Shown one piece after another: positions 1 to 64,000 of a DNA stretch of 64,000 bases; positions within the stretch are counted from its first letter, which is position 1; each line of letters begins with the position of its first letter. The stretch covers positions 1 to 64,000 of the forward strand of contig JAENZX010000019.1 of NCBI GenBank assembly GCA_016841045.1, written 5' to 3'. Made by a program: the position numbers and the translations under genes. The notes beneath the pieces were generated by a model. The model did no database searches, was not told where the DNA came from, and saw nothing but the letters and a program-made list of their open reading frames with translations. This DNA comes from Thermincola carboxydiphila. GTDB taxonomy: Bacteria; Bacillota; Thermincolia; Thermincolales; UBA2595.

Positions 1-1317
1 GTAGACCGGAAATCCTGTAAGCAGTGGCAGAAAAGTCCCTGCTGTAAGTCCAAAACTGTGAAAAATGGGTAGAGCATTAAAAATTTTGTCTTTGCCGTGA
101 AAATCTATAACGCTGGATAACTGAAGGGCATTTGCCAATATGTTGCTATGACGCAGCACAACTCCCTTAGGCTTATTCTCACTCCCGGAGGTAAATAAAA
201 TCATCCTGCTGGAAGCCCCGCCTTTAGCCCCGACCCCCATAACAGCTTTACCTAAGCCTTTGATTTTGTCAAAGATGCCAACTGAATTTTTAAGCTCCTC
301 CAGATATAGGACTTTTAACCCGTTCTCTTTTAGCTTCTCAATCACCTGCGCTAGACCGGCCTTATCGACAAATTCTCTGGACGTAAGAACCGTCCTGATT
401 TCAGCAGTTTCGGTACTATCCAAAATACTCTGAAACCCTACAGAAAAATTAAGAATAGCTGGTGTTTTGTTAATATAAAACAAGCCGAATAAGGTAATCA
501 CATGGGCTGTAGAAGTGGGAAGCATTACTGCAACTTTATCTTCCTCCAGGTCTAGATTCTTTTCAAACATACCCCCAAGAATATAACACCCGATTACTAA
601 TTTCTTATAAGTTAAAGATTGCTTTAAATCTGAGATTATTTCAGTATTCCACCCGTAAGTGGCTGCTGATTTACACAATTCATTAAAAATATTTACATCA
701 TTTTTTAGTCGACTAAAAAGCAAAGCATTCTGCATTACTGTAAGAATTTTATCACTAGCTTCCCGCTTTTGCAGACGAATATTTTTATTCTTGTCAACAG
801 CCAGGTTAAAAGCATTATGTACATACAACTGGACTGAAGGAAACCATCTTGACTTGATTTTATCCTGAATTCTTGAAAACTTTGAATACTCAAGCCCGTT
901 GATGATTACAGGAAGTATGGTTGCCCCTGTCTTTAGTGCTATAAACCCTATACCATCATAAATTTTCATAAGACCCCTTGTAGTAGTAATTCTCCCTTCT
1001 GGAAATAAAACTACCGGAATCTTTTGGTCTACTATATTAATAATCTTCCTGATTGAATAGGGATTTAAGGGATCTATGGTCAGGTGGTTTACAAACCTGA
1101 GTAAAAATGAAAATTGTCGACCTCGCTCTGTATTTACAACGAAAACCGCTTCCCTTGGTAAAAACAACCTTAGAAATACGCCATCTAAAAACGATGTATG
1201 ATTTGGCATGATGATGACTTTGTCATCCAGGCGTAACCTGGAAAAATTAACAATCTTTACCCGAAATAGAATCTTTACAACTAAACGAAGCAAGCTTATA
1301 AATAAATTCATATTCAT
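1..1317 (-). CDS. aas: Aas-type acyltransferase / acyl-ACP synthetase, C-terminus outside window
   Basis: The first 439 residues of a two-domain protein; the reading frame stays open to the window edge, so the C-terminus is missing. Residues 1 to about 190 are a PlsC-type 1-acylglycerol-phosphate acyltransferase: the HxxxxD catalytic motif is NHTSFLD (H40, D45), and a FPEGR motif follows near residue 100. After about residue 200 comes an AMP-binding (acyl-CoA/acyl-ACP synthetase) domain with the phosphate-binding loop LFTSGSENKPKG at about 374-385. This order is that of E. coli Aas, which re-acylates lysophospholipids with fatty acid activated on ACP. The start at 1317 has an AAGGTGG ribosome site; an in-frame ATG two codons later is the alternative. 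It follows the MFS gene after 26 bases, which suggests one operon. Exact acyl acceptor is inferred. Confidence 0.85.
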   Translation of the reverse strand, partial: MNMNLFISLLRLVVKILFRVKIVNFSRLRLDDKVIIMPNHTSFLDGVFLRLFLPREAVFVVNTERGRQFSFLLRFVNHLTIDPLNPYSIRKIINIVDQKIPVVLFPEGRITTTRGLMKIYDGIGFIALKTGATILPVIINGLEYSKFSRIQDKIKSRWFPSVQLYVHNAFNLAVDKNKNIRLQKREASDKILTVMQNALLFSRLKNDVNIFNELCKSAATYGWNTEIISDLKQSLTYKKLVIGCYILGGMFEKNLDLEEDKVAVMLPTSTAHVITLFGLFYINKTPAILNFSVGFQSILDSTETAEIRTVLTSREFVDKAGLAQVIEKLKENGLKVLYLEELKNSVGIFDKIKGLGKAVMGVGAKGGASSRMILFTSGSENKPKGVVLRHSNILANALQLSSVIDFHGKDKIFNALPIFHSFGLTAGTFLPLLTGFPVY

Positions 1318-1343
1318 CTGCCACCTTAGTCCATTTTACCTTT

Positions 1344-2552
1344 TTAACCTGCCAGGCTGCTGTTAACACTTTCAGTCTTACCGCTGTCAATTTTAAAAGA
1401 TGCTGCAAGAAAGGCTCCTGCTGCTATAAGAACAGCCATTGGCAGCAAACCAACTGCAAAACCTAAGTTTACCTGATCTGAGAAGTACCCTGTCACTACA
1501 GGCCCAGGAATGTCTCCAAATGCATGCATCAAAAGAATCGCGGTGGCACTGGCTGTACTCCACAAAGGTTCCGGAGTACTGTCCAGTATCATTGCCTGGG
1601 CCACTCCCATATGCCACATTATAAAGAAACATGCCAGTGTAAAGAAAACCAAACTGTGTAATACCATTCCAACCCAAATTGACAATCCAGACAAAGCGCA
1701 TCCGATGAACAAGGTATAAGCCCTGCCCCGCCGGTCTTTACGATACCAAAAATCAGCTATGTATCCTCCTGCAACCGCCCCCAAGAGGCCGCCAATTACC
1801 TGAATCACACCAGTATAAAGTCCAGCTTGGCTTACTGCAAGCCCCCATTCACGGGTGAAATACGCCGGCATCCAAAAGGCTATTGAACCAAAAGTCCAGG
1901 AAATCCCAGCATACCCCAAAACAACCAGAAGGTAAACCGAATTCTTCATAAATGCTATAGAAAAACCGGAATTACTGCTTTGTAACTTTTCCGGACGGTA
2001 TTCGTCAATCGGTAGATTCCAGAGTGCATAGGCCAGCAGCATTCCGGGCAATCCTGCAATTACAAAAGAAGTATTCCAACCATACAACTCTCCTAATTTA
2101 CTTCCGATTATTACTCCTGCCGCACCACCAAAAGGGAGTCCCAGGTTAAAGATTGATAGTTTTGCAGATCTGTTTTCATCCGGAAAAATCCAGCCGATTA
2201 TCGTCGGAGCTGTACAAACAAAAGCTGCTTCACCGACCCCAGTAAGAGCCCTCCAGAAGAATAAGCTGTAAAAGCCCTGCGAAGTAGAAGTTAGCACTGT
2301 TGCCATGCTCCATAAAAAGAGACCAACAGCAGCAACTTTCGCAGGCTTCCAACGATCAGCAAGAATACCTGCAGGAACAGACAGGATTGAGTAACTTATC
2401 ATAAAAGCAATTGCGATTTTACCCAACTCGGCATCTCTGAGCATAAAATCATGCTTAAGAAATTCTGAAACTCCGGAAATAACCTGCCGGTCCATGTAAT
2501 TCATGAAATTCACAGCAAATAGTATAAATAAGAGATATGCCTTACTTCTCAT
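1344..2552 (-). CDS. Spinster-like MFS transporter, possible lysophospholipid carrier
   Basis: A 402-residue, roughly 12-helix major facilitator protein. The N-terminus carries NYMDRQV, typical of Spinster-family carriers, followed by the MFS loop 2-3 signature ILADRWKP. The upstream in-frame TTG at 2567 lies inside the ribosome site GGAGGGAATTAAG, so the ATG at 2552 is the better start. Eukaryotic Spns1 and bacterial relatives move lipids, and in E. coli the MFS flippase LplT is encoded next to Aas. Here a different MFS subfamily sits directly upstream of an Aas-like gene, so import of lysophospholipid or a related lipid is a reasonable inference; the substrate is not shown by the sequence. 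The gene is preceded by tetR with a 23-base gap and is probably co-transcribed with it. Confidence 0.75.
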   Translation of the reverse strand: MRSKAYLLFILFAVNFMNYMDRQVISGVSEFLKHDFMLRDAELGKIAIAFMISYSILSVPAGILADRWKPAKVAAVGLFLWSMATVLTSTSQGFYSLFFWRALTGVGEAAFVCTAPTIIGWIFPDENRSAKLSIFNLGLPFGGAAGVIIGSKLGELYGWNTSFVIAGLPGMLLAYALWNLPIDEYRPEKLQSSNSGFSIAFMKNSVYLLVVLGYAGISWTFGSIAFWMPAYFTREWGLAVSQAGLYTGVIQVIGGLLGAVAGGYIADFWYRKDRRGRAYTLFIGCALSGLSIWVGMVLHSLVFFTLACFFIMWHMGVAQAMILDSTPEPLWSTASATAILLMHAFGDIPGPVVTGYFSDQVNLGFAVGLLPMAVLIAAGAFLAASFKIDSGKTESVNSSLAG

Positions 2553-2575
2553 CTTAATTCCCTCCAAAACGGAAT

Positions 2576-3193
2576 TTATCCTAACATTTTTATGATTCTC
2601 CCGGCCACCTCATCAGCCATTTCACTGAAGTTAACAGGTTCTTTGACCAGGTAAAAAAGGAAGGTCAGAGGCTCAATCAGGGCGCCGGCGAAAATCCCCC
2701 CAAGAACCACTGATGTACCACTGCGAATTTCTCCCTTTTCGAGCCCTTCACTGATTATCCGATTAAAGAGAAGATGAGGGTGTATCATGCCTTCACTAAG
2801 ATTTTCCCAAAAATTATGCTGGGATTTCAAAGCAAAACAGACTGCAGCAGGGTATTTTTCGTAATAAGTATATGTGAGATGGACTGTATATTCCACACGC
2901 TCTTTTATGTGTGCATATTTATTCAGTATCTCTGCCAGTTCCCCGGAGTAGTTCCCTATCAAAGTTTCAAATATTACTTTTCCCAATTCCTCTTTACTGG
3001 TAAAGTGGCGATAAATAGCACCAGGAGTTATACCCGCGGCTTTGGCAATGTCATTTATGGTAGTGCCGTCAAAACCTTTTTCCGCAAATAATTCCAATGA
3101 ACTTTTTACAATTTCAGATCTTTTATTTGTGGATTTCAAGAGTTCTTCCATCTGCATGGCAGAGAACATACTATTATGTAGATTTATACTCAT
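2576..3193 (-). CDS. TetR/AcrR family regulator of the lipid operon
   Basis: A 205-residue TetR-type repressor. The DNA-binding helix-turn-helix lies at about residues 25-72, including the typical run AAGITPGAIYRHF and the preceding LFAEKGFDGTTI. The C-terminal two thirds is the helical ligand-binding and dimer domain, with no recognisable ligand motif. The ATG at 3193 has a strong AGAAGGGGG ribosome site. It is the first gene of a probable tetR-MFS-aas operon and has a perfect 9-bp inverted repeat just behind its own promoter, which points to autoregulation. Given the neighbours, an acyl-CoA or free fatty-acid effector (as for FadR-type TetR proteins) is likely but inferred. Confidence 0.88.
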   Translation of the reverse strand: MSINLHNSMFSAMQMEELLKSTNKRSEIVKSSLELFAEKGFDGTTINDIAKAAGITPGAIYRHFTSKEELGKVIFETLIGNYSGELAEILNKYAHIKERVEYTVHLTYTYYEKYPAAVCFALKSQHNFWENLSEGMIHPHLLFNRIISEGLEKGEIRSGTSVVLGGIFAGALIEPLTFLFYLVKEPVNFSEMADEVAGRIIKMLG

Positions 3194-3217
3194 ATGAACC
3201 CCCTTCTAGCTAAATAG

Positions 3218-3241
3218 GTAAGTAAACGTTTATTTACTTAC
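3218..3241. promoter_or_regulatory. TetR operator, inverted repeat
   Basis: GTAAGTAAA-N6-TTTACTTAC is a perfect 9-bp inverted repeat with a 6-bp spacer. It begins directly after the -10 box of the tetR promoter, so a bound dimer would block transcription of tetR-MFS-aas. Confidence 0.8.
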
Positions 3242-3270
3242 ATTGTATTTGTACTGCCATCTTCTGTCAA
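3242..3270 (-). promoter_or_regulatory. Promoter of tetR-MFS-aas
   Basis: On the minus strand TTGACA (3265-3270), a 17-base spacer and TACAAT (3242-3247), a near-consensus vegetative promoter abutting the operator. Confidence 0.75.
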
Positions 3271-3301
3271 TGGGTAATGTAATATTTTTCTTGCACGCTG
3301 C

Positions 3302-3328
3302 GCAAAAAAAGCGCCTCTTTGAGACGCT
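3302..3328 (-). terminator. Terminator after pabC
   Basis: Minus strand AGCGTCTC-AAA-GAGGCGCT hairpin (8 pairs, one G-U) followed by seven T. It begins at the last bases of the pabC stop codon. Confidence 0.85.
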
Positions 3329-4187
3329 AAAGTTCTTGATTCCAAGCCTGGTTTCGATATTTATTTAGTAATTTCAGTGTAATCTCACCTGGTTTTCCCG
3401 TTCCAACATCCCTATCATCCAAGATTGTTACAGGCACTACTTCCGAACCTGAATTAGTGTAAAAAACCTCATCTGCTTCATAAAAATCGTTCTTGTATAG
3501 AACTTTTTCTTCGACCGGTATACCTGCTTCGGCTGCAATTTTCAGAATGCGCTGCCGTGTTATTCCGCCCAACAACCCTGAGCTGAGGGTCGGTGTTATT
3601 AGACACCCGTTTTTGACAATAAATAGATTACTTACAGTCCCTTCAGCAACTTCTTCACGATAGTTGGTCATAAAACCCTCATCAGCACCAGCCTCGATAA
3701 CTTCTCGCTTGGCCAGAATGTTATTCAGAAAATTTAGGGACTTGACTTCCGGCATTGTAGCCCCGGCAAGATTCCTCAGGGTTTTGACAAAAACGGCTCG
3801 GGCACCTTCATTGTATAACTGTTCGTTGTAACTAATAGGTTTACTAGTAATTACAACCGTAGGTTTGGGACACAGACCCGGGTCTATTCCTACCGGACCC
3901 GGACCACGAGACACCGTCAGCCGAATGTATAGGTTCTCCCCATTTAATTCTATTAGTTTATTAAAAACTTTGTTAATCTGCATGCGGGAAAATGGCAGCC
4001 CGAGACCTACTGCTTCTGCTGAATTTTCGAGCCTGTCCAGGTGTTCCGCCAGCAGAAATATTTTACCATTATATGATCTCATTGTTTCAAAAAGGCCGTC
4101 CCCATATAAAAATCCATGATCGAAGACAGATATTTTGGCTTCATCAGCAGGTACAAAATTACCATCTAAATATACCAGATTAGGCAC
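3327..4187 (-). CDS. pabC: Aminodeoxychorismate lyase (class IV aminotransferase)
   Basis: A 286-residue fold-type IV PLP enzyme of the PabC/IlvE/Dat group. The PLP lysine is in EVKSLNFLNN (about residue 158), and the N-terminal FDHGFLYGDGLFETMR and the loop YREEVAEGTVSNLF with the phosphate-binding glycine/threonine pair are all present. The family includes branched-chain aminotransferases and D-amino-acid transaminases, which cannot be fully excluded by sequence alone, but the 8-base overlap with pabB indicates the folate role: release of 4-aminobenzoate and pyruvate from aminodeoxychorismate. Translational coupling with pabB is likely. It is followed at once by a terminator, so it closes the operon. 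Confidence 0.82.
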   Translation of the reverse strand: MPNLVYLDGNFVPADEAKISVFDHGFLYGDGLFETMRSYNGKIFLLAEHLDRLENSAEAVGLGLPFSRMQINKVFNKLIELNGENLYIRLTVSRGPGPVGIDPGLCPKPTVVITSKPISYNEQLYNEGARAVFVKTLRNLAGATMPEVKSLNFLNNILAKREVIEAGADEGFMTNYREEVAEGTVSNLFIVKNGCLITPTLSSGLLGGITRQRILKIAAEAGIPVEEKVLYKNDFYEADEVFYTNSGSEVVPVTILDDRDVGTGKPGEITLKLLNKYRNQAWNQEL

Positions 4188-5709
4188 TTACTACCTCTCC
4201 TTTCGGGTATATCCCCGATTGGGACAATTCTTCGGCTACTTCGAGAGCTTTTAGCAGCGCCTCCGCTTTTTTCAATGATTCAAAATACTCCCTCTCAGGA
4301 ACTGAGTCATCCACTATACCCGCTCCCGCCTGTACATAAGCTTTGCCATTTTTCATAACAATTGTCCGTATAACTATATTCATTTCCATTTCACCGGCAT
4401 ACCCAAAAAACCCGATTGAACCTGTATATGGGCCACGTCGAGTTGGTTCAAGCTCTTCAATAATCTCCATCGAACGTATTTTAGGAGCGCCGGTAATTGT
4501 ACCTCCGGGGAAGCAGGCCTTAAAAAGGTCAAACCGGTTTTTTCCTTCTGCCAGCTGGCCTCTAACATTAGAAACAATGTGCATAACATGTGAATACTCT
4601 TCTATCACCATCAATTCATTTACTTCCACAGTACCGAACTTGCATACCCTGCCAAGATCGTTTCGTTCCAGGTCAACCAGCATTATATGCTCAGCACGTT
4701 CTTTTTCATTTGATACAAGTTCGTTGGCAAGGGTCAGATCTTCTTCCCTGTTTTGTCCTCTTCTTCGGGTTCCTGCAATAGGCCTGGTGTCAGCCATATC
4801 TCCGGTAAGGCGTACTAACAGCTCAGGTGAGGAACTCACTATATGCATATCACCAAAGTCAATGAAGCTCATATATGGTGAAGGGTTAATCTGCCTCAAT
4901 ACCTTATAGAGGAAAAATGGTTCAACAGAGGTCTCTTTCCCCAGCCGGAGGGATAAATTAACCTGAAAAATATCCCCTGCCCGAATATATTCTTTAGCCT
5001 TCACCACCATTTGTTCAAAATGGTCTTTGGTCATATTGCATTCGGGAATAAAACGATTTTTAAGAGCGCGGTCACGGTTGTCCACTGTAAGCTCCCGTCC
5101 AGCTGGGCGGTTTTTGATTTCATGATATAGGCTTAATATTTCATTCTGTGCCAACCTGTATGCATCTGCCGGATCTAACGCTTCTTCGGGAACAACTGTT
5201 ACAATAATATTCATCATACCGTTTAAATGGTCAAAACAAATGACATTGTCAAAAAACAAAAAATATGACTCAGGTAGTTCCAGATCATCTTCGGTCGATT
5301 CGGGTATTACTTCAAAATACCTGCCCATATCATAACTGAAATAGCCCACCGCCCCTCCCCAAAATTTAGGCAGTCCCGGGAACCTTACACCTTTAAAAGA
5401 CTCAACAACCCTTTGTAATTCCTCATAGGGGTCAGCGCCTAATAATACTCTGGGCTGCTGCCCCTGTATTTCTACTGCTGTTCCTCTTGATTTAAAGGTA
5501 AGATTAGGACGAAAACCTAAAAAAGAGTAGCGGGCTAAGTTTTCTGTGCCCTTACCACTTTCTAGAAGGCAAAGGGGCGATCCTGCCAGACCAAGCTTCT
5601 CTATTACAGTAACTGGATTTTCTTCGTCGAGGGGAAATTCTGCCATCACCGGTACCCTTTGCTGTTGAACATAATATTCACAAAATTGTTTCAAGTCTGG
5701 TGTGTACAT
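4180..5709 (-). CDS. pabB: Aminodeoxychorismate synthase component I (TrpE/PabB family)
   Basis: A 509-residue chorismate-binding enzyme. The N-terminal anthranilate-synthase-I domain spans about 15-160, and the chorismate-binding domain about 225-485 with PIAGTRRRG, the GTITGAPK loop, and ELEPTRRGPYTGSIG. The motif reads PIAGT rather than the PIKGT of E. coli PabB, so on residues alone it is TrpE-like; the overlapping pabC gene makes aminodeoxychorismate synthesis the better call. No glutamine amidotransferase subunit (PabA/TrpG) is encoded here, so that must be supplied from elsewhere. The ATG at 5709 has a CCAGGAGG ribosome site. It lies behind a 200-base leader with its own promoter and terminator hairpin. 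Confidence 0.82.
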   Translation of the reverse strand: MYTPDLKQFCEYYVQQQRVPVMAEFPLDEENPVTVIEKLGLAGSPLCLLESGKGTENLARYSFLGFRPNLTFKSRGTAVEIQGQQPRVLLGADPYEELQRVVESFKGVRFPGLPKFWGGAVGYFSYDMGRYFEVIPESTEDDLELPESYFLFFDNVICFDHLNGMMNIIVTVVPEEALDPADAYRLAQNEILSLYHEIKNRPAGRELTVDNRDRALKNRFIPECNMTKDHFEQMVVKAKEYIRAGDIFQVNLSLRLGKETSVEPFFLYKVLRQINPSPYMSFIDFGDMHIVSSSPELLVRLTGDMADTRPIAGTRRRGQNREEDLTLANELVSNEKERAEHIMLVDLERNDLGRVCKFGTVEVNELMVIEEYSHVMHIVSNVRGQLAEGKNRFDLFKACFPGGTITGAPKIRSMEIIEELEPTRRGPYTGSIGFFGYAGEMEMNIVIRTIVMKNGKAYVQAGAGIVDDSVPEREYFESLKKAEALLKALEVAEELSQSGIYPKGEVVSA

Positions 5710-5749
5710 GACAACCTCCTGGAATTTTATTATGAATACTCAAATTGCT

Positions 5750-5786
5750 CTGGAAAAATAAAAAACCGAATAGGAAAACCTATTCG
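5750..5786 (-). terminator. Intrinsic terminator or attenuator ahead of pabB
   Basis: Minus strand CCGAATAGG-TTTT-CCTATTCGG, a perfect 9-bp stem with tetraloop, then a T-rich tail. It lies downstream of purA but also inside the transcript that starts at the promoter near 5912-5940, 41 bases before the pabB start. Confidence 0.9.
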
Positions 5787-5911
5787 GTGGGATGCCTGAC
5801 GAGCAGACCAGAACATACCGAAGCTATGTGGCCATTAAAAACTTCGTCTATAATCGTTTCTGAACAGCCTATTCTAGCTTTTTTAATTTGCGGTACTCTA
5901 ACTATTCTATA
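5765..5911 (-). ncRNA. Structured leader or small RNA between purA and pabB
   Basis: About 150 bases lie between a good promoter and a perfect terminator hairpin, with no open reading frame. Several segments can pair: GAAG with CTTC, GACGA with TCGTC, CAGAA with TTCTG. A second GAATAGG upstream (near 5870) is identical to part of the terminator's 5' arm and could compete for its 3' arm. This is the layout of a terminator-based riboregulator or a short stable RNA. I could not match it to the T-box, THF or ZTP riboswitch consensus, and a 6S-like RNA is not excluded. Class unknown. Confidence 0.4.
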
Positions 5912-5940
5912 ATGCTAACAAACTAAAAGTCCGGTGTCAA
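5912..5940 (-). promoter_or_regulatory. Promoter of the pabB leader
   Basis: Minus strand TTGACA (5935-5940), 17-base spacer, TAGCAT (5912-5917), with an alternative TATAGAAT just behind. It sits directly after the purA stop codon. Confidence 0.65.
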
Positions 5941-5951
5941 TATTTAAGTTT

Positions 5952-7256
<1,305 letters not shown>

Positions 7257-7263
7257 CTACCTT

Positions 7264-8655
7264 TTAGCCCTGCCGGGTTAATATAGCTCTTGCTGTGACA
7301 ACTCCGGCCGCTGAAGCCTGGGCAAGTCCCCTGGTAACTCCAGCACCATCCCCAGCAGCAAAAAGGTTGGTAATCTTAGTTTCTAAATCAGGACTTAATT
7401 CCAGTCTTGATGAGTAGAACTTTACTTCAACACCATAGAGCAATGTATGCTTGGAATATACGCCTGGAGCAATTATATCTAGAGCTTTAAGCATTTCTAC
7501 TATACTCTGCAGGTGCCTGTATGGGAATACCAGGCTTAAATCACCTGGTGTAGCATCCTTTAGTGTCGGTTCCACCATACACTTTCTAAGTCTGTCAGCA
7601 TCTGTCCTCTGGCCCTTTATTAGATCACCGAGCCGCTGAACAATAACCCCTCCTCCAAGCAGGTTAGCCAAACTTGCAATATACTTGCCATACGCAATTG
7701 GCTCTTTGAAAGGTTCTGTGAAGTTCTTACTCACCAAAAGTGCAAAGTTTGTATTTTCAGTTTTTTTATGAGCATGACTGTGCCCATTTACTGTTAGAAG
7801 ACCGCTGTTGTTTTCTGCGACTACTTCCCCGTAAGGGTTCATACAGAAAGTACGAACCTTGTCATCAAAGGATTTGGAGTAGTATATAAGTTTAGACTCG
7901 TAAATTACCTTTGTGAGGTGTTCCATAACTGCAGCCGGCAGTTCAACTCTGACTCCTATATCCACAGGGTTTACAGCAGTCTGTATATCAAGTTTCTTGG
8001 CCTGATAGGATAACCATTCAGCTCCTTCACGCCCCGGGGCTACCACTACATACTTACCATGTATGACTTCCCCACTATCTGTTTCAACTCCATTTATATT
8101 ATTGTTTTCAACTATAAGGCTTTTAACACCTGAGTTGGTACGAATTTTAACCCCCTGGGCCAAAAGATAGTCTCTCATCCGCTCAAGTATTTCCCCACAG
8201 CGCCCGGTACCAAGGTGACGAATAGGTGCCGGTATTAACTTTAGTTCGGCAAAAGCAGCCTTCCGCTTAATCTCTCTGATGTCATCGTCTTCTTCCATCC
8301 CATAGACGGTTTTGGGGCCACCATACTGAACATAAATATCATCCACATATTTAATTAGTTCGTCGAGCTGCTTTTCTCCTATATAATTTCCAAGCATTCC
8401 CCCGACTTCAGTTGATAACGTAATCTTTCCGTCACTGAAAGCGCCAGCACCACCCCATCCACAAGTAATAGAGCAGGGTGAGCAGTGGACACACCCTCCC
8501 TGTTCTTTTGAAGGGCAGTTCCGATGGTCGATATCGCGACCTTTTTCCAAAATAATTGTTTTAAGATTCTTGTTTGCATTGATTAACTCAAGGGCAGCAA
8601 AGATTCCCGCTGGGCCTGAACCAACGATAACAACGTCATAGTGCTGATTTTTCAT
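7264..8655 (-). CDS. FAD-dependent oxidoreductase (COG2509-like)
   Basis: A 463-residue flavoprotein with an N-terminal Rossmann FAD-binding motif (VGSGPAGIFAA, about residues 11-21) and a C-terminal FAD motif NLFAAGDGAGVTRG (about 430-443). A cysteine-rich stretch at about 47-66 (CPSKEQGGC, then CSPCSITC) precedes the conserved GWGGAGAFSDGK. This combination is that of the widespread uncharacterised FAD-dependent dehydrogenase family often annotated near purA in Firmicutes. Substrate and electron partner are unknown; a bound iron-sulfur cluster or redox-active cysteines in the cysteine stretch is an inference. The ATG at 8655 has a TTGGAGG ribosome site. Confidence 0.8.
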   Translation of the reverse strand: MKNQHYDVVIVGSGPAGIFAALELINANKNLKTIILEKGRDIDHRNCPSKEQGGCVHCSPCSITCGWGGAGAFSDGKITLSTEVGGMLGNYIGEKQLDELIKYVDDIYVQYGGPKTVYGMEEDDDIREIKRKAAFAELKLIPAPIRHLGTGRCGEILERMRDYLLAQGVKIRTNSGVKSLIVENNNINGVETDSGEVIHGKYVVVAPGREGAEWLSYQAKKLDIQTAVNPVDIGVRVELPAAVMEHLTKVIYESKLIYYSKSFDDKVRTFCMNPYGEVVAENNSGLLTVNGHSHAHKKTENTNFALLVSKNFTEPFKEPIAYGKYIASLANLLGGGVIVQRLGDLIKGQRTDADRLRKCMVEPTLKDATPGDLSLVFPYRHLQSIVEMLKALDIIAPGVYSKHTLLYGVEVKFYSSRLELSPDLETKITNLFAAGDGAGVTRGLAQASAAGVVTARAILTRQG

Positions 8656-8924
8656 ATTGGTCCTCCAATCAATGATGAAGTGTGTTTAAACATAAAAAGA
8701 ACCCATACAGTTTTCTGAATGAGCAGCTAGTTAAATCGTTCCTTATTAATCCCTCCAGATTGGAAACCGTGTGTATAAATCCTTGAATTAAAACGCACCT
8801 GTATTATTTTATCAATTTGAGGGCATTTTGTCAAAGAATTTCTTGTTATCCTGCGGTTTTCTTCGTTTTTCTGTGTCTATTGTATACAAAGTTTGCTACT
8901 TTTATTATATGCGGGAAGAGGATG
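8656..8924. other. Intergenic region upstream of the FAD gene
   Basis: About 270 bases with no supported gene. On the minus strand a TTGATAAAATAATACAGG stretch near 8790-8818 may hold the FAD-gene promoter, but no clean -35/-10 pair is visible. A short plus-strand open frame here runs through the repeat remnant that follows and lacks a ribosome site. Confidence 0.4.
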
Positions 8925-9006
8925 ATTGGTTTTCATATACTTGATCAAGAGTTCAGCCGTTTGCTCCGGTTTTTCAGGTGCCCTCATCTAGCCCAACTAA
9001 CCTCAG
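8925..9006 (+). repeat. Partial copy (one arm) of the palindromic repeat
   Basis: From AAGAGTTCAGCCGTTTGC (8947) to about 9006 it matches the left arm of the complete copies at 10716-10995 and 18672-18941. The preceding GATGATTGGTTTTC also resembles the sequence outside the copy at 10.7 kb. No right arm or GC-rich core follows, so this is a remnant. Confidence 0.75.
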
Positions 9007-9085
9007 CCTTATATCCGGTCGCCAGGTTTCATGCCAATAAAGAATATGCTTAAACTATAAAAGTCCTAGAAGTAAATTATTTTGT

Positions 9086-9115
9086 TTGACACTTTACGGC
9101 AATTAGCCCTATACT
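9086..9115 (+). promoter_or_regulatory. Promoter of padR-MFS
   Basis: TTGACA (9086-9091), 18-base spacer, TATACT (9110-9115). The -10 box lies within the left arm of the operator described next. Confidence 0.75.
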
Positions 9116-9138
9116 GTAATTAACAGTATAGGGCTAAT
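9102..9138. promoter_or_regulatory. PadR operator, perfect 16-bp inverted repeat
   Basis: ATTAGCCCTATACTGT-N5-ACAGTATAGGGCTAAT. The inner ATACTGT...ACAGTAT resembles operators of PadR-type repressors. It overlaps the -10 box and ends 24 bases before the padR start, as expected for autorepression. Confidence 0.85.
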
Positions 9139-9162
9139 AACATTATGCGAGGAGGTTGATTA

Positions 9163-9513
9163 ATGCCTGGGAAATCAAGGCATAACTATCGTCATTTGCC
9201 GGCTTTTATACTTTTAGTTTTGGCTGAAAGACCGGCACATGGTGGAGCTATACATTCATTATTAAATAAATCACTACCGCATTTCCAATCCGATACCGGT
9301 GCTGTGTATCGTTCCCTGCAACACCTTGAAACTGAAGCTTCAGTAACTTCAGTTTGGGATACCACTGAAGCAGGCCCAGCCCGGAAGATATATCATATTA
9401 CCCCGTCTGGCTGGGATAGGTTAGACGAGTGGCGACAAGATATGGAAAAAAGAATGGCAAACTTAAAATATTTCTTAACAACCTATAGAGAACTCAAAGA
9501 AAAAAAAAATTGA
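9163..9513 (+). CDS. PadR family transcriptional regulator
   Basis: A 116-residue PadR-type winged-helix repressor: HLPAFILLVLAERPAHGGAI is the usual first helix, GAVYRSLQHLE the recognition helix, and GPARKIYHITPSGWDRL the beta-wing and start of the C-terminal helix. Strong GAGGAGG ribosome site, ATG at 9163. The stop is 16 bases before the MFS start, so both genes form one operon with the palindromic operator in front. PadR proteins near efflux pumps usually sense the pump's substrate directly; that is the inference here. Its C-terminal helix is short, as in the small PadR subfamily 2. Confidence 0.9.
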   Translation: MPGKSRHNYRHLPAFILLVLAERPAHGGAIHSLLNKSLPHFQSDTGAVYRSLQHLETEASVTSVWDTTEAGPARKIYHITPSGWDRLDEWRQDMEKRMANLKYFLTTYRELKEKKN

Positions 9514-9529
9514 ATTGTGGGGGTTTACG

Positions 9530-10705
9530 ATGCAAAAATCAAATTTAAAATCAGTTTCTGTCAGTGTTCTTTTCTTTGCCCATTTGATAAACGATATGTA
9601 TAGTAACTTCTTACCTCAACTGGTAGCAATTATGATTTCTGCCCAAAGCCTGTCGGTAGAAGGCGGAACTACTCTGGTTGCTGCTTTTACTGTCACTTCA
9701 TCTTTGCTGCAGCCTGTATTTGGTTACTTGGTGGACCAGAAAGGGCAGCGCTGGATGGTTTTTGTGGGCACCTTATGGATGTCCCTGTTTTTAGGAATGA
9801 CGGGTTATATATCAAATTATCCGTTATTGTTAGTAGTTTCAATCCTGGCCGGTATGGGGACATCAGCCTTTCATCCCCAGGCAGCTGCTATGGTTGGCCA
9901 GGCCAGCGGCCAGCGTAAAGGTTTGATCATGTCCTCCTTTATTGCTATGGGGAACATAGGTCTGGCGATTAGTCCGCTTTTGCTCCTGCCGCTATTTGAT
10001 AGATATGGCACATCTCATACCTGGCTGGCTATTATTCCTGGTCTGCTTGCAACTCTATTACTTTACAGGTTTGCCCCTCGGGTAGCAAGTACCACAGTTA
10101 ACGGCCCAAAGCTAAGCTATGTATTGTCGGAGCTTAAAAAATCCTCGACAGAACTTATAAAGCTAATGTTAGTTGTTGCATTACGCTCAACTGTTCATAC
10201 GGGACTAATGACCCTTTTACCAATATATTTCCTTAGCCAAGAATATTCACCTGAAAGCACTGGTTCTTTAATGTTTGTGACTTTGGCAGCAGGGGCCGTT
10301 GGTGGTATTATAGGTGGACATGTTTCTGACCGCTATGGCAGAAAACCGCTTATTGTTGTTTCTCTTATCCTGGCGTCTGCCTGTTTCTACGGATTTCTTT
10401 TCACCAGTGGGGCAGTATCTATCGCACTTCTTGTAGTTGGTGGTATGGCTCTTCTATCCTCTTTCTCAGTTACTGTTGTAGTTGCTCAGGAGATAATCCC
10501 GCAAAACAAGGCCCTGGCTTCAGGGTTGAGTCTCGGTTTTGCAATTGGTATGGGTGGACTGGCAGTCTCCTTGATAGGTAAATATGCTGAACATTTCGGT
10601 GTTACTTCTGCTATTCAATTGATTTTCGCAATACCGTTGTTTGCAGGACTTTTAGGTTTGCTTTTGAAAGGAGAAGCAAAACAGATAGAGGTGACAAATG
10701 CATAA
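9530..10705 (+). CDS. MFS transporter, fosmidomycin-resistance (Fsr) type
   Basis: A 391-residue major facilitator with about 12 membrane segments. The first helix FFAHLINDMYSNFLPQL is characteristic of the Fsr drug-efflux family, and GHVSDRYGRKP (about residue 260) is the central-loop MFS signature; the N-terminal half has GYLVDQKGQRW. The in-frame TTG at 9515 falls before the GTGGGGG ribosome site, so the ATG at 9530 is preferred. Co-transcribed with padR. Export of a drug or small toxic compound is likely; the actual substrate cannot be read from the sequence. It reads against the general minus-strand direction of this arm, suggesting an accessory insertion between purA and dnaB. Confidence 0.82.
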   Translation: MQKSNLKSVSVSVLFFAHLINDMYSNFLPQLVAIMISAQSLSVEGGTTLVAAFTVTSSLLQPVFGYLVDQKGQRWMVFVGTLWMSLFLGMTGYISNYPLLLVVSILAGMGTSAFHPQAAAMVGQASGQRKGLIMSSFIAMGNIGLAISPLLLLPLFDRYGTSHTWLAIIPGLLATLLLYRFAPRVASTTVNGPKLSYVLSELKKSSTELIKLMLVVALRSTVHTGLMTLLPIYFLSQEYSPESTGSLMFVTLAAGAVGGIIGGHVSDRYGRKPLIVVSLILASACFYGFLFTSGAVSIALLVVGGMALLSSFSVTVVVAQEIIPQNKALASGLSLGFAIGMGGLAVSLIGKYAEHFGVTSAIQLIFAIPLFAGLLGLLLKGEAKQIEVTNA

Positions 10706-10715
10706 TCGTCGGTTT

Positions 10716-10995
10716 AGGCCAGATGACCGGTTTTCCTTAGTCTAAGGCAAGAGTTCAGCCGTTTGCTCCGATTTTTCAGGTATCCCTATCTGGTCAACTA
10801 AACCGCCTCAATTTTCAAATCCTTGGGTTCCCGCCCCAAGCGCCCTCCTAGCGCTGGGCGGCTCCGGCGTCCTGCCTCCGCCCGGCGGATTTGAAAATTG
10901 ATGCGGTAAGTTGACAAACGATAGTGATACAATAAAAAATCTCCGCAAACGGCTGAACTCTTTACCGTATGCGGAGGAAAACCTGTGCGGAGGCC
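10716..10995. repeat. Palindromic repeat element, complete copy
   Basis: A long imperfect palindrome. Outer ends are AGGCC...GGCCT, then GGTTTTCCT, then AAGAGTTCAGCCGTTTG (10749) mirrored at 10946-10962, then CAACT...ACCGC and CAATTTTCAAATCC mirrored by GGATTTGAAAATTG. The core (about 10825-10885) is GC-rich with its own small hairpins (CTTGGG...CCCAAG, AGCGCC...GGCGG). It fills the gap between two convergent genes and may end transcription from both. Related copies lie at 18672-18941 (complete) and 8925-9006 (one arm). No transposase is encoded; MITE-like. Confidence 0.85.
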
Positions 10996-11012
10996 TTTTT
11001 GCTGTATCATTA

Positions 11013-11210
11013 TTAAACTTTGCTATTTTCAGATTGATTATCATTTCTAATTAAATTATCAAATTTTTGGTTTAATTCTTTCAGGTAAGTTTCAATACTA
11101 TTTACCTTTCTGTAAATCCAAACTGGTACTATAAATGCTAATCCTACAAACGCTAACAATATCAGTGTGTTGACTATTACCCATCCATTTCTCGCTGCTT
11201 CTACAGTCAT
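11013..11210 (-). CDS. Small single-span membrane protein, unknown
   Basis: A 65-residue protein starting MTVEAARNGW, chosen because an AAGGAGG ribosome site precedes this ATG; the longer frame up to 11273 overlaps the next gene. One hydrophobic segment (VIVNTLILLAFVGLAFIVPVWIY, about residues 11-33) is followed by a charged helix (VNSIETYLKELNQKFDNLI) that could form a short coiled coil. Not recognised as a named family. It follows the DUF975 gene after 13 bases and is probably co-transcribed. Confidence 0.7.
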   Translation of the reverse strand: MTVEAARNGWVIVNTLILLAFVGLAFIVPVWIYRKVNSIETYLKELNQKFDNLIRNDNQSENSKV

Positions 11211-11223
11211 TATTAGACCCTCC

Positions 11224-11967
11224 TTACTTGATGTCCAGCAATAATTCTTCGTAACTACACATTCCATTATCAAGGGCGTTTTGGCGTAAAATTAAATATA
11301 GCTCAGCTTCAGTGGCATTTTGATAAGGCATAACGAATAAGACTCCAACAAACAGGGCTAGCATTCCTAACAGGTACCAGCCAATAAATGAAAGGTCTAA
11401 AACAAATATTTTAAACTTTTGTCCATGAGTCATTTTTATGCTCAATTCTAATGCACGTTTATGACCTATCTTCGGATTGTCCGCTAAAATATAAGGAACC
11501 ATTCGATATGCATAGGCCTTTACGATACCGGGAATTATCAACAATAAAAACCATAGAAAATTAATAAACCCCCGCCATAGCATCCCTTTCACGATCCCAA
11601 AGTATTTTTGTTTATCAAAAGCAAAACCCAGGTTATTTAAATCAAAATCCTCTTGGGCAGACCTGATAAAGTAACGTCGTCCACCAACTTCAAGGGGATA
11701 ACCCAAAAAGATTCTAAATGCTAATACTAAAAGCATTATTAGAAGAAATACAAATACAAAGATGAGTATGTATGGCATTATATTACTGTCCGTCCCGAAA
11801 ATACTTTCAGAAAATCTTTCATTTTTGTTACTGCCAAAGGTCCAGTTAAAAGAACCTCCTGTATTACCTCCTACAAAAGCGATAACTAAGCTGACTAAAA
11901 AGGCCTTCCAGTAAGAAATCTTTAAAACTGCTTTCGCTCTGGTTTTAATCAGATCACGAGTCCACAT
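11224..11967 (-). CDS. DUF975 family integral membrane protein
   Basis: A 247-residue protein with about five hydrophobic segments. The N-terminus MWTRDLIKTRAKAVLK...YWKAFLVSL is the hallmark of DUF975 proteins, and the later segments LEVGGRRYFI, IIPGIVKAYAYRMVPYILADNP and RALELSIKMTHGQKFKIFVLDLSFIGW match the same family. The function of the family is unknown. The ATG at 11967 is preceded by GAGAGGGGG. It heads a two-gene unit with a small membrane protein and points toward the palindromic repeat. Confidence 0.8.
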   Translation of the reverse strand: MWTRDLIKTRAKAVLKISYWKAFLVSLVIAFVGGNTGGSFNWTFGSNKNERFSESIFGTDSNIMPYILIFVFVFLLIMLLVLAFRIFLGYPLEVGGRRYFIRSAQEDFDLNNLGFAFDKQKYFGIVKGMLWRGFINFLWFLLLIIPGIVKAYAYRMVPYILADNPKIGHKRALELSIKMTHGQKFKIFVLDLSFIGWYLLGMLALFVGVLFVMPYQNATEAELYLILRQNALDNGMCSYEELLLDIK

Positions 11968-12301
11968 TACGACTCCCCCTCTCGCAAAATTCTACTATAA
12001 ATTAATACTCCACCGGTTAATAAAAATCACCAATCCGTGTATCATTTTGCCTAAATTAATTATATTCTAAATTGTATATTTTTATCAGTACTTATAATTC
12101 AGGACAATGGGGCTTCACAGTTCGGAGGGGTGACCCCTCAGATAAATGAATCATGTGGGGATATATCTTCTGTTAATTAGTAAATAGAGGTTCGCCCCAA
12201 TGAGCGAACCTCTATCTGTTCTTTTATATAATTCTTGGTTTGCGCTAGCAAACTTAACAATTTCCACTACTTACTACCCACTCTTCACTCACCACTATTT
12301 T
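11968..12301. other. Intergenic region between dnaB and DUF975
   Basis: About 330 bases without a gene. It contains a small hairpin GAGGGG-TGA-CCCCTC (near 12125-12140) and the larger hairpin listed separately at 12185-12214. Otherwise AT-rich; no promoter with both boxes was found. Confidence 0.5.
12185..12214 (-). terminator. Probable terminator after dnaB
   Basis: TAGAGGTTCGC-N8-GCGAACCTCTA, a perfect 11-bp stem. On the minus strand it lies 87 bases after the dnaB stop, but the following T-tract is weak (ATTTACTAATT), so it may instead be a transcript-end stabilising hairpin. Confidence 0.6.
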
Positions 12302-13642
12302 TTATTGTTCCCTATTCAACTCCAGCGTTACAAACTTGGTAAATTCCTTCAAAAACCCTAGTTCCACACTACCTACCGGGCCGTTTCTCTGCTTAGCTAT
12401 GATAATATCGGCGCGGTTGGGGCGATCTGTCGTGTCGGGGTTATAGTAGTCATCTCTGTAGATGAACATTACTATGTCGGCATCCTGCTCCAGTGAGCCG
12501 GACTCTCGGAGGTCCGACATCATTGGTTTTTTATCCTGCCTCTGTTCTACAGCCCGGCTTAGCTGAGATAGAGCTATAACTGGTGCCTGCATTTCACGGG
12601 CCAAGGCTTTTAGCGAGCGGGAGATTTCAGAAATTTCCTGCTGTCTGTTTTCTGTTTTCCGATTGCCGCTCATAAGCTGGAGGTAGTCAATCACGATTAA
12701 TGAAAGACCATGTTCAGATTTGAGACGTCTGCACTTGGCGCGCATTTCCATTACCGAGATGCCCGGGGTATCATCTATAAAAAGTGGAGCTTGAGCCATG
12801 GGGCCTGCCGCTCTGGTTAGCTTCTGCCACTCATCATCATTTAGTTCCCCTGTGCGAAGCCTCTGTTGATCTACCATAGCCTCAACGCAGAGCATACGGG
12901 TAACCAACTGCTCCTTAGACATCTCCAGGCTGAAAACTGCAACAGGCAGGCTTTTTTTGAGACTGGCATGCTGAGCTATGTTTAGACAGAATGCCGTTTT
13001 ACCCATTGATGGTCTGGCTGCGACTATTACCAGGTCAGAAGGCTGGAAGCCGGAGGTCATTTTATCCAGAGCAGTAAAACCGCTGGGAACACCGGTTATG
13101 TTCCCTTTATTCTGAAATAGGAACTCTATTCGTTCGAAGGTGTCCATAAGAACCGTTTTTAGTGGGGTAAAACCCGAAAGGGACTTTCGCTGAGTAAGTT
13201 CAAATACCATCTGCTCAGCTCTGTCAAGCAGTGTCTCAACTTCTTCGTCAGCTTCAAAGCCCATCCTGGCCATCCGGGTAGATACATTTATAAGCCTGCG
13301 AAGAAGGCTCTTCTCTTCTACAATCCGGGCATAGTACTCAATGTTTGCTGAAGTGGGCACTGAATTAGCCAGGCCTGCTACATATGCAACGCCTCCCACT
13401 TGCTCGAGAAGCCCAGATTGTCGGAGTTCTTCTGTTAGGGTGATGAGATCAACAGCCTCCCCACGGTCAAATAAGTTGACTATTGCCTCATAAATGTGTC
13501 CGTTGGCATCTCGATAAAAATCATCGGGTTTTAACAGTTCTACCGCCTTTACGACTGCTTCTTTATCAATTATCATAGCGCCGAGCACGGACTGCTCGGC
13601 GTCTAAATTCTGTGGTGGGATTTTTTCCAAGGGCAGGCTCAT
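12302..13642 (-). CDS. dnaB: Replicative DNA helicase
   Basis: A 446-residue DnaB (DnaC in B. subtilis). The N-terminal domain (about 1-110, start PPQNLDAEQSVLGAMI) is followed by a linker and a RecA-like ATPase with Walker A ARPSMGKTAF (about 210-219), the SLEMS motif and Walker B LIVIDYLQLM, and the DNA-binding-loop region SQLSRAVEQRQDKKPMMSDLRESGSLEQDAD. It unwinds DNA ahead of the fork as a hexamer. Full length, no intein. The ATG at 13642 has a GGAGGCGGGG-like ribosome site. It follows lonC after 42 bases and ends the rplI-lonC-dnaB block. Confidence 0.97.
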   Translation of the reverse strand: MSLPLEKIPPQNLDAEQSVLGAMIIDKEAVVKAVELLKPDDFYRDANGHIYEAIVNLFDRGEAVDLITLTEELRQSGLLEQVGGVAYVAGLANSVPTSANIEYYARIVEEKSLLRRLINVSTRMARMGFEADEEVETLLDRAEQMVFELTQRKSLSGFTPLKTVLMDTFERIEFLFQNKGNITGVPSGFTALDKMTSGFQPSDLVIVAARPSMGKTAFCLNIAQHASLKKSLPVAVFSLEMSKEQLVTRMLCVEAMVDQQRLRTGELNDDEWQKLTRAAGPMAQAPLFIDDTPGISVMEMRAKCRRLKSEHGLSLIVIDYLQLMSGNRKTENRQQEISEISRSLKALAREMQAPVIALSQLSRAVEQRQDKKPMMSDLRESGSLEQDADIVMFIYRDDYYNPDTTDRPNRADIIIAKQRNGPVGSVELGFLKEFTKFVTLELNREQ

Positions 13643-13684
13643 TTCCCCGCCTCCTTAACAGGAGTGTTTAACTCGGCTGACTGG

Positions 13685-15634
13685 TTAGCCCGCCAGAGAC
13701 TTACTTTCAGATTGCTCAAACAAATGTTTCAGGGCTTCATCAATAGTAGAAGCCAGAATTACTTCTATACCTTTTAAATCTACAGGAACATCCTTTTCGT
13801 TTTCTTTGGGCACAATTACTTTTTTCATCCCGGCCTGTTTTGCACCGTAGATTTTCTCAAATATTCCGCCTACAGCTTTCACCTTGCCCTGCAGCGAAAT
13901 TTCCCCGGTCATGGCTAGATCCTGGCGGACAGGCTTCTCTTCAATGGCGCTCAGTATGGCCGCAGTAATAGCAGCACCCGCGGAAGGCCCGTCTATGCGG
14001 CCGCCACCAATGATGTTAACATGAATATCGTAGTTACCGATGTCTTTACCGGAAATCCTGCGAATTACTGAAGCGGCATTAAACACAGAATCTTTGGCCA
14101 TACTCCCGGCTGTATCATTAAATCTTATAGCTCCTTTCCCCTCGTTAGCAGGGAAAGCAACAGCCTCAATTTCCAAAACAGACCCTAGAAAGCCCATTAC
14201 ACCAAGACCAAATATTTTTCCGATTTCACAGGCCGAAGACCCCTTTAGGGTGACATAGGGAGTCAATCTGCTCACCTGAACAACCTCAAGTACTTCCTCT
14301 ACGCCAATAGTAGCATAATCGGTTTCTGTACCTGCTCTTTGGGTTTTGTAGAGGGTAAGTCCATAAGCATCAGCTAGAATATTGATTGCCTTACGCCCTT
14401 CGATTGTATATTCACTTATAATTTCAGGTACTTTTTCATCGAGGTTTACATTAAGTTTTTCAGCGGCTTTTATGATAATCTGTTGGATTTCTCCGGGAGT
14501 TAGAGGTTCAAAATAGATTTCAGCACATCTGGAACGGATAGCCGGGTTGATATCAGATGGTTCTCGGGTGGTTGCACCGATAAGAATGAAGTCTGCAGGT
14601 GCACCTTCTTCAAAAATTTTCTTTATATATTGAGGTATATTTGAATCGCTGGGATCGTAGTAAGCAGAATCGAAGGTAACTCTTTTATCTTCCAAAACCT
14701 TCAGGAGCTTATTTTGGAGCATGTAGTCCAGCTCGCCGATTTCGTCAATAAACAGAACTCCACCATGGGCATCTGTAACCAGGCCCAGTTTTGGTTCAGG
14801 GATTCCTGTATCTGCCAGGTCACGCTTCGCTCCCTGATAGATAGGGTCATGAACTGAACCCAACAGCGGGTTGGTCACATCCCGCGGATCCCATCTCAAA
14901 GTAGTACCATCCACTTCCACGAAAGGCGCATCTTCCACAAAAGGAGTGCCCCTGACTTTTTTAGCAGCTTTTAGCGCAATACGGGCAGCAGTTGTTTTTC
15001 CCACCCCAGGAGGGCCATATAAAATAATATGCTGTGGGAAGGGGCAGGCCAGTTTAGCCATTAATGATTTTATTGCCCTCTCCTGCCCGATTATCTCTTC
15101 AAACGAATCAGGCCTCAAGGTTTCTATAGCTGACCTGGAGAGTTTCTTCTGCTCAAGTTTTTCGAGCATTGCAAGCTTCTTCAATGTCTGTGCGTTTTCC
15201 GGGCCGGCTGACTCTTTGATAATCTGCATCTTTATTTCTTTTACATATTCTTCATGCCTCTGCTGCATCTTCTCTGCTATTTTCTTTTCAAGCTTATCCT
15301 CAACGGACCTGCGGGCAATTAAATCAGCAATTTCATCTTCAACATCATCAATTATTTTTGGAATTTCATCTTCTGTAGGTACCTTTTCAATTGTCGGATC
15401 TTCAAAAACTATCCTTTGCAGGGCCAGAACCCTTTCCTCAAAAATATCAGACCTCATTAAACTTAGAGCTTCCAGCTTACCTGCCTTTAATACAATTTTA
15501 TCCGAACCATAAATGTTCGTAAGCAGGCTGTATAATGCATTAACCTGGCGCTTCAGATGCTCTGTTTCGGAAAAACGTTCACTGGTTTCATGTTTTTCGC
15601 TTTTACTAATGAATTTTTCCAGGAAGCTTTTCAT
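13685..15634 (-). CDS. lonC: Lon-family protease, spore-former type LonC
   Basis: A 649-residue ATP-dependent protease without the N-terminal LAN domain of classical Lon. Residues about 90-170 are a charged, probably coiled-coil stretch; the AAA module has Walker A GPPGVGKT (207-214) and Walker B-type [12 protein letters not shown]; the C-terminal protease has the catalytic serine in DGPSAGAA (S551) and lysine in [10 protein letters not shown] (K594). The Ser-Lys spacing of 43 equals that of E. coli Lon. This architecture and the place next to rplI are those of the spore-former-restricted Lon subfamily (TIGR02903). It follows rplI after 14 bases. Substrates are unknown. Confidence 0.9.
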
Positions 15635-15648
15635 TAATTTACCCCTTT

Positions 15649-16095
15649 CTACCCTTCTACAACTTGTACATTGATTTTTGCTTGGACTTTTGGATGTAAT
15701 TTAACAGTGACATTATAGGTTCCAAGGGATTTCACAGGAGTCTCCAAATTTATTTTCTTTTTATCTAAATCTATTTTATGCTGAAGCTTAATGGCGTCAG
15801 CGATATCCTTACTGGTAATTGAACCAAACAACTTGCCCCCGTCACCTACTTTGGAAGCAATCTTGACCTCAAGATTTTCAAGTCTTGCCCCAAGAGCACG
15901 GGCGTCTTCAAGTATCTGAGACTTTTTTCTGGCTTCAGAGGCTTTCTTTTGTTCAAGATCTTTTAAATGCCCGGCAGTTGCCTCAACAGCCAGTTTACGC
16001 GGAAAAAGAAAGTTTCTGGCATACCCTTCCGCAACATTGATGATTTCACCTTTTGATCCTATTTTTTTAACGTCCTGAAGAAGTATAACTTTCAT
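15649..16095 (-). CDS. rplI: 50S ribosomal protein L9
   Basis: A 148-residue, full-length L9. The N-terminal rRNA-binding domain begins [32 protein letters not shown], the family signature, then the long connecting helix (about 41-75) and a C-terminal domain with [17 protein letters not shown]9 binds 23S rRNA near L1 and helps maintain reading frame. An AAGGAGG ribosome site precedes ATG 16095. Here yybS precedes it directly; the cyclic-di-AMP phosphodiesterase gene gdpP (yybT), often between these two in Firmicutes, is absent. Confidence 0.97.
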
Positions 16096-16107
16096 GATAA
16101 CCTCCTT

Positions 16108-17061
16108 TTAATCCCTGGGCACTTTCCATTTCCGAAAAGACACCACCGGATCGAACAAACCTATAATTGTTAATAAAACCAGGGTCCCGCCCAGGTTGAT
16201 AAAGCTTATTACAATTAAAAATATCTTCATCCAACGGGGAATTTGCCATGCCCTGAAGAAGTGCACAATCACAGCAAACCCTATAACAAAAAACAGAGGA
16301 ACAACTACAAACGCCATATTTTTTCCTATTAGAGAAAGAGTCTGAAGCCTATATTGATCCCCAATTAAACTCAAACCCAGACCGGTTATAACAAGCCAGA
16401 TTGAATACCATGGGAGAGCCCACTCATTAAATGGCGGTAAGGAATTGACTCGGTAATTTAGTCTTCGAAATACTTTTACTGTAATCAAATAAGTAAAAAA
16501 AGCCCGAATCACTGCACCAACAACAAGCATACTTGGTATGAGAGCAACTACCAGTTTACTCATGGATTCTGCATAAGCTTTACTCTCAGCAGCACTTAAC
16601 ACACCATATTTTGTATATAAATCAGCTATTTGTTTTGCCTGGTCCCTAAAGAACTCTTGAGACGGGATTAACTCGACCCCGGCAATATATATAAACCCCA
16701 AAATCGCAAGCCCGGTCGATAGTATACAGACGACTGACCCTGCCAGAAGTACGACACCAGGGGAGATTTCATATTTAAATAATACTCCGTAAGCAAGAGC
16801 AACCGGAGCTAATTGCACTAACAATACTAACGTTGTTACAGGGTCTGTAAATATCCACGTAAGAAAAAAGGTAGTAATCAACGTAAGAATCCCTACACGA
16901 AGGCCATACTTTTTTATAATAATTATTATGGGAATACCCCATACATAGTCTACCAGAAATTTTAAAGGCAAAAAATATACGGCAAGGACACCAAGCATAG
17001 CAGTAATAAGTGCTAAAAAAGCTCCTTCTACCATAGGGCGAACCCCTGGCTTCTGATTCAA
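16108..17061 (-). CDS. yybS: YybS family (DUF2232) membrane protein
   Basis: About 317 residues with some eight hydrophobic helices; the N-terminus (RPMVEGAFLALITAMLGVLAVYFLPL) and the pattern of the C-terminal four helices match the DUF2232/YybS family, structurally related to S-components of ECF transporters but of unknown function. The open frame could start at a GTG (17070) that overlaps the mazG-like stop, but that GTG sits inside the AAGAGGTGA ribosome site; a TTG at 17064 or 17061 has better spacing. The position, before rplI and near rpsR, is conserved in Firmicutes. Confidence 0.82.
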   Translation of the reverse strand: MNQKPGVRPMVEGAFLALITAMLGVLAVYFLPLKFLVDYVWGIPIIIIIKKYGLRVGILTLITTFFLTWIFTDPVTTLVLLVQLAPVALAYGVLFKYEISPGVVLLAGSVVCILSTGLAILGFIYIAGVELIPSQEFFRDQAKQIADLYTKYGVLSAAESKAYAESMSKLVVALIPSMLVVGAVIRAFFTYLITVKVFRRLNYRVNSLPPFNEWALPWYSIWLVITGLGLSLIGDQYRLQTLSLIGKNMAFVVVPLFFVIGFAVIVHFFRAWQIPRWMKIFLIVISFINLGGTLVLLTIIGLFDPVVSFRKWKVPRD

Positions 17062-17066
17062 CAATT

Positions 17067-17384
17067 TCACCTCTTTTGGTCGCTTAGATACTTAAGCAGG
17101 GCAGTCAGGTCCCCATACCAATCTTCAATTTCATGCTTTTCCTTAATACCATTTCGTACTTTGCTTTCAACTCTTACATCCAGTTGTGAAAAGTTAATAC
17201 CCAGCCTGCGAGCCAAAACATAAATTGTAACAACCATACTCGCTAAAGCATCTTCAATAGCTTCTTCACTGTTTTTTAGCATTGCTTTAAACAGGGCTGA
17301 AACAGTTCCAATCAACTCGGTCTTAAGCCATTCAATTACTTTAATGTTCCTGGCAATATCTGTACCCTGATTAAAAACGGACAT
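17067..17384 (-). CDS. MazG-like nucleotide pyrophosphohydrolase-related protein
   Basis: A 105-residue all-helical protein. Residues NIKVIEWLKTELIGTVSALFKAMLKNSEEAIEDALASMVVTIYVLARRLGI resemble the short MazG-like family in Firmicutes (about 100 residues); the acidic pairs EEAIED could contribute to a metal site, but a full EExxE...ExxD set is not evident, so catalytic activity is uncertain. ATG 17384 has a GTGGGGG ribosome site. It lies between rpsR and yybS, a position often occupied by this family in spore-formers. Confidence 0.7.
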   Translation of the reverse strand: MSVFNQGTDIARNIKVIEWLKTELIGTVSALFKAMLKNSEEAIEDALASMVVTIYVLARRLGINFSQLDVRVESKVRNGIKEKHEIEDWYGDLTALLKYLSDQKR

Positions 17385-17499
17385 ACAACCCCCACCTTAA
17401 GCAAAATATCTTTCTACTATTCTGCAACTATTCTGCAACTTTGGATGGTTTTCCTTCAATAACGGAAAATCAATTTATCCCATGCATGGTGAAGTTAAC

Positions 17500-17523
17500 T
17501 AAAAGAGGGAGCTTTACGCTCCC
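17500..17523 (-). terminator. Terminator of rpsF-ssb-rpsR
   Basis: Minus strand GGGAGC-GTAAA-GCTCCC followed by TCTTTT, just after the rpsR stop. Confidence 0.75.
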
Positions 17524-17535
17524 CCCATCATTTCT

Positions 17536-17766
17536 TTATTCAGCAGTAAATGGCAGTAATGCCATATGACGCGCACGTTTAATTGCTACAGTCAGCTGAC
17601 GCTGATGCTTAGCACAGTTACCTGAAATCCGACGGGGAAGAATCTTTCCTCTCTCAGTAACATACTTTCTGAGCTTCCCGCCTTCTTTGTAGTCAATACT
17701 TTCAACCTTATCTATACAGAAGGTACAGACCCGTTTTCTTGGTCTTCTCCCACGGTCGCGTTTCAT
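17536..17766 (-). CDS. rpsR: 30S ribosomal protein S18
   Basis: A 76-residue S18 with a CxxC pair near the N-terminus (VCTFCIDKV), of the zinc-binding (C+) type, then [50 protein letters not shown], the highly conserved body. S18 binds S6 on the 30S platform. Third gene of rpsF-ssb-rpsR, 17 bases after ssb, and followed by a terminator. Confidence 0.98.
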
Positions 17767-17783
17767 TATATCCCCCCTAAGGA

Positions 17784-18179
17784 TTAAAATGGTATGTCAT
17801 CATCTGAAAAGTCAATTTCAGTGCCCACATTAGCAGGTTCGAAACCACTGTCTGAGCCGCCTTTAGGACTTAAAAAACGCACATTGTCAGCAACTACTTC
17901 AGTAATCCACCGGCGCTGCCCGTCCTGTCCATCGAAAGAACGTATCTGAAGGCGTCCGTCAACTGCCGCCAATTTACCCTTCGACAAGTAGTTAGCACAA
18001 TTTTCGGCCTGAGTGCCCCAAACAACTATGTTTATAAAGTCAGCTTCCCGTTCACCCTGCTGATTTTTAAACTGCCGGTCAACAGCAAGGGTAAAGCTGG
18101 CAACAGCTTTGCCGTTAGGTGTATACCGTAATTCGGGGTCTTTTGTTAACCTTCCGATTAAAATAATACGGTTTAACAC
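17784..18179 (-). CDS. ssb: Single-stranded DNA-binding protein
   Basis: A 131-residue SSB. The OB fold (about 1-105) starts [34 protein letters not shown], followed by a very short acidic linker and the conserved C-terminal tip DFSDDDIPF, which recruits repair and replication proteins. Start codon is GTG with an AAGGTGG ribosome site. The linker of only about 15 residues is shorter than in B. subtilis SsbA. Co-transcribed between rpsF and rpsR. Confidence 0.97.
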
Positions 18180-18222
18180 AAAAATACACCACCTTGTTAC
18201 CCGGCACCGGGCTTTTTATTGA

Positions 18223-18510
18223 TTATTCCTCTTCACGTATAATCATGTGTTTGATTACTTCGTCGGTAATACGGAAAACCCTGTCCAACTCAGCTGCAGT
18301 CTCGGCTTCGCCGTTAATCTGCATCAACACATAGAACCCGTCACGGTTCTTCTTGATTTCGTATGCGAGTTTGCGTTTTCCCCATTTATCCAGCTTGGAG
18401 ACTTCGCCGCCAGTTTTTTCAACGATACCTTTAAACTTCTCTATTACGCCGTTTGTTTGCTCCTCGTCAAGGTCAGCCTTAACAATAAACATTACCTCAT
18501 ATGCTCGCAT
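18223..18510 (-). CDS. rpsF: 30S ribosomal protein S6
   Basis: A 95-residue S6 ([18 protein letters not shown]..., then [27 protein letters not shown]), with the ferredoxin-like fold of the family. First gene of the rpsF-ssb-rpsR operon; GGGAGGAGGTG ribosome site; promoter at 18597-18625 and a short structured leader. Confidence 0.97.
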
Positions 18511-18541
18511 AACTATTCACCTCCTCCCTTTGGACTAAGCG

Positions 18542-18562
18542 GCTCTACCTCTAGGGTAGAGC
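18542..18562 (-). promoter_or_regulatory. Leader hairpin of rpsF, candidate S6:S18 binding site
   Basis: Minus strand GCTCTACC-N5-GGTAGAGC followed directly by CG, within the 85-base leader. Many bacteria carry an autoregulatory RNA here that binds the S6:S18 dimer through a hairpin and a CCG element; GAGCCGC after the stem fits loosely. Assignment is tentative. Confidence 0.4.
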
Positions 18563-18596
18563 AGGGCTGTAGCGAGACCTTTGGCCTCGATGAATT

Positions 18597-18625
18597 ATTA
18601 TAGCATAAAAATCCGGTGCTGGCAA
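18597..18625 (-). promoter_or_regulatory. Promoter of rpsF-ssb-rpsR
   Basis: Minus strand TTGCCA (18620-18625), 17-base spacer, perfect TATAAT (18597-18602). Confidence 0.85.
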
Positions 18626-18671
18626 GTGTTCTCATTTTTCATTGGTGTAGTTTAAGGCTTTTACTCAGGCG

Positions 18672-18941
18672 AGAGTTCAGCCGTTTGTGGAGATTTTTTC
18701 AGGTGTCCCAATCTGGTCAACTAACCGCCTCCAATTCCAAATCCTTGGGTACCCGCCCAAGCGCCGTCTCCCCGCAAGGAGGACGCCGAATCCGTAAGCC
18801 GCTTAGCGGCAACGGCTTCGCAGCATGGCGCTGGGCGGCTCCGTCCGTCCGTGGCCTCCGCCCGGCGAATTTGAAATTGGATTCGGTAAGTTGACAGACG
18901 ATAGTGACACAATGAAAAATCTCCACAAACGGCTGAACTCT
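18672..18941. repeat. Palindromic repeat element, complete longer copy
   Basis: Same family as 10716-10995. Arms AGAGTTCAGCCGTTTGTGGAG (18672) and its mirror at 18921-18941, then GGTCAACTAACCGCCTCCAATT mirrored near 18875-18897. The GC-rich core shares CTTGGGT-N-CCCGCC, GCGCTGGGCGGCTCCG and CTCCGCCCGGCG with the first copy, but has about 50 extra bases (18768-18828) that form further hairpins (AAGCCGCTTAGCGGC, GCCGTTGCC region). It sits between the rpsF promoter and metY. Confidence 0.85.
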
Positions 18942-19074
18942 TATTTACTGCCCAAAAGCATTTATGTTGACTACTTAAAAAATGAGAAGGGGGCCTTAAG
19001 GGCGAAAAAGACAATTGAAATTAAACAAGAGGGGCTTTGCGTTTCCCTCCTGTAAGTAATTTTATTTATTAACT
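18942..19074. other. Short spacer downstream of metY
   Basis: No gene. On the minus strand it follows the metY stop; a GAGGGG...CCCTCC pairing near 19029-19050 is the only hairpin seen, without a T-tract. Confidence 0.35.
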
Positions 19075-20385
<1,311 letters not shown>

Positions 20386-20421
20386 CTATTTTGATATGTT
20401 ATAAGGGTATATATTTTCTCT

Positions 20422-20450
20422 ATTTTAGTTAATTATGGTTGACTTGTCAA
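20422..20450 (-). promoter_or_regulatory. Promoter of metY
   Basis: Minus strand TTGACA (20445-20450), 17-base spacer, TAAAAT (20422-20427). The -35 box overlaps a small palindrome TTGACAAGTCAA. Confidence 0.75.
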
Positions 20451-20658
20451 CAGATTTTATGGATATTTTAATTTCATGGATATTATGTAACCAACAGATT
20501 GTTATCATACCATTTCACATCAACCCATAACAGCAATTTATAAAATAAAACATCAGTACACGTGTTGCGAATAAAAGAGAATTTGAAGGACATTGGCAAA
20601 ATTTGTCGAATTGTTTTTTGGCAAAACTTTCTTAATAGTTACAGAGGGAGGTTATTAA

Positions 20659-21855
20659 TTGCTAAACCAGAATTTTTCGTTGTTGAAGAACCACATCCGA
20701 ACCGCTAATAAAGGCACCACCCTATTCCGCGAAGGTGATACTGACACAGAAATGTATTTCGTTTTAAGAGGTGATGTGGAACTGAGCAGGGTTTCAGGAA
20801 ATACTGTTTTAACAGAGTCCCTGGTAGCGCAGGGAGGTTTTTTCGGAGAAATGTCTTTTATTCAAAATGAACAAAGAAACAATACAGCAACAACAATCTC
20901 TGAATCGGTTTTACTGGTTATAAACAATGATAACTTTAATGATGTTATCTCTATAAACCCTCAGCTGGCTATGCATATTATAACTGGGTTATGCTTACGA
21001 ATACGCGATTTAGAATCTGCTGTACCTACCGTAACCACCTCGATTCCAAGTTCAATCGTCGTTCCGGAAACCAGTGAACTAAAAACCAGCGAACCAGAAA
21101 CTGATAATAAAACGAAAACCACTGCAATAGCAGAAATTTTTTCCAACAAAACCTTTGAGTTATCATCTGATAGTTATAACAAGTATTGCTTTACCAAGGA
21201 AGTTTCATGTCCGGTTTGTGAACACAAGTTTACCACCGATATGCTCAGGGAAAGCAAGCTTATTATTACGAACCGTTCCGATGAACTAAGAACTTTTTAT
21301 GAGGATATTGACCCAATATTCTATAATGTGTGGATTTGTCCTAATTGTTATTATTCTATGAAACGGATAGAGTTTGATAAAATTACTGAAATTCAAAAAA
21401 GAAACCTGGCAAACCAGTCAGACCAGAGGAAAGAAAATTGGAATCTCGATTTTAATAACAAACTAAGTTTTGATTTTGCTGTGACAACCTACAAAATCGC
21501 AATTGAATGCTGTGACAGTTTAGGAAAAAAGAATATCGAGGACCGTATAGCCGGTCTCTGGCTGAATACAGCCTGGTTGTATGATGATATGGAGCAACCT
21601 GAAAATGCTCTTGAGGCCAGGAAAAATGCCCTCACCAAGTACAAGAACGCCTACATTTTCGGGACTGACAGAACCGATGAGCAGGACCAGAAAATTGAAT
21701 ATCTGATTGGAAAATTGTCTTGGGTCACGGGAAATATAAAAGAAGCAAGGGAACATTTTTTCAAAGTTGTCAACCGCCGCAACGGCCACCAGTTGCTCAA
21801 GCAAATGGCCGAGGACGCTCTGGAACAGCTAAAACTCATGCAAAAAGAAGCATAA
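20659..21855 (+). CDS. Cyclic-nucleotide-binding domain fused to DUF2225
   Basis: A 398-residue fusion. Residues about 10-125 are a cNMP-binding jelly roll (FREGDTDTEMYFVLRGDVEL, GGFFGEMSFI), without the RxA-type phosphate cassette fully conserved (ERNN in place of the usual arginine-rich turn), so the ligand is uncertain. A low-complexity linker (130-170) leads to a DUF2225 module (about 178-395) with two CxxC pairs (CPVCEHKF, CPNCYYSM), presumably a zinc site, and helical TPR-like repeats. No DNA-binding helix-turn-helix is present, unlike CRP. Start is TTG with GAGGGAGG. Single gene on the plus strand ending in a bidirectional terminator; role unknown. Confidence 0.8.
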   Translation: MLNQNFSLLKNHIRTANKGTTLFREGDTDTEMYFVLRGDVELSRVSGNTVLTESLVAQGGFFGEMSFIQNEQRNNTATTISESVLLVINNDNFNDVISINPQLAMHIITGLCLRIRDLESAVPTVTTSIPSSIVVPETSELKTSEPETDNKTKTTAIAEIFSNKTFELSSDSYNKYCFTKEVSCPVCEHKFTTDMLRESKLIITNRSDELRTFYEDIDPIFYNVWICPNCYYSMKRIEFDKITEIQKRNLANQSDQRKENWNLDFNNKLSFDFAVTTYKIAIECCDSLGKKNIEDRIAGLWLNTAWLYDDMEQPENALEARKNALTKYKNAYIFGTDRTDEQDQKIEYLIGKLSWVTGNIKEAREHFFKVVNRRNGHQLLKQMAEDALEQLKLMQKEA

Positions 21856-21860
21856 TAAGA

Positions 21861-21899
21861 AAAAAGCCTGTTCACTTCAAGAGTGACAGGCTTTTTTTA
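21861..21899. terminator. Bidirectional terminator between DUF2225 gene and ychF
   Basis: AAAAAAGCCTGT...ACAGGCTTTTTTT with an inner CACT/AGTG extension; A-tract on one side and T-tract on the other allow use from both convergent genes. Confidence 0.9.
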
Positions 21900-21916
21900 T
21901 TGAATTTACATATTAA

Positions 21917-23011
21917 TTAAACATTAAACCTAAAATACACTACATCTCCGTCCTGCATTACATATTCCTTGCCTTCCAGCCTAACAAGCCCTTTTTCTTT
22001 GGCGGCAAGCTGGGAGCCGCTGTCCATAAGATCGTTGTATGAAACAACTTCTGCTCTAATGAAGCCTCTTTCAATATCTGTATGAATCTTTCCCGCAGCC
22101 TGGGGTGCTTTAGTTCCCTTCCTGATCGTCCAGGCCCGTACCTCCTGAACGCCTGCTGTAAAGAATGTAAGCAGACCCAAAAGCTTGTATCCTGCCCGAA
22201 TAAGCTTATCGAGTCCTGACTCTTCCAGTCCGAGGTCAGCCAAAAAATCAGCCTTCTCCTCATCTTCCAATTCAGCAATCTCAGCTTCGATTTTGGCACA
22301 GACCACTACGACTTCTGAACCTTCTAAAGCGGCAATTTTACGAACTTCCTCAACAAGTGCATTACCTTTTGCTTCAGGTAGATCCTCCTCACCGACGTTG
22401 GCAGCATATAAGACAGGCTTTGCAGTAAGGAAGTTGCCCTCTTTTATAATAGCCATCTCTTCCGATTCAAATTCCATACTGCGCACAGGTTTTCCGTCAT
22501 CCAAAACTTTTTGGATACGCTCTAAAAGTTGAAGTTCCACTTGAAATTTTTTATCTTGAGTCTTTAACATCTTGCGGGTCCTGTCAATCCGCTTTTCCAT
22601 TGTCTCCATATCTGCAAGAATAAGCTCTGTATTTATCGTTTCAATGTCCCTGGCAGGGCCTACATCTCCTTCGACATGAGTGACGTTGTTATCGTGGAAA
22701 CACCTGACAACATGAACTATTGCGTCAACTTCCCTTATATGAGAAAGGAATTTATTACCCAGTCCCTCTCCTTTGCTTGCCCCCTTGACAAGTCCGGCAA
22801 TATCAACAAACTCTGTTATAGTTGGGACGATGCTCTTGGGGTTAACCATCTCCACTAAACGGTCAAGCCTAGGATCCGGAACCTGAACTACTCCTACGTT
22901 GGGGTCAATGGTGCAAAACGGGTAATTTGCCGCTTCAGCCCCTGCTTTAGTTATGGCATTAAAAAGGGTCGATTTTCCTACATTTGGCAGACCCACAATT
23001 CCAAGCTGCAT
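21917..23011 (-). CDS. ychF: Ribosome-associated ATPase YchF (OLA1 family)
   Basis: A 364-residue YchF. Walker [10 protein letters not shown] (7-15), [20 protein letters not shown] with the G3 region, and NVGEEDL in place of the NKxD guanine-specificity motif, which explains its ATP preference. The C-terminal TGS-like domain begins near [25 protein letters not shown]. It binds ribosomes and affects stress responses. Typical origin-proximal neighbour of DUF951 and mscS in Firmicutes. ATG 23011. Confidence 0.96.
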
Positions 23012-23271
23012 TATATGTTCATCCTTTCAAAAGTTAAGAAAATTTCATCCTGAAAATTATACCTTATTGTGGCAATAGTTGCAACTTTAATAATGTGTAA
23101 GCATTTATACGTTAAAAATAAGTTAAAAATAAATAGTTGTGAATAACCAAAAATACTTAGGGAAAAAATAAAACAATCAACTATATTTACTCTGGAGTTG
23201 AGTTTATGGGCCGATATAAAATAAATAAAATTAAAAAAGCAAAAAATATTAACTATGGAGAATTGATTTCA

Positions 23272-23730
23272 ATGCGACTATTTAAAATCAATGATTTTTA
23301 TACTGCAGGATTGATAATGGGAGTACTTGCAGGAATTGCTCACAATTTTGTTCTGTATTTGTTGATTCTAACGGGCATAGAGACCCGAACTTACTGGAAA
23401 GATATGGCCGAAGTGTTTCTAAATCCTCCACAGGTGTTCACCTTTTGGGGTCAACTGTACGGTCTTATCGCATCATTAGGAATGTCCGGAATGTCCGGCG
23501 TCATTATTGCTTTACTGATAAGATTCACAGGTAGAGATTATCTATATATAAAAACGGTATCTGCAAGTATAGGAACAGGTTTGTTCGTGTTTATGGTTAT
23601 TTATCCCTCATTGGGATTAAATTTCTTACAGCATTCTCTTAACACTCAATACGTTGCTTTCTTTTCTTTTATGTTTTACGGACTGGTGATAGGATACCTT
23701 TTTGACAAATTTACTGCTTTTAATGATTAG
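23272..23730 (+). CDS. Four-helix membrane protein, unknown
   Basis: About 152 residues with four hydrophobic helices (TAGLIMGVLAGIAHNFVLYLLIL, FWGQLYGLIASLGMSGMSGVIIALLI, SIGTGLFVFMVIYPSLGL, YVAFFSFMFYGLVIGYLF). Two starts are possible: ATG 23206 (ATTCTGGAGTTGA before it) gives a lysine-rich 22-residue extension; ATG 23272 has GGAG 11 bases upstream and starts at the conserved-looking helix, so I prefer it. Similar small YqhR-like membrane proteins occur in spore-formers, but I cannot assign a family. Plus strand, alone. Confidence 0.6.
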   Translation: MRLFKINDFYTAGLIMGVLAGIAHNFVLYLLILTGIETRTYWKDMAEVFLNPPQVFTFWGQLYGLIASLGMSGMSGVIIALLIRFTGRDYLYIKTVSASIGTGLFVFMVIYPSLGLNFLQHSLNTQYVAFFSFMFYGLVIGYLFDKFTAFND

Positions 23731-23770
23731 CATCATTATATCTGTTAAACTGCAGCCGATTTAGCCGAAT

Positions 23771-23965
23771 CTATTCTTTAGCAGCTGCCTTAATAACCTT
23801 CTTGACACCCTTCTCAAACTTAGGCCTCGGAAGCATTACCTGCCTGCCGCACCCCAGACACTTTATCCTAAAATCCATTCCTGTACGAAGTACTTCCCAT
23901 TCTGTACTCCCGCAGGGGTGAGGTTTTCTCATCAAAACAACATCGCCGACCATATACTTATGCAA
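23771..23965 (-). CDS. DUF951 family zinc-ribbon-like protein
   Basis: A 64-residue protein, [52 protein letters not shown], matching DUF951 (YyzM-like), with three cysteines (HPCG, CLGC) likely binding zinc. TTG start with AGGAGG eight bases upstream. Conserved between ychF and mscS in Firmicutes; function unknown, a nucleic-acid-binding role is guessed from the basic C-terminus. Confidence 0.85.
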
Positions 23966-23994
23966 TTTGTTTTCCTCCTGTCTTTACATGACGG

Positions 23995-24858
23995 TTATGA
24001 CGGGCTTTTGACCCCTTTACCAACACCTATTTCCGGGGAGATGATAATTCTTCTGGGGGTTTCTATGCCTTCCTGCTCAAAAGCCTCTTTAAACCGTTTG
24101 CGAAGTTCCCGTTCCACAGTCCATTGTTCCATCGGCTTAGTCTTAGCAACTGTCCTGATAATTACACCTCCGGGTCCCATTTCGACCACACCAAGAACTT
24201 CCGGCCCTTCGGTTATCACATCTTTCTTCTCATTGGCAATATTTTCTGCAACCTTCTTCATAACAGCAACGGCACGATTAACATCCTCCTCATAGGCAAT
24301 CGGTACCTCAACAAGCGCTCTCATACTTCCGCGGCTAAAGTTGGTAACAGCCGTGATCTGTCCGTTAGGTATAATATGATACTCTCCGCCCCAATCGCGT
24401 AATTTGGTAATTCTTATACCTACCTCTTCGACAATCCCCGAGAAATTCCCGGTAGTTATATACTCTCCAACTGAGTACTGATTCTCCAACAGAATAAAAA
24501 AACCTGTAACGACATCTTTTACCAAACTCTGAGCACCAAAACCCAACGCAACACCAAGAATCCCTGCTCCAGCCAAGAAGCCTTTAGGATCTTTAACAAG
24601 TTGGCCTAATATTGTGAAACCCACAATAAAATAAATGGAATATCTAAGGATGCTTTTTGCTAAAGTCCTAAGTGTCAGGACTCTACCTTCATCGATATAT
24701 TTCTGTTCGCGCGGCCTTAACACCCTGTCTATTAGAAAGTCTCCAATTTTAATGCCTATAAAAGCCAGGATTAAGGTTCCGAGAATTGTCCCACTTGTTT
24801 TAAGGAATTCCGGCTTATACGCTAGAATTTTTTCGTATAATTGGGATTTAATATTCAT
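23995..24858 (-). CDS. MscS-type mechanosensitive channel
   Basis: A 287-residue small-conductance channel. One long N-terminal helix and TM2, then the pore-lining TM3 GFLAGAGILGVALGFGAQSLVKDVVTGFFI (about 95-122) with the alternating glycine/alanine pattern, and the beta domain beginning NQYSVGEYI. Opens under membrane tension to release solutes. The ATG overlaps the stop of the upstream HEAT gene (ATGA), so the two are translationally coupled, an unusual pairing for a channel. Confidence 0.92.
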   Translation of the reverse strand: MNIKSQLYEKILAYKPEFLKTSGTILGTLILAFIGIKIGDFLIDRVLRPREQKYIDEGRVLTLRTLAKSILRYSIYFIVGFTILGQLVKDPKGFLAGAGILGVALGFGAQSLVKDVVTGFFILLENQYSVGEYITTGNFSGIVEEVGIRITKLRDWGGEYHIIPNGQITAVTNFSRGSMRALVEVPIAYEEDVNRAVAVMKKVAENIANEKKDVITEGPEVLGVVEMGPGGVIIRTVAKTKPMEQWTVERELRKRFKEAFEQEGIETPRRIIISPEIGVGKGVKSPS

Positions 24859-25892
24859 ACTGCTTCGCCACCGTCTACCATAAATTGATTTGCTTTTTCC
24901 TGAAGGAAATGCCCTTCTGACAGGGCTATTCTTTTTATAACATTTAACCCTTCTCCACCCATTAACTTCAACGAATCTAGCACGGCTATCTGTAACACGG
25001 GATCCTCTTCCTGCACCAGAAGTTTTTCAAGCTGTTTGGCAGCATCCACCCCCCCGATTTTCCCTATGGAACGAACAACCTGTACTCTCACCTTATTTTC
25101 CGGATCATTAAACAATTCTGCTAATTGTTTCACGGATCCTGTAGAACCTATCTTCCCCAAAACTCTTGCAGCCTGCAGCCTGACATTGCTGTTATCATCT
25201 TTCAATGCAGGGTAAAGAGTGGGTGCTAAAGCAGTTGTCCCCATCTCACCAAGAAGTTCAATGACATAGCCGCGAATTATTGGATCGCTATCAGAAAGTG
25301 CTCCCTTTAATGCAGTTACCGAAACTTCACCCAAAGAAAGAATTACTTCTGCAACCCTGGCCGGAAGCCATTTGTTGGGAAATTTCAAAGCTTCAATAAG
25401 CATTGAAGCAACAGATGGATCTTTGATTTTTTTGAGTGAAGCAGTTGCCGCCAGCCGGACTTCCTCATTACGATCAGCCATTGCGTTAAACAGCAGTAGG
25501 GCTGAGCCTTCTCCACCAATCTTCCCTATCCTTTCGGCGCTTGCTGCCCGTACCTTGTAATTTGTATCTGTTAAGCCATTCTTGTACCGCTCACTAACAG
25601 CAGGCTGTGATACAGCCTGCCTGATAAGTTCCTGTTTGTCCCGGGGGAATCTTTCAAGCTGGTCGACAACCTTATCAATAAGTTCGTATTTTCCTTCCTG
25701 TATGTATTGATTAATTTTTTGAAAACTATCCCCTGATAAATCAACAAGTATCTCCCGTCTATCCTCTCCAGATTTATGCAGTTTAGATCTGGAAGTTATT
25801 TTTACAGATTTTATAGACTCCCTATCAATCAAAAAAAGCCCTGAAATTAGCGCAACAGCCAGCAAAAATCCACCTGCCAGCAACCAAACCAT
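24855..25892 (-). CDS. Membrane-anchored HEAT-repeat protein
   Basis: A 345-residue protein with one N-terminal membrane helix (MVWLLAGGFLLAVALISGLFLI) and about eight HEAT/PBS-type helical repeats (for example VRAASAERIGKIG, VRLAATASLKKI, VRLQAARVLGKIG, VRVQVVRSIGKIG). Start chosen at ATG 25892, preceded by TTGAGGTGAC; the upstream ATG 25925 has no ribosome site. It is coupled by a 4-base overlap to mscS, suggesting that the helical solenoid on the inner face acts with or regulates the channel (inference). Signal direction of the anchor is not certain. Confidence 0.8.
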   Translation of the reverse strand: MVWLLAGGFLLAVALISGLFLIDRESIKSVKITSRSKLHKSGEDRREILVDLSGDSFQKINQYIQEGKYELIDKVVDQLERFPRDKQELIRQAVSQPAVSERYKNGLTDTNYKVRAASAERIGKIGGEGSALLLFNAMADRNEEVRLAATASLKKIKDPSVASMLIEALKFPNKWLPARVAEVILSLGEVSVTALKGALSDSDPIIRGYVIELLGEMGTTALAPTLYPALKDDNSNVRLQAARVLGKIGSTGSVKQLAELFNDPENKVRVQVVRSIGKIGGVDAAKQLEKLLVQEEDPVLQIAVLDSLKLMGGEGLNVIKRIALSEGHFLQEKANQFMVDGGEAV

Positions 25893-25984
25893 AAAAGTCA
25901 CCTCAATATTTTTAAAGGATTCCATTAAGATACTTTTTATTTCGACGACCCCCGGACAATTCCTGCAAAGGTTTGTTAAGCCGT

Positions 25985-26018
25985 GTTAAACAAAAATCCA
26001 GTCATGGGACTGGATTTT
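25985..26018 (-). terminator. Terminator after M18 aminopeptidase
   Basis: Minus strand AAAATCCAGT-N6-ACTGGATTTT then TGTTT, 22 bases after the stop codon. Confidence 0.85.
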
Positions 26019-26039
26019 AAAAAACTGGGTTGAATCACC

Positions 26040-27467
26040 TTAGCAGTAGAAAAAAGCCTCATAAGCCTTGTAGCACATATAAATGTCTGCTTTATGGGCA
26101 ACTTCAACGGGTGAATGCATACTGAGTAACGCAGGTCCACAGTCAAGCACTTCCATCCCATATCGAGCCATAAACTGGGCAATGGTTCCGCCTCCACCCT
26201 GATCTACTTTGCCAAGTTCAGCCGTCTGCCAAACAATCTTTTTATCGTTAAAAATTCTTCGAATCTCTGCCACAAATTCAGCATTGGCTTCACTTGTCGA
26301 ATATTTGCCCCCCGAGCCTGTATATTTGGTAATTACTACCCCGCAGCCCAGCCTGGCGGCATTTAGTTTGTCAAGTACACCCTCCCAATTGGGGTCAACT
26401 CCAGCGCCAACGTCTGCCGATAAAGCTCTGGCTTTTGCTAAGGCCCTGCGGCAGTATATTTCATCATAGTCTCCGGAAATTAGATAAAGTAATTCTGCAA
26501 TTGTATTCTCAAAGAACCTGGACCTCATTCCAGTATTGCCAGCACTTCCTGTTTCTTCTTTGTCCACAAACAGTGCTACAGCCGTACGAGCCGGCTCATG
26601 GCAGCTTAAAATGGCCCGGAGGGAGGTATAAGCACAAATCCGGTCGTCCTGCCCATAAGCCCCTATGAGGCTGCGGTCAAATCCTATGTCACGCGCCCGA
26701 GTTGAAGGTACCAGTTCAAGTTCAGCACTGGTAAAATCCTCTTCCTCTATTCCGTATTTTACTTTTAACAACTCAAGTATAGCAAGCTTAACCCTGTCCT
26801 TTGCCTCTTTTTCCTCAAATGGAATCGTTCCTGCAAGGATGTTTAGTGCCTCTCCGCTTATTGCCTCCCCAAGTTTTTTCTGAAATTGGTCCTTGGCTAG
26901 ATGCGGCAGAAGATCTGTTATCAAAAAAATAGGGTCATTTTCGTTTGATCCGATTTTTATATTGACTTTTTCACCATTTTGTTTTATTACCACTCCGTGA
27001 AGAGCAAGAGGGTGTGACAACCAGTGATATTTTTTTATGCCTCCGTAGTAGTGGGTTTTTAGCATTGCCAGTCCTGAATCCTCATATAAAGGTACAGGCT
27101 TTAAATCCAGCCTGGGGGAATCAATATGGGAGCCTATTACATTTATCCCCTGCCATACCGGTTCTTTACCAACAACAATCAAAGCAACATTTTTTTCCTT
27201 GTTAACAGCATATACCTTATTGCCCGGTCGCAGTTTTTTACCCCGAATGTCATCCATGGATACAAATCCGTTTTCCTGAGCAATTCTGATAATTTCCTGT
27301 ACAGATTCCCGTTCAGTTTTCGCTTCATCCAAGAATGACTTATAATCTTCACCAAACTTAAAAACCTCTTCTTTTTCTACGGTCGATAGTTTATCCCATA
27401 CCAATTTGTGTTCAAAACCCAGTTCTTCTTTTATCTTCTTCCACCGGTCTTTATTTTCCTTATCCAT
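26040..27467 (-). CDS. M18 family aminopeptidase
   Basis: A 475-residue zinc metallopeptidase of the M18 (aspartyl aminopeptidase-like) family, bacterial aminopeptidase I type. Metal and catalytic segments are visible: GSHIDSPRLDLKP (zinc His), FVDKEETGSAGNTG (catalytic Glu and metal ligand), SADVGAGVDP, and the C-terminal DCGPALLSMHSPVEVAHKAD with the last His ligand. Cytoplasmic, probably dodecameric, removing N-terminal residues from peptides. TTAGGAGG ribosome site; single gene with its own terminator. Confidence 0.92.
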   Translation of the reverse strand: MDKENKDRWKKIKEELGFEHKLVWDKLSTVEKEEVFKFGEDYKSFLDEAKTERESVQEIIRIAQENGFVSMDDIRGKKLRPGNKVYAVNKEKNVALIVVGKEPVWQGINVIGSHIDSPRLDLKPVPLYEDSGLAMLKTHYYGGIKKYHWLSHPLALHGVVIKQNGEKVNIKIGSNENDPIFLITDLLPHLAKDQFQKKLGEAISGEALNILAGTIPFEEKEAKDRVKLAILELLKVKYGIEEEDFTSAELELVPSTRARDIGFDRSLIGAYGQDDRICAYTSLRAILSCHEPARTAVALFVDKEETGSAGNTGMRSRFFENTIAELLYLISGDYDEIYCRRALAKARALSADVGAGVDPNWEGVLDKLNAARLGCGVVITKYTGSGGKYSTSEANAEFVAEIRRIFNDKKIVWQTAELGKVDQGGGGTIAQFMARYGMEVLDCGPALLSMHSPVEVAHKADIYMCYKAYEAFFYC

Positions 27468-27561
27468 CAGATACCTCCTAAAATCGTAACCTCTTTTATT
27501 ATATTATCATTCTAATATACTTTGCATTGCAAAGATTTTTTATAATATATCGGTAAACTTA

Positions 27562-27675
27562 CTAAAATTGATTGTAAATAAAAGGAACCTGCCCACTGGT
27601 TGATAGCAAAACAGTTATTATTATTACTATTACCCAAAAAACTCCGCTAATAATAGGTTGAATCCAGCCCCTCAT
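27562..27675 (-). CDS. DltX-like 37-residue membrane microprotein
   Basis: A small gene just after the MBOAT gene: stop of MBOAT to this ATG is 5 bases, with GGGGGTAGGAAAT as ribosome site. The peptide has one hydrophobic helix (VFWVIVIIITVLLS) and ends in VPFIYNQF. The partner of DltB in D-alanylation, DltX, is a peptide of about 45-50 residues with one helix and a C-terminal FIYN-x-F motif, with which this agrees. In Dlt systems that C-terminal tail is needed for acyl transfer between DltB and DltD. Only 37 residues, so it escapes ordinary gene callers. Confidence 0.78.
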   Translation of the reverse strand: MRGWIQPIISGVFWVIVIIITVLLSTSGQVPFIYNQF

Positions 27676-27680
27676 ATTTC

Positions 27681-28859
27681 CTACCCCCATTTAAACATCC
27701 TAGCAATTACATATAGGCTTTGCGTGAAATCGGCAGCAAAAAACACCCATCCAATTACCACAAAATGAAATGTAAGTACATTGCCTAGTACCAAAGACAG
27801 TTTTGAAGTGCGCCATTCTTCAGGCAGCCTCTTGTCTATAGTCATTCTATAAATCCTAAGTAGGATAAGACCTGCACCGTGATAAATTCCCCATACAAGA
27901 AAATTTAAAGAAGCACCATGCCATACCCCAGTAAGAGACATAACTATAAATGTGTTGACTATTGTCTGGATAAAACTACCCCGGCTCCCCCCAAGGGGAA
28001 TAAATACATAGTCCCGAAACCAGCCTGTTAACGACATATGCCAGCTTTTCCAGAACTTTGACAAGTCACTTTTCAGATATGGGTTTTCAAAGTTTTCAAT
28101 AATCTTATACCCAAAAAGTCTGGCACTGCCTATTGCAATATCCGAGTATCCAGAGAAATCAAAGTATATCCTGAAGGTATATGCATAAACAATTATCCAG
28201 TAGGCGCCGCTGGTCAATCCCTGATTGTCCAATTTATCGGCATAAATTGCAAACATGTCGGCGAGGACTAACTTTTTGAATAGGCCTGTTATGATCCTTG
28301 CCAGGCCTTCTGTCAGATAACCCCATTTGAAACCTCCAAGCTCTTGGGTTTGCTGTAAAAAGTTTGGCCATCTTTCGATAGGCCCTAGAGGAAGAATAGG
28401 AAAGAAAAATATGTAAAGAAGGAATCTGGCATAATTACCTTCTGGTCTGATTCCCCTGAAACTATCCACCAGGTAATGTATCAGCTTGAAAGTAAAATAG
28501 GAAATTCCCAGGGGTAAAACATATTTTGGAATATCCAGCTTTAATTCAAATCCGGTCCAGGGCAGCATTTTATAAAAGATTTCATTTAGTAATACTATAT
28601 ATTTAAAATATATAAGCACTGTTAACAGAATAGCCAATCCTGAAATCAACAATGTCTTCTTACCCAAAGTATTTTGGCCCAAATAATAAACTAATGTTCC
28701 TAATCCAAGTAAAAGATAAACCGTAGAAGGGGACGAATACATTACAAAAACAAAACTAATGGCAAGCAGAAAATACTCCTTAATCCATCTGGGCAGTATC
28801 CAATATACTACAGCTGATATTGTTAATAAAAATCCGTAGACCCATGTCGTAAAGGCCAA
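27681..28859 (-). CDS. MBOAT-family O-acyltransferase (DltB/AlgI type)
   Basis: A 392-residue polytopic acyltransferase. Family landmarks: PLGISYFTFKLIHYLVD, FFPILPLGPIERWPNF, FDFSGYSDIAIGSARLFGY, FWKSWHMSLTGWFRDYVFIPLGGSR and the catalytic histidine in GVWHGASLNFLVWGIYHG (about residue 320). The open frame extends 28 codons into the upstream gene; the TTG at 28859 with GGAGG overlapping the upstream stop is the supported start. Such enzymes pass acyl groups through the membrane to a surface acceptor. No dltA/dltC nearby, so the acyl donor is not a known D-alanyl carrier here. Middle gene of SGNH-MBOAT-microprotein. Confidence 0.9.
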   Translation of the reverse strand: MAFTTWVYGFLLTISAVVYWILPRWIKEYFLLAISFVFVMYSSPSTVYLLLGLGTLVYYLGQNTLGKKTLLISGLAILLTVLIYFKYIVLLNEIFYKMLPWTGFELKLDIPKYVLPLGISYFTFKLIHYLVDSFRGIRPEGNYARFLLYIFFFPILPLGPIERWPNFLQQTQELGGFKWGYLTEGLARIITGLFKKLVLADMFAIYADKLDNQGLTSGAYWIIVYAYTFRIYFDFSGYSDIAIGSARLFGYKIIENFENPYLKSDLSKFWKSWHMSLTGWFRDYVFIPLGGSRGSFIQTIVNTFIVMSLTGVWHGASLNFLVWGIYHGAGLILLRIYRMTIDKRLPEEWRTSKLSLVLGNVLTFHFVVIGWVFFAADFTQSLYVIARMFKWG

Positions 28860-28863
28860 AATA

Positions 28864-29976
28864 CTACCTCCAATTGTCGAGGATATCCTTTGCCAACTGC
28901 TGTGCAACAATCTTGTTTCCGTTTTTATCCATATGGATTGCATCAGTAAAGTACCTACCCGGTACTAAATACGTGTAATCCAAATGAGTTATATAGCCTT
29001 TATTAGTCATCTTTTTTATTTGTGCAGAGTTTTTGAGCCATTCTTTTTTATCCATACCATAAACTGTTTCGAGCATGTCAATATTTTGCGGACTGTTATA
29101 AAACATTGCTGGTATTTTATTACGTTGGATATCCTGCAAAAGCATGGTGTAAAAAATCATTTGCCTATTATAGGGATTTAGGTTAACTTGACCAAATTTG
29201 TAATTTACCTTGCCCAAAATTGCCTTCCAGTCTTTTGTATTCCATGGTTGATATAGTCTCTGTTTTGCTTTCTCATCTTTTAAGGCTTTCTTCGGATTGG
29301 TCAACTTAATCTGTGACTCAGTTATTTTTTCTCTCACTGATTTACCCAGAAGCATTGTTGTAATAACTGCCCTATTCTCGTAAAGACCCCAGTAACGGCT
29401 GACCGTTAAATTTAATTTGTCTGATAACCGATCTTTAAATGTTCTTTCATCTTTTATTCCCATTCTATTAAGCTTTTCTTCTTCAGGTAAATTATCTGTT
29501 AGCCTTATAACATTTGGATGATCAAAAGTTTCATTCCTGTTAAACCAGCTTGTGCTGAGGTTATATACGAACAAATCAACATCTTTATCCAGCAAGGCGT
29601 TAATTATAAAATAATTTTCGGAAATACCCATACCCTTAAAAGAAAAATTAAAAACCTTGATATTCTTGTCAGGCATTTGACGCCTTAAATCTTGTTCCAA
29701 ATAAGCGGGGACAGTCTCTGAAGAATTTTTAACCGAGGATCCGTAAGCCTGAGAGTCACCCAAAAACACGATTTTATAACCCTCCGCCTCTTTCAGCTCT
29801 CTTTCTAACCTAATTAATGATTCTACTTCAGTATTAACCAATCGGATACTGCCAGGTGTTTGATATAGACCCGCCCAGTAAGACCTGATAAAAAGATCCA
29901 GTAATAGGAGCAGTACAATGATAACAACCATAGAGCTAGGTGTTATACGAATGTAGTTTAAAGTTTTTTTAAGCAT
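28864..29976 (-). CDS. Membrane-anchored SGNH hydrolase-like acyltransferase partner
   Basis: A 370-residue protein with one N-terminal membrane helix (SSMVVIIVLLLLLDLFI) and an extracellular SGNH domain: nucleophile block FLGDSQAYGSS (about residue 67), and the C-terminal Asp-His block YFTDAIHMDKNGNKIV. It resembles the DUF1574/AlgX-AlgJ-DltD functional class, proteins that receive the acyl group outside and move it to polymer. The in-frame upstream codons to 29997 cover the GGAGG ribosome site, so ATG 29976 is used. First gene of the surface-acylation cassette; the acceptor polymer is unknown. Confidence 0.82.
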   Translation of the reverse strand: MLKKTLNYIRITPSSMVVIIVLLLLLDLFIRSYWAGLYQTPGSIRLVNTEVESLIRLERELKEAEGYKIVFLGDSQAYGSSVKNSSETVPAYLEQDLRRQMPDKNIKVFNFSFKGMGISENYFIINALLDKDVDLFVYNLSTSWFNRNETFDHPNVIRLTDNLPEEEKLNRMGIKDERTFKDRLSDKLNLTVSRYWGLYENRAVITTMLLGKSVREKITESQIKLTNPKKALKDEKAKQRLYQPWNTKDWKAILGKVNYKFGQVNLNPYNRQMIFYTMLLQDIQRNKIPAMFYNSPQNIDMLETVYGMDKKEWLKNSAQIKKMTNKGYITHLDYTYLVPGRYFTDAIHMDKNGNKIVAQQLAKDILDNWR

Positions 29977-30008
29977 ATTTCCTCCAAGGATGGTCAAAAC
30001 TTATCGAA

Positions 30009-30040
30009 CAAAGCCGTTGGCAGCAATGTCAACGGCTTGA
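30009..30040. terminator. Hairpin terminator between hydrogenase-like and SGNH operons
   Basis: AAGCCGTTG-N10-CAACGGCTT (9-bp stem); the minus-strand continuation is TGTTCG, with moderate T content. Likely ends the hydrogenase-like operon. Confidence 0.6.
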
Positions 30041-30101
30041 TTTGTTATTCTTTTTCTTTTATCTGTTCAATAAGCCAATTGCCCGGGTACAAAAGAAATC
30101 A

Positions 30102-30713
30102 TTATAAAGAAACATGGTCTCTTACTTGTACTGAGTTTTCCCTGACACCTGTAAACATTGATTTCACAACATCCCATCCGGATAAAAAAGCACAATAAAC
30201 ATGAACAATAATTGTGATAATAAAAAACCAGGTCATTAGGAAGTGGGTCTGCCTGACAATGACAGGACCTCCTAATAAAAGCGAATATTTAGTTAAGATT
30301 TCTGTTGAATACAACATAAAGCCTGTCGCCGCCTGAAATAAAATCAATAAAACCCAACCATTATATAATACCTTCTGACACGCGTTATAACGCCCTTTGC
30401 ATGGAAGCGAATCGCTGAGGAAAAGGTAATATTTTACAACCTTCGGGAGTTGTTTAAAGTCCCTGAATCTAAAAAAAATCTCCCTATAATCTCTATCAAT
30501 ACAGGAATAGTATATCCTTAAAAAGGTTCCGCTAATTATAAAATACATAGAAATAAAATGTAATTTTCTTGCTGTATCCATGTTTGCAAAAAAAGACAAA
30601 CTAAGCGGGTCCCTAATATATAAACCTGTAAGTATCAACAGTCCCATAAAGGCGGCATTTGTCCAGTGTATTATTCTTGCCGTCAGTGTATGATAAAGCT
30701 TAGCCTTTGCCAA
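30102..30713 (-). CDS. Cytochrome b subunit of the hydrogenase-like complex
   Basis: A 203-residue, four-helix di-heme cytochrome b of the HydC/HyaC type. Helix I RIIHWTNAAFMGLLILTGLYI, helix II RKLHFISMYFIISGTFL, helix III WVLLILFQAATGFMLYS, helix IV RQTHFLMTWFFIITIIVHVYCAFLSGWDVVKSMFTG give the expected histidines for two hemes. Such subunits pass electrons between the periplasmic enzyme and menaquinone. TTG start with GAGGTGA. It follows the large subunit after 36 bases, completing a three-gene operon. Confidence 0.88.
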   Translation of the reverse strand: MAKAKLYHTLTARIIHWTNAAFMGLLILTGLYIRDPLSLSFFANMDTARKLHFISMYFIISGTFLRIYYSCIDRDYREIFFRFRDFKQLPKVVKYYLFLSDSLPCKGRYNACQKVLYNGWVLLILFQAATGFMLYSTEILTKYSLLLGGPVIVRQTHFLMTWFFIITIIVHVYCAFLSGWDVVKSMFTGVRENSVQVRDHVSL

Positions 30714-30749
30714 AACATTTCACCTCATTAGAACAACCCCATGGGGATT

Positions 30750-32093
30750 CTAAAACGACCGTATAATCCTGAATACCTGAATTGGATACTTGTTATTAGC
30801 GATCCTAATTCCTGTAATAGCCCGCTCCATTGGATTCCGCTGGCCTTCGTAGGTTGTCGGGCAAATATTCCACGAATAAGAATCAAAAATATTATATATA
30901 TCAATCTTACCTTTATTAATAGACAGACAGTGTACAATTGAACCACCCGAAGATTCGGCGAAACTAATAGCTTCCCCTTCTTTAGGAATTTCAAATTCTG
31001 ATGCAACGCGTTCTTTTGGATTAAGTTGATCAATCCATATTCTCATTTGTTCAGCAAGCCGGTAACATTCTTCGAGACGCGCCCGTAGTCGGCCCATTAC
31101 AGAAACAGCATTAGTACCTAAATCGGCTATGATTTTATTCCCAGACAGAAACATTCTGGCTACAGCGCCTGTTTCATATGTCTGTTTAGAGTAAACAATT
31201 CCCTTGGTCCAGGAATAACCTCCTGCTTTATCTGGTACCGGTCGAAACTGGGTTTTAAGAGAATTGCCCTTAGTTTCAGCCTCAAAATAGGAACCCGAAT
31301 ATTCAACAGTTAAAAGACTCTTTTGAATATTTACAAGCCCTGATTCATCCAGCGCTTTTGGACTGATATAGTAATTAGAATTTTCTTTTTGAGGAAATTC
31401 ACCAAAAGTCAAAAGCCGGCCTTCCCAGCCGCCTATATTAAAAAAGTCCCTGTAAGCAACTTTTATTTGCCATATGTCATGAGTATACTCCCTGTTAATG
31501 AAATCAGAAACTTGCCTCAACATAGATTTTGCCCTAATTGCATCCGGTCCTGATAAAGCTTTTGATACCCCGCCAGCTACTATATTACTAACATGCGGAG
31601 CTTTCCCTCCAATAAGAGCAATCAAATTATGTATAGTCCTGCGAATTTCATAAGACGTCCACATATGAGTTATCATCTTTTCTACCACGTCTGAAGAAAT
31701 CCGATAGTCAACATCAACTCCGCTGGGATTCCCCGAGCGTGGAATAGGAATATAATCAGGAAGAACATACTGATAAAAATGGGTGATATGTCCGTATATG
31801 ATATCTAGTCCCAGTAAAATATTACGTATTATTTGAGCATTTTCCGGTATCTTTACCTGAGCTATCTCCTCCAGGGCTCTTGCTGCCGCGATAGCATGTG
31901 AAATAAAATCTGTCCCGTTGGTCCTCTGTGATAGAAGTATTGCATCCAAAGGATTCTTACCCTTTAAGGTCTTGGAATGATCCCAATAATATGTAGTGCT
32001 GACTTCAGCAGCTTTTGCATTACTTCCGTGATTATTAAGCAATATCTTTAGGGGACGGGAACACCTATTAAGAGGGTTGATAACGATTGGCAT
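30750..32093 (-). CDS. [NiFe]-hydrogenase-like large subunit lacking both nickel CxxC motifs
   Basis: A 447-residue homologue of uptake-hydrogenase large subunits: IPENAQIIRNILLGLDIIYGHITHFYQ, TFGEFP, SYSWNICP and NPMERAITGIRI-N-KYPIQVFRIIRSF align over the whole length. Yet the N-terminal L1 motif RxCGxC reads RTNGTD (R57-D62; both cysteines gone), the RIEGH motif reads RCSRP (residues 10-14), the RGxE element reads YWDHSK, the APRG arginine region reads ESSGG, and the protein stops exactly before the C-terminal DPCxxCxxH, so no maturation tail exists. No frame shift nearby restores DPC. Catalytic Ni-Fe site cannot form as known; the reading frame is otherwise intact, arguing for a retained non-hydrogenase role. 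Start 32093 overlaps the small-subunit end region, ribosome site GGAGGGTGAT. Confidence 0.88.
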   Translation of the reverse strand: MPIVINPLNRCSRPLKILLNNHGSNAKAAEVSTTYYWDHSKTLKGKNPLDAILLSQRTNGTDFISHAIAAARALEEIAQVKIPENAQIIRNILLGLDIIYGHITHFYQYVLPDYIPIPRSGNPSGVDVDYRISSDVVEKMITHMWTSYEIRRTIHNLIALIGGKAPHVSNIVAGGVSKALSGPDAIRAKSMLRQVSDFINREYTHDIWQIKVAYRDFFNIGGWEGRLLTFGEFPQKENSNYYISPKALDESGLVNIQKSLLTVEYSGSYFEAETKGNSLKTQFRPVPDKAGGYSWTKGIVYSKQTYETGAVARMFLSGNKIIADLGTNAVSVMGRLRARLEECYRLAEQMRIWIDQLNPKERVASEFEIPKEGEAISFAESSGGSIVHCLSINKGKIDIYNIFDSYSWNICPTTYEGQRNPMERAITGIRIANNKYPIQVFRIIRSF

Positions 32094-32095
32094 TA

Positions 32096-33139
32096 CTAAT
32101 CACCCTCCTTGCTTTTATTTTTCCTACCAAGTCTGCCTGAAATAAGGCTTCCCGTAAAATGTATGGCTACTCCTGCTGTAGTAGCAACCCCAAGTACCTT
32201 TCCAATATTATCGGCAGTAGAAGAAATCCCAGGAATACTAATTTCCGGCATCTTTTGGTAAAACGGCATAGTGAGTTCAGGAAATTTGGGGTCAGTACAT
32301 CCAATACATGGTGCATTCCCACTGACACACCAGGAAGAAGATCCATTCCATTGCCTCGTGGGGCAGTCTCCAAAAGCAATTGGACCCTTGCAGCCCATCA
32401 TCAGCATGCATCCTTTTTCTCCTGCTTTTGTGGCAAAAATACTGTTTTCAAAATATTGTCTTAAGGGACAATTGTTATGAATAAGGCCGCCATAAAACAT
32501 CTTAGGACGACCAAAATCATCAAGATCAGGTTTCCCATAAAGCATAATATGTCCAAGCGTTCCTACTATCCAGTCAGGATGAGGAGGGCAACCGGGAATA
32601 TTAATTACTTTACCCGGATCAATTAGGTTTTCAACGCCTACACTATAAGAAACATTGGGTTCTACCGCTGAAACCCCTCCGTAAGAGGCACATGTGCCAA
32701 CAGCTACTACAGTGCCAGCCATTTCACCTAGATTTGATACAACATCAATCAGAGGTATATCATTGCCTGACGAATCCTCTCCTATGATATTAAACGCACC
32801 TTTGTTTGCCTTTGGAATCGCTCCTTCAATTACTAATATAAATTTTCCCCGATGGTTCCGGCCTGTATCCATTGGCGCAGCAGTTTGACCCAAATTAGGA
32901 TGAAAAGTAAGGTCAAGGACTTCACTCAGAATTTCCCTTAGTTCCGGATGTACACTGTTAATAAAAGACGTAGAACAACCACCGCAGGCAGATCCCTGTA
33001 TCCACACAACCGGTAAATTTGCTTTTGCGGCCTCACCAAAGGCTTCTGCTAAAGCTGGTATCCACAGTTGAGATAATCCAGCTGCCGCACCGGAGGCAGC
33101 ACAAATTTTTAAAAATTGTCGCCTACTTAATTTTTTCAT
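32096..33139 (-). CDS. [NiFe]-hydrogenase-like small subunit, Tat-exported
   Basis: A 347-residue subunit with a Tat signal SRRQFLK (residues 5-11) and hydrophobic AASGAAAGLSQLWIP, and a C-terminal membrane anchor (VLGVATTAGVAIHFTGSLI). All iron-sulfur ligands appear: proximal cluster from GSACGGCSTSF, GTCASYGG, PGCPPHP; distal from HNNCPL...KGCMLMMGC; medial from GDCPTRQWN...WCVS...CIGC. So the electron relay looks functional, in contrast to the large subunit encoded 2 bases downstream. Heterodimer export via its Tat signal to the outer face is expected. Upstream is a GTAAC-N4-GTTAC dyad and divergent yyaC. Confidence 0.93.
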   Translation of the reverse strand: MKKLSRRQFLKICAASGAAAGLSQLWIPALAEAFGEAAKANLPVVWIQGSACGGCSTSFINSVHPELREILSEVLDLTFHPNLGQTAAPMDTGRNHRGKFILVIEGAIPKANKGAFNIIGEDSSGNDIPLIDVVSNLGEMAGTVVAVGTCASYGGVSAVEPNVSYSVGVENLIDPGKVINIPGCPPHPDWIVGTLGHIMLYGKPDLDDFGRPKMFYGGLIHNNCPLRQYFENSIFATKAGEKGCMLMMGCKGPIAFGDCPTRQWNGSSSWCVSGNAPCIGCTDPKFPELTMPFYQKMPEISIPGISSTADNIGKVLGVATTAGVAIHFTGSLISGRLGRKNKSKEGD

Positions 33140-33292
33140 AGTATACCCTCACTGTAGTAACCATAGTTACGAAAAAACAATTTCATACTTGTTTCGACAA
33201 TTATTATGGAAAACCCTTTTTTAACCAAGGGAGTATATTTTCAACGTCATTTACATATAAATATTTCGGAATACAGTTTCTGGGAGGTTTGT

Positions 33293-33892
33293 ATGTCCTT
33301 TTTCTCCCCTTTTCAACGAAAAACCCAGTCTAGTACAAGAATATCTATAGAAGATAACGATGCCGCAAAAAAATTTGGCATGCTTTTTTATGAAAAGCTT
33401 TTAAAACAGAAGCTTTGTGACGATCGCCCGAGAGTAGTCGTTTGTATAGGAACTGACCGATCTACAGGTGATAGTCTGGGACCGCTTGTTGGTTCTAAGC
33501 TTCAGGAAAAAAATCATAGTTTCTTTAAAGTCCTAGGAACACTTGATCACCCCGTTCATGCAAGCAACTTAGCTGAATATCTTAAAGTGATAGAGGAAAT
33601 GGATAACCCCTTTGTAGTAGCTATTGATGCCTGTCTTGGAAACATTGAGAATATTGGTAATGTAAATATTGGTGAGGGAGCCTTAAAACCGGGAGCAGGT
33701 GTCAATAAACACCTCCCTTCGGTCGGCAACCTATATATAACAGGTATAGTGAATGTAGGAGGATTTATGGAATATTTTGTCCTGCAAAATACCCGATTAA
33801 GTCTTGTAATGAAGATGGCCAATATAATTAGTGAAGGAATTCATCAGGGAAGTTTGTTGTTTACAAGCGGTAAAAATGTTATGCAGATATGA
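33293..33892 (+). CDS. yyaC: YyaC-like sporulation protein (DUF1256)
   Basis: About 199 residues. VVCIGTDRSTGDSLGPLVGSKL is the defining YyaC motif, followed by VHASNLAEYL, VVAIDACLG and GALKPGAGVNKHLPSVGNLYITGIVNVGG. The fold is related to the HybD peptidases that mature hydrogenases and to GPR spore protease, but YyaC is a separate sporulation-associated family, probably made in the developing spore. The ATG at 33293 has GGGAGG; the longer frame up to 33206 lacks a ribosome site. Origin-proximal position is conserved in spore-formers. Ends in a strong terminator. Confidence 0.9.
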   Translation: MSFFSPFQRKTQSSTRISIEDNDAAKKFGMLFYEKLLKQKLCDDRPRVVVCIGTDRSTGDSLGPLVGSKLQEKNHSFFKVLGTLDHPVHASNLAEYLKVIEEMDNPFVVAIDACLGNIENIGNVNIGEGALKPGAGVNKHLPSVGNLYITGIVNVGGFMEYFVLQNTRLSLVMKMANIISEGIHQGSLLFTSGKNVMQI

Positions 33893-33894
33893 CC

Positions 33895-33924
33895 AAAAAG
33901 CTTCGTCACGCGAAGCTTTTTTTG
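33895..33924 (+). terminator. Terminator after yyaC
   Basis: AAAAAGCTTCG-N-CGAAGCTTTTTTT, perfect stem with A-tract and T-tract, 2 bases after the stop. Confidence 0.92.
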
Positions 33925-33992
33925 TGGAGTAATTTCGCAAGAGTTTGTGCAAAATAAGTGTAAATGCATTATGTTTAAGGAGGTCTAAAATT

Positions 33993-34385
33993 ATGCAGCT
34001 TTCACCAGGCGAACAATCTATATTAGCTTATTTCCCAACTAGCACCACAGCTCAAGACGCAATGAAAGCCCTCAATGAAGCAGGTATTACAGAGGTCCAA
34101 CTAGACCGTGTCAGCAAGTTTGGAGTAAGCTATGATGATAATTATAATAATCCTGTTAACCAGGCAAATACATTAACCGGTCTGACAGTCTATTCAACTA
34201 ACAAGAACAACTTTAGTGACAATGACGAACGAATTCTAATGGCTGCAGACCCGTCTGTCTCCGGTCTGTCCTCAGAAGGTTACGGGCAAGCAGGGGGTAA
34301 AGCTTTCCTGATTACTATAGTCACCGATGAACAGCACCTTGAAAAAGCAACAGCTATTTTGAAGGATAAAGGAGCCTATTTCTAA
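33993..34385 (+). CDS. Small protein of unknown function
   Basis: A 130-residue protein starting MQLSPGEQSILAYFP, chosen for the AAGGAGG ribosome site. The beginning (ILAYFPTSTTAQDAMKALNEAGITEVQLDRVSKFG) and the end (LITIVTDEQHLEKATAILKDKGAYF) look like two beta-alpha-beta units of a ferredoxin-like/ACT-like fold, the latter resembling heat-induced stress or YlbF-like proteins only in general shape; the middle is rich in Asn/Ser and disordered. Not recognised. It is 15 bases before the next small gene and presumably co-transcribed. Confidence 0.7.
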   Translation: MQLSPGEQSILAYFPTSTTAQDAMKALNEAGITEVQLDRVSKFGVSYDDNYNNPVNQANTLTGLTVYSTNKNNFSDNDERILMAADPSVSGLSSEGYGQAGGKAFLITIVTDEQHLEKATAILKDKGAYF

Positions 34386-34400
34386 AAGGAGGAATACAAC

Positions 34401-34607
34401 TTGAATAAACTCCCCCGAAAAAAGCAACTTGAGGCAAAGATTAATACCTCCAAAGACCTTCCGGTCTTTTCCGATACTCAATTAGAAGCTTTTTATTCTA
34501 CTCAGGTTGACAGCCTGGATGAAGCTTTAGCTATTCTTGATGAAACCAATCAAATTACCATTGGACAAAATAAAAGCTTTTCCGAAAATAAAAAGGGTGG
34601 CATTTAG
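34401..34607 (+). CDS. Small acidic protein of unknown function
   Basis: A 68-residue protein with TTG start and strong AAAGGAGG. Sequence begins basic (NKLPRKKQLEAKI) and becomes acidic (VDSLDEALAILDETNQI). No membrane segment, cysteine motif or known family. Directly follows the 130-residue protein gene; the pair is likely an operon facing the convergent phosphoribosyltransferase. Confidence 0.6.
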   Translation: MNKLPRKKQLEAKINTSKDLPVFSDTQLEAFYSTQVDSLDEALAILDETNQITIGQNKSFSENKKGGI

Positions 34608-34629
34608 CCACTCATTTTTGTTTAGTTAA

Positions 34630-35283
34630 TTATGATAAACTCGGTTGTGTTGTAGTTCTATTGGCTAATAACTTTATAACTTCCTCATCTGATGTCTGGT
34701 CAAAATCATTATAAAACTGGCCGACGGCATAAAACTCTTCAGGAATATAAAGACAAACCAAGCTATCTACTATTTCCCTAAATATACTCACAGTATCTGC
34801 AGGGGCAACAGGTACAGCCAATATCAGCTTGTCAGCGCCACTTTTCTTTACTGATTGAAGAGCTGCCTGAACGGTAAATCCAGTAGCTATACCATCATCT
34901 ACTACAATTACCGTCTTCCCGCGCAGTTCCAGGCCTGTTTTTCCACTTCGGTACTTTTCTACCCTTCTTTGTATTTCTACCGAAACGTCTTCAACCATTT
35001 GATTAATTTGTGCATTAGATAACCCCAAACGACGAACCGTAACTTCATCTAAAATGACGGTTCCGTCCTGAGTTAGGGCACCTATCGCCACTTCTGGATT
35101 ATGAGGAGCGCCTAGTTTACGTGGAATAATTACATCCAAAGGTGCATTCAAAAATTTTGCCACTTCAGCGGCTACAACAACACCACCGCGTGGAATACCC
35201 AAAACGACTGTGTTTTCCGGTTTGTATCTTTGTAAAGACTCTCCAAGCTGCTGACCGGCATCTTGTCTATGTTTAAAAAGCAA
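34630..35283 (-). CDS. Phosphoribosyltransferase-family protein (COG1926)
   Basis: A 217-residue type I PRTase. The PRPP-binding signature is VIVVDDGIATGFTVQAA (about residues 124-140); the upstream VVLGIPRGGVVVAAEVA and IIPRKLGAPHNPEVAIGAL and the downstream AVPVAP are typical of COG1926, often annotated predicted phosphoribosyltransferase and found next to diverse genes. Physiological base or substrate is unknown. TTG start with GGGGGA; two bases after the YkuS-like gene, so an operon. Confidence 0.85.
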   Translation of the reverse strand: MLFKHRQDAGQQLGESLQRYKPENTVVLGIPRGGVVVAAEVAKFLNAPLDVIIPRKLGAPHNPEVAIGALTQDGTVILDEVTVRRLGLSNAQINQMVEDVSVEIQRRVEKYRSGKTGLELRGKTVIVVDDGIATGFTVQAALQSVKKSGADKLILAVPVAPADTVSIFREIVDSLVCLYIPEEFYAVGQFYNDFDQTSDEEVIKLLANRTTTQPSLS

Positions 35284-35284
35284 A

Positions 35285-35575
35285 CTAGTCCCCCAACCAA
35301 CCGAAACTGTTATTAATGGTAGCTATAACCTGTTCCGGTGAGTTGCTATGGGCATTTACAAGCATAACTCCGGATGGGTTATTTACTCCCATGGTCATAC
35401 CGTCTCCGTAATAATCAATAGTCTCAAAGCCGGTCAGGTCGTTGGATACTCCCGAATACACAATCACATCAACCGGATCTGAATTCTCTTCCATAGCTAC
35501 TACATCATATCCATGGCGTAATAAGCCTGAGGCAATTTCCGTAAGCCCGTTTTGCACTGCAACCTTTAATGGCAT
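35285..35575 (-). CDS. UPF0180 (YkuS-like) protein
   Basis: A 96-residue protein with the UPF0180 pattern: VAVQNGLTEIASGLLRHGYDVVAMEEN, DVIVYSG and GVMLVNAHSNSPEQVIATI. Small alpha/beta proteins of unknown function. No clear long ribosome site; GGGGGGATTTTTT precedes the ATG. Presumably co-transcribed with the phosphoribosyltransferase. Confidence 0.82.
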   Translation of the reverse strand: MPLKVAVQNGLTEIASGLLRHGYDVVAMEENSDPVDVIVYSGVSNDLTGFETIDYYGDGMTMGVNNPSGVMLVNAHSNSPEQVIATINNSFGWLGD

Positions 35576-35678
35576 AAAAAATCCCCCCGTTCTTCACTTC
35601 TAGTGTTGGCAGGAGGACCACTAAATATTCTTGAAACAAATTTAAGAAACCTTGTCAATTAATAGACATTTTTCTCTA

Positions 35679-36185
35679 TTAATAGACTTTTTTCTCCATC
35701 GCCAGTCTGATTACTTCTTTTTCTTCATCAGATAAGTGATAATTTGACTGGCCTTTATTTACCGGCTTGGCATATGTCCTGGTTTCGTCACGCGCAAAAA
35801 GACTGCTTAAAACTACTCCGTCACCAAAAGAGTCAAGCATTGCAACAGCAAAGCTCAAATCACTTCCGGTATCATCAAATGCGTTAAATCGTACTATCTC
35901 TAATCTTTGAACAGATTTTTCAGCCATTTTCTTAGCCGACTTATATTCGCTCTCAATCTCGAGAGTCTTGGAAAACATCTTGTTAACCGTTTTTAGGTGC
36001 GAGGTTAACATTTCCTCGAGATTCTTCCCTTCCATCCCCTTCATAAGCTGATTGTACTTTTTTACTACTTTACCCATCCTGTAAAGATTACTCGTTAACA
36101 AAATAATAAGAATAAATGATAAGCCGAGTGCTGCTAAAACTAGTACTTCGTTATATGTTCTGACGAAAGCTATAACATTTTCCAT
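35679..36185 (-). CDS. DUF4446 family membrane-anchored protein
   Basis: About 168 residues: N-terminal membrane helix (VLVLAALGLSFILIILLTSNLY), a charged coiled-coil-like stretch (KYNQLMKGMEGKNLEEMLTSHLKTVNKMF), and the conserved globular end LEIVRFNAFDDTGSDLSFAVAMLDSFGDGVVLSSLFARDETRTYAKPV...HLSDEEKEVIRLAM, diagnostic of DUF4446, a family common near parAB/yyaC in spore-formers. Start set at ATG 36185 behind GGAG; the TTG four codons earlier overlaps this site. Function unknown. Confidence 0.85.
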   Translation of the reverse strand: MENVIAFVRTYNEVLVLAALGLSFILIILLTSNLYRMGKVVKKYNQLMKGMEGKNLEEMLTSHLKTVNKMFSKTLEIESEYKSAKKMAEKSVQRLEIVRFNAFDDTGSDLSFAVAMLDSFGDGVVLSSLFARDETRTYAKPVNKGQSNYHLSDEEKEVIRLAMEKKVY

Positions 36186-36296
36186 TCCGTGCTCCAATCC
36201 CCCTTGTTAGTTTTCCGTCTTTTCCATTTCCACAAACAAAGATAAAATCCTCTCAGCAATTCCAATATTTTTATAACGTACTGCAAAACACCAGCG

Positions 36297-36325
36297 TTGA
36301 CAAGGTTTTCACCCTATAATAAAAT
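36297..36325 (+). promoter_or_regulatory. Promoter of larEBC
   Basis: TTGACA (36297-36302), 17-base spacer, TAAAAT (36320-36325); leader of about 90 bases to larE. Confidence 0.75.
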
Positions 36326-36420
36326 GTAACCACATCCCCTACCTAGAGAGGAAGGGACTTCTTGCCCGGTTTTGTTAAAATAATGGAAGAATAAACAATT
36401 ATGGAGGATAACCTACTTAT

Positions 36421-37272
36421 ATGAATCAAGACAAGTTATTGCATCTCGATGAAATTCTAACACAGATGAACTCTGTTTTGGTTGCGTTTTCAGGAGGTAT
36501 TGACAGTACTCTTTTATTATATTTTTCCTTAAAAACCCTTGGAAAAAATAATGTTTTAGCTGTCACTGCTTCTTCTGAAACTTACCCAGCTGAAGAATGG
36601 CAGTTTGCCAAAAAAACCGCGAATTCTTTAGGAGCTAACCATATTAGTATATTTACGGAAGAGCTTAACGATTCGCGTTTTTATAACAATCCCCCTGAAC
36701 GTTGCTATTACTGCAAAACTGAATTGTTTGGAAAACTAAAAGGAATCGCAGATGACCAACAGCTTAGGTTTGTTGTAGATGGCGCTAATGCAGATGACAT
36801 TAATGATTTCAGGCCTGGAATGAAAGCCGGAAAAGAACTTGGAATAAGAAGCCCTCTCCAAGAAGCCGGACTGACAAAAAATGAAATAAGAGCTATTGCC
36901 CAAAAAGAAGGTTTACCTAACTGGAACAAACCTAGTCAACCGTGCCTGTCGTCACGGTTTCCCTATGGTCAGGTAATAACCGATGAGAAACTGAGGCAAG
37001 TCGATGAAGCGGAACGTTTCCTAAGAAATCTTGGCATGACAGAAATTAGAGTCCGCCATCACGGTGATACAGCCAGAATTGAAGTACCCGAAGCTCTGAT
37101 AGAGAAAATTACCCGGCCTGAATTCAGGCAGGACGTTGTTCAGAAGTTTTCATCTTTGGGTTTCACATATATAACACTGGATCTAAAAGGGTTTCGAAGT
37201 GGAAGTATGAACGAAGTCCTTTCAAAGGAGATAATTGATGGACAAAGAATTTCTGGAGGACCTACTAAATAA
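36421..37272 (+). CDS. larE: LarE sulfur transferase for nickel-pincer nucleotide
   Basis: A 283-residue PP-loop ATPase: AFSGGIDSTLLL (about 21-32) binds ATP. It adds sulfur to the pyridinium dicarboxylate precursor of the NPN cofactor. Cysteine pattern is RCYYCKTE (about 98-105) plus PCLSSRFPYG (about 175), three cysteines in all. The Lactobacillus enzyme sacrifices one cysteine, whereas the three-cysteine type binds a [4Fe-4S] cluster and can turn over; this one matches the latter. Start at ATG 36421 with TATGGAGG. First gene of larE-larB-larC. Confidence 0.92.
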   Translation: MNQDKLLHLDEILTQMNSVLVAFSGGIDSTLLLYFSLKTLGKNNVLAVTASSETYPAEEWQFAKKTANSLGANHISIFTEELNDSRFYNNPPERCYYCKTELFGKLKGIADDQQLRFVVDGANADDINDFRPGMKAGKELGIRSPLQEAGLTKNEIRAIAQKEGLPNWNKPSQPCLSSRFPYGQVITDEKLRQVDEAERFLRNLGMTEIRVRHHGDTARIEVPEALIEKITRPEFRQDVVQKFSSLGFTYITLDLKGFRSGSMNEVLSKEIIDGQRISGGPTK

Positions 37273-37996
37273 GGTAAAACAAGGAACACTAGATATTGCC
37301 GAAGCAATGGATTGTTTAAAAAGTCTACCTTTTGAGGATTTAGGCTTTGCCAAGATTGACCACCACAGATCTCTTAGGACTGGCTTTCCTGAAGTAGTTT
37401 TCTGTCAGGGTAAGCAGCCGTACCAAGTTGTCGAAATAATAGAAAAGCTTTTGGCCAAAAACAATAATATCCTGGCTACCAGAGCAGGGGCTGATACATT
37501 TGAAGCAGTATCTATGAAGTGTCCTGACGCAAAATATCATGAACTGGCACGCTGCATTACAGTTGAACGCAAATCAGGCCATAAATTCAAAAGTCCTGTT
37601 TTGGTTGTCAGCGCCGGCACGGCTGACCTGCCTGTTGCCGAAGAAGCGGCAGTTACAGCGGAAATAATGGGTAATACCGTTAAACGTCTTTATGATGTCG
37701 GCGTCGCCGGGATTCATCGGCTCTTCTATCATAAATCACTGCTCAATGAAGCTGCCGTTATAATTGTTGTTGCAGGTATGGAAGGCGCTCTGGCCAGTGT
37801 AATCGGGGGGCTTGTCGATGTCCCTGTGGTTGCAGTCCCGACAAGCGTCGGCTATGGTACCGGCACAGGTGGATTTGCTGCCCTGCTGGCAATGCTTAAT
37901 TCGTGCGCTTCCGGCCTTGCCGTGGTAAATATTGACAATGGTTTTGGAGCAGCTGCCATGGCTTCTTCTATAATCCGACTGAAGGAAGGTACCTAA
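37238..37996 (+). CDS. larB: LarB, pyridinium-3,5-biscarboxylate mononucleotide synthase
   Basis: A 252-residue protein that carboxylates nicotinate adenine dinucleotide, the first step of NPN synthesis. The C-terminal PurE-like domain shows SAGTADLPVAEEAAVTAEIMG, YDVGVAGIHRL, VVAGMEGALASVIGGLVDVPVVAVPTSVGYG and NIDNGFGAA. The ATG at 37238 (AAAGGAG before it) lies 35 bases inside larE; the genes overlap and are presumably coupled. Confidence 0.94.
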   Translation: MDKEFLEDLLNKVKQGTLDIAEAMDCLKSLPFEDLGFAKIDHHRSLRTGFPEVVFCQGKQPYQVVEIIEKLLAKNNNILATRAGADTFEAVSMKCPDAKYHELARCITVERKSGHKFKSPVLVVSAGTADLPVAEEAAVTAEIMGNTVKRLYDVGVAGIHRLFYHKSLLNEAAVIIVVAGMEGALASVIGGLVDVPVVAVPTSVGYGTGTGGFAALLAMLNSCASGLAVVNIDNGFGAAAMASSIIRLKEGT

Positions 37997-39208
37997 ATGA
38001 GGACTCTTTATCTGGACTGCTTTGCAGGCATAAGCGGCGATATGTTCCTGGGTGCATTAACCGACCTGGGAATCTCTTTAGATGATTTAACTACCAGTTT
38101 AGCCGGACTGGATTTACCTGACTACCATATTAGTCTGGAAAAAGTCCAAAAAAACGGCATCAGCGGAACTAAATTTTTTGTGCATGTTAATGAAAAAGGC
38201 TTTAATCACCGCCATTTATCTGATATCAAGAATATCATAATTAAAAGCACTCTCCCTAAACAAGTAAAAACCGCAAGTGTCCAGGTGTTTGAAAATCTGG
38301 CTGCTGCTGAAGCAAAAATTCATGGTATTTCTCCTGAAGAGGTTCACTTCCATGAAGTGGGCGCAATTGACTCAATCATCGACATAATTGGAACAATTAT
38401 TGCTCTCGATTTATTGAGTATTAAGAAGATAATGTGCTCACCTCTTCCACTTGGTTTTGGCTTTGTAGACTGTGCTCATGGTATTCTCCCGCTTCCGGCT
38501 CCCGCTGCTCTTGAACTTTTAACCGGTATCCCAACAAAAAAATGCGACATTGAGGGAGAAACAGTGACTCCAACTGGTGCAGCACTAATTAAGACCCTAT
38601 GTCAGGAGTTTGGGCCGATCCCCTCCATGCAGATTTCTAAAATAGGCTATGGAGCAGGAACAGCTGACCGCAAAGTTCCCAATCTGCTGCGCGCTGTACT
38701 GGGTGAAATTGAACAGGAGTCATACCCTTCAGACCTGGATTCTGATTTGACAACAGTTATTGAAGTTAATATCGACGACATGAATCCTGAGTTTTATGAG
38801 CATATATTATCACAGCTTTTTTCTAAGGGAGCGCTTGATGTATATCTAACCCCGGTAATTATGAAGAAAGGAAGGCCCGGTCAGGTATTGACCTGCCTGG
38901 CACCAAAAAATAATACTAAACCTCTGGTTGACATTTTATTTTCTGAAACCTCTACTTTGGGTGTTCGTACATATACTACTAACAGGTTTAAGCTGTTTCG
39001 TGAAATTGTAACAGTAGACACCATTTACGGCACTATTAAAATAAAACTGGGTCGCCGAACAGGATCAAGTGATATACTAACTGCTGCCCCTGAGTGGGAG
39101 GACTGTAAAGAAATAGCCCGGCTAAATAACATTCCGGCAAAAGCTGTTTATGATATTGCAAAGGCCCAGTTTTTAATTTCAAATCAAAAAATAAACGGCA
39201 AACCATAA
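37997..39208 (+). CDS. larC: LarC nickel insertase, single intact frame
   Basis: A 403-residue protein that puts nickel into the pincer cofactor. N-terminal DCFAGISGDMFLGAL and histidine-rich FNHRHLSDI, HFHEVGAIDSIIDIIG; C-terminal VNIDDMNPEFYEHI, VYLTPVIMKKGRPG. In some lactobacilli larC is two frames joined by frameshifting; here one frame covers both parts. Starts on the base after the larB stop. LarA, the lactate racemase, is not in the window, so the cofactor serves an enzyme encoded elsewhere. Confidence 0.93.
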   Translation: MRTLYLDCFAGISGDMFLGALTDLGISLDDLTTSLAGLDLPDYHISLEKVQKNGISGTKFFVHVNEKGFNHRHLSDIKNIIIKSTLPKQVKTASVQVFENLAAAEAKIHGISPEEVHFHEVGAIDSIIDIIGTIIALDLLSIKKIMCSPLPLGFGFVDCAHGILPLPAPAALELLTGIPTKKCDIEGETVTPTGAALIKTLCQEFGPIPSMQISKIGYGAGTADRKVPNLLRAVLGEIEQESYPSDLDSDLTTVIEVNIDDMNPEFYEHILSQLFSKGALDVYLTPVIMKKGRPGQVLTCLAPKNNTKPLVDILFSETSTLGVRTYTTNRFKLFREIVTVDTIYGTIKIKLGRRTGSSDILTAAPEWEDCKEIARLNNIPAKAVYDIAKAQFLISNQKINGKP

Positions 39209-39226
39209 TGGTTTGCCGTTTTTATA
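39193..39226 (+). terminator. Terminator after larC
   Basis: AAACGGCAAACC-N5-GGTTTGCCGTTTTT, stem starting in the last larC codons, with T-tract. Confidence 0.92.
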
Positions 39227-40372
39227 TCAAGGGAGCTCTGATATGATTTTATCAAGTGCTTCTAGGGTTTGATTTACTTCCTTTTTAGTATTAAAGTAGG
39301 AAAAACTAAATCTAACTGTGCCTCTTTCTAATGTCCCCAATGTTTTATGAGCCATTGGGGAGCAATGCAGTCCACTGCGGCATGCTATGTTAAAGACCCG
39401 ATCCAAAACAAATGCTATTTCCGAAGAATCCTGACCTTTAATATTTATCGAGACGACAGGAACCTGAAGGTCAGGGTCAGCTGGACCGTAAATTTTGATC
39501 CTCTTAAACTGCTTTAGTCCCTCAATAAAATCACTCATCAAGTCACGTTCGTGTTTTCTTATTGCATCCAAACCCTTTTCTGTAATAAATTTAATACCCG
39601 CACCGAGACCTGCTATTCCAGGAGTATTTGGTGTCCCGCTCTCATATTTATCAGGCAAATCCCTTGGCTGCTCAAATGATTCACTCTGACTCCCTGTTCC
39701 TCCTTCTTTTAACGTGACCAGTTCAATGCCTTCACGTATAAACAAACCCCCTGTCCCCTGAGGACCAAACAAACTCTTATGCCCGGTAAAAGTCAGAATA
39801 TCTATATTCATCTGATCTATATCAATATCAAGAAATCCTGCAGTTTGAGCTGCATCAACTATTAGTGGGATACCATTATTACGGGCAATTTTACCCACTT
39901 CACCAATAGGCATAATAGCTCCCGTAACATTTGATGCATGGAGCATTACGATAGCAGCAGTATTTCCCTTCAAAGCTTTTGCAGCATCATCAGGGTCCAG
40001 TAGACCATCTTTATTGAGAGATATTTCAGTAACCTCAACTCCACGGCTTTTCAGCACATAAAGCGGCCTCGCCACAGCATTATGCTCTACTGAACTGGTA
40101 ATAACATGGTCCCCTGGTTTTAATAGTCCTTTGAGAGCTAAATTAAGGGATTCTGTGGCATTTCCCGTAAATACAACCCGCGCCGGATCACTAATATTAA
40201 ACAGATTGGCAACTACTTCCCTAGTTTCATAGATAATCCGACCCGCAGCAAGTGACATTTGATGCCCTCCACGACCGGGGTTTGCACCAGTACGTCTTAT
40301 ACAATCTTCAACTGCAGCTATTGTTTCCTCGGGTTTTGGCCATGTGGTTGCAGCATTATCTAAATAGATCAT
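39227..40372 (-). CDS. Cysteine desulfurase-family protein
   Basis: A 381-residue class V aminotransferase of the group often annotated cysteine desulfurase family (TIGR01977). PLP lysine in FTGHKSLFGPQGTGG (about residue 199); SVEHNAVARPL and VDAAQTAG are PLP contacts; the active cysteine loop is ACRSGLHCSP. It probably supplies sulfur from cysteine. Lies convergent to larC; a role in providing sulfide to LarE or Fe-S assembly is inferred only from proximity. GGGAGG before ATG 40372. Confidence 0.87.
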   Translation of the reverse strand: MIYLDNAATTWPKPEETIAAVEDCIRRTGANPGRGGHQMSLAAGRIIYETREVVANLFNISDPARVVFTGNATESLNLALKGLLKPGDHVITSSVEHNAVARPLYVLKSRGVEVTEISLNKDGLLDPDDAAKALKGNTAAIVMLHASNVTGAIMPIGEVGKIARNNGIPLIVDAAQTAGFLDIDIDQMNIDILTFTGHKSLFGPQGTGGLFIREGIELVTLKEGGTGSQSESFEQPRDLPDKYESGTPNTPGIAGLGAGIKFITEKGLDAIRKHERDLMSDFIEGLKQFKRIKIYGPADPDLQVPVVSINIKGQDSSEIAFVLDRVFNIACRSGLHCSPMAHKTLGTLERGTVRFSFSYFNTKKEVNQTLEALDKIISELP

Positions 40373-40538
40373 AATACTTTCCTCCCTGTTAGTAACTAAA
40401 AACTACCCTTCCTGAAATGGCAGCAAAACCCTTCTCAGAAGTACGTGAATATATGTGGTACATACAGACCCAATATTATTATAAAGCCAAGTGGGTTTTT
40501 AAATTCCGCTTATACCCTTAATAAATTTGCCTTTAAAA

Positions 40539-40554
40539 AGTTTCACGTGAAACA
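40539..40554. promoter_or_regulatory. parS site 1
   Basis: AGTTTCACGTGAAACA, 15 of 16 positions like the TGTTTCACGTGAAACA consensus (ParB/Spo0J centromere). Confidence 0.9.
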
Positions 40555-40572
40555 ATTCCAACCCTGTGGCAA

Positions 40573-40588
40573 TGTTTCACGTGAAACA
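40573..40588. promoter_or_regulatory. parS site 2
   Basis: TGTTTCACGTGAAACA, perfect consensus palindrome, one base after the parB stop (40590) and 34 bases from the first site. ParB-CTP clamps load here and help segregate the origin. Confidence 0.95.
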
Positions 40589-40589
40589 G

Positions 40590-41459
40590 TTAATTATCAA
40601 TATCTCCTAACAATACTTCTAGAAGTCTCTCTAACTCTTCATCACCGTAATACTCAAGCTCAATTTTTCCAGCCCTAGTACCATGTCTGATTGAGACTTT
40701 GGTACAAAACTTGGTTTTTAATCGCTCCTCAAGGTCGCTTATAACAGGGTCAATATCTTTTTTCTTTCTGGGTTTTCTGTCTTCCAGTGCAATTTTAACT
40801 TCCTGTTCTGCCTGTCTTACAGATAAACCCTTGTTTATAATTTTTTTGGCTAATTCCTGACGGTCTCCGTCTCTTGGTAAACTCATTAATGCTCTGGCAT
40901 GGCCGGCAGAAATTGCTCCACTAGAAATGAACCCTTTAATTTGTTCCGATAGAGAAAGAAGTCTAACTGTATTAGCAATAAATGGCCTGCTTTTTCCAAC
41001 TCTTTTTGATAATTCTTCCTGGGTCAGTCCGTACTCCTCCATCAGAGTGCTGTAAGCAACAGCCTCCTCAATAGGATTAAGGTCTTCTCTTTGGATGTTC
41101 TCAATCAAAGCAATTTCCGATGTTTCCTTTTCATTTAAGTTTTTTACTATCGCCGGTATTTTTTTAATGCCTGCTATTTTGCATGCACGCCATCTACGTT
41201 CTCCAGCAACCAATTCAAACTGTTCAGAATCCGACGGTCGGACTATGATAGGCTGAACCACTCCGTGTTCTCTAATGGAGTTAGCAAGTTCTTTGAGCTT
41301 TTCTTCATCAAAAACATGTCTTGGCTGATGTTTATTCACTGAAATATTTTCAACAGATATCTCAATTACTTTATCTTCTGCAGGACTATCCTTTTTAATC
41401 TCAGGGAGCAATGCCTGAAGACCTTTTCCCAAACCCTTGCCCAAACCCTTCTTACTCAA
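40590..41459 (-). CDS. parB: Chromosome partitioning protein ParB (Spo0J)
   Basis: A 289-residue ParB. N-terminal [16 protein letters not shown]-binding ParB/Srx region with [12 protein letters not shown] and the GERRWRA motif; helix-turn-helix [25 protein letters not shown] that reads parS; C-terminal dimer domain to about 285. TTG start, since no ATG lies near GGAAGTGACTAAGG. Overlaps parA by 8 bases. Loads SMC at the origin and acts with ParA. Confidence 0.97.
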
Positions 41460-42213
41460 CCTTAGTCACTTCCTTCGCCAATTCCTGATAAACTTCTGCA
41501 CCTTTTGACTTTGGATCATATAAAATAATAGGCTTACCGTGACTAGGTGCCTCACTAAGTCTAACATTTCGAGGCACAATCGTTCTGTAGGTCTTATCCT
41601 TGAAATGCCCCTTAACTTCCTCCACGACCTGTATTGATAGATTGGTACGTGCATCAAACATAGTAAGAAGTACCCCTTCAATCTCAAGCCGGGAATTAAG
41701 GTGCTTTCTTATTAATTCTATTGTATTCATTAATTGTCCCAATCCTTCAAGAGCATAATATTCACACTGAATTGGGATAATCAATGAATCTGAGGCAGTT
41801 AGGGCATTAATTGTAAGCAAACCAAGAGATGGCGGACAATCAATAAATATATAATCATAATTATCCTTTGTCAATTGAAGAGCCTTTTTTAGTTTTAATT
41901 CCCTAGAAATAGCTGTAACCAACTCAATCTCGGCTCCGGCCAATTGAATTGTTGCCGGGACAATGTGAAGCCCTTCAATTTCTGTTTTAGATATAATACT
42001 CTCCATTAAAAGGTCATTTATAAGTACATCATAAACACAATAATTAAGCTCCGTTTTTTCGACTCCCAGACCGCTGCTGGCATTTCCCTGAGGGTCTATA
42101 TCGATCAAAAGGACCTTCTTCCCCAACGCAGCAATACAGGATGCCAGATTAACAGCAGTAGTTGTCTTGGCTACTCCGCCTTTTTGATTTGCAATAGCAA
42201 TAACTTTGCCCAT
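41452..42213 (-). CDS. parA: Chromosome partitioning ATPase ParA (Soj)
   Basis: A 253-residue Walker-type ATPase, deviant Walker [15 protein letters not shown] (11-24), [14 protein letters not shown] and [11 protein letters not shown]. Here the usual KGGVGKT glycine is alanine (KGGVAKT), a variant seen in Soj proteins. Binds DNA non-specifically as an ATP dimer, also controls DnaA at the nearby origin. ATG 42213 with GGTGGTG-like ribosome site. Confidence 0.97.
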
Positions 42214-42453
42214 ATTACACCACCTGTAAATCGAAATTCATTCTTATTTAGATTCCACAAAAACACTTTGAGTCCTTCCTTAACAGGTGGATTATTTTCT
42301 TTAAACCCTCTAAATTTCTTCCTTTTTCTTACATCGCGCCTCATGGCTCTTATTTTGCCCCAGAATTAAAAAATGTTGTTTTTGGAGTTATTATATTAAC
42401 CATCCCTTTTTCGGAGCTCTCAAAGCAAAACAGACCGGGAACAATTGTTCGTT

Positions 42454-43176
42454 TTATAAAGGTTTTTTTTCAGGCATGCCAGCTTTCCTAGGATATTTTT
42501 CCGGAGTGTGATCCTTCTTTGTCACAAAAATCAAAGCCCGTTTATCTTCAAGTCCAGGTAAAATGACTTCTACCCGGATTAATTTTGCACCCCCAAGAAC
42601 ATTTATGGCATTTTGAGCCTCGTTAATTTCTTCGTCCGCTTTTGCTCCTTTATAAGATATAAAATTCCCGCCTACCTTAACAAACGGTATACACAGTTCA
42701 GACAAAACAGAAAGTTTTGCTACAGCCCGAGAAGTAACTATATCAAAAGCTTCTCTGTAATCAGGCTGCTTGCCAAAATCTTCAGCTCTTCCATGAACTG
42801 CCGAAATGCCTTTAAGACCCAGTTCTCCAATTACAGCATCAAGGAACAAAACTCGCTTCTTTAGAGAATCAAGTAAAACTACATTTATATGAGGCAAAAC
42901 AATTTTTAATGGAATACCAGGAAAACCGGCACCTGTACCAACATCAAGAATACTGAGGGTAGGGTATTCCTTCAAGTGTGGAACCAAAGCCAAGCTATCA
43001 ATAAAATGTTTAACTACAATTTCCTCTGGATCAGTTATCGCTGTTAAATTCATCCTTTGATTCCAATCAAGCAGCAAATTTAGATAAGTTAAAAAATCAG
43101 TGGCTTCCTTCATGCCTACTTTAACTCCTACTAACTCTGCAGTTTCAATTATTTTTTGAGCTAGAAATTCGTCCAT
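42454..43176 (-). CDS. rsmG: 16S rRNA (guanine527-N7)-methyltransferase
   Basis: A 240-residue SAM-dependent methyltransferase (GidB). SAM motif LDVGTGAGFPGIPLKI (about 74-89), LDSLKKRVLFLD, and SRAVAKLSVLSEL; modifies G527 of 16S rRNA, the site for streptomycin effects. 21 bases after mnmG, same operon. The C-terminal tail (about 218-240) is lysine-rich and unusual in length but not otherwise odd. Confidence 0.95.
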   Translation of the reverse strand: MDEFLAQKIIETAELVGVKVGMKEATDFLTYLNLLLDWNQRMNLTAITDPEEIVVKHFIDSLALVPHLKEYPTLSILDVGTGAGFPGIPLKIVLPHINVVLLDSLKKRVLFLDAVIGELGLKGISAVHGRAEDFGKQPDYREAFDIVTSRAVAKLSVLSELCIPFVKVGGNFISYKGAKADEEINEAQNAINVLGGAKLIRVEVILPGLEDKRALIFVTKKDHTPEKYPRKAGMPEKKPL

Positions 43177-43197
43177 TAAAGTTTTAACCTCCCAGAG

Positions 43198-45084
43198 TTA
43201 AACCTCAGTTTTTTCCCTCCGCTTTTGCTCAAGATATACCATTATTATAGATATATCAGCTGGCGAAACACCAGATATCCTAGAAGCCTGCCCTATTGAC
43301 AAAGGTCTCATCCCTTTTAGTTTCTGCTTAGCTTCGGTTGAAATCCCTTTTACATCATCGTAATTCAGCCAGTCAGGTATCTTCTTGTTTTCAAGTCGTT
43401 GAAACTTATCCACCTGCTCCATTTGTCTTTTTATATATCCCTCGTATTTTATCTGTATCTCAACCTGTTCTATTACTTCATCAGGTAAATCGGTAAAACC
43501 CTCTGCAATTTTTCGCAAATCATTATATGAAATTTCAGGCCTTTTAAGAAGTTCCACTAATGTTGCATTTTGTTTAAGCTCAGAACTCCCTTTAGCAATA
43601 AGTACCTGCTGAACTGCTTCAACCGGAGCAACAGATAACTGTCCCAATCTCTGTTTTTCTTTCTCAACTAATCTGTACTTGTCCTCAAAATTTCGATACC
43701 TGGTATCTCCAACTAATTCAACCCTTCGACCCAATTCAGTCAATCTGATATCAGCATTATCCTGTCTGAGCAGTAACCTGTATTCAGCCCGGGAGGTCAT
43801 TATTCTGTATGGTTCATTAGTACCTTTTGTTACCAGATCATCTATCAGAACGCCAATATACGCATCTGACCGCTTTAAAATTAAAGGTTCTTTTTCTTTG
43901 ACTAACAGCGCTGCATTTATTCCTGCAATAATCCCCTGTGCTGCGGCTTCCTCATATCCCGATGTTCCATTAATTTGACCTGCAGAAAAAAGTCCGCTGA
44001 TAACTTTAGTTTCCAGGGTGAGTTTGAGCTGAGTGGGGGGAAGGTAATCATATTCTATTGCGTAACCTGTCCTCATCATTTCAACATTCTCAAGTCCTGG
44101 AATAGTCCTCAGCATTTTTATCTGGACATCTTCCGGAAGACTGGTGGAAAAACCCTGAACGTACATTTCTTCTGTATTTAACCCCTCAGGCTCCAAAAAA
44201 ATCTGATGAGTTGGCTTATCTGAAAAACGAACAACTTTGTCTTCAATCGATGGGCAATATCTCGGGCCCACCCCTTCAATCATACCACTATATAATGGCG
44301 AACGATGCAGGTTTTCCCTTATCACCTTATGAGTTTCTTCAGAAGTATATGTTAGCCAGCAGGAAACCTGCTCCCTTCTAATACCTTTCCCAATAAATGA
44401 AAATTTTAATGCCTTTAGATCCCCAGGCTGCTCTATCATCTTACTAAAATCAATACTTTTCGCGTGAACCCTGGGAGGAGTTCCGGTTTTAAAACGGCCC
44501 AGCTCTAAACCTATTTCACGAAGGTTTTCTGAAAGGCCAATTGAGGGTGGCTGTCCATTAGGCCCACCACTATACGATACATCTCCTATTATTATTTTTC
44601 CACGCAGAAAAGTTCCTGAAGTAATGATGACCGCTTTTGCCTTGAAAACTGCTCCAGTTCTAGTGACTACCCCAGTTATCTTATGCTTTTCAACCAGAAT
44701 CCTCTCTACTAGTCCCTGCTTTAAATCAAGGAATGGTTGATTTTCGAGTACTTTCTTCATTCTGGATTGGTACAGCTGCTTATCTGCCTGAGCTCTTAGT
44801 GCATGAACAGCGGGACCCTTCCCGGTATTAAGCATTCTTACCTGAATGTTGGTTTCATCTGTATTAATGCCCATCTCCCCACCTAATGCATCAATTTCGC
44901 GTACCAAATGTCCTTTTGCAGGACCCCCAATGGCAGGGTTACAAGGCATAAAAGCTACATTATCCATATTCAAGGTCAAAACCAAGGTACGGCAGCCCAT
45001 GCGAGAAGCCGCCAACGCAGCTTCGCAACCGGCATGACCTGTCCCCACAACAATTATGTCATATTCACCAGCAAAGTATTCCAT
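43198..45084 (-). CDS. mnmG: tRNA uridine-5-carboxymethylaminomethyl enzyme MnmG
   Basis: A 628-residue flavoprotein GidA. FAD motif [19 protein letters not shown] (about 12-30), [12 protein letters not shown]-type segment (here [22 protein letters not shown]), and [13 protein letters not shown] near residue 370. With MnmE it modifies the wobble uridine of tRNAs. ATG 45084 with GGGAGG. Confidence 0.97.
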
Positions 45085-45141
45085 CGAATCCTCCCATACA
45101 TAAGTGCTAGTTACTAGTTGTTAATGGCTAGCAGCCACTAC

Positions 45142-46521
45142 TTATTTTCCTATGCAAAAACGGCTAAAAATTTGGTCTACTAAATTTTCGCTCAAAGTTT
45201 CCCCCGTAATTTCACCCAAACTTTCCAATGCCGCTTTTATGTCTATAGCTAAAAAGTCTGTAGGTAAACCTGCTTCCAATGCCTGCAACACCTCTTGAAC
45301 ACTTTCAGCTGCTTTATCAAGGGCATTCTTATGCCTTACATTAGTAACCAATAATTCATCACTACCGCTAACATGTCCTGCAAAAACAATTTTCTCTATT
45401 TTTTCCTCCAATTGTTCCAAACCCTCGCCGGTAAGAAGCGAGAGGCGCACTACATCACTCTTTCCGTCGTAATTTTCGATTTCTCTGTCACTAATATCTT
45501 TACCCACATCGGTCTTATTAACAATAATAAGACAGTTTTGATCCTTGACAAGAGAAATAATCTCCTTATCTTCTTCTGTTAGCCCTGTTGAAGCATCTAT
45601 CATTAATAAAATTAGGTCAGCATCTTTGAACAACTCCCTGGATTTTTCAACACCAATTTTTTCTACAATGTCCTCAGTCTCCCTGATACCGGCAGTATCT
45701 ACAAGTACCAATGGAATTCCTTTTATATTAACAACCTCTTCAATAACATCACGTGTTGTACCAGGTATATCAGTGACTATTGCACGATTTTCTTTAAGAA
45801 GCGAGTTTAATAAAGAAGATTTGCCCACATTTGGCTTTCCGATTATGACAGTTTTCAAACCTTCACGCAGAATCTTACCTGCAGCAGAAGATTCAATCAG
45901 TTTCTTAAGTAAATTGAAGATTTCTTCCGTCATCTCTTTGATTTTTGCCCGGCTTAACTCCTCTATATCATGTTCAGGAAAATCAATACCTGCTTCAATA
46001 AAGGCCAGTACTTCAAGCAGCATATCTGTTGCCTTTTTTATCTGATCTGACAGTGCTCCTTTAAGTTGGCGTACTGCAACATCAAGACTTTTTTTAGTCT
46101 TGGAATTAATCAAGTCAATGATTGCTTCCGCCTGAGCCAAATCTACTCGTCCGTTTAAAAAAGCACGTTTGCTAAACTCACCTGGCTCTGCGGGCCGTGC
46201 GCCTACACTTAAAATTAATTCCAAAACTTCCTTTACAGCTATAACTCCTCCATGACAATTAATCTCAACGACATCCTCGGCCGTAAAACTATGTGGTCCT
46301 CTCATTACAGAAACTAGTACTTCATCCACAGTCTTTCCACCATTTCCAACTATATGCCCATATAACAAACTGTGGTTTGGGGCATTATCCAAAGTTTTTC
46401 CCTGTATATTTCGAAAAACTTTATCTACAACTTCAACTGCATTTTTTCCACTCACTCTCACAATAGCTATTCCTGCTACCCCTATCGGGGTAGAAATCGC
46501 AGCTATAGTATCATCTAACAC
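45142..46521 (-). CDS. mnmE: tRNA modification GTPase MnmE
   Basis: A 459-residue protein: N-terminal tetrahydrofolate-binding domain, helical domain, and an inserted G domain with GKPNVGKSSLLN (about 224-235), DTAG, NKTD, and the C-terminal FCIGK with the essential cysteine (C-terminal C-[I/L]-G-K). The annotated frame could start nine bases earlier, but the GTG at 46521 has AAAAGGAAG at better spacing and gives the conserved MLDDTIAAISTPIG start. Partner of MnmG. Confidence 0.95.
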   Translation of the reverse strand: MLDDTIAAISTPIGVAGIAIVRVSGKNAVEVVDKVFRNIQGKTLDNAPNHSLLYGHIVGNGGKTVDEVLVSVMRGPHSFTAEDVVEINCHGGVIAVKEVLELILSVGARPAEPGEFSKRAFLNGRVDLAQAEAIIDLINSKTKKSLDVAVRQLKGALSDQIKKATDMLLEVLAFIEAGIDFPEHDIEELSRAKIKEMTEEIFNLLKKLIESSAAGKILREGLKTVIIGKPNVGKSSLLNSLLKENRAIVTDIPGTTRDVIEEVVNIKGIPLVLVDTAGIRETEDIVEKIGVEKSRELFKDADLILLMIDASTGLTEEDKEIISLVKDQNCLIIVNKTDVGKDISDREIENYDGKSDVVRLSLLTGEGLEQLEEKIEKIVFAGHVSGSDELLVTNVRHKNALDKAAESVQEVLQALEAGLPTDFLAIDIKAALESLGEITGETLSENLVDQIFSRFCIGK

Positions 46522-46566
46522 CGAGACCACTTCCTTTTATCAGCTTAATAATCTGCGAATATATAT

Positions 46567-46604
46567 TTATAAAAAACCCAGCAATATTATTAATTACTGG
46601 GTTT
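46567..46604 (-). terminator. Terminator between jag and mnmE
   Basis: Minus strand AAACCCAG-N15-CTGGGTTT followed by TTTATAA; 8-bp stem, about 35 bases after the jag stop. Confidence 0.8.
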
Positions 46605-46638
46605 AAAGATTTTATTTATGAAATTAGTAAAACTTAAA

Positions 46639-47259
46639 TTATTTTTTCGGGGCAATAATTATTTTACGATAAGGTTCATCACCTTCACTATATGTAAAAA
46701 CCTCTTTGTTATTTTGCAAAGCTGTATGTATAATTCTTCTTTCGTAGGGACTCATAGGTTCAAGGATAACGTCTCTACCTTTTCTTTTTGCTTTATCTGC
46801 CAGCCTAAGAGCCAAGTTATAAAGGGTTTCTTCCCTTCTTTGACGGTAACCCTCAACATCAACTACAAATCTAACGCGCTTTTCCATATTCTTATTAGCA
46901 GCAAGGTTAATATAATATTGAAGAGCGTCCAGAGTATCTCCTCTGCGACCAATTAAGATGCCCAAATCTGGCCCGCTTAAATTAATTTTAGTGTAATCTT
47001 CGTATTCTTCTTTTTCAATATTTACATCCATCCCCATGCAATTGAATACTTCTTTTAAGATATTAATCGCTTTTTTCTGTGGAACAATATTTTCACGAAG
47101 TTTAACTTTAGCAGCCTTAGCTCCCAAAAGCCCAAATAAACCCTTAGATGCTTCCTCTAAAACTTCAATTTCTACTTCACTTTTATCAAGTCCCAGTTCC
47201 TGTAAACCTTCTTCAATTGCCTCCTCGAGTGTTTTTCCGCTTTTTATGACTTCCCTCAT
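46639..47259 (-). CDS. jag: RNA-binding protein Jag (KhpB)
   Basis: A 206-residue protein with the three expected parts: Jag-N domain (EVIKSGKTLEEAIEEGLQELG), KH domain with DLGILIGRRGDTLDALQYYINLAAN (GxxG loop IGRR), and R3H domain ending RRIIHTALQNN...SEGDEPYRKIIIAP. Binds RNA with KhpA and acts in cell-wall/growth control. Start ATG 47259, overlapping the end of yidC by 47 bases. Confidence 0.95.
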   Translation of the reverse strand: MREVIKSGKTLEEAIEEGLQELGLDKSEVEIEVLEEASKGLFGLLGAKAAKVKLRENIVPQKKAINILKEVFNCMGMDVNIEKEEYEDYTKINLSGPDLGILIGRRGDTLDALQYYINLAANKNMEKRVRFVVDVEGYRQRREETLYNLALRLADKAKRKGRDVILEPMSPYERRIIHTALQNNKEVFTYSEGDEPYRKIIIAPKK

Positions 47260-47923
47260 CAATGGCTTTTTCCTCCTTTATTACAATAGGTAACGGTTGT
47301 TTATTGATAAAATACTGCTGAATAGCTCCCACTATGTTGGTCACAACCCAGTAAAGACCTAATCCCGAGGGTAGACTAAAGGTGAAAAATCCAATCACGA
47401 GGGGCATTGTATAAAGCATTGTTCTCTGGGTCTGGTCTTCCATATTCGTAGTCATTTTCTGCAAAAAATATGTTGTGATTACTGCGAGAGCAGGTAATAT
47501 GTAAAATTGATCAGGTTCCTTTAAACTATGAATCCAAAAGTTCCAATCCGGGTTGTATAAGAACGAAGGACTTGCACCAGGCCGGATTGCCAACGACCTT
47601 AATGTACTAAACAATGCAAAAAATATTGGCATTTGAATGAGAAGAGGCAGACAACCTGCCATAGGATTAGCTCCATATTCTTTATAAATTTCCATCATAG
47701 CAGCCTGAGCTTTTTGGGGATCATTCTTATATTTTTCCTGCATTTGCTTAATTTTTGGCTGAAGTTGCTGGGTAATCTTCATTGACCTCATCTGTTTCAC
47801 ACTCAGTGGATACAGAAGCATTTTAACTGCGATAGTTAATAAAATTATTGCTATCCCGTAGCTTCCCGATAAGTCAAAAAACCTTTCAAGTACCCATGTC
47901 ATCCCGCCTACCAATATGTCCAA
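47213..47923 (-). CDS. yidC: Membrane protein insertase YidC/OxaA
   Basis: About 236 residues with five hydrophobic segments: YGIAIILLTIAVKMLLYPLSVKQMRSM, the signature NPMAGCLPLLIQMPIFFALFSTLR, and LYTMPLVIGFFTFSLPSGLGLYWVVTNIVGAIQQYFI, ending with a basic tail. Inserts membrane proteins; in spore-formers one copy (SpoIIIJ) serves sporulation too. The frame opens at 47941, but the GGAGGAGG ribosome site fits the TTG at 47923. No N-terminal lipobox is evident. Confidence 0.93.
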   Translation of the reverse strand: MDILVGGMTWVLERFFDLSGSYGIAIILLTIAVKMLLYPLSVKQMRSMKITQQLQPKIKQMQEKYKNDPQKAQAAMMEIYKEYGANPMAGCLPLLIQMPIFFALFSTLRSLAIRPGASPSFLYNPDWNFWIHSLKEPDQFYILPALAVITTYFLQKMTTNMEDQTQRTMLYTMPLVIGFFTFSLPSGLGLYWVVTNIVGAIQQYFINKQPLPIVIKEEKAIDEGSHKKRKNTRGGN

Positions 47924-47951
47924 AATCTTAGCCTCCTCCAAACGAAATCAT

Positions 47952-48161
47952 CTATTTAACCGGGTCATACCCTCCGGGATTGAAAGGGTGACACCGCATT
48001 ATTCGTGCTAACGATAAAACAATTCCCTTAACCGCACCATATTTTTCTATTGCCTGAACTGCGTACTCAGAGCACGTAGGATAAAACCGACAGGTATTTG
48101 GTTTAAGGGGGGAAATTACTTTCTGATAAAACTTAATTGGAAGTATTACCATTCTTTTCAC
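47952..48161 (-). CDS. yidD: Membrane protein insertion efficiency factor YidD
   Basis: A 69-residue protein [67 protein letters not shown], diagnostic of YidD. Overlaps rnpA by 29 bases. Start uncertain: GTG 48161 gives the usual length, while ATG 48176 and ATG 48152 are alternatives. Confidence 0.93.
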
Positions 48162-48513
48162 CAGACACCATCTCATTTCCTGCCAGCCCGGCCTTTTTTA
48201 ACAACTTAAAAAAACTTTTCTCTATAGTAAAATAATTTTCCTTTACTATCCGGGGCCGGGCTATTATTACATAATCATATCCCTTTTTAACATTCTCCAA
48301 ATTAAGTCTGCATATTTCACGTAACATTCTTTTTATTCTATTCCTTACAACAGCCTTACCTACTTTTTTACCAACGCTAAAACCAAACCTGTTAAAACCA
48401 AGATCATTTGGTTTGTAATAAAGTACTATAAGTCTCTCCGGGATCGACTTTCCTTTTCCATAAACTTCTCTAAACTCTTTGTTTTTGGTTAACCCTACAA
48501 ATTGACACATCAT
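48133..48513 (-). CDS. rnpA: Ribonuclease P protein component
   Basis: A 126-residue RnpA with the family box [27 protein letters not shown] (about 42-69). Basic protein that works with RNase P RNA to mature tRNA 5' ends. Starts ATGATG behind TCCGGAG, either may be used. Lies between rpmH and yidD. Confidence 0.96.
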
Positions 48514-48603
48514 ATTTACTCCGGAAGGTATATTATGGTTAACATACTTATAATAACCATAAATATATTCTTTAATTCATGCTTCCATTGCCTCAAACAT
48601 ATA

Positions 48604-48626
48604 AAAGGCCACAAAAGCGGCCTTTA
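48604..48626 (-). terminator. Hairpin after rpmH
   Basis: Minus strand AAAGGCC-N8-GGCCTTT then TATATG; weak T-tract, so partial termination between rpmH and rnpA is likely. Confidence 0.6.
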
Positions 48627-48758
48627 AGCTGACAGTTTTTTTCTTCCCTTTAGGCGTCTCCTCTTAAGTACATTTCGACCTGCTTTGGTACTCATTCTTT
48701 CCATAAATCCGTGAACTCTCTTGTGCTTCCTATTCTTTGGCTGATAAGTTCTTTTCAA
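48624..48758 (-). CDS. rpmH: 50S ribosomal protein L34
   Basis: A 44-residue basic protein: [21 protein letters not shown] then [22 protein letters not shown], the full L34 sequence. TTG start with AAAAGGAGG. First gene of the rpmH-rnpA-yidD-yidC-jag block at the left edge of oriC, in its classical position. Confidence 0.98.
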
Positions 48759-48826
48759 ACCGGTGCACCTCCTTTTTAAAATACCTTTCTATTGTTTTAC
48801 GAATTATTACAGAGACATACATCCAA

Positions 48827-48855
48827 ATTATATAGTAATAAACCCTTCACGTCAA
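48827..48855 (-). promoter_or_regulatory. Promoter of rpmH
   Basis: Minus strand TTGACG (48850-48855), 17-base spacer, perfect TATAAT (48827-48832). Confidence 0.85.
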
Positions 48856-48869
48856 GGAAAAAGCGTTGT

Positions 48870-49390
48870 TAGGTATTGTGAATAAGTTAATAACTTAAAA
48901 AATGACTTGTGTATAACTTTTAAATTAATTGTTGATAACCTTCGTTAAATCTGTTATCATAAACTTACCAAAATTAAGGGAATATTGATTTATATGGTTT
49001 TTATATTTAGACATCTTATTAATTATAGATGAAATTTCAATAAAACAGCATAGAAATTCCTGGGGATAAATTTGTGAATACCCTAACTTTATTTCTAATT
49101 TTATACCATTTTTTAGAATGGTATTTTTAATTGCTTTTTTTAAATATCGTATTATTGACAGGTTCAATTTTTCTGTGGAAAACCTGTGGAAAACTTATTC
49201 AATTTACTCTGTACAGCTTGTTTCTAAAACTTTCTTATAATAAGAATTTACTTACTTCAAAAATTTATTATTCCTTTAAACCCTTATCCCCGTAAGAATT
49301 ACGATTTTATTATACCCCTCGTTTTTACTGAGAGCGCTATTTTTCGACTGTTTTATACATTTCATGATAAGTTGTGGATAATTTTTAGTA
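48870..49390. other. oriC: oriC, rpmH-dnaA part with DnaA boxes
   Basis: Very AT-rich, no gene. DnaA-box matches (TTATNCACA or its complement): 48877-48885, 48908-48916 (TTATACACA), 48930-48938 (one mismatch), a TTTTCCACA pair at 49174-49182 and 49185-49193, and a perfect TTATCCACA complement at 49373-49381. AT-rich runs between about 49200 and 49450 are candidates for the unwinding element. The 80-codon frame at 48925-49167 has no ribosome site. Confidence 0.88.
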
Positions 49391-49453
49391 ATTGTTATTA
49401 ATAATTGTTTTATTTTATATTATTTTTATTACTTTAATTCACGGAGGTTTAAG

Positions 49454-50809
49454 ATGTTTGGTTTGGACCTTAATGAGATATGGCAAAAAGCATTGTCTAT
49501 AATGGAAAAACAGGTAAGTAAACCCTCTTTTGACACATGGCTAAAAGCAACAAAACCAATTAATTTTGAAAATAATGCGATGGTTATAGAGGTTCCAAAC
49601 GATTTTGCCAGAGACTGGTTGGAGAGCAGATATTATGACCTTATTAAAGACTCATTAGAAGAAGTGACAAGTCATGAAGTAAGACTCTCTTTTGTATTAC
49701 CTAATACCGGTCAGTTAATAACTGATCCGGAAAATGCTCCTGCTACTGCTGTTAAAAATAATCATAACGAAGATATTTTTCCAACTTATCTAAACCCCAG
49801 ATACACTTTTGATACATTTGTTGTTGGAAATAGTAACAGGTTTGCGCATGCTGCAGCTTTAGCAGTAGCTGAATCACCTGCCAAATCTTACAATCCCCTT
49901 TTTATTTATGGAGGAGTGGGGCTGGGTAAGACCCATTTAATGCAGGCAATAGGACACTTTGTGCTTGAAAATAATCCAGCTGCAAAAGTAGTTTATGTAT
50001 CTTCAGAGAAATTTACAAATGAATTAATCAACGCAATTCGCGATGATAAAACAGTTAAGTTTCGTAATAAATACAGAAATATGGACATTCTTTTAATTGA
50101 CGATATCCAGTTTGTTGCAGGCAAAGAAAGAACTCAGGAAGAATTTTTCCATACTTTTAACGCTCTTTATGAGGCAAGCAAACAAATTATAATTTCCAGT
50201 GACCGTCCTCCAAAAGAAATCCCAACTTTAGAAGAAAGATTAAGGTCAAGATTCGAGTGGGGATTAATAACAGATATCCAGCCCCCTGATCTTGAAACCA
50301 GGATAGCTATTTTAAGAAAAAGAGCTAAAACTGAGAATCTACAGGTTCCCAGTAATGTCATTACCTTTATAGCTGATCAGGTACATTCCAACATCAGGGA
50401 ACTTGAAGGAGCCTTAACAAGAGTAATACTTTATTCTTCTGTTAAACAAAGCCAGATTACGCCAGAGCTTGCCAGTGAAGCTCTAAAGGACATTCTTCCT
50501 GCTCAAAAACCGAAAATTATTTCCGTAAGTTTAATTCAAAAAATAGTGGCTGATCACTTTAATTTACGGATAGAAGACTTTAAAGCGAAAAGAAGGACAA
50601 GATCTGTAGCTTTTCCGAGACAAATAGCGATGTTTTTATGCAGAGAAATGACCGACAACTCTCTTCCTAAAATTGGAGAAGAATTTGGTGGGAGAGACCA
50701 TACCACTGTTATGCATGCATGCGACAAAATATCTACAGATTTAAAAGAAAATGATAACTTAAAATTAACTATTCAAGAAATTAAAAATTTAATTATGCAA
50801 GCTAATTAG
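49454..50809 (+). CDS. dnaA: Chromosomal replication initiator DnaA
   Basis: A 451-residue initiator with the four domains: helicase-loading N-terminus (about 1-85), short linker, AAA+ with Walker [16 protein letters not shown] (about 154-168) and [24 protein letters not shown], and domain IV with [15 protein letters not shown], the DnaA-box reader. ATG 49454 after CACGGAGG. First plus-strand gene of the right arm, with box clusters on both sides. Confidence 0.98.
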
Positions 50810-50810
50810 T

Positions 50811-51056
50811 TGTGAATAATAATCCTGATAAATTGTGGATAATTATTTACACTTACTAATACACATTTTCTTCTGGGTAAATGTTAATAAAAATCTTTAC
50901 TTATCAACATTTTTTAAACACCCTTGGAACGTTATATACTTAGAAACGAAGGATGATATCCACTTATACACAGCCCCTACTACTAATATTACTTTATTTA
51001 AATAAAAAGATATAAAAGATTTAAAAAAATATAATTCCCGTTTCCTTGTGGATAAA
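50811..51056. other. oriC: oriC, dnaA-dnaN part with DnaA boxes
   Basis: DnaA boxes at 50811-50819 (TTATTCACA complement), 50834-50842 (TTATCCACA complement), 50901-50909 (one mismatch), 50964-50972 (TTATACACA) and 51047-51055 (TTATCCACA complement, just before the dnaN ribosome site). Together with the left cluster this is a bipartite origin. Contains the dnaN promoter region too, not resolved. Confidence 0.88.
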
Positions 51057-51071
51057 GGAGGATTAATTTAA

Positions 51072-52181
51072 ATGAAAATAATATCAACCAAAGACAGTTT
51101 ATCTTATGGTATTCAAGTTTGTCAGAGGGTAGTATCTTCTAAAAACCCACTGCCGGTTTTATCAGGTATCCTTTTAAAAGCAGGAGATGGGACTCTAACA
51201 GTTACGGCTACAGACCTTGAAGTAGGAATAGAATGTACACTTCCAATGGATATACAAGAAAAAGGAGCTGTTGTTCTTCCAGCAAGGATATTAGGAGATA
51301 TAGTCAGAAAACTGCCAGATGTAAAAATTGTTATGGAAGTTAATTCACAAAACTTTAATACCACTATAAAATATGGACAATCAGAATTTAACTTATTAGG
51401 TCTTTCATCTGAGGATTTTCCAATACTTCCGTCAATAGACTTTAGTTCCGTTCTCACAATAAAACAGGAACTTTTTAAAAATATGATAAAACAGGTAATT
51501 TTTGCTGCATCATCTGATGACAACAGGCCTATATTTACTGGTGCTCTGATGGAAATAGGAGAAGATACAGTTAAACTTGTGGCAACTGACACACATAGAT
51601 TGGCCCTTAGAACCGCAAAGATGGAAAACAACGGGTTTGAGCTAGAAAAATCTGTTATAATTCCCGGTAAGACTTTAAATGAATTAAATAGAATTATGAC
51701 AGGAGAAGGAGAAGACGTAAAAATTGCTTTTGGAGAAAACCAAATTGTGTTTGAGTTGCCAGGAACCAAGTTAATTTCCAGACTTATAGAAGGACAATTT
51801 CCTAATTACAAACAGGTAGTCCCTCAGGGTTGTAAAACAAAGATAAAGTTAAAAACCAAAGAACTGCTTGAAGCAACTGAAAGGGCTTCACTTCTTGCAA
51901 AAGAAGGATCAAATTTTGTAAAAATAACCATAACAGAAGAAAATATGACTATAAGTTCCAATAGTCCTGAGATTGGAAAAATAGAAGAACAACTTCCCAT
52001 CGAAATGGAAGGGGAAGAAACACAGATAGCCTTCAATTCAAAGTACCTCATAGATGTACTGAAAGTAATAGACACAGAAGAAATTTTGGTTGAATTAACT
52101 GGTTCATTAAGTCCGGGTATTATAAAACCGGCAGAAGGACAAAATTATATTTATGTAATTCTTCCCATCAGAATTGTATAA
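51072..52181 (+). CDS. dnaN: DNA polymerase III beta subunit, sliding clamp
   Basis: A 369-residue beta clamp with three similar domains, e.g. KNPLPVLSGILLKA, SSDDNRPIFTGALMEI, TDTHRLALR and the C-terminal IKPAEGQNYIYVILPIRI. Holds the polymerase and many repair proteins on DNA. ATG 51072 with AAAGGAGG. Followed after 25 bases by recF; the small S4-domain gene yaaA that often lies between them is missing here. Confidence 0.97.
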   Translation: MKIISTKDSLSYGIQVCQRVVSSKNPLPVLSGILLKAGDGTLTVTATDLEVGIECTLPMDIQEKGAVVLPARILGDIVRKLPDVKIVMEVNSQNFNTTIKYGQSEFNLLGLSSEDFPILPSIDFSSVLTIKQELFKNMIKQVIFAASSDDNRPIFTGALMEIGEDTVKLVATDTHRLALRTAKMENNGFELEKSVIIPGKTLNELNRIMTGEGEDVKIAFGENQIVFELPGTKLISRLIEGQFPNYKQVVPQGCKTKIKLKTKELLEATERASLLAKEGSNFVKITITEENMTISSNSPEIGKIEEQLPIEMEGEETQIAFNSKYLIDVLKVIDTEEILVELTGSLSPGIIKPAEGQNYIYVILPIRIV

Positions 52182-52206
52182 TTATAAAGTATTTTAAGGA
52201 GCCGGT

Positions 52207-53301
52207 ATGCAGGTACAGGAAATTTCACTTAACAACTTCAGAAACTATAAAAACCTGCAGGTATTATTTAACCCAACCACAAATATCATAATCGGAAAAA
52301 ATGCTCAGGGTAAAACCAACATTATAGAGTCAATTTATTATGCTGCCACTGGAAAATCTCATAGGTCTAACTATGATAATGATTTGATAAAATGGGAAGA
52401 GAATTATTTTAGCATTTCATTGACAGCGGTTAGAAGGACAGGAAAAGTCAAAATTGAAATTATTGTACGCTCAGATGGAAAGAAAATAGTTAAAGTAAAT
52501 GGGCAAGTAATAAAAAAATTAAGTGAACTCATTGGAACAGTCAATGCAGTTCTTTTTTCACCTGAAGATATTATGCTGGTAAAAGGGAGTCCCTCAGTAA
52601 GGAGAAGGTTTCTAGATATTGAAATATCCCAAACCAGCCCTTTTTATTGTTACTCACTGGCTAATTATAACCGTACTTTATCACAGAGAAATAATCTTTT
52701 AAAATCAATAAGGGAAAAAAAAGAAGGTGCTGATTTATTGGAAATATGGGATCAGCAGTTGGTAGAATATGGTACTTACATAATTCGTAAGAGAAATGAG
52801 GTAATGGAAAAAATTAAAAACATTGCCAGAGACATACATAAAACTATTACGGAGGGAAAAGAAGAACTAAATTTGTTATATAAATCCTCTATAAATGAAA
52901 ATATTTTTCTTGAAAAGTTAAAAGAAAATAGAAAAATGGAAATAATGAAAGGTATAACCATGGTTGGTCCCCATCGGGACGATATAGTTATTAAATTAGG
53001 GGAAACAGATTTAAAATCATATGGGTCTCAGGGACAACATCGAACAGCTGCTTTGAGTATGAAGCTTTCAGAAATAGAATTTATGAAAATTGAGACTGGA
53101 GATTATCCAATTCTACTATTGGACGATGTTATGTCAGAATTGGATTCTGGTAGAAGAAAATTTCTTATGGAATCTGTAAAAGGAAAAATACAGACTTTTA
53201 TTACTTCAACGGGTATTGAGGATGTTTTTGGAAAATTACAGGAAAGAAGCAAAATTATTGAGGTGAAAAAAGGGAGTATCAACATTCTACAGGAGGGATA
53301 A
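52207..53301 (+). CDS. recF: DNA repair/recombination protein RecF
   Basis: A 364-residue SMC-like ATPase: Walker A IGKNAQGKTNIIESIYY (about 29-45), signature region SYGSQGQHRTAALSMKLSE, Walker B ILLLDDVMSELD. Loads RecA at gaps with RecO and RecR. ATG 52207 with AAGGAG. The middle is lysine-rich, in line with the AT-rich composition. Confidence 0.96.
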   Translation: MQVQEISLNNFRNYKNLQVLFNPTTNIIIGKNAQGKTNIIESIYYAATGKSHRSNYDNDLIKWEENYFSISLTAVRRTGKVKIEIIVRSDGKKIVKVNGQVIKKLSELIGTVNAVLFSPEDIMLVKGSPSVRRRFLDIEISQTSPFYCYSLANYNRTLSQRNNLLKSIREKKEGADLLEIWDQQLVEYGTYIIRKRNEVMEKIKNIARDIHKTITEGKEELNLLYKSSINENIFLEKLKENRKMEIMKGITMVGPHRDDIVIKLGETDLKSYGSQGQHRTAALSMKLSEIEFMKIETGDYPILLLDDVMSELDSGRRKFLMESVKGKIQTFITSTGIEDVFGKLQERSKIIEVKKGSINILQEG

Positions 53302-53302
53302 T

Positions 53303-53584
53303 ATGTTTTTACATTTAGGAGGAGATTTAGTAGTTCCTAAAGAGCACGTTATTGCAATAATAAATATGCATCCTACGAAAAAGACGGAAATAAACAAAGA
53401 ATTTTTGCAGTTGGCGGAAGATGAAGGTTTTATAGTACCCATTGCAGAAAAAAGTAATGCTAAGTCACTTATAGTAACTTCAGAGATGGTTTACTTATCT
53501 CCTATTTCTTCAACGACATTAAAGAAACGATCAGATGAAATTTTAGACAAGGCTGAAGAACAGGCACTTGGAGAACCGTGGTAA
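53303..53584 (+). CDS. remB: RemB-like DUF370 regulator
   Basis: A 93-residue protein MFLHLGGDLVVPKEHVIAIINM... with YLSPISSTTLKKRSDE, the DUF370/RemB (YaaB) family between recF and gyrB. Relatives regulate matrix genes and may bind DNA. One base after the recF stop, translationally coupled; its last codons form the 5' arm of the following terminator. Confidence 0.88.
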   Translation: MFLHLGGDLVVPKEHVIAIINMHPTKKTEINKEFLQLAEDEGFIVPIAEKSNAKSLIVTSEMVYLSPISSTTLKKRSDEILDKAEEQALGEPW

Positions 53585-53598
53585 ACCACGGTTTTTTT
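53575..53598 (+). terminator. Terminator after remB
   Basis: ACCGTGG-TAAA-CCACGGTTTTTTT; the loop is the remB stop codon. Confidence 0.9.
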
Positions 53599-53605
53599 GA
53601 TATTC

Positions 53606-53634
53606 TTGTGGTAGAGACCAAAATGTGGTAATAT
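53606..53634 (+). promoter_or_regulatory. Promoter of gyrBA
   Basis: TTGTGG (53606-53611), 17-base spacer, TAATAT (53629-53634), in front of gyrB. Confidence 0.6.
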
Positions 53635-53650
53635 ATTGATTTAGAGGTAA

Positions 53651-55585
<1,935 letters not shown>

Positions 55586-55597
55586 GAGGTGGAAAAC

Positions 55598-58045
55598 TTG
55601 TCTGAAATAGGTTCCGGAAAAGTATTACCAATAAACATTAATGACGAAATGAAAAACTCGTATCTCGACTATGCGATGAGTGTTATAGTAGGACGAGCCC
55701 TCCCTGATGTAAGGGACGGCTTAAAACCTGTTCACAGGCGTATTCTTTATGCTATGAGTGAACTGGGAATGACTCCTGATAAGCCTCATAAAAAATCGGC
55801 CAGGATTGTCGGTGAAGTTTTGGGTAAATACCATCCTCACGGTGATTCAGCTGTTTATGACGCTATGGTGAGGCTGGCCCAGAATTTTGCCAGCCGCTAT
55901 CCTTTAATAGATGGACACGGCAACTTCGGTTCAGTTGACGGTGACTCTGCAGCGGCTATGCGTTATACAGAGGCCCGGATGTCCAAGATTGCACTCGAAC
56001 TACTAAGTGACATAGACAAAGAGACTGTTGATTTTGTTCCTAACTTTGACGATTCATTAAAAGAACCTTCCGTCCTGCCGGCCCGTATTCCAAACCTTTT
56101 AATAAATGGGTCTTCTGGTATTGCTGTAGGTATGGCAACAAATATTCCGCCTCACAACATAGGTGAAGTAATTGATGGGGTTATCATGCTTATTGATAAT
56201 CCTGAAGTAACTGCCAAAGAACTTATGATGGTTATTAAAGGACCTGATTTCCCAACCGGTGGAATTATAATGGGTCGTGAGGGAATTAAAAGTGCGTATT
56301 CAACTGGTCGCGGTGTAATTAAGGTAAGGGCTGATGCACGGATTGAGCGCATGAACAATGGGAAAATGAGAATTGTGGTCAGTGAACTTCCATATCAGGT
56401 TAACAAAGCCAGGCTGATAGAAAAAATTGCTGAGCTGGCAAGAGATAAGAAAATTGATGGAATTACTGATCTCAGGGATGAATCTGACCGTACCGGTATG
56501 CAGGTTGTTATAGAGTTAAGACGTGATGTAAATGCAAATGTTATCTTAAACCAGCTTTACAAGCACACCCAGATGCAGGAGACCTTTGGCGTTATTATGC
56601 TTGCTCTTGTAGATGGTCAACCAAAAGTTCTTAATCTTAGGGAAGTACTTTTCCATTACATAGAACACCAGAAAGAAGTTATAACAAGAAGGACAAGGTA
56701 TGACCTTAACAAAGCTGAAGCTCGTGCACATATAGTTGAGGGTCTCCGTATTGCTCTTAATAATCTTGATGCTGTAATAAAGACAATCCGGGAATCACGT
56801 TCAGTAGATATTGCGCGGACAGCATTAATGGAAAAATTCAAGCTTTCAGAGAAGCAGGCTCAGGCTATTCTTGATATGCGATTGCAAAGACTGACAGCCT
56901 TAGAACGTGAAAAACTCGAAGAAGAATATAAAAACCTGATGGAGAAAATCGCTTATTTTAAAGCAGTCCTCGCTAATGAACATATGGTTTTGGGAATCAT
57001 TAAAGATGAAATTATGGAAATCCGAAAAAAATACATTGACCCAAGAAGAACAGTAATTTCAAATGATGACACCAAAATTGATGTTGAAGACCTGATAGCT
57101 GAGGAGGATATGGTAATAACAGTAACCCATCATGGTTATGTAAAACGTATCGGCCTTGATACTTACCGCAGCCAGAAGCGGGGAGGTCGCGGGGTAACCG
57201 GAATGGGCACCAAAGAAGAAGATTTTGTTGAACATTTATTTATTACTACAACGCATAATTACATATTATTTTTTACAAACAAAGGTAAAGTCTATAAACT
57301 CAAAGTTCATGAAATACCTGAGGCAGGAAGACAGGCTAAAGGTACAGCCATAGTGAACCTTTTGCAAATTGCCAATGATGATAACATTACATCGGTAATA
57401 CCTGTTAAAGCTTTTGACACTGATTCCTTCTTGTTTACTGCAACTAGAAATGGAATCGTTAAAAAGACACCACTTCAAGAATATGCCTCTTCCAGAAGGG
57501 ATGGGCTAATTGCTCTTGGTTTGGATGATGATGATGAATTAATGGATGTCCGACTCACATCAGGTAAAGATGAAATTATTATAGGTACCAAAAATGGTAT
57601 GGCTATACGTTTCTCTGAAGAAGAAGTTAGAAGCATGGGAAGAACGGCTCGTGGTGTTCGGGGAATTACCCTGTCACCAGGAGATAGTGTAGTCGGACTT
57701 GGTCGTGTACAAAAAGGGGAATATGTCCTGGTAGTCAGTGCAAATGGTTTTGGAAAGAGAACTCCAATGGATGAGTACCGTAGACAGGGCAGAGGCGGCA
57801 AGGGAATTATGACAATTAAGCAAAACAAAAGAAACGGTCCCCTGGTTGGAATAAAAGTGGTTTCTGAAGATGAAGAGGTCATGATGGTAACAGCTGAAGG
57901 AATTATTATCAGACTGGCTGTAAAAGATATTTCATCAATGGGGAGGTCGACTCAGGGGGTTACCCTGATGAGACTCGATCCAAACGATTCATTGGTAGCG
58001 CTGGCTAAAGTTGCAATCAAGGAGGAAAATCAAATTACTTTATAA
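55598..58045 (+). CDS. gyrA: DNA gyrase subunit A
   Basis: An 815-residue GyrA. Catalytic tyrosine in [12 protein letters not shown]; quinolone region [14 protein letters not shown]; the GyrA-box region is QKRGGRGV (about 525-532), the mark of a true gyrase rather than ParC. Six beta-pinwheel repeats follow. TTG start at 55598 after AAGAGGTGG; a GTG three codons upstream overlaps the ribosome site. Followed by the first copy of the GTCC-R-GAG element. Confidence 0.97.
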
Positions 58046-58125
58046 AAAAAGTCATTTTTTTAAGATGGGTGAATATTATACCTGTGAAGATACAAAATTC
58101 GCCATAATTAAAAGTCGTGAGGCAT

Positions 58126-58178
58126 GAGTCCAGAGGCTTAACGTCCAGAGACCGGTGTATTTTATACCGGTCTTTTAT
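58126..58178 (+). repeat. GTCC-R-GAG RNA-like element, copy 1 (after gyrA)
   Basis: AGTCCAGAGGCT (hairpin AGUC-CAGA-GGCU with one G-U pair), then CGTCCAGAGACC (GUC-CAGA-GAC), then a terminator hairpin ACCGGTGTA-TTT-TATACCGGT with CTTTT. Serves as the gyrA terminator. First of four copies. Confidence 0.75.
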
Positions 58179-58559
58179 GTTTGTAATCAGAGTCTATAGG
58201 AGCAAATAAATTGTCAAAATATGTAGATAAAAGTGGAATTAAAATGGAAAAAAATTTAGAAAATTTTTAAAAAATTAAAGGACTTTTTAAAGAATAACCG
58301 AATATAATATAACAAACCACAAAAGCTGCGCGGCATTTGTGAATAAACACACAAATAAAACTCAAGAGTCACTACCCCAGAGAGAATTTAATAATGGTAA
58401 AAGAAGCTTGTTTCACACCATATCTGAAGCAAATAAAAAGTTACTTGCAAAAATTTACAGAATATTTGTTATGTTTATTCCGGCAAATGAGATGGGGTAA
58501 AAAACCATAGTAAAGGAGAGTTGCCCATAGACAGGAAAATAAACTAAGGAGTGATATAA
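58179..58559. other. AT-rich region between gyrA and first zinc-ribbon gene
   Basis: About 380 bases. A TATAAT (near 58309) without a clear -35 box may be the promoter of the zinc-ribbon gene. One tiny frame, 58394-58510 (38 codons, ending RWGKKP), has only a weak ribosome site and is not supported as a gene. Confidence 0.4.
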
Positions 58560-58742
58560 ATGTTAGATGTTAAGTGTGATTGCGGAAAAATACTTTGTCA
58601 GTCAGATCAAGAATTTGTAATAATTAAATGCAGGCATTGTAAGAGGTTTATTTTTATAAAAAAAGATGATGACAGTACAAAGTTAGCGCAAAATCCACAC
58701 TTTGCTCATAAATCGTACCGACACCATTCAAAACACGCTTAA
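58560..58742 (+). CDS. Com-like zinc-ribbon protein 1
   Basis: A 60-residue protein with CDCGKIL (CxC) and IIKCRHCKRFIFI (CxxC), followed by a basic/histidine-rich tail (FAHKSYRHHSKHA). The CxCGK...IKCxHCKR spacing is that of Com of phage Mu, a small zinc-finger protein that binds a stem-loop in mom mRNA and turns on its translation. ATG 58560 with CTAAGGAG. A second paralogue lies 180 bases on. Element copy 2 starts 3 bases after this stop. Function in this bacterium is unknown; RNA binding is inferred. Confidence 0.75.
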   Translation: MLDVKCDCGKILCQSDQEFVIIKCRHCKRFIFIKKDDDSTKLAQNPHFAHKSYRHHSKHA

Positions 58743-58744
58743 GG

Positions 58745-58796
58745 AGTCCGGAGACTTAGAGTCCAGAGGCCAGCATTATTATAATGCTGGCCTTTA
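58745..58796 (+). repeat. GTCC-R-GAG RNA-like element, copy 2
   Basis: AGTCCGGAGACT (hairpin AGUC-CGGA-GACU), then AGTCCAGAGGCC, then GGCCAGCATT-N5-AATGCTGGCC with CCTTTAATT: terminator-like hairpin. Lies 3 bases after Com-like gene 1. Confidence 0.75.
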
Positions 58797-58839
58797 ATTA
58801 TTATAGCTAGGTCTTCCAAAACAAAAAATTTATATCTTA

Positions 58840-58890
58840 AGTCCAGAGACTAAGAGTCCAGAGGCCAGCCGACATGCTGGCCTTGTTTTG
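58840..58890 (+). repeat. GTCC-R-GAG RNA-like element, copy 3
   Basis: AGTCCAGAGACT-AAG-AGTCCAGAGGCC, then GGCCAGC-N6-GCTGGCC with CTTGTTTTG. It lies in the leader of Com-like gene 2, ending 37 bases before its start, so as a terminator it would act as an attenuator. Confidence 0.75.
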
Positions 58891-58926
58891 TCCCCTAATC
58901 AAACTCCGACAAAGAAGGTGGAATCA

Positions 58927-59100
58927 ATGGAAGACGTCAGGTGCAAATGCGGCAAGATTGTTTCTCAATTGGAAGGTGAAGTTATACTAATTAAATGCCG
59001 ACATTGTAAAAGGTTCGTAATTGTTAATTTCTCCAATCAGTCAGGTCAAAGTAAGGCTTCTTCAGAAAAAGAAGGCCGACCTAAAATTGAATATAAGTAA
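58927..59100 (+). CDS. Com-like zinc-ribbon protein 2
   Basis: A 57-residue paralogue of the protein encoded at 58560-58742: DVRCKCGKIV (CxC), ILIKCRHCKRFVIV (CxxC); its C-terminal tail (SSEKEGRPKIEYK) differs. Start at ATG 58927 with GAAGGTGG; the longer frame up to 58888 would lie in the element-3 tail. Flanked by element copies 3 and 4. Again RNA or DNA binding is inferred from Com similarity. Confidence 0.75.
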   Translation: MEDVRCKCGKIVSQLEGEVILIKCRHCKRFVIVNFSNQSGQSKASSEKEGRPKIEYK

Positions 59101-59157
59101 AGTCCGGAGACTAAGAGTCCAGAGGCCAGCAAATTTGATGCTGGCTTATTATTTTAG
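59101..59157 (+). repeat. GTCC-R-GAG RNA-like element, copy 4
   Basis: AGTCCGGAGACT-AAG-AGTCCAGAGGCC, then GCCAGCA-N-TGCTGGC with TTATTATTTT, one base after the Com-like gene 2 stop. Closely matches copies 2 and 3. Confidence 0.75.
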
Positions 59158-59261
59158 GCCAGTTTTTTAGTTGACCTTTAAGGACAATCATGTATTTAAA
59201 AACTCCTATTATTTGTTTGACCATCTATAAGGGTTCTTTATTAAAGAAGGAGGGGTTATTT

Positions 59262-59456
59262 ATGAAAACTTTGTTAGTATCTATTTTGGTGATGGTTATG
59301 TTATTCAGCTTAAGTGTTAGTGCATATACTTCATTTTTCAAAATCCCATTTAAGAGTAAAGCTGTCAAATTAATAGCATTCGTGACTCTGGGAGCAGTAA
59401 CTACAATAGTTACATTTACTGTTTGCCTGACTATTGTATGGCCGCCTGTAATGTAA
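59262..59456 (+). CDS. Small two-helix membrane protein, tandem copy 1
   Basis: A 64-residue protein: hydrophobic VSILVMVMLFSLSVSAY, a short loop FFKIPFKSK, a second helix VKLIAFVTLGAVTTIVTFTVCLTIV, ending WPPVM. Start at ATG 59262 with AAGGAGGGG; a longer frame from 59190 has none. Closely similar to the next gene, so a tandem duplication. No family recognised. Between the zinc-ribbon array and the cytochrome operon; it might accompany the cytochrome complex. Confidence 0.75.
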   Translation: MKTLLVSILVMVMLFSLSVSAYTSFFKIPFKSKAVKLIAFVTLGAVTTIVTFTVCLTIVWPPVM

Positions 59457-59499
59457 TGTTCCAAATAACAATGAAAATTATAAAAAGGGGGAAAAAGTA

Positions 59500-59694
59500 A
59501 TGTCAGTATTGTTTATGATTGGTTTAATTTTAATTCTCGCTTTTGGATTTAGTGTTAGCGCCTATGTAACCTACTTTAAATTGACGCTTAAGAATATCGT
59601 TGCAAAACTGGTTGTATTTGTAACTTTGGGAGTTATTATCTCCACTTTGACGTTCACAATTTCACTTACACTAATTTGGCCGCCGATAATGTGA
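59500..59694 (+). CDS. Small two-helix membrane protein, tandem copy 2
   Basis: A 64-residue paralogue of the preceding protein: SVSAYVTYFKLTLK, VTLGVIISTLTFTISLTLIWPPIM. Shared are SVSAY, FK, VTLG, TFT and the C-terminal WPP-[V/I]-M. ATG 59500 after AAAGGGGG. Two membrane helices. Separated by 43 bases from copy 1. Unknown function. Confidence 0.75.
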   Translation: MSVLFMIGLILILAFGFSVSAYVTYFKLTLKNIVAKLVVFVTLGVIISTLTFTISLTLIWPPIM

Positions 59695-59731
59695 AAAGTC
59701 TAAATCACCAGAATTATGTCTGAGTTAGAAA

Positions 59732-59767
59732 AGGATGAGGCCGGCAGATGCTGCTGGTCCTCATCCT
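59732..59767 (+). other. Strong hairpin before the cytochrome operon
   Basis: AGGATGAGG...CCTCATCCT with additional inner pairs (CGGCAG/CTGCTG). No T-tract follows, so more likely a leader or RNA-processing structure; it ends about 9 bases before the AGAAAGGTGGGAG ribosome site. Confidence 0.6.
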
Positions 59768-59787
59768 AACAAGAAAGGTGGGAGATT

Positions 59788-60717
59788 ATGTGCCCAAAGA
59801 ATAGACGCACCTTATTGGCAATGGTATTAACAATTATAATATACCTCACTTTCTTAATATTTGGATCAGCAGTTTACGCAGAAGACAGTCTTGCAAAGGC
59901 TGCTCGAATTAATGAAGGATGTTTGAGATGTCATGGTGCGCAGGGTTTAAAAACTAAGTTTGACGGCAATACAGTCTCTCTATATGTTGATGAAGAAAAA
60001 TATAAAGTGTCTATGCATGGAACAATGGCTTGTACTTATTGTCATACAAATATTTCGGATTATCCTCATACCAAAGCGTTAACAGGAAAGGCTCTTGTAG
60101 ATCAAGTTAACAGTGAATGCCGTCGATGTCATCAAGATGTTACCTCACTTTATAAGACTAGTATACATGGGCAATTGAACAAGAAAAAGGGGCAATTGAA
60201 CGCATATTGCAGCGATTGTCACGGAATACACAATATTTATAAAAAAGAAGACTTAAAAGCCACTATTTATCACAGCAATGTAATAAAAACCTGTGGTAAA
60301 TGCCATGAAGAGATCTATGAAAAAGCATATATGGAAAGTTTCCATGGAAAAAGCGTCTTCCTGGGGGGCAAGAAAGCTGCCAGTTGTGTAAGCTGCCACG
60401 GCAGCCATACAATTCTGGGGCCAGCCAATCCGGCATCTACGGTTTATAAGGATAATATACCCGAGACTTGTGCCAAATGTCACTTATATCCGCTTGAAAA
60501 TTTTAAAGAAGGAAAAGAACACTTTTTTTTAGAGCCTAAGGGTGATGGGGCACCAATGTTTTGGACACTGATGTTTTTTACATGGTTAACAATAATAGTT
60601 GTAACAACACTCATAATACATATGGAGCTTGAGCTATATAGAAAATTAAAAAATGCTGGCACGACGGATGTTAATCGCCGGAAGGATGTTAATACAGATA
60701 AGAACTATCCGGTTTAA
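59788..60717 (+). CDS. Seven-heme c-type cytochrome, membrane anchored
   Basis: A 309-residue protein with an N-terminal signal/anchor (LAMVLTIIIYLTFLIFGSAVYA) and a C-terminal membrane helix (FWTLMFFTWLTIIVVTTLII). Seven CxxCH motifs: CLRCH, CTYCH, CRRCH, CSDCH, CGKCH, CVSCH, CAKCH, spaced 25-40 residues apart, plus extra histidines (SMHG, SIHG, SFHG) that can ligate the sixth position. No CxxCK, so not a NrfA-like catalytic heme. It is the first gene of a 4-gene operon with a cytochrome b and should transfer electrons outside the membrane. Function is inferred; no known enzyme matches all features. Confidence 0.9.
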   Translation: MCPKNRRTLLAMVLTIIIYLTFLIFGSAVYAEDSLAKAARINEGCLRCHGAQGLKTKFDGNTVSLYVDEEKYKVSMHGTMACTYCHTNISDYPHTKALTGKALVDQVNSECRRCHQDVTSLYKTSIHGQLNKKKGQLNAYCSDCHGIHNIYKKEDLKATIYHSNVIKTCGKCHEEIYEKAYMESFHGKSVFLGGKKAASCVSCHGSHTILGPANPASTVYKDNIPETCAKCHLYPLENFKEGKEHFFLEPKGDGAPMFWTLMFFTWLTIIVVTTLIIHMELELYRKLKNAGTTDVNRRKDVNTDKNYPV

Positions 60718-60738
60718 TAAGGGAAGGAGGGGAACTTG

Positions 60739-61521
60739 ATGATTTCTATGTCTTTAGTTAAAGAATCTTCTTCAAATACACAAGTGAAATATCAACGGTG
60801 GAATATTCACCACCGCATAGTTCATTTTGGAATATTGTCAACATTTACTCTATGTGCATTGACCGGTTTACCTCTTAAGTTTCATTACAAAGGATGGGCT
60901 CAGGTCTTAGCGAAGTTTTTTGGAGGCGGAGATGGATTGCTGCAGTGGCACTTGGTTGGGGCAGTAATACTTTTTATAGTATGTGCTTATCACCTTGTCT
61001 ACAGCATTTCATATGCAGTAATTAAAAAAGATTTTTCAGTAGGTACAAGGCCAACCTTTAAAATGGGGAGAGACATGGTTCAAAATATAAAATATTTTCT
61101 GGGTAAAGTTGAAGAGCCTCCTAAGTTTGATCGGTATACTTACAAGGAATTTCTTGATTACTGGGCTGTTTTTTGGGGGATGGCCATCATTGGTGGCTCA
61201 GGTCTTATGATGTGGCTGCCGGAATGGACCATGAAATATTTTCCACGGTGGGTACTGGACTCCTATCGAATGGGCCATAGCGATGAAGCTGTATTAGCTG
61301 TTTTGGTTATCTTTATCTGGCATTTCTATAATGTCCATTTCAATCCTGATTTCTTCCCAATGAATTACACATGGTGGGATGGTAATATGTCAGAGGAAGT
61401 AATGGAGCATGAGCATGGAGCCGAATTAGAGAGAATCAAGGTCAATAATGAGCTATCTTTTGGTCTAACACGTATGACTATCGTTGATGAATCAGATATT
61501 AATACACCCGGTTTAAAGTAG
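60739..61521 (+). CDS. Cytochrome b, prokaryotic b561/FdnI-like
   Basis: A 260-residue four-helix cytochrome b. Helix I WNIHHRIVHFGILSTFTLCALTGLPLKF, helix II LQWHLVGAVILFIVCAYHLVYS, helix III DYWAVFWGMAIIGGSGLMMWLP, helix IV SDEAVLAVLVIFIWHFYNVHFNPDFFPM; the histidines support two or three b hemes. Such proteins oxidise or reduce menaquinone for periplasmic cytochromes. ATG 60739 after GAAGGAGGGG. Lies 21 bases after the 7-heme gene. Confidence 0.88.
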   Translation: MISMSLVKESSSNTQVKYQRWNIHHRIVHFGILSTFTLCALTGLPLKFHYKGWAQVLAKFFGGGDGLLQWHLVGAVILFIVCAYHLVYSISYAVIKKDFSVGTRPTFKMGRDMVQNIKYFLGKVEEPPKFDRYTYKEFLDYWAVFWGMAIIGGSGLMMWLPEWTMKYFPRWVLDSYRMGHSDEAVLAVLVIFIWHFYNVHFNPDFFPMNYTWWDGNMSEEVMEHEHGAELERIKVNNELSFGLTRMTIVDESDINTPGLK

Positions 61522-61556
61522 TACTCAAAAATTATTAGAAATAAGGGGGAGTCAGC

Positions 61557-61676
61557 ATGTCTAGTCCCTGGTCTAAAAATAAGGGGTTAATTATAAGTGA
61601 AATGATAATTTACGGAGCTATACTAATATGGTTCCTGGCATGGTTTCTACCGATAGGCTTTGGGAAGGTTCACTAA
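61557..61676 (+). CDS. 39-residue single-helix membrane peptide
   Basis: Starts ATG 61557 behind AAGGGGGAGT; SSPWSKNKGLIISEMIIYGAILIWFLAWFLPIGFGKVH. One hydrophobic helix (ISEMIIYGAILIWFLAWFLPIGF). Position between the cytochrome b and the six-heme cytochrome genes, with good ribosome site and no other frame, supports a real subunit of the complex. Easily missed by gene callers. No known family. Confidence 0.72.
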   Translation: MSSPWSKNKGLIISEMIIYGAILIWFLAWFLPIGFGKVH

Positions 61677-61716
61677 AAAATGTTGAATTCAATCCGTAAA
61701 GGAGGCCCGGTATTAC

Positions 61717-62304
61717 ATGAAATTAATAAAGTTTTTTATTGCAACTTTTATAGTGGCAGCCGTGGCAGCAGTTTTCTTCAATTCAAATGCCTTTTCTGAC
61801 GAGAATTACCGAAAAGACATAGGTTTTTGCGTAAACTGCCATGAGATGAAACCCAATTATTTTACCTGGAAGGTTACCTCTCACAATCAATTCGGCTGCA
61901 TAAAATGCCACCAGGATTTAAATCCAACTACATTTGTTTACAAACACTGGAAAGGTGTAGTACCCAATCCAATCGAAAGTAGAGAAATCATACCTGACGG
62001 AGTGTGTAGGAACTGTCATACACAAAAACGAACTATTACTCCACCCGATGATATAATTTTTCCACACCAGCTGCATGTTATGAAACAGATTGACTGCGTT
62101 GATTGCCATAGTAATGTAACACATCTAAACATCGCTGACCATATTAAAAAGAATGAGAATTTCTCTTCTGCAGCTTTTAATGAATCTAAAGCAACGCAGC
62201 TCATAAAGAAAAAAAATCAGATCCCTATGCCGGTTTGCATGAGGTGCCACAATGGTCAAATGGCCACGGATAAATGTAACGCATGCCATAAAAAAGATAA
62301 GTAA
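61717..62304 (+). CDS. Six-heme c-type cytochrome
   Basis: A 195-residue protein with one N-terminal signal/anchor (FFIATFIVAAVAAVFF) and six CxxCH motifs: CVNCH, CIKCH, CRNCH, CVDCH, CMRCH, CNACH. The N-terminal part (IGFCVNCHEMKP, then SHNQFGCIKCH) is NapC/NrfH-like; the rest is more divergent. Last gene of the cytochrome operon. GGAGGCCC ribosome site. A quinol-oxidising or terminal electron-carrier role is inferred. Confidence 0.88.
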   Translation: MKLIKFFIATFIVAAVAAVFFNSNAFSDENYRKDIGFCVNCHEMKPNYFTWKVTSHNQFGCIKCHQDLNPTTFVYKHWKGVVPNPIESREIIPDGVCRNCHTQKRTITPPDDIIFPHQLHVMKQIDCVDCHSNVTHLNIADHIKKNENFSSAAFNESKATQLIKKKNQIPMPVCMRCHNGQMATDKCNACHKKDK

Positions 62305-62357
62305 AAATTCGTATTGTTTAAATGGTATTGAAAATTATTTGTAAGGAGGGGTTTGAA

Positions 62358-62726
62358 ATGAAACTTGCAGACCTGACGTACATTTTAGAAGCTGAAAATT
62401 TATGCTGTCATCATAATCTAGACAAGACGGTACGATTTGTAAGTGCCGGGGATATGATGAGCGATATTCTTACATCTACATATCATCATGCTCTCCTTAT
62501 CACAGGATTGGTAAATATTCAGGTTATCAGGACAGCTGAAATGCTAGACATCGTTGGCATAGTCTTCATAAATGGTAAAAGACCGACAAAGGATATGATT
62601 GAACTGGCAATTAAAAAAGACATTCCACTTATGGTTACAGACAAAACCCTTTACGTGAGTTGTGGGTTGTTATATGAGGCGGGTCTGCAACAATCTTCCT
62701 CTGGTGAATATACAATGGGTCTATAA
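62358..62726 (+). CDS. DRTGG-domain protein
   Basis: A 122-residue protein resembling the DRTGG domain found N-terminal of some HPr-kinase-like and CBS proteins: DKTVRFVSAGDMMSDILTS...ALLITGLVNIQVIRTAEMLDIVGIVFINGKRPTKDMIELAIKKDIPLMVTDKTLYVSCGLLYEAGL. Such stand-alone proteins often lie beside redox or hydrogenase gene clusters. The ATG at 62358 has GGAGGGG. Binding of a ligand or partner is unknown. Ends before a strong terminator, so it may belong to the cytochrome operon. Confidence 0.75.
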   Translation: MKLADLTYILEAENLCCHHNLDKTVRFVSAGDMMSDILTSTYHHALLITGLVNIQVIRTAEMLDIVGIVFINGKRPTKDMIELAIKKDIPLMVTDKTLYVSCGLLYEAGLQQSSSGEYTMGL

Positions 62727-62793
62727 TCAACCACAAGAATGCTATAATGGACTATCCTTGCGGTTTGCCCCATCCAGCTTATAAAATTCTTGC

Positions 62794-62822
62794 CCACGAA
62801 AGTAAAATTTTCGTGGTTTTTC
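62794..62822 (+). terminator. Terminator before pdxS
   Basis: CCACGAAA-N7-TTTCGTGG then TTTTTC, perfect 8-bp stem. Confidence 0.88.
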
Positions 62823-62951
62823 TTTGTCCACTAATTTTTCTTGTCTCTCAGGGAAAACTATAGTAAAATAGTTAAAGTATTACTAATCCCAATAGATTTA
62901 GTTGGAATTAAAACAGTTTAAATTAAAGTTGATATACAGGAGGTTGTATTA

Positions 62952-63836
62952 ATGTCTGAACAGGGTACTTGGAGAGTTAAAAAAGGTCTTGCGGAAATGC
63001 TAAAGGGTGGCGTTATTATGGATGTAACCACTCCTGAACAAGCTAAAATAGCAGAAGCTGCTGGAGCATGTGCAGTTATGGCACTAGAAAGGGTTCCTGC
63101 TGATATCAGAGCAACGGGTGGTGTTGCCAGGATGGCCGACCCAACTATAATTCTTAAAATTATGGATGCAGTTACTATCCCGGTAATGGCTAAGTGCAGA
63201 ATCGGACATTTTGTAGAGGCTCAGATCCTTGAATCTCTTGGTGTTGATTATATAGATGAAAGTGAAGTCTTAACCCCGGCAGATGACAAATTCCATGTTA
63301 ACAAAAATGCTTTTAAGGTACCTTTTGTTTGTGGTGCCAGAAACTTGGGCGAAGCATTAAGAAGGATTGGCGAGGGCGCTGCTATGATTAGGACAAAAGG
63401 CGAGCCCGGAACAGGTGACGTTATTGAAGCTGTAAAGCATATGCGTATGGTAATGAGTGATATTCGCAGACTGCAGAACCTACCAGAAGAAGAATTGATG
63501 ACATTCGCCAAAGAAATGGCTGCCCCTTATGATTTGGTATTAGAAGTTGCAAAGGCTGGAAGGCTTCCTGTAGTTAATTTTGCAGCCGGTGGAATTGCGA
63601 CACCTGCCGATGCTTCATTGATGATGCAGTTGGGATGCGACGGCATTTTTGTCGGTTCCGGTATTTTTAAATCAGGAGATCCCGCAAAGAGGGCAAAAGC
63701 GATAGTAGCAGCCACTACTCATTATAATGACCCTCAGGTTCTGGCTGAAGTATCTAAAGATCTTGGAGAACCAATGGTAGGTATTAATTGTTCAACTATT
63801 GCTGAAATCGAACGTATGCAGTTAAGAGGCTGGTAA
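62952..63836 (+). CDS. pdxS: Pyridoxal 5'-phosphate synthase subunit PdxS
   Basis: A 294-residue TIM barrel; [65 protein letters not shown] with the catalytic lysines, and [24 protein letters not shown]. Makes PLP from ribose 5-phosphate, glyceraldehyde 3-phosphate and ammonia from PdxT. ATG 62952 with CAGGAGG. Confidence 0.98.
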
Positions 63837-63864
63837 TAGCTAAAAACTATAGGGAGTAACGAAA

Positions 63865-64000
63865 ATGCGAGTAGGAGTTTTAGCTTTACAGGGAGCATTC
63901 ATTGAGCACGAAAAAATTTTAAAAGAACTTGGATGCGAAACTATCCAGGTCAGAAAAAAAGAGCAGTTGGAAGAAATAGACGGATTAATAATTCCTGGTG
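63865..64000 (+). CDS. pdxT: Glutaminase subunit PdxT, 3' end outside window
   Basis: The first 45 residues only: [21 protein letters not shown], then a cut frame ending DGLIIPG, both typical of PdxT (class I glutamine amidotransferase supplying ammonia to PdxS). GGGAG before the ATG; 28 bases after pdxS. Catalytic triad lies outside the window. Confidence 0.95.

Follow-up and report, generated by a model that had tools for sequence, protein, structure and literature searches.

A hydrogenase-like complex without a nickel-iron site, conserved with its electron-transfer chain in Thermincola carboxydiphila and related bacteria

The window analyzed here, a stretch of 64,000 nucleotides from Thermincola carboxydiphila (assembly GCA_016841045.1, contig JAENZX010000019.1, positions 1 to 64,000), carries on its minus strand a three-gene operon of hydrogenase type. 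Its small subunit (32096-33139, minus strand, 347 amino acids) carries a Tat signal and a C-terminal membrane anchor as well as the ligands of three [4Fe-4S] clusters; it matches the Oxidored_q6, NiFe_hyd_SSU_C and TAT_signal profiles and, at 241.8 bits, exceeds the cut-off of TIGR00391 (hydA). The large subunit (30750-32093, minus strand, 447 amino acids) scores 207.8 bits against Pfam NiFeSe_Hases (cut-off 25.8) and aligns with NCBIfam H2_NiFeSe_large from residue 3 to its very end, but falls far below all hydrogenase equivalog cut-offs (284 vs 600 bits); it lacks the L1 and L2 cysteines, the RIEGH glutamate, the catalytic arginine and the C-terminal extension. The third gene (30102-30713, minus strand) encodes a cytochrome b561 / Ni,Fe-hydrogenase b-type cytochrome, a probable quinone-linked membrane subunit, recognized by TIGR02125 (125.4 bits, cut-off 121.5) and by PF01292 (Ni_hydr_CYTB). 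No match to the maturation protease model TIGR00072 was found at the operon.

The Tat motif of the small subunit reads SRRQFLK. All four proximal-cluster ligands (C52, C55, C150 and C184) are present, with CxxC spacing, together with those of the distal (H221, C224, C244 and C250) and medial (C259, C271, C278 and C281) clusters, under an assignment of ligands to clusters that we take from established hydrogenase structures. Where three-iron medial clusters have a proline, C271 is found, a cysteine shared with NiFeSe enzymes, so that three [4Fe-4S] clusters would be expected. Every one of these ligands is invariant in eight aligned small subunits, that of the distant relative G009 (below) included, and the cytochrome retains its conserved histidines (H8, H16, H52, H157 and H171). 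One of our criteria for a group-1 hydrogenase was that the small subunit be Tat-exported, have Fe-S ligands and be accompanied by a cytochrome b, and the locus satisfies it. A preliminary description of this DNA, which had credited the small subunit with every Fe-S ligand and a Tat signal, the cytochrome with its histidines, and the 447-codon large subunit with an end-to-end hydrogenase alignment, proved accurate on each of these points.

L1, the RIEGH loop and the APRG-type arginine, known hydrogenase active-site positions, are all altered in the large subunit: RIEGH is replaced by RCSRP (residues 10-14), RxCGxC (L1) by RTNGTD (residues 57-62), the APRG region reads ESSGG (residues 380-384), and the protein ends in RSF and a stop codon, just where DPCxxC (L2) would come next. 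These motifs had been quoted in the same description, all correctly. Displacement of the DPCxxC tail downstream could be ruled out, because the large-subunit stop and the cytochrome b start lie only 36 bases apart and leave no room for it. The RIEGH glutamate is absent also from some Cys-intact relatives in the alignment, so the arginine is the stronger test.

Orthologues were sought in the 9 available genomes of the family (the whole class comprises 10 genomes, several of them incomplete). Full-length copies of the large subunit, 45-49% identical, occur in seven other family genomes; the Cys-less protein ending in RSF is therefore present in 8 of the 9, the window's genome included, and absent from G001. 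All seven orthologues share the chromosomal place, the same losses and a C-terminal end of exactly RSF; their L1 reads RTSGxD, RCSGxD or RTNGLD, without either L1 cysteine in any of them, and the canonical active-site arginine (position 383) is Q, G or H in family members. The small subunit is 54-64% identical to its orthologues. The bacteria concerned, relatives of Thermincola, are heat-loving and for the most part uncultured. A ninth member, syntenic and more diverged, was found in G009 (P0004), from a second family of the order, the only other one available in the class, where the large subunit has RINSHL in place of RICGVC and ends in RAFE; between window and G009, identity is 54% for the small subunit and 30-31% for the large. 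Two neighbors of the G009 operon may be recorded in passing. Downstream of its Cys-less large subunit lies a second, shorter small subunit (L078:9105-9839) that stops before the medial and distal ligands. Directly upstream (L078:4191-6386) a ferredoxin and iron-hydrogenase-like part is fused to a sigma-54 activator; this protein, whose domains were judged by eye, is possibly a redox regulator of the operon.

A search of 399 sampled genomes from the phylum gave next best matches of 395 bits, less than half the score, against 768-828 bits for the Cys-less family. About two dozen matches were read, and L1 and L2 were intact in all the lower-scoring ones among them; some have an in-frame TGA, as in selenocysteine enzymes. 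Two intact large subunits from the phylum (L103:3717-5096 and L105:3123-4523) end just after DVCSACATH or DLCLACAAH and would accordingly need no C-terminal cleavage. Trees built from 36-41 large subunits unite the Cys-less proteins in a single clade (n = 9, support 100/99) that also survives the removal of long branches, which makes one origin the simplest reading. The clade has a long stem, and its attachment among group-1 enzymes is unresolved.

Pairwise Nei-Gojobori comparisons in two genera gave dN/dS values of 0.11, 0.13, 0.20 and 0.16 for the Cys-less large subunit, at dS of 0.35-1.0; in the same genomes, intact hydrogenases gave 0.04-0.13, and the partner small subunit gave 0.06-0.11. 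On these estimates the large-subunit gene is constrained, somewhat less so than that of an active hydrogenase. Chance and sequencing error are excluded by the seven orthologues with the same losses and the same end, and the orthologues and dN/dS together rule out a sequencing error, a frameshift or a pseudogene. The window protein sits on a long branch (0.88-0.89) and G001 has lost the operon, as one might expect of a former hydrogenase that is decaying and has been kept by chance, but frames that are open in nine genomes, dN/dS far below 1, an intact small subunit and cytochrome, and a shared C-terminal end leave that explanation only a very slim chance; decay is refuted for the lineage as a whole, although not for the window species alone. 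The preliminary description had inferred a coordinated loss instead of random decay, and had proposed to examine homologues, phylogeny and selection. Each of these examinations came out on its side, with the cysteine loss and RSF end recurring in seven orthologues, a single clade (100/99) set against group-1 hydrogenases, and dN/dS of 0.11-0.20 that speaks for no dying pseudogene; the retained fold lends it further support. Not one of the three outcomes that the description had named as refuting turned up, whereas its functional part, that electrons move between menaquinone and an unknown partner or that another cofactor is used, stays at the level of inference.

That fold was assessed in an AlphaFold monomer of the window large subunit (mean pLDDT 90.6, pTM 0.92), built on a 40-sequence alignment. 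Foldseek matched it to NiFeSe hydrogenases (TM 0.94-0.95), and against 6z8j_B the TM-scores were 0.95 (query) and 0.88 (target), which satisfied our criterion for a group-1 large-subunit fold. The fold is thus intact in the model, but it should be borne in mind that most rows of the alignment (31 of 40) are intact hydrogenases. The observations on the large subunit establish a protein that has kept the hydrogenase fold and offers neither a Ni-Fe ligand nor a substrate for a maturation protease.

The former active site has not merely been emptied of its ligands. Among the positions invariant in the compared intact enzymes, those changed in 8 of 8 family members include G13R, G33T, R37W and G38D, the L1 cysteines (to S/N and D), A292G, A298G, Arg383 and D414T; C411, where intact enzymes have Ser or Gly, is invariant in the family. 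At former active-site positions all eight members have R13, T33, W37, D38, D62, C411 and T414 in common. Of the new residues G009 keeps only W37 (and Y36), without D62 and C411, so the pocket differs across the order. One might suppose that the pocket holds another metal or cofactor, bound for example through D62, C411, H66 and H388, and that the complex is a new metalloenzyme. The invariance of D62 and C411 in the eight family members is compatible with this, and so is the proximity of larE-larB-larC, the nickel-pincer cofactor genes (window 36421-39208, in a conserved neighborhood). We nevertheless consider it improbable. Of the ligand positions in the Cys-less family, those of L1 supply only one Ser/Asn and one Asp and both of L2 are nonexistent, so that, as far as can be told from residues alone, the redox partner is more likely to be organic or a protein than a replacement metal; D62 and C411 are missing from G009; and G001, which has lost the complex, still has larBCE at this location. 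The last observation makes lar a mere neighborhood and rules out a nickel-pincer link of the complex to larBCE.

The surroundings of the operon bear also on the question whether a nickel center could be made at all. The usual order in relatives is larC-larB-larE, a short membrane protein, a small conserved protein, a phosphoribosyltransferase and yyaC, followed in most of them by the genes for small subunit, large subunit and cytochrome b, then hypA-hypB, cvpA and an M18 peptidase. In each relative with that order the sole HypB over cut-off in the genome is the one behind the operon; in G002 it lies on another contig. G001 passes from yyaC directly to hypA-hypB, the three genes of the complex being cleanly deleted, whereas the window's genome has the complex and no hypAB behind it, and throughout its assembly no match over cut-off was found for HypB, HypD, HypE or HypF (HypA and HypC were not included in the genome-wide search). 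HypB, HypD and HypE are present in the other nine genomes, and HypF exceeds its cut-off in eight. An assembly gap is not a convincing explanation of the missing genes: the window itself shows the hypAB site to be empty, and at the hypFCDE site (L156:5361-10185, G000:C2, on a 307-kb contig) the flanks, an aminotransferase and DUF3842-cob, are intact, with a reverse transcriptase, an unknown gene and a GmrSD-type gene between them. These three genes may represent a defense island. Going by the assembly, this cell can no longer build an Fe(CN)2CO center, and yet it keeps the complex. Judged by gene content, it is separated from nickel chemistry by two opposite losses, in the window's genome and in G001.

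The same genome does encode an intact-looking large subunit (G000:C40, L043:5613-7942), with RICGIC, DPCVSC, a cleavable tail and its own protease gene (4659-5135); the second part of that contig deviates in composition (46% GC). Without HypB, HypD, HypE and HypF this hydrogenase is either unmaturable, or located on a foreign contig, or served by another maturation route. The complete second hydrogenase that the preliminary description had suggested looking for has accordingly been located as a large-subunit gene, whereas none of HypB, HypD, HypE and HypF has been found in the genome. Two small subunits (L043:5613-6533 and L079:6788-8086) have Asn for the second proximal-cluster cysteine (CSGN for CxGC); their partners are intact large subunits. 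As to the Cys-less complex, its overall fold and subunit set, and the adjacency of hypAB in most relatives, would still be compatible with a hydrogenase of unusual active site, but the lack of any L1 or L2 thiolate ligand, together with the absence of HypB/D/E/F from the window's genome, makes this scarcely tenable. Having neither Ni-Fe ligands nor maturation, the complex can hardly still be a hydrogenase, an inference from its genes, H2 activity not having been assayed.

What remains conserved is a wire that leads from quinone to the outside face and carries a cap shaped like a hydrogenase. We favor, at roughly even confidence, an extracytoplasmic, quinone-linked electron-transfer complex with a repurposed pocket, its activity, substrate and direction being inferred. 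The operon would encode a membrane-bound oxidoreductase that descends from a [NiFe]-hydrogenase of the group-1 uptake type, and its large subunit would pass the Tat pore together with the small subunit; electrons would travel among menaquinone pool, b hemes and the three Fe-S clusters, the proximal of which would exchange them with a partner other than H2, most likely in the pocket vacated by the NiFe center and remodeled by family-specific residues. The likeliest direction, itself a guess, would be menaquinol oxidation with reduction of an external acceptor; it is favored because those relatives that have a name respire and reduce metals. For Thermincola, a membrane cytochrome has been proposed to oxidize menaquinol and to feed an extracellular cytochrome chain (PMC7911101), a scheme that makes a second quinone-linked exit plausible without demonstrating it. 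Elsewhere in the window (59788-62304) a seven-heme cytochrome, a b561-type cytochrome and a NapC/c7-like cytochrome with six CXXCH motifs stand in a row, likely a quinone-to-outside electron path.

No biochemical data exist for this proposal, and none of the genes in the operon gives away the acceptor or donor. Moreover, the large subunit evolves faster than canonical ones, and most pocket residues are not kept in G009, so that different members may bind different things there, or nothing. The large subunit might be only a structural chaperone and cap that serves folding, export and shielding of the small subunit, its pocket without any substrate, while the partner docks elsewhere, for example a multiheme cytochrome of the cell wall. 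Such an arrangement would accord with the faster evolution just mentioned, with the much stronger conservation of the small subunit between window and G009, and with the many multiheme cytochromes used by Thermincola-type bacteria (PMC4582578, PMC7911101). We regard it as unlikely, if the most serious of the alternatives, given that the invariant new residues at the former site in eight family members go beyond what a passive filler needs and that the operon has no cytochrome c gene. A sensor of quinone or extracellular redox state, like the regulatory hydrogenases, would also combine lost catalysis with a retained electron chain, and the putative regulator directly upstream in G009 would suit it; regulatory hydrogenases, however, are cytoplasmic, while this complex is Tat-exported with a quinone-type cytochrome, and no regulator gene stands in the operon of the window or of the other relatives, so that a sensory role has little to recommend it. 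The quinone-linked electron-transfer complex remains our preferred reading; its fullest form, a new class of extracytoplasmic oxidoreductase that arose by an independent and complete loss of NiFe and rebuilt the pocket as a substrate site, is offered tentatively, as somewhat more apt to fail than to hold.

Accounts of how complex I arose from hydrogenases usually describe a single series of cysteine losses within group-4 enzymes. Full loss of NiFe in an exported group-1 lineage, with fold and chain kept, provides a second natural experiment on the hydrogenase scaffold and, if our reading is true, a further convergent route from hydrogenase to other function, beside complex I and MBS-type enzymes. 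In Thermincola-type metal reducers, the complex may be an unrecognized quinone-linked exit or entry for electrons. It also carries a warning for annotation, as strong hydrogenase signatures (Pfam) would count these genes, wrongly here, as H2 metabolism.

Among known systems, the closest solved sequences and fold are the periplasmic NiFeSe hydrogenases HysAB (Desulfomicrobium baculatum, 4kl8/1cc1, and Desulfovibrio vulgaris), with an A1 profile score of 307 bits against HysAB-type structures. They share a small subunit with three [4Fe-4S] clusters and Cys instead of Pro at the medial one, but have the four Cys/Sec ligands, the glutamate, the arginine and the C-terminal tail, none of which the window complex retains. 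The group-1 uptake hydrogenases HyaABC/HupSLC resemble it in uniting a Tat small subunit with membrane anchor, a large subunit and a TIGR02125 cytochrome b in one operon, and differ from it in that the window complex has no NiFe site and no maturation protease gene at its operon. MBS, the membrane-bound sulfane reductase of Pyrococcus furiosus, is a hydrogenase relative that lost NiFe and in which the proximal-cluster region serves another substrate (PMC7684303). It is, however, a cytoplasmic group-4 relative with ion pumps, two retained large-subunit cysteines and a three-Cys proximal cluster, whereas no large-subunit ligands are left in the window complex and all four proximal cysteines are kept; an open iron of MBS type is thereby ruled out, and that mechanism does not transfer. 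In NuoB/NuoD of complex I all four NiFe ligands were lost and electron transfer was kept, and in MBS and complex I alike a chamber opened up next to the proximal cluster once NiFe was gone (PMC7684303); exposure of that cluster cannot be read from our model, which comprises the large-subunit monomer only. The repurposing of the pocket would be parallel to, but independent of, that for quinone in complex I and for polysulfide in MBS. The analogy with NuoD drawn in the preliminary description holds insofar as both lost the NiFe site, and fails as to descent: the NuoD model TIGR01962 gave the large subunit 23.8 bits, short of the cut-off of 459.35 that was our criterion, and NuoB has an adjacent CC, unlike the window small subunit with its CxxC spacing and its three clusters. 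By these sequence comparisons the large subunit is no relative of NuoD, and the loss of NiFe is a separate one within a Tat-exported group-1 lineage. A word-based search of a limited literature library found no described group-1 large subunit without NiFe ligands. Hydrogenase-derived complexes without NiFe are already known as a class, and the complex described here is a new variant among them.
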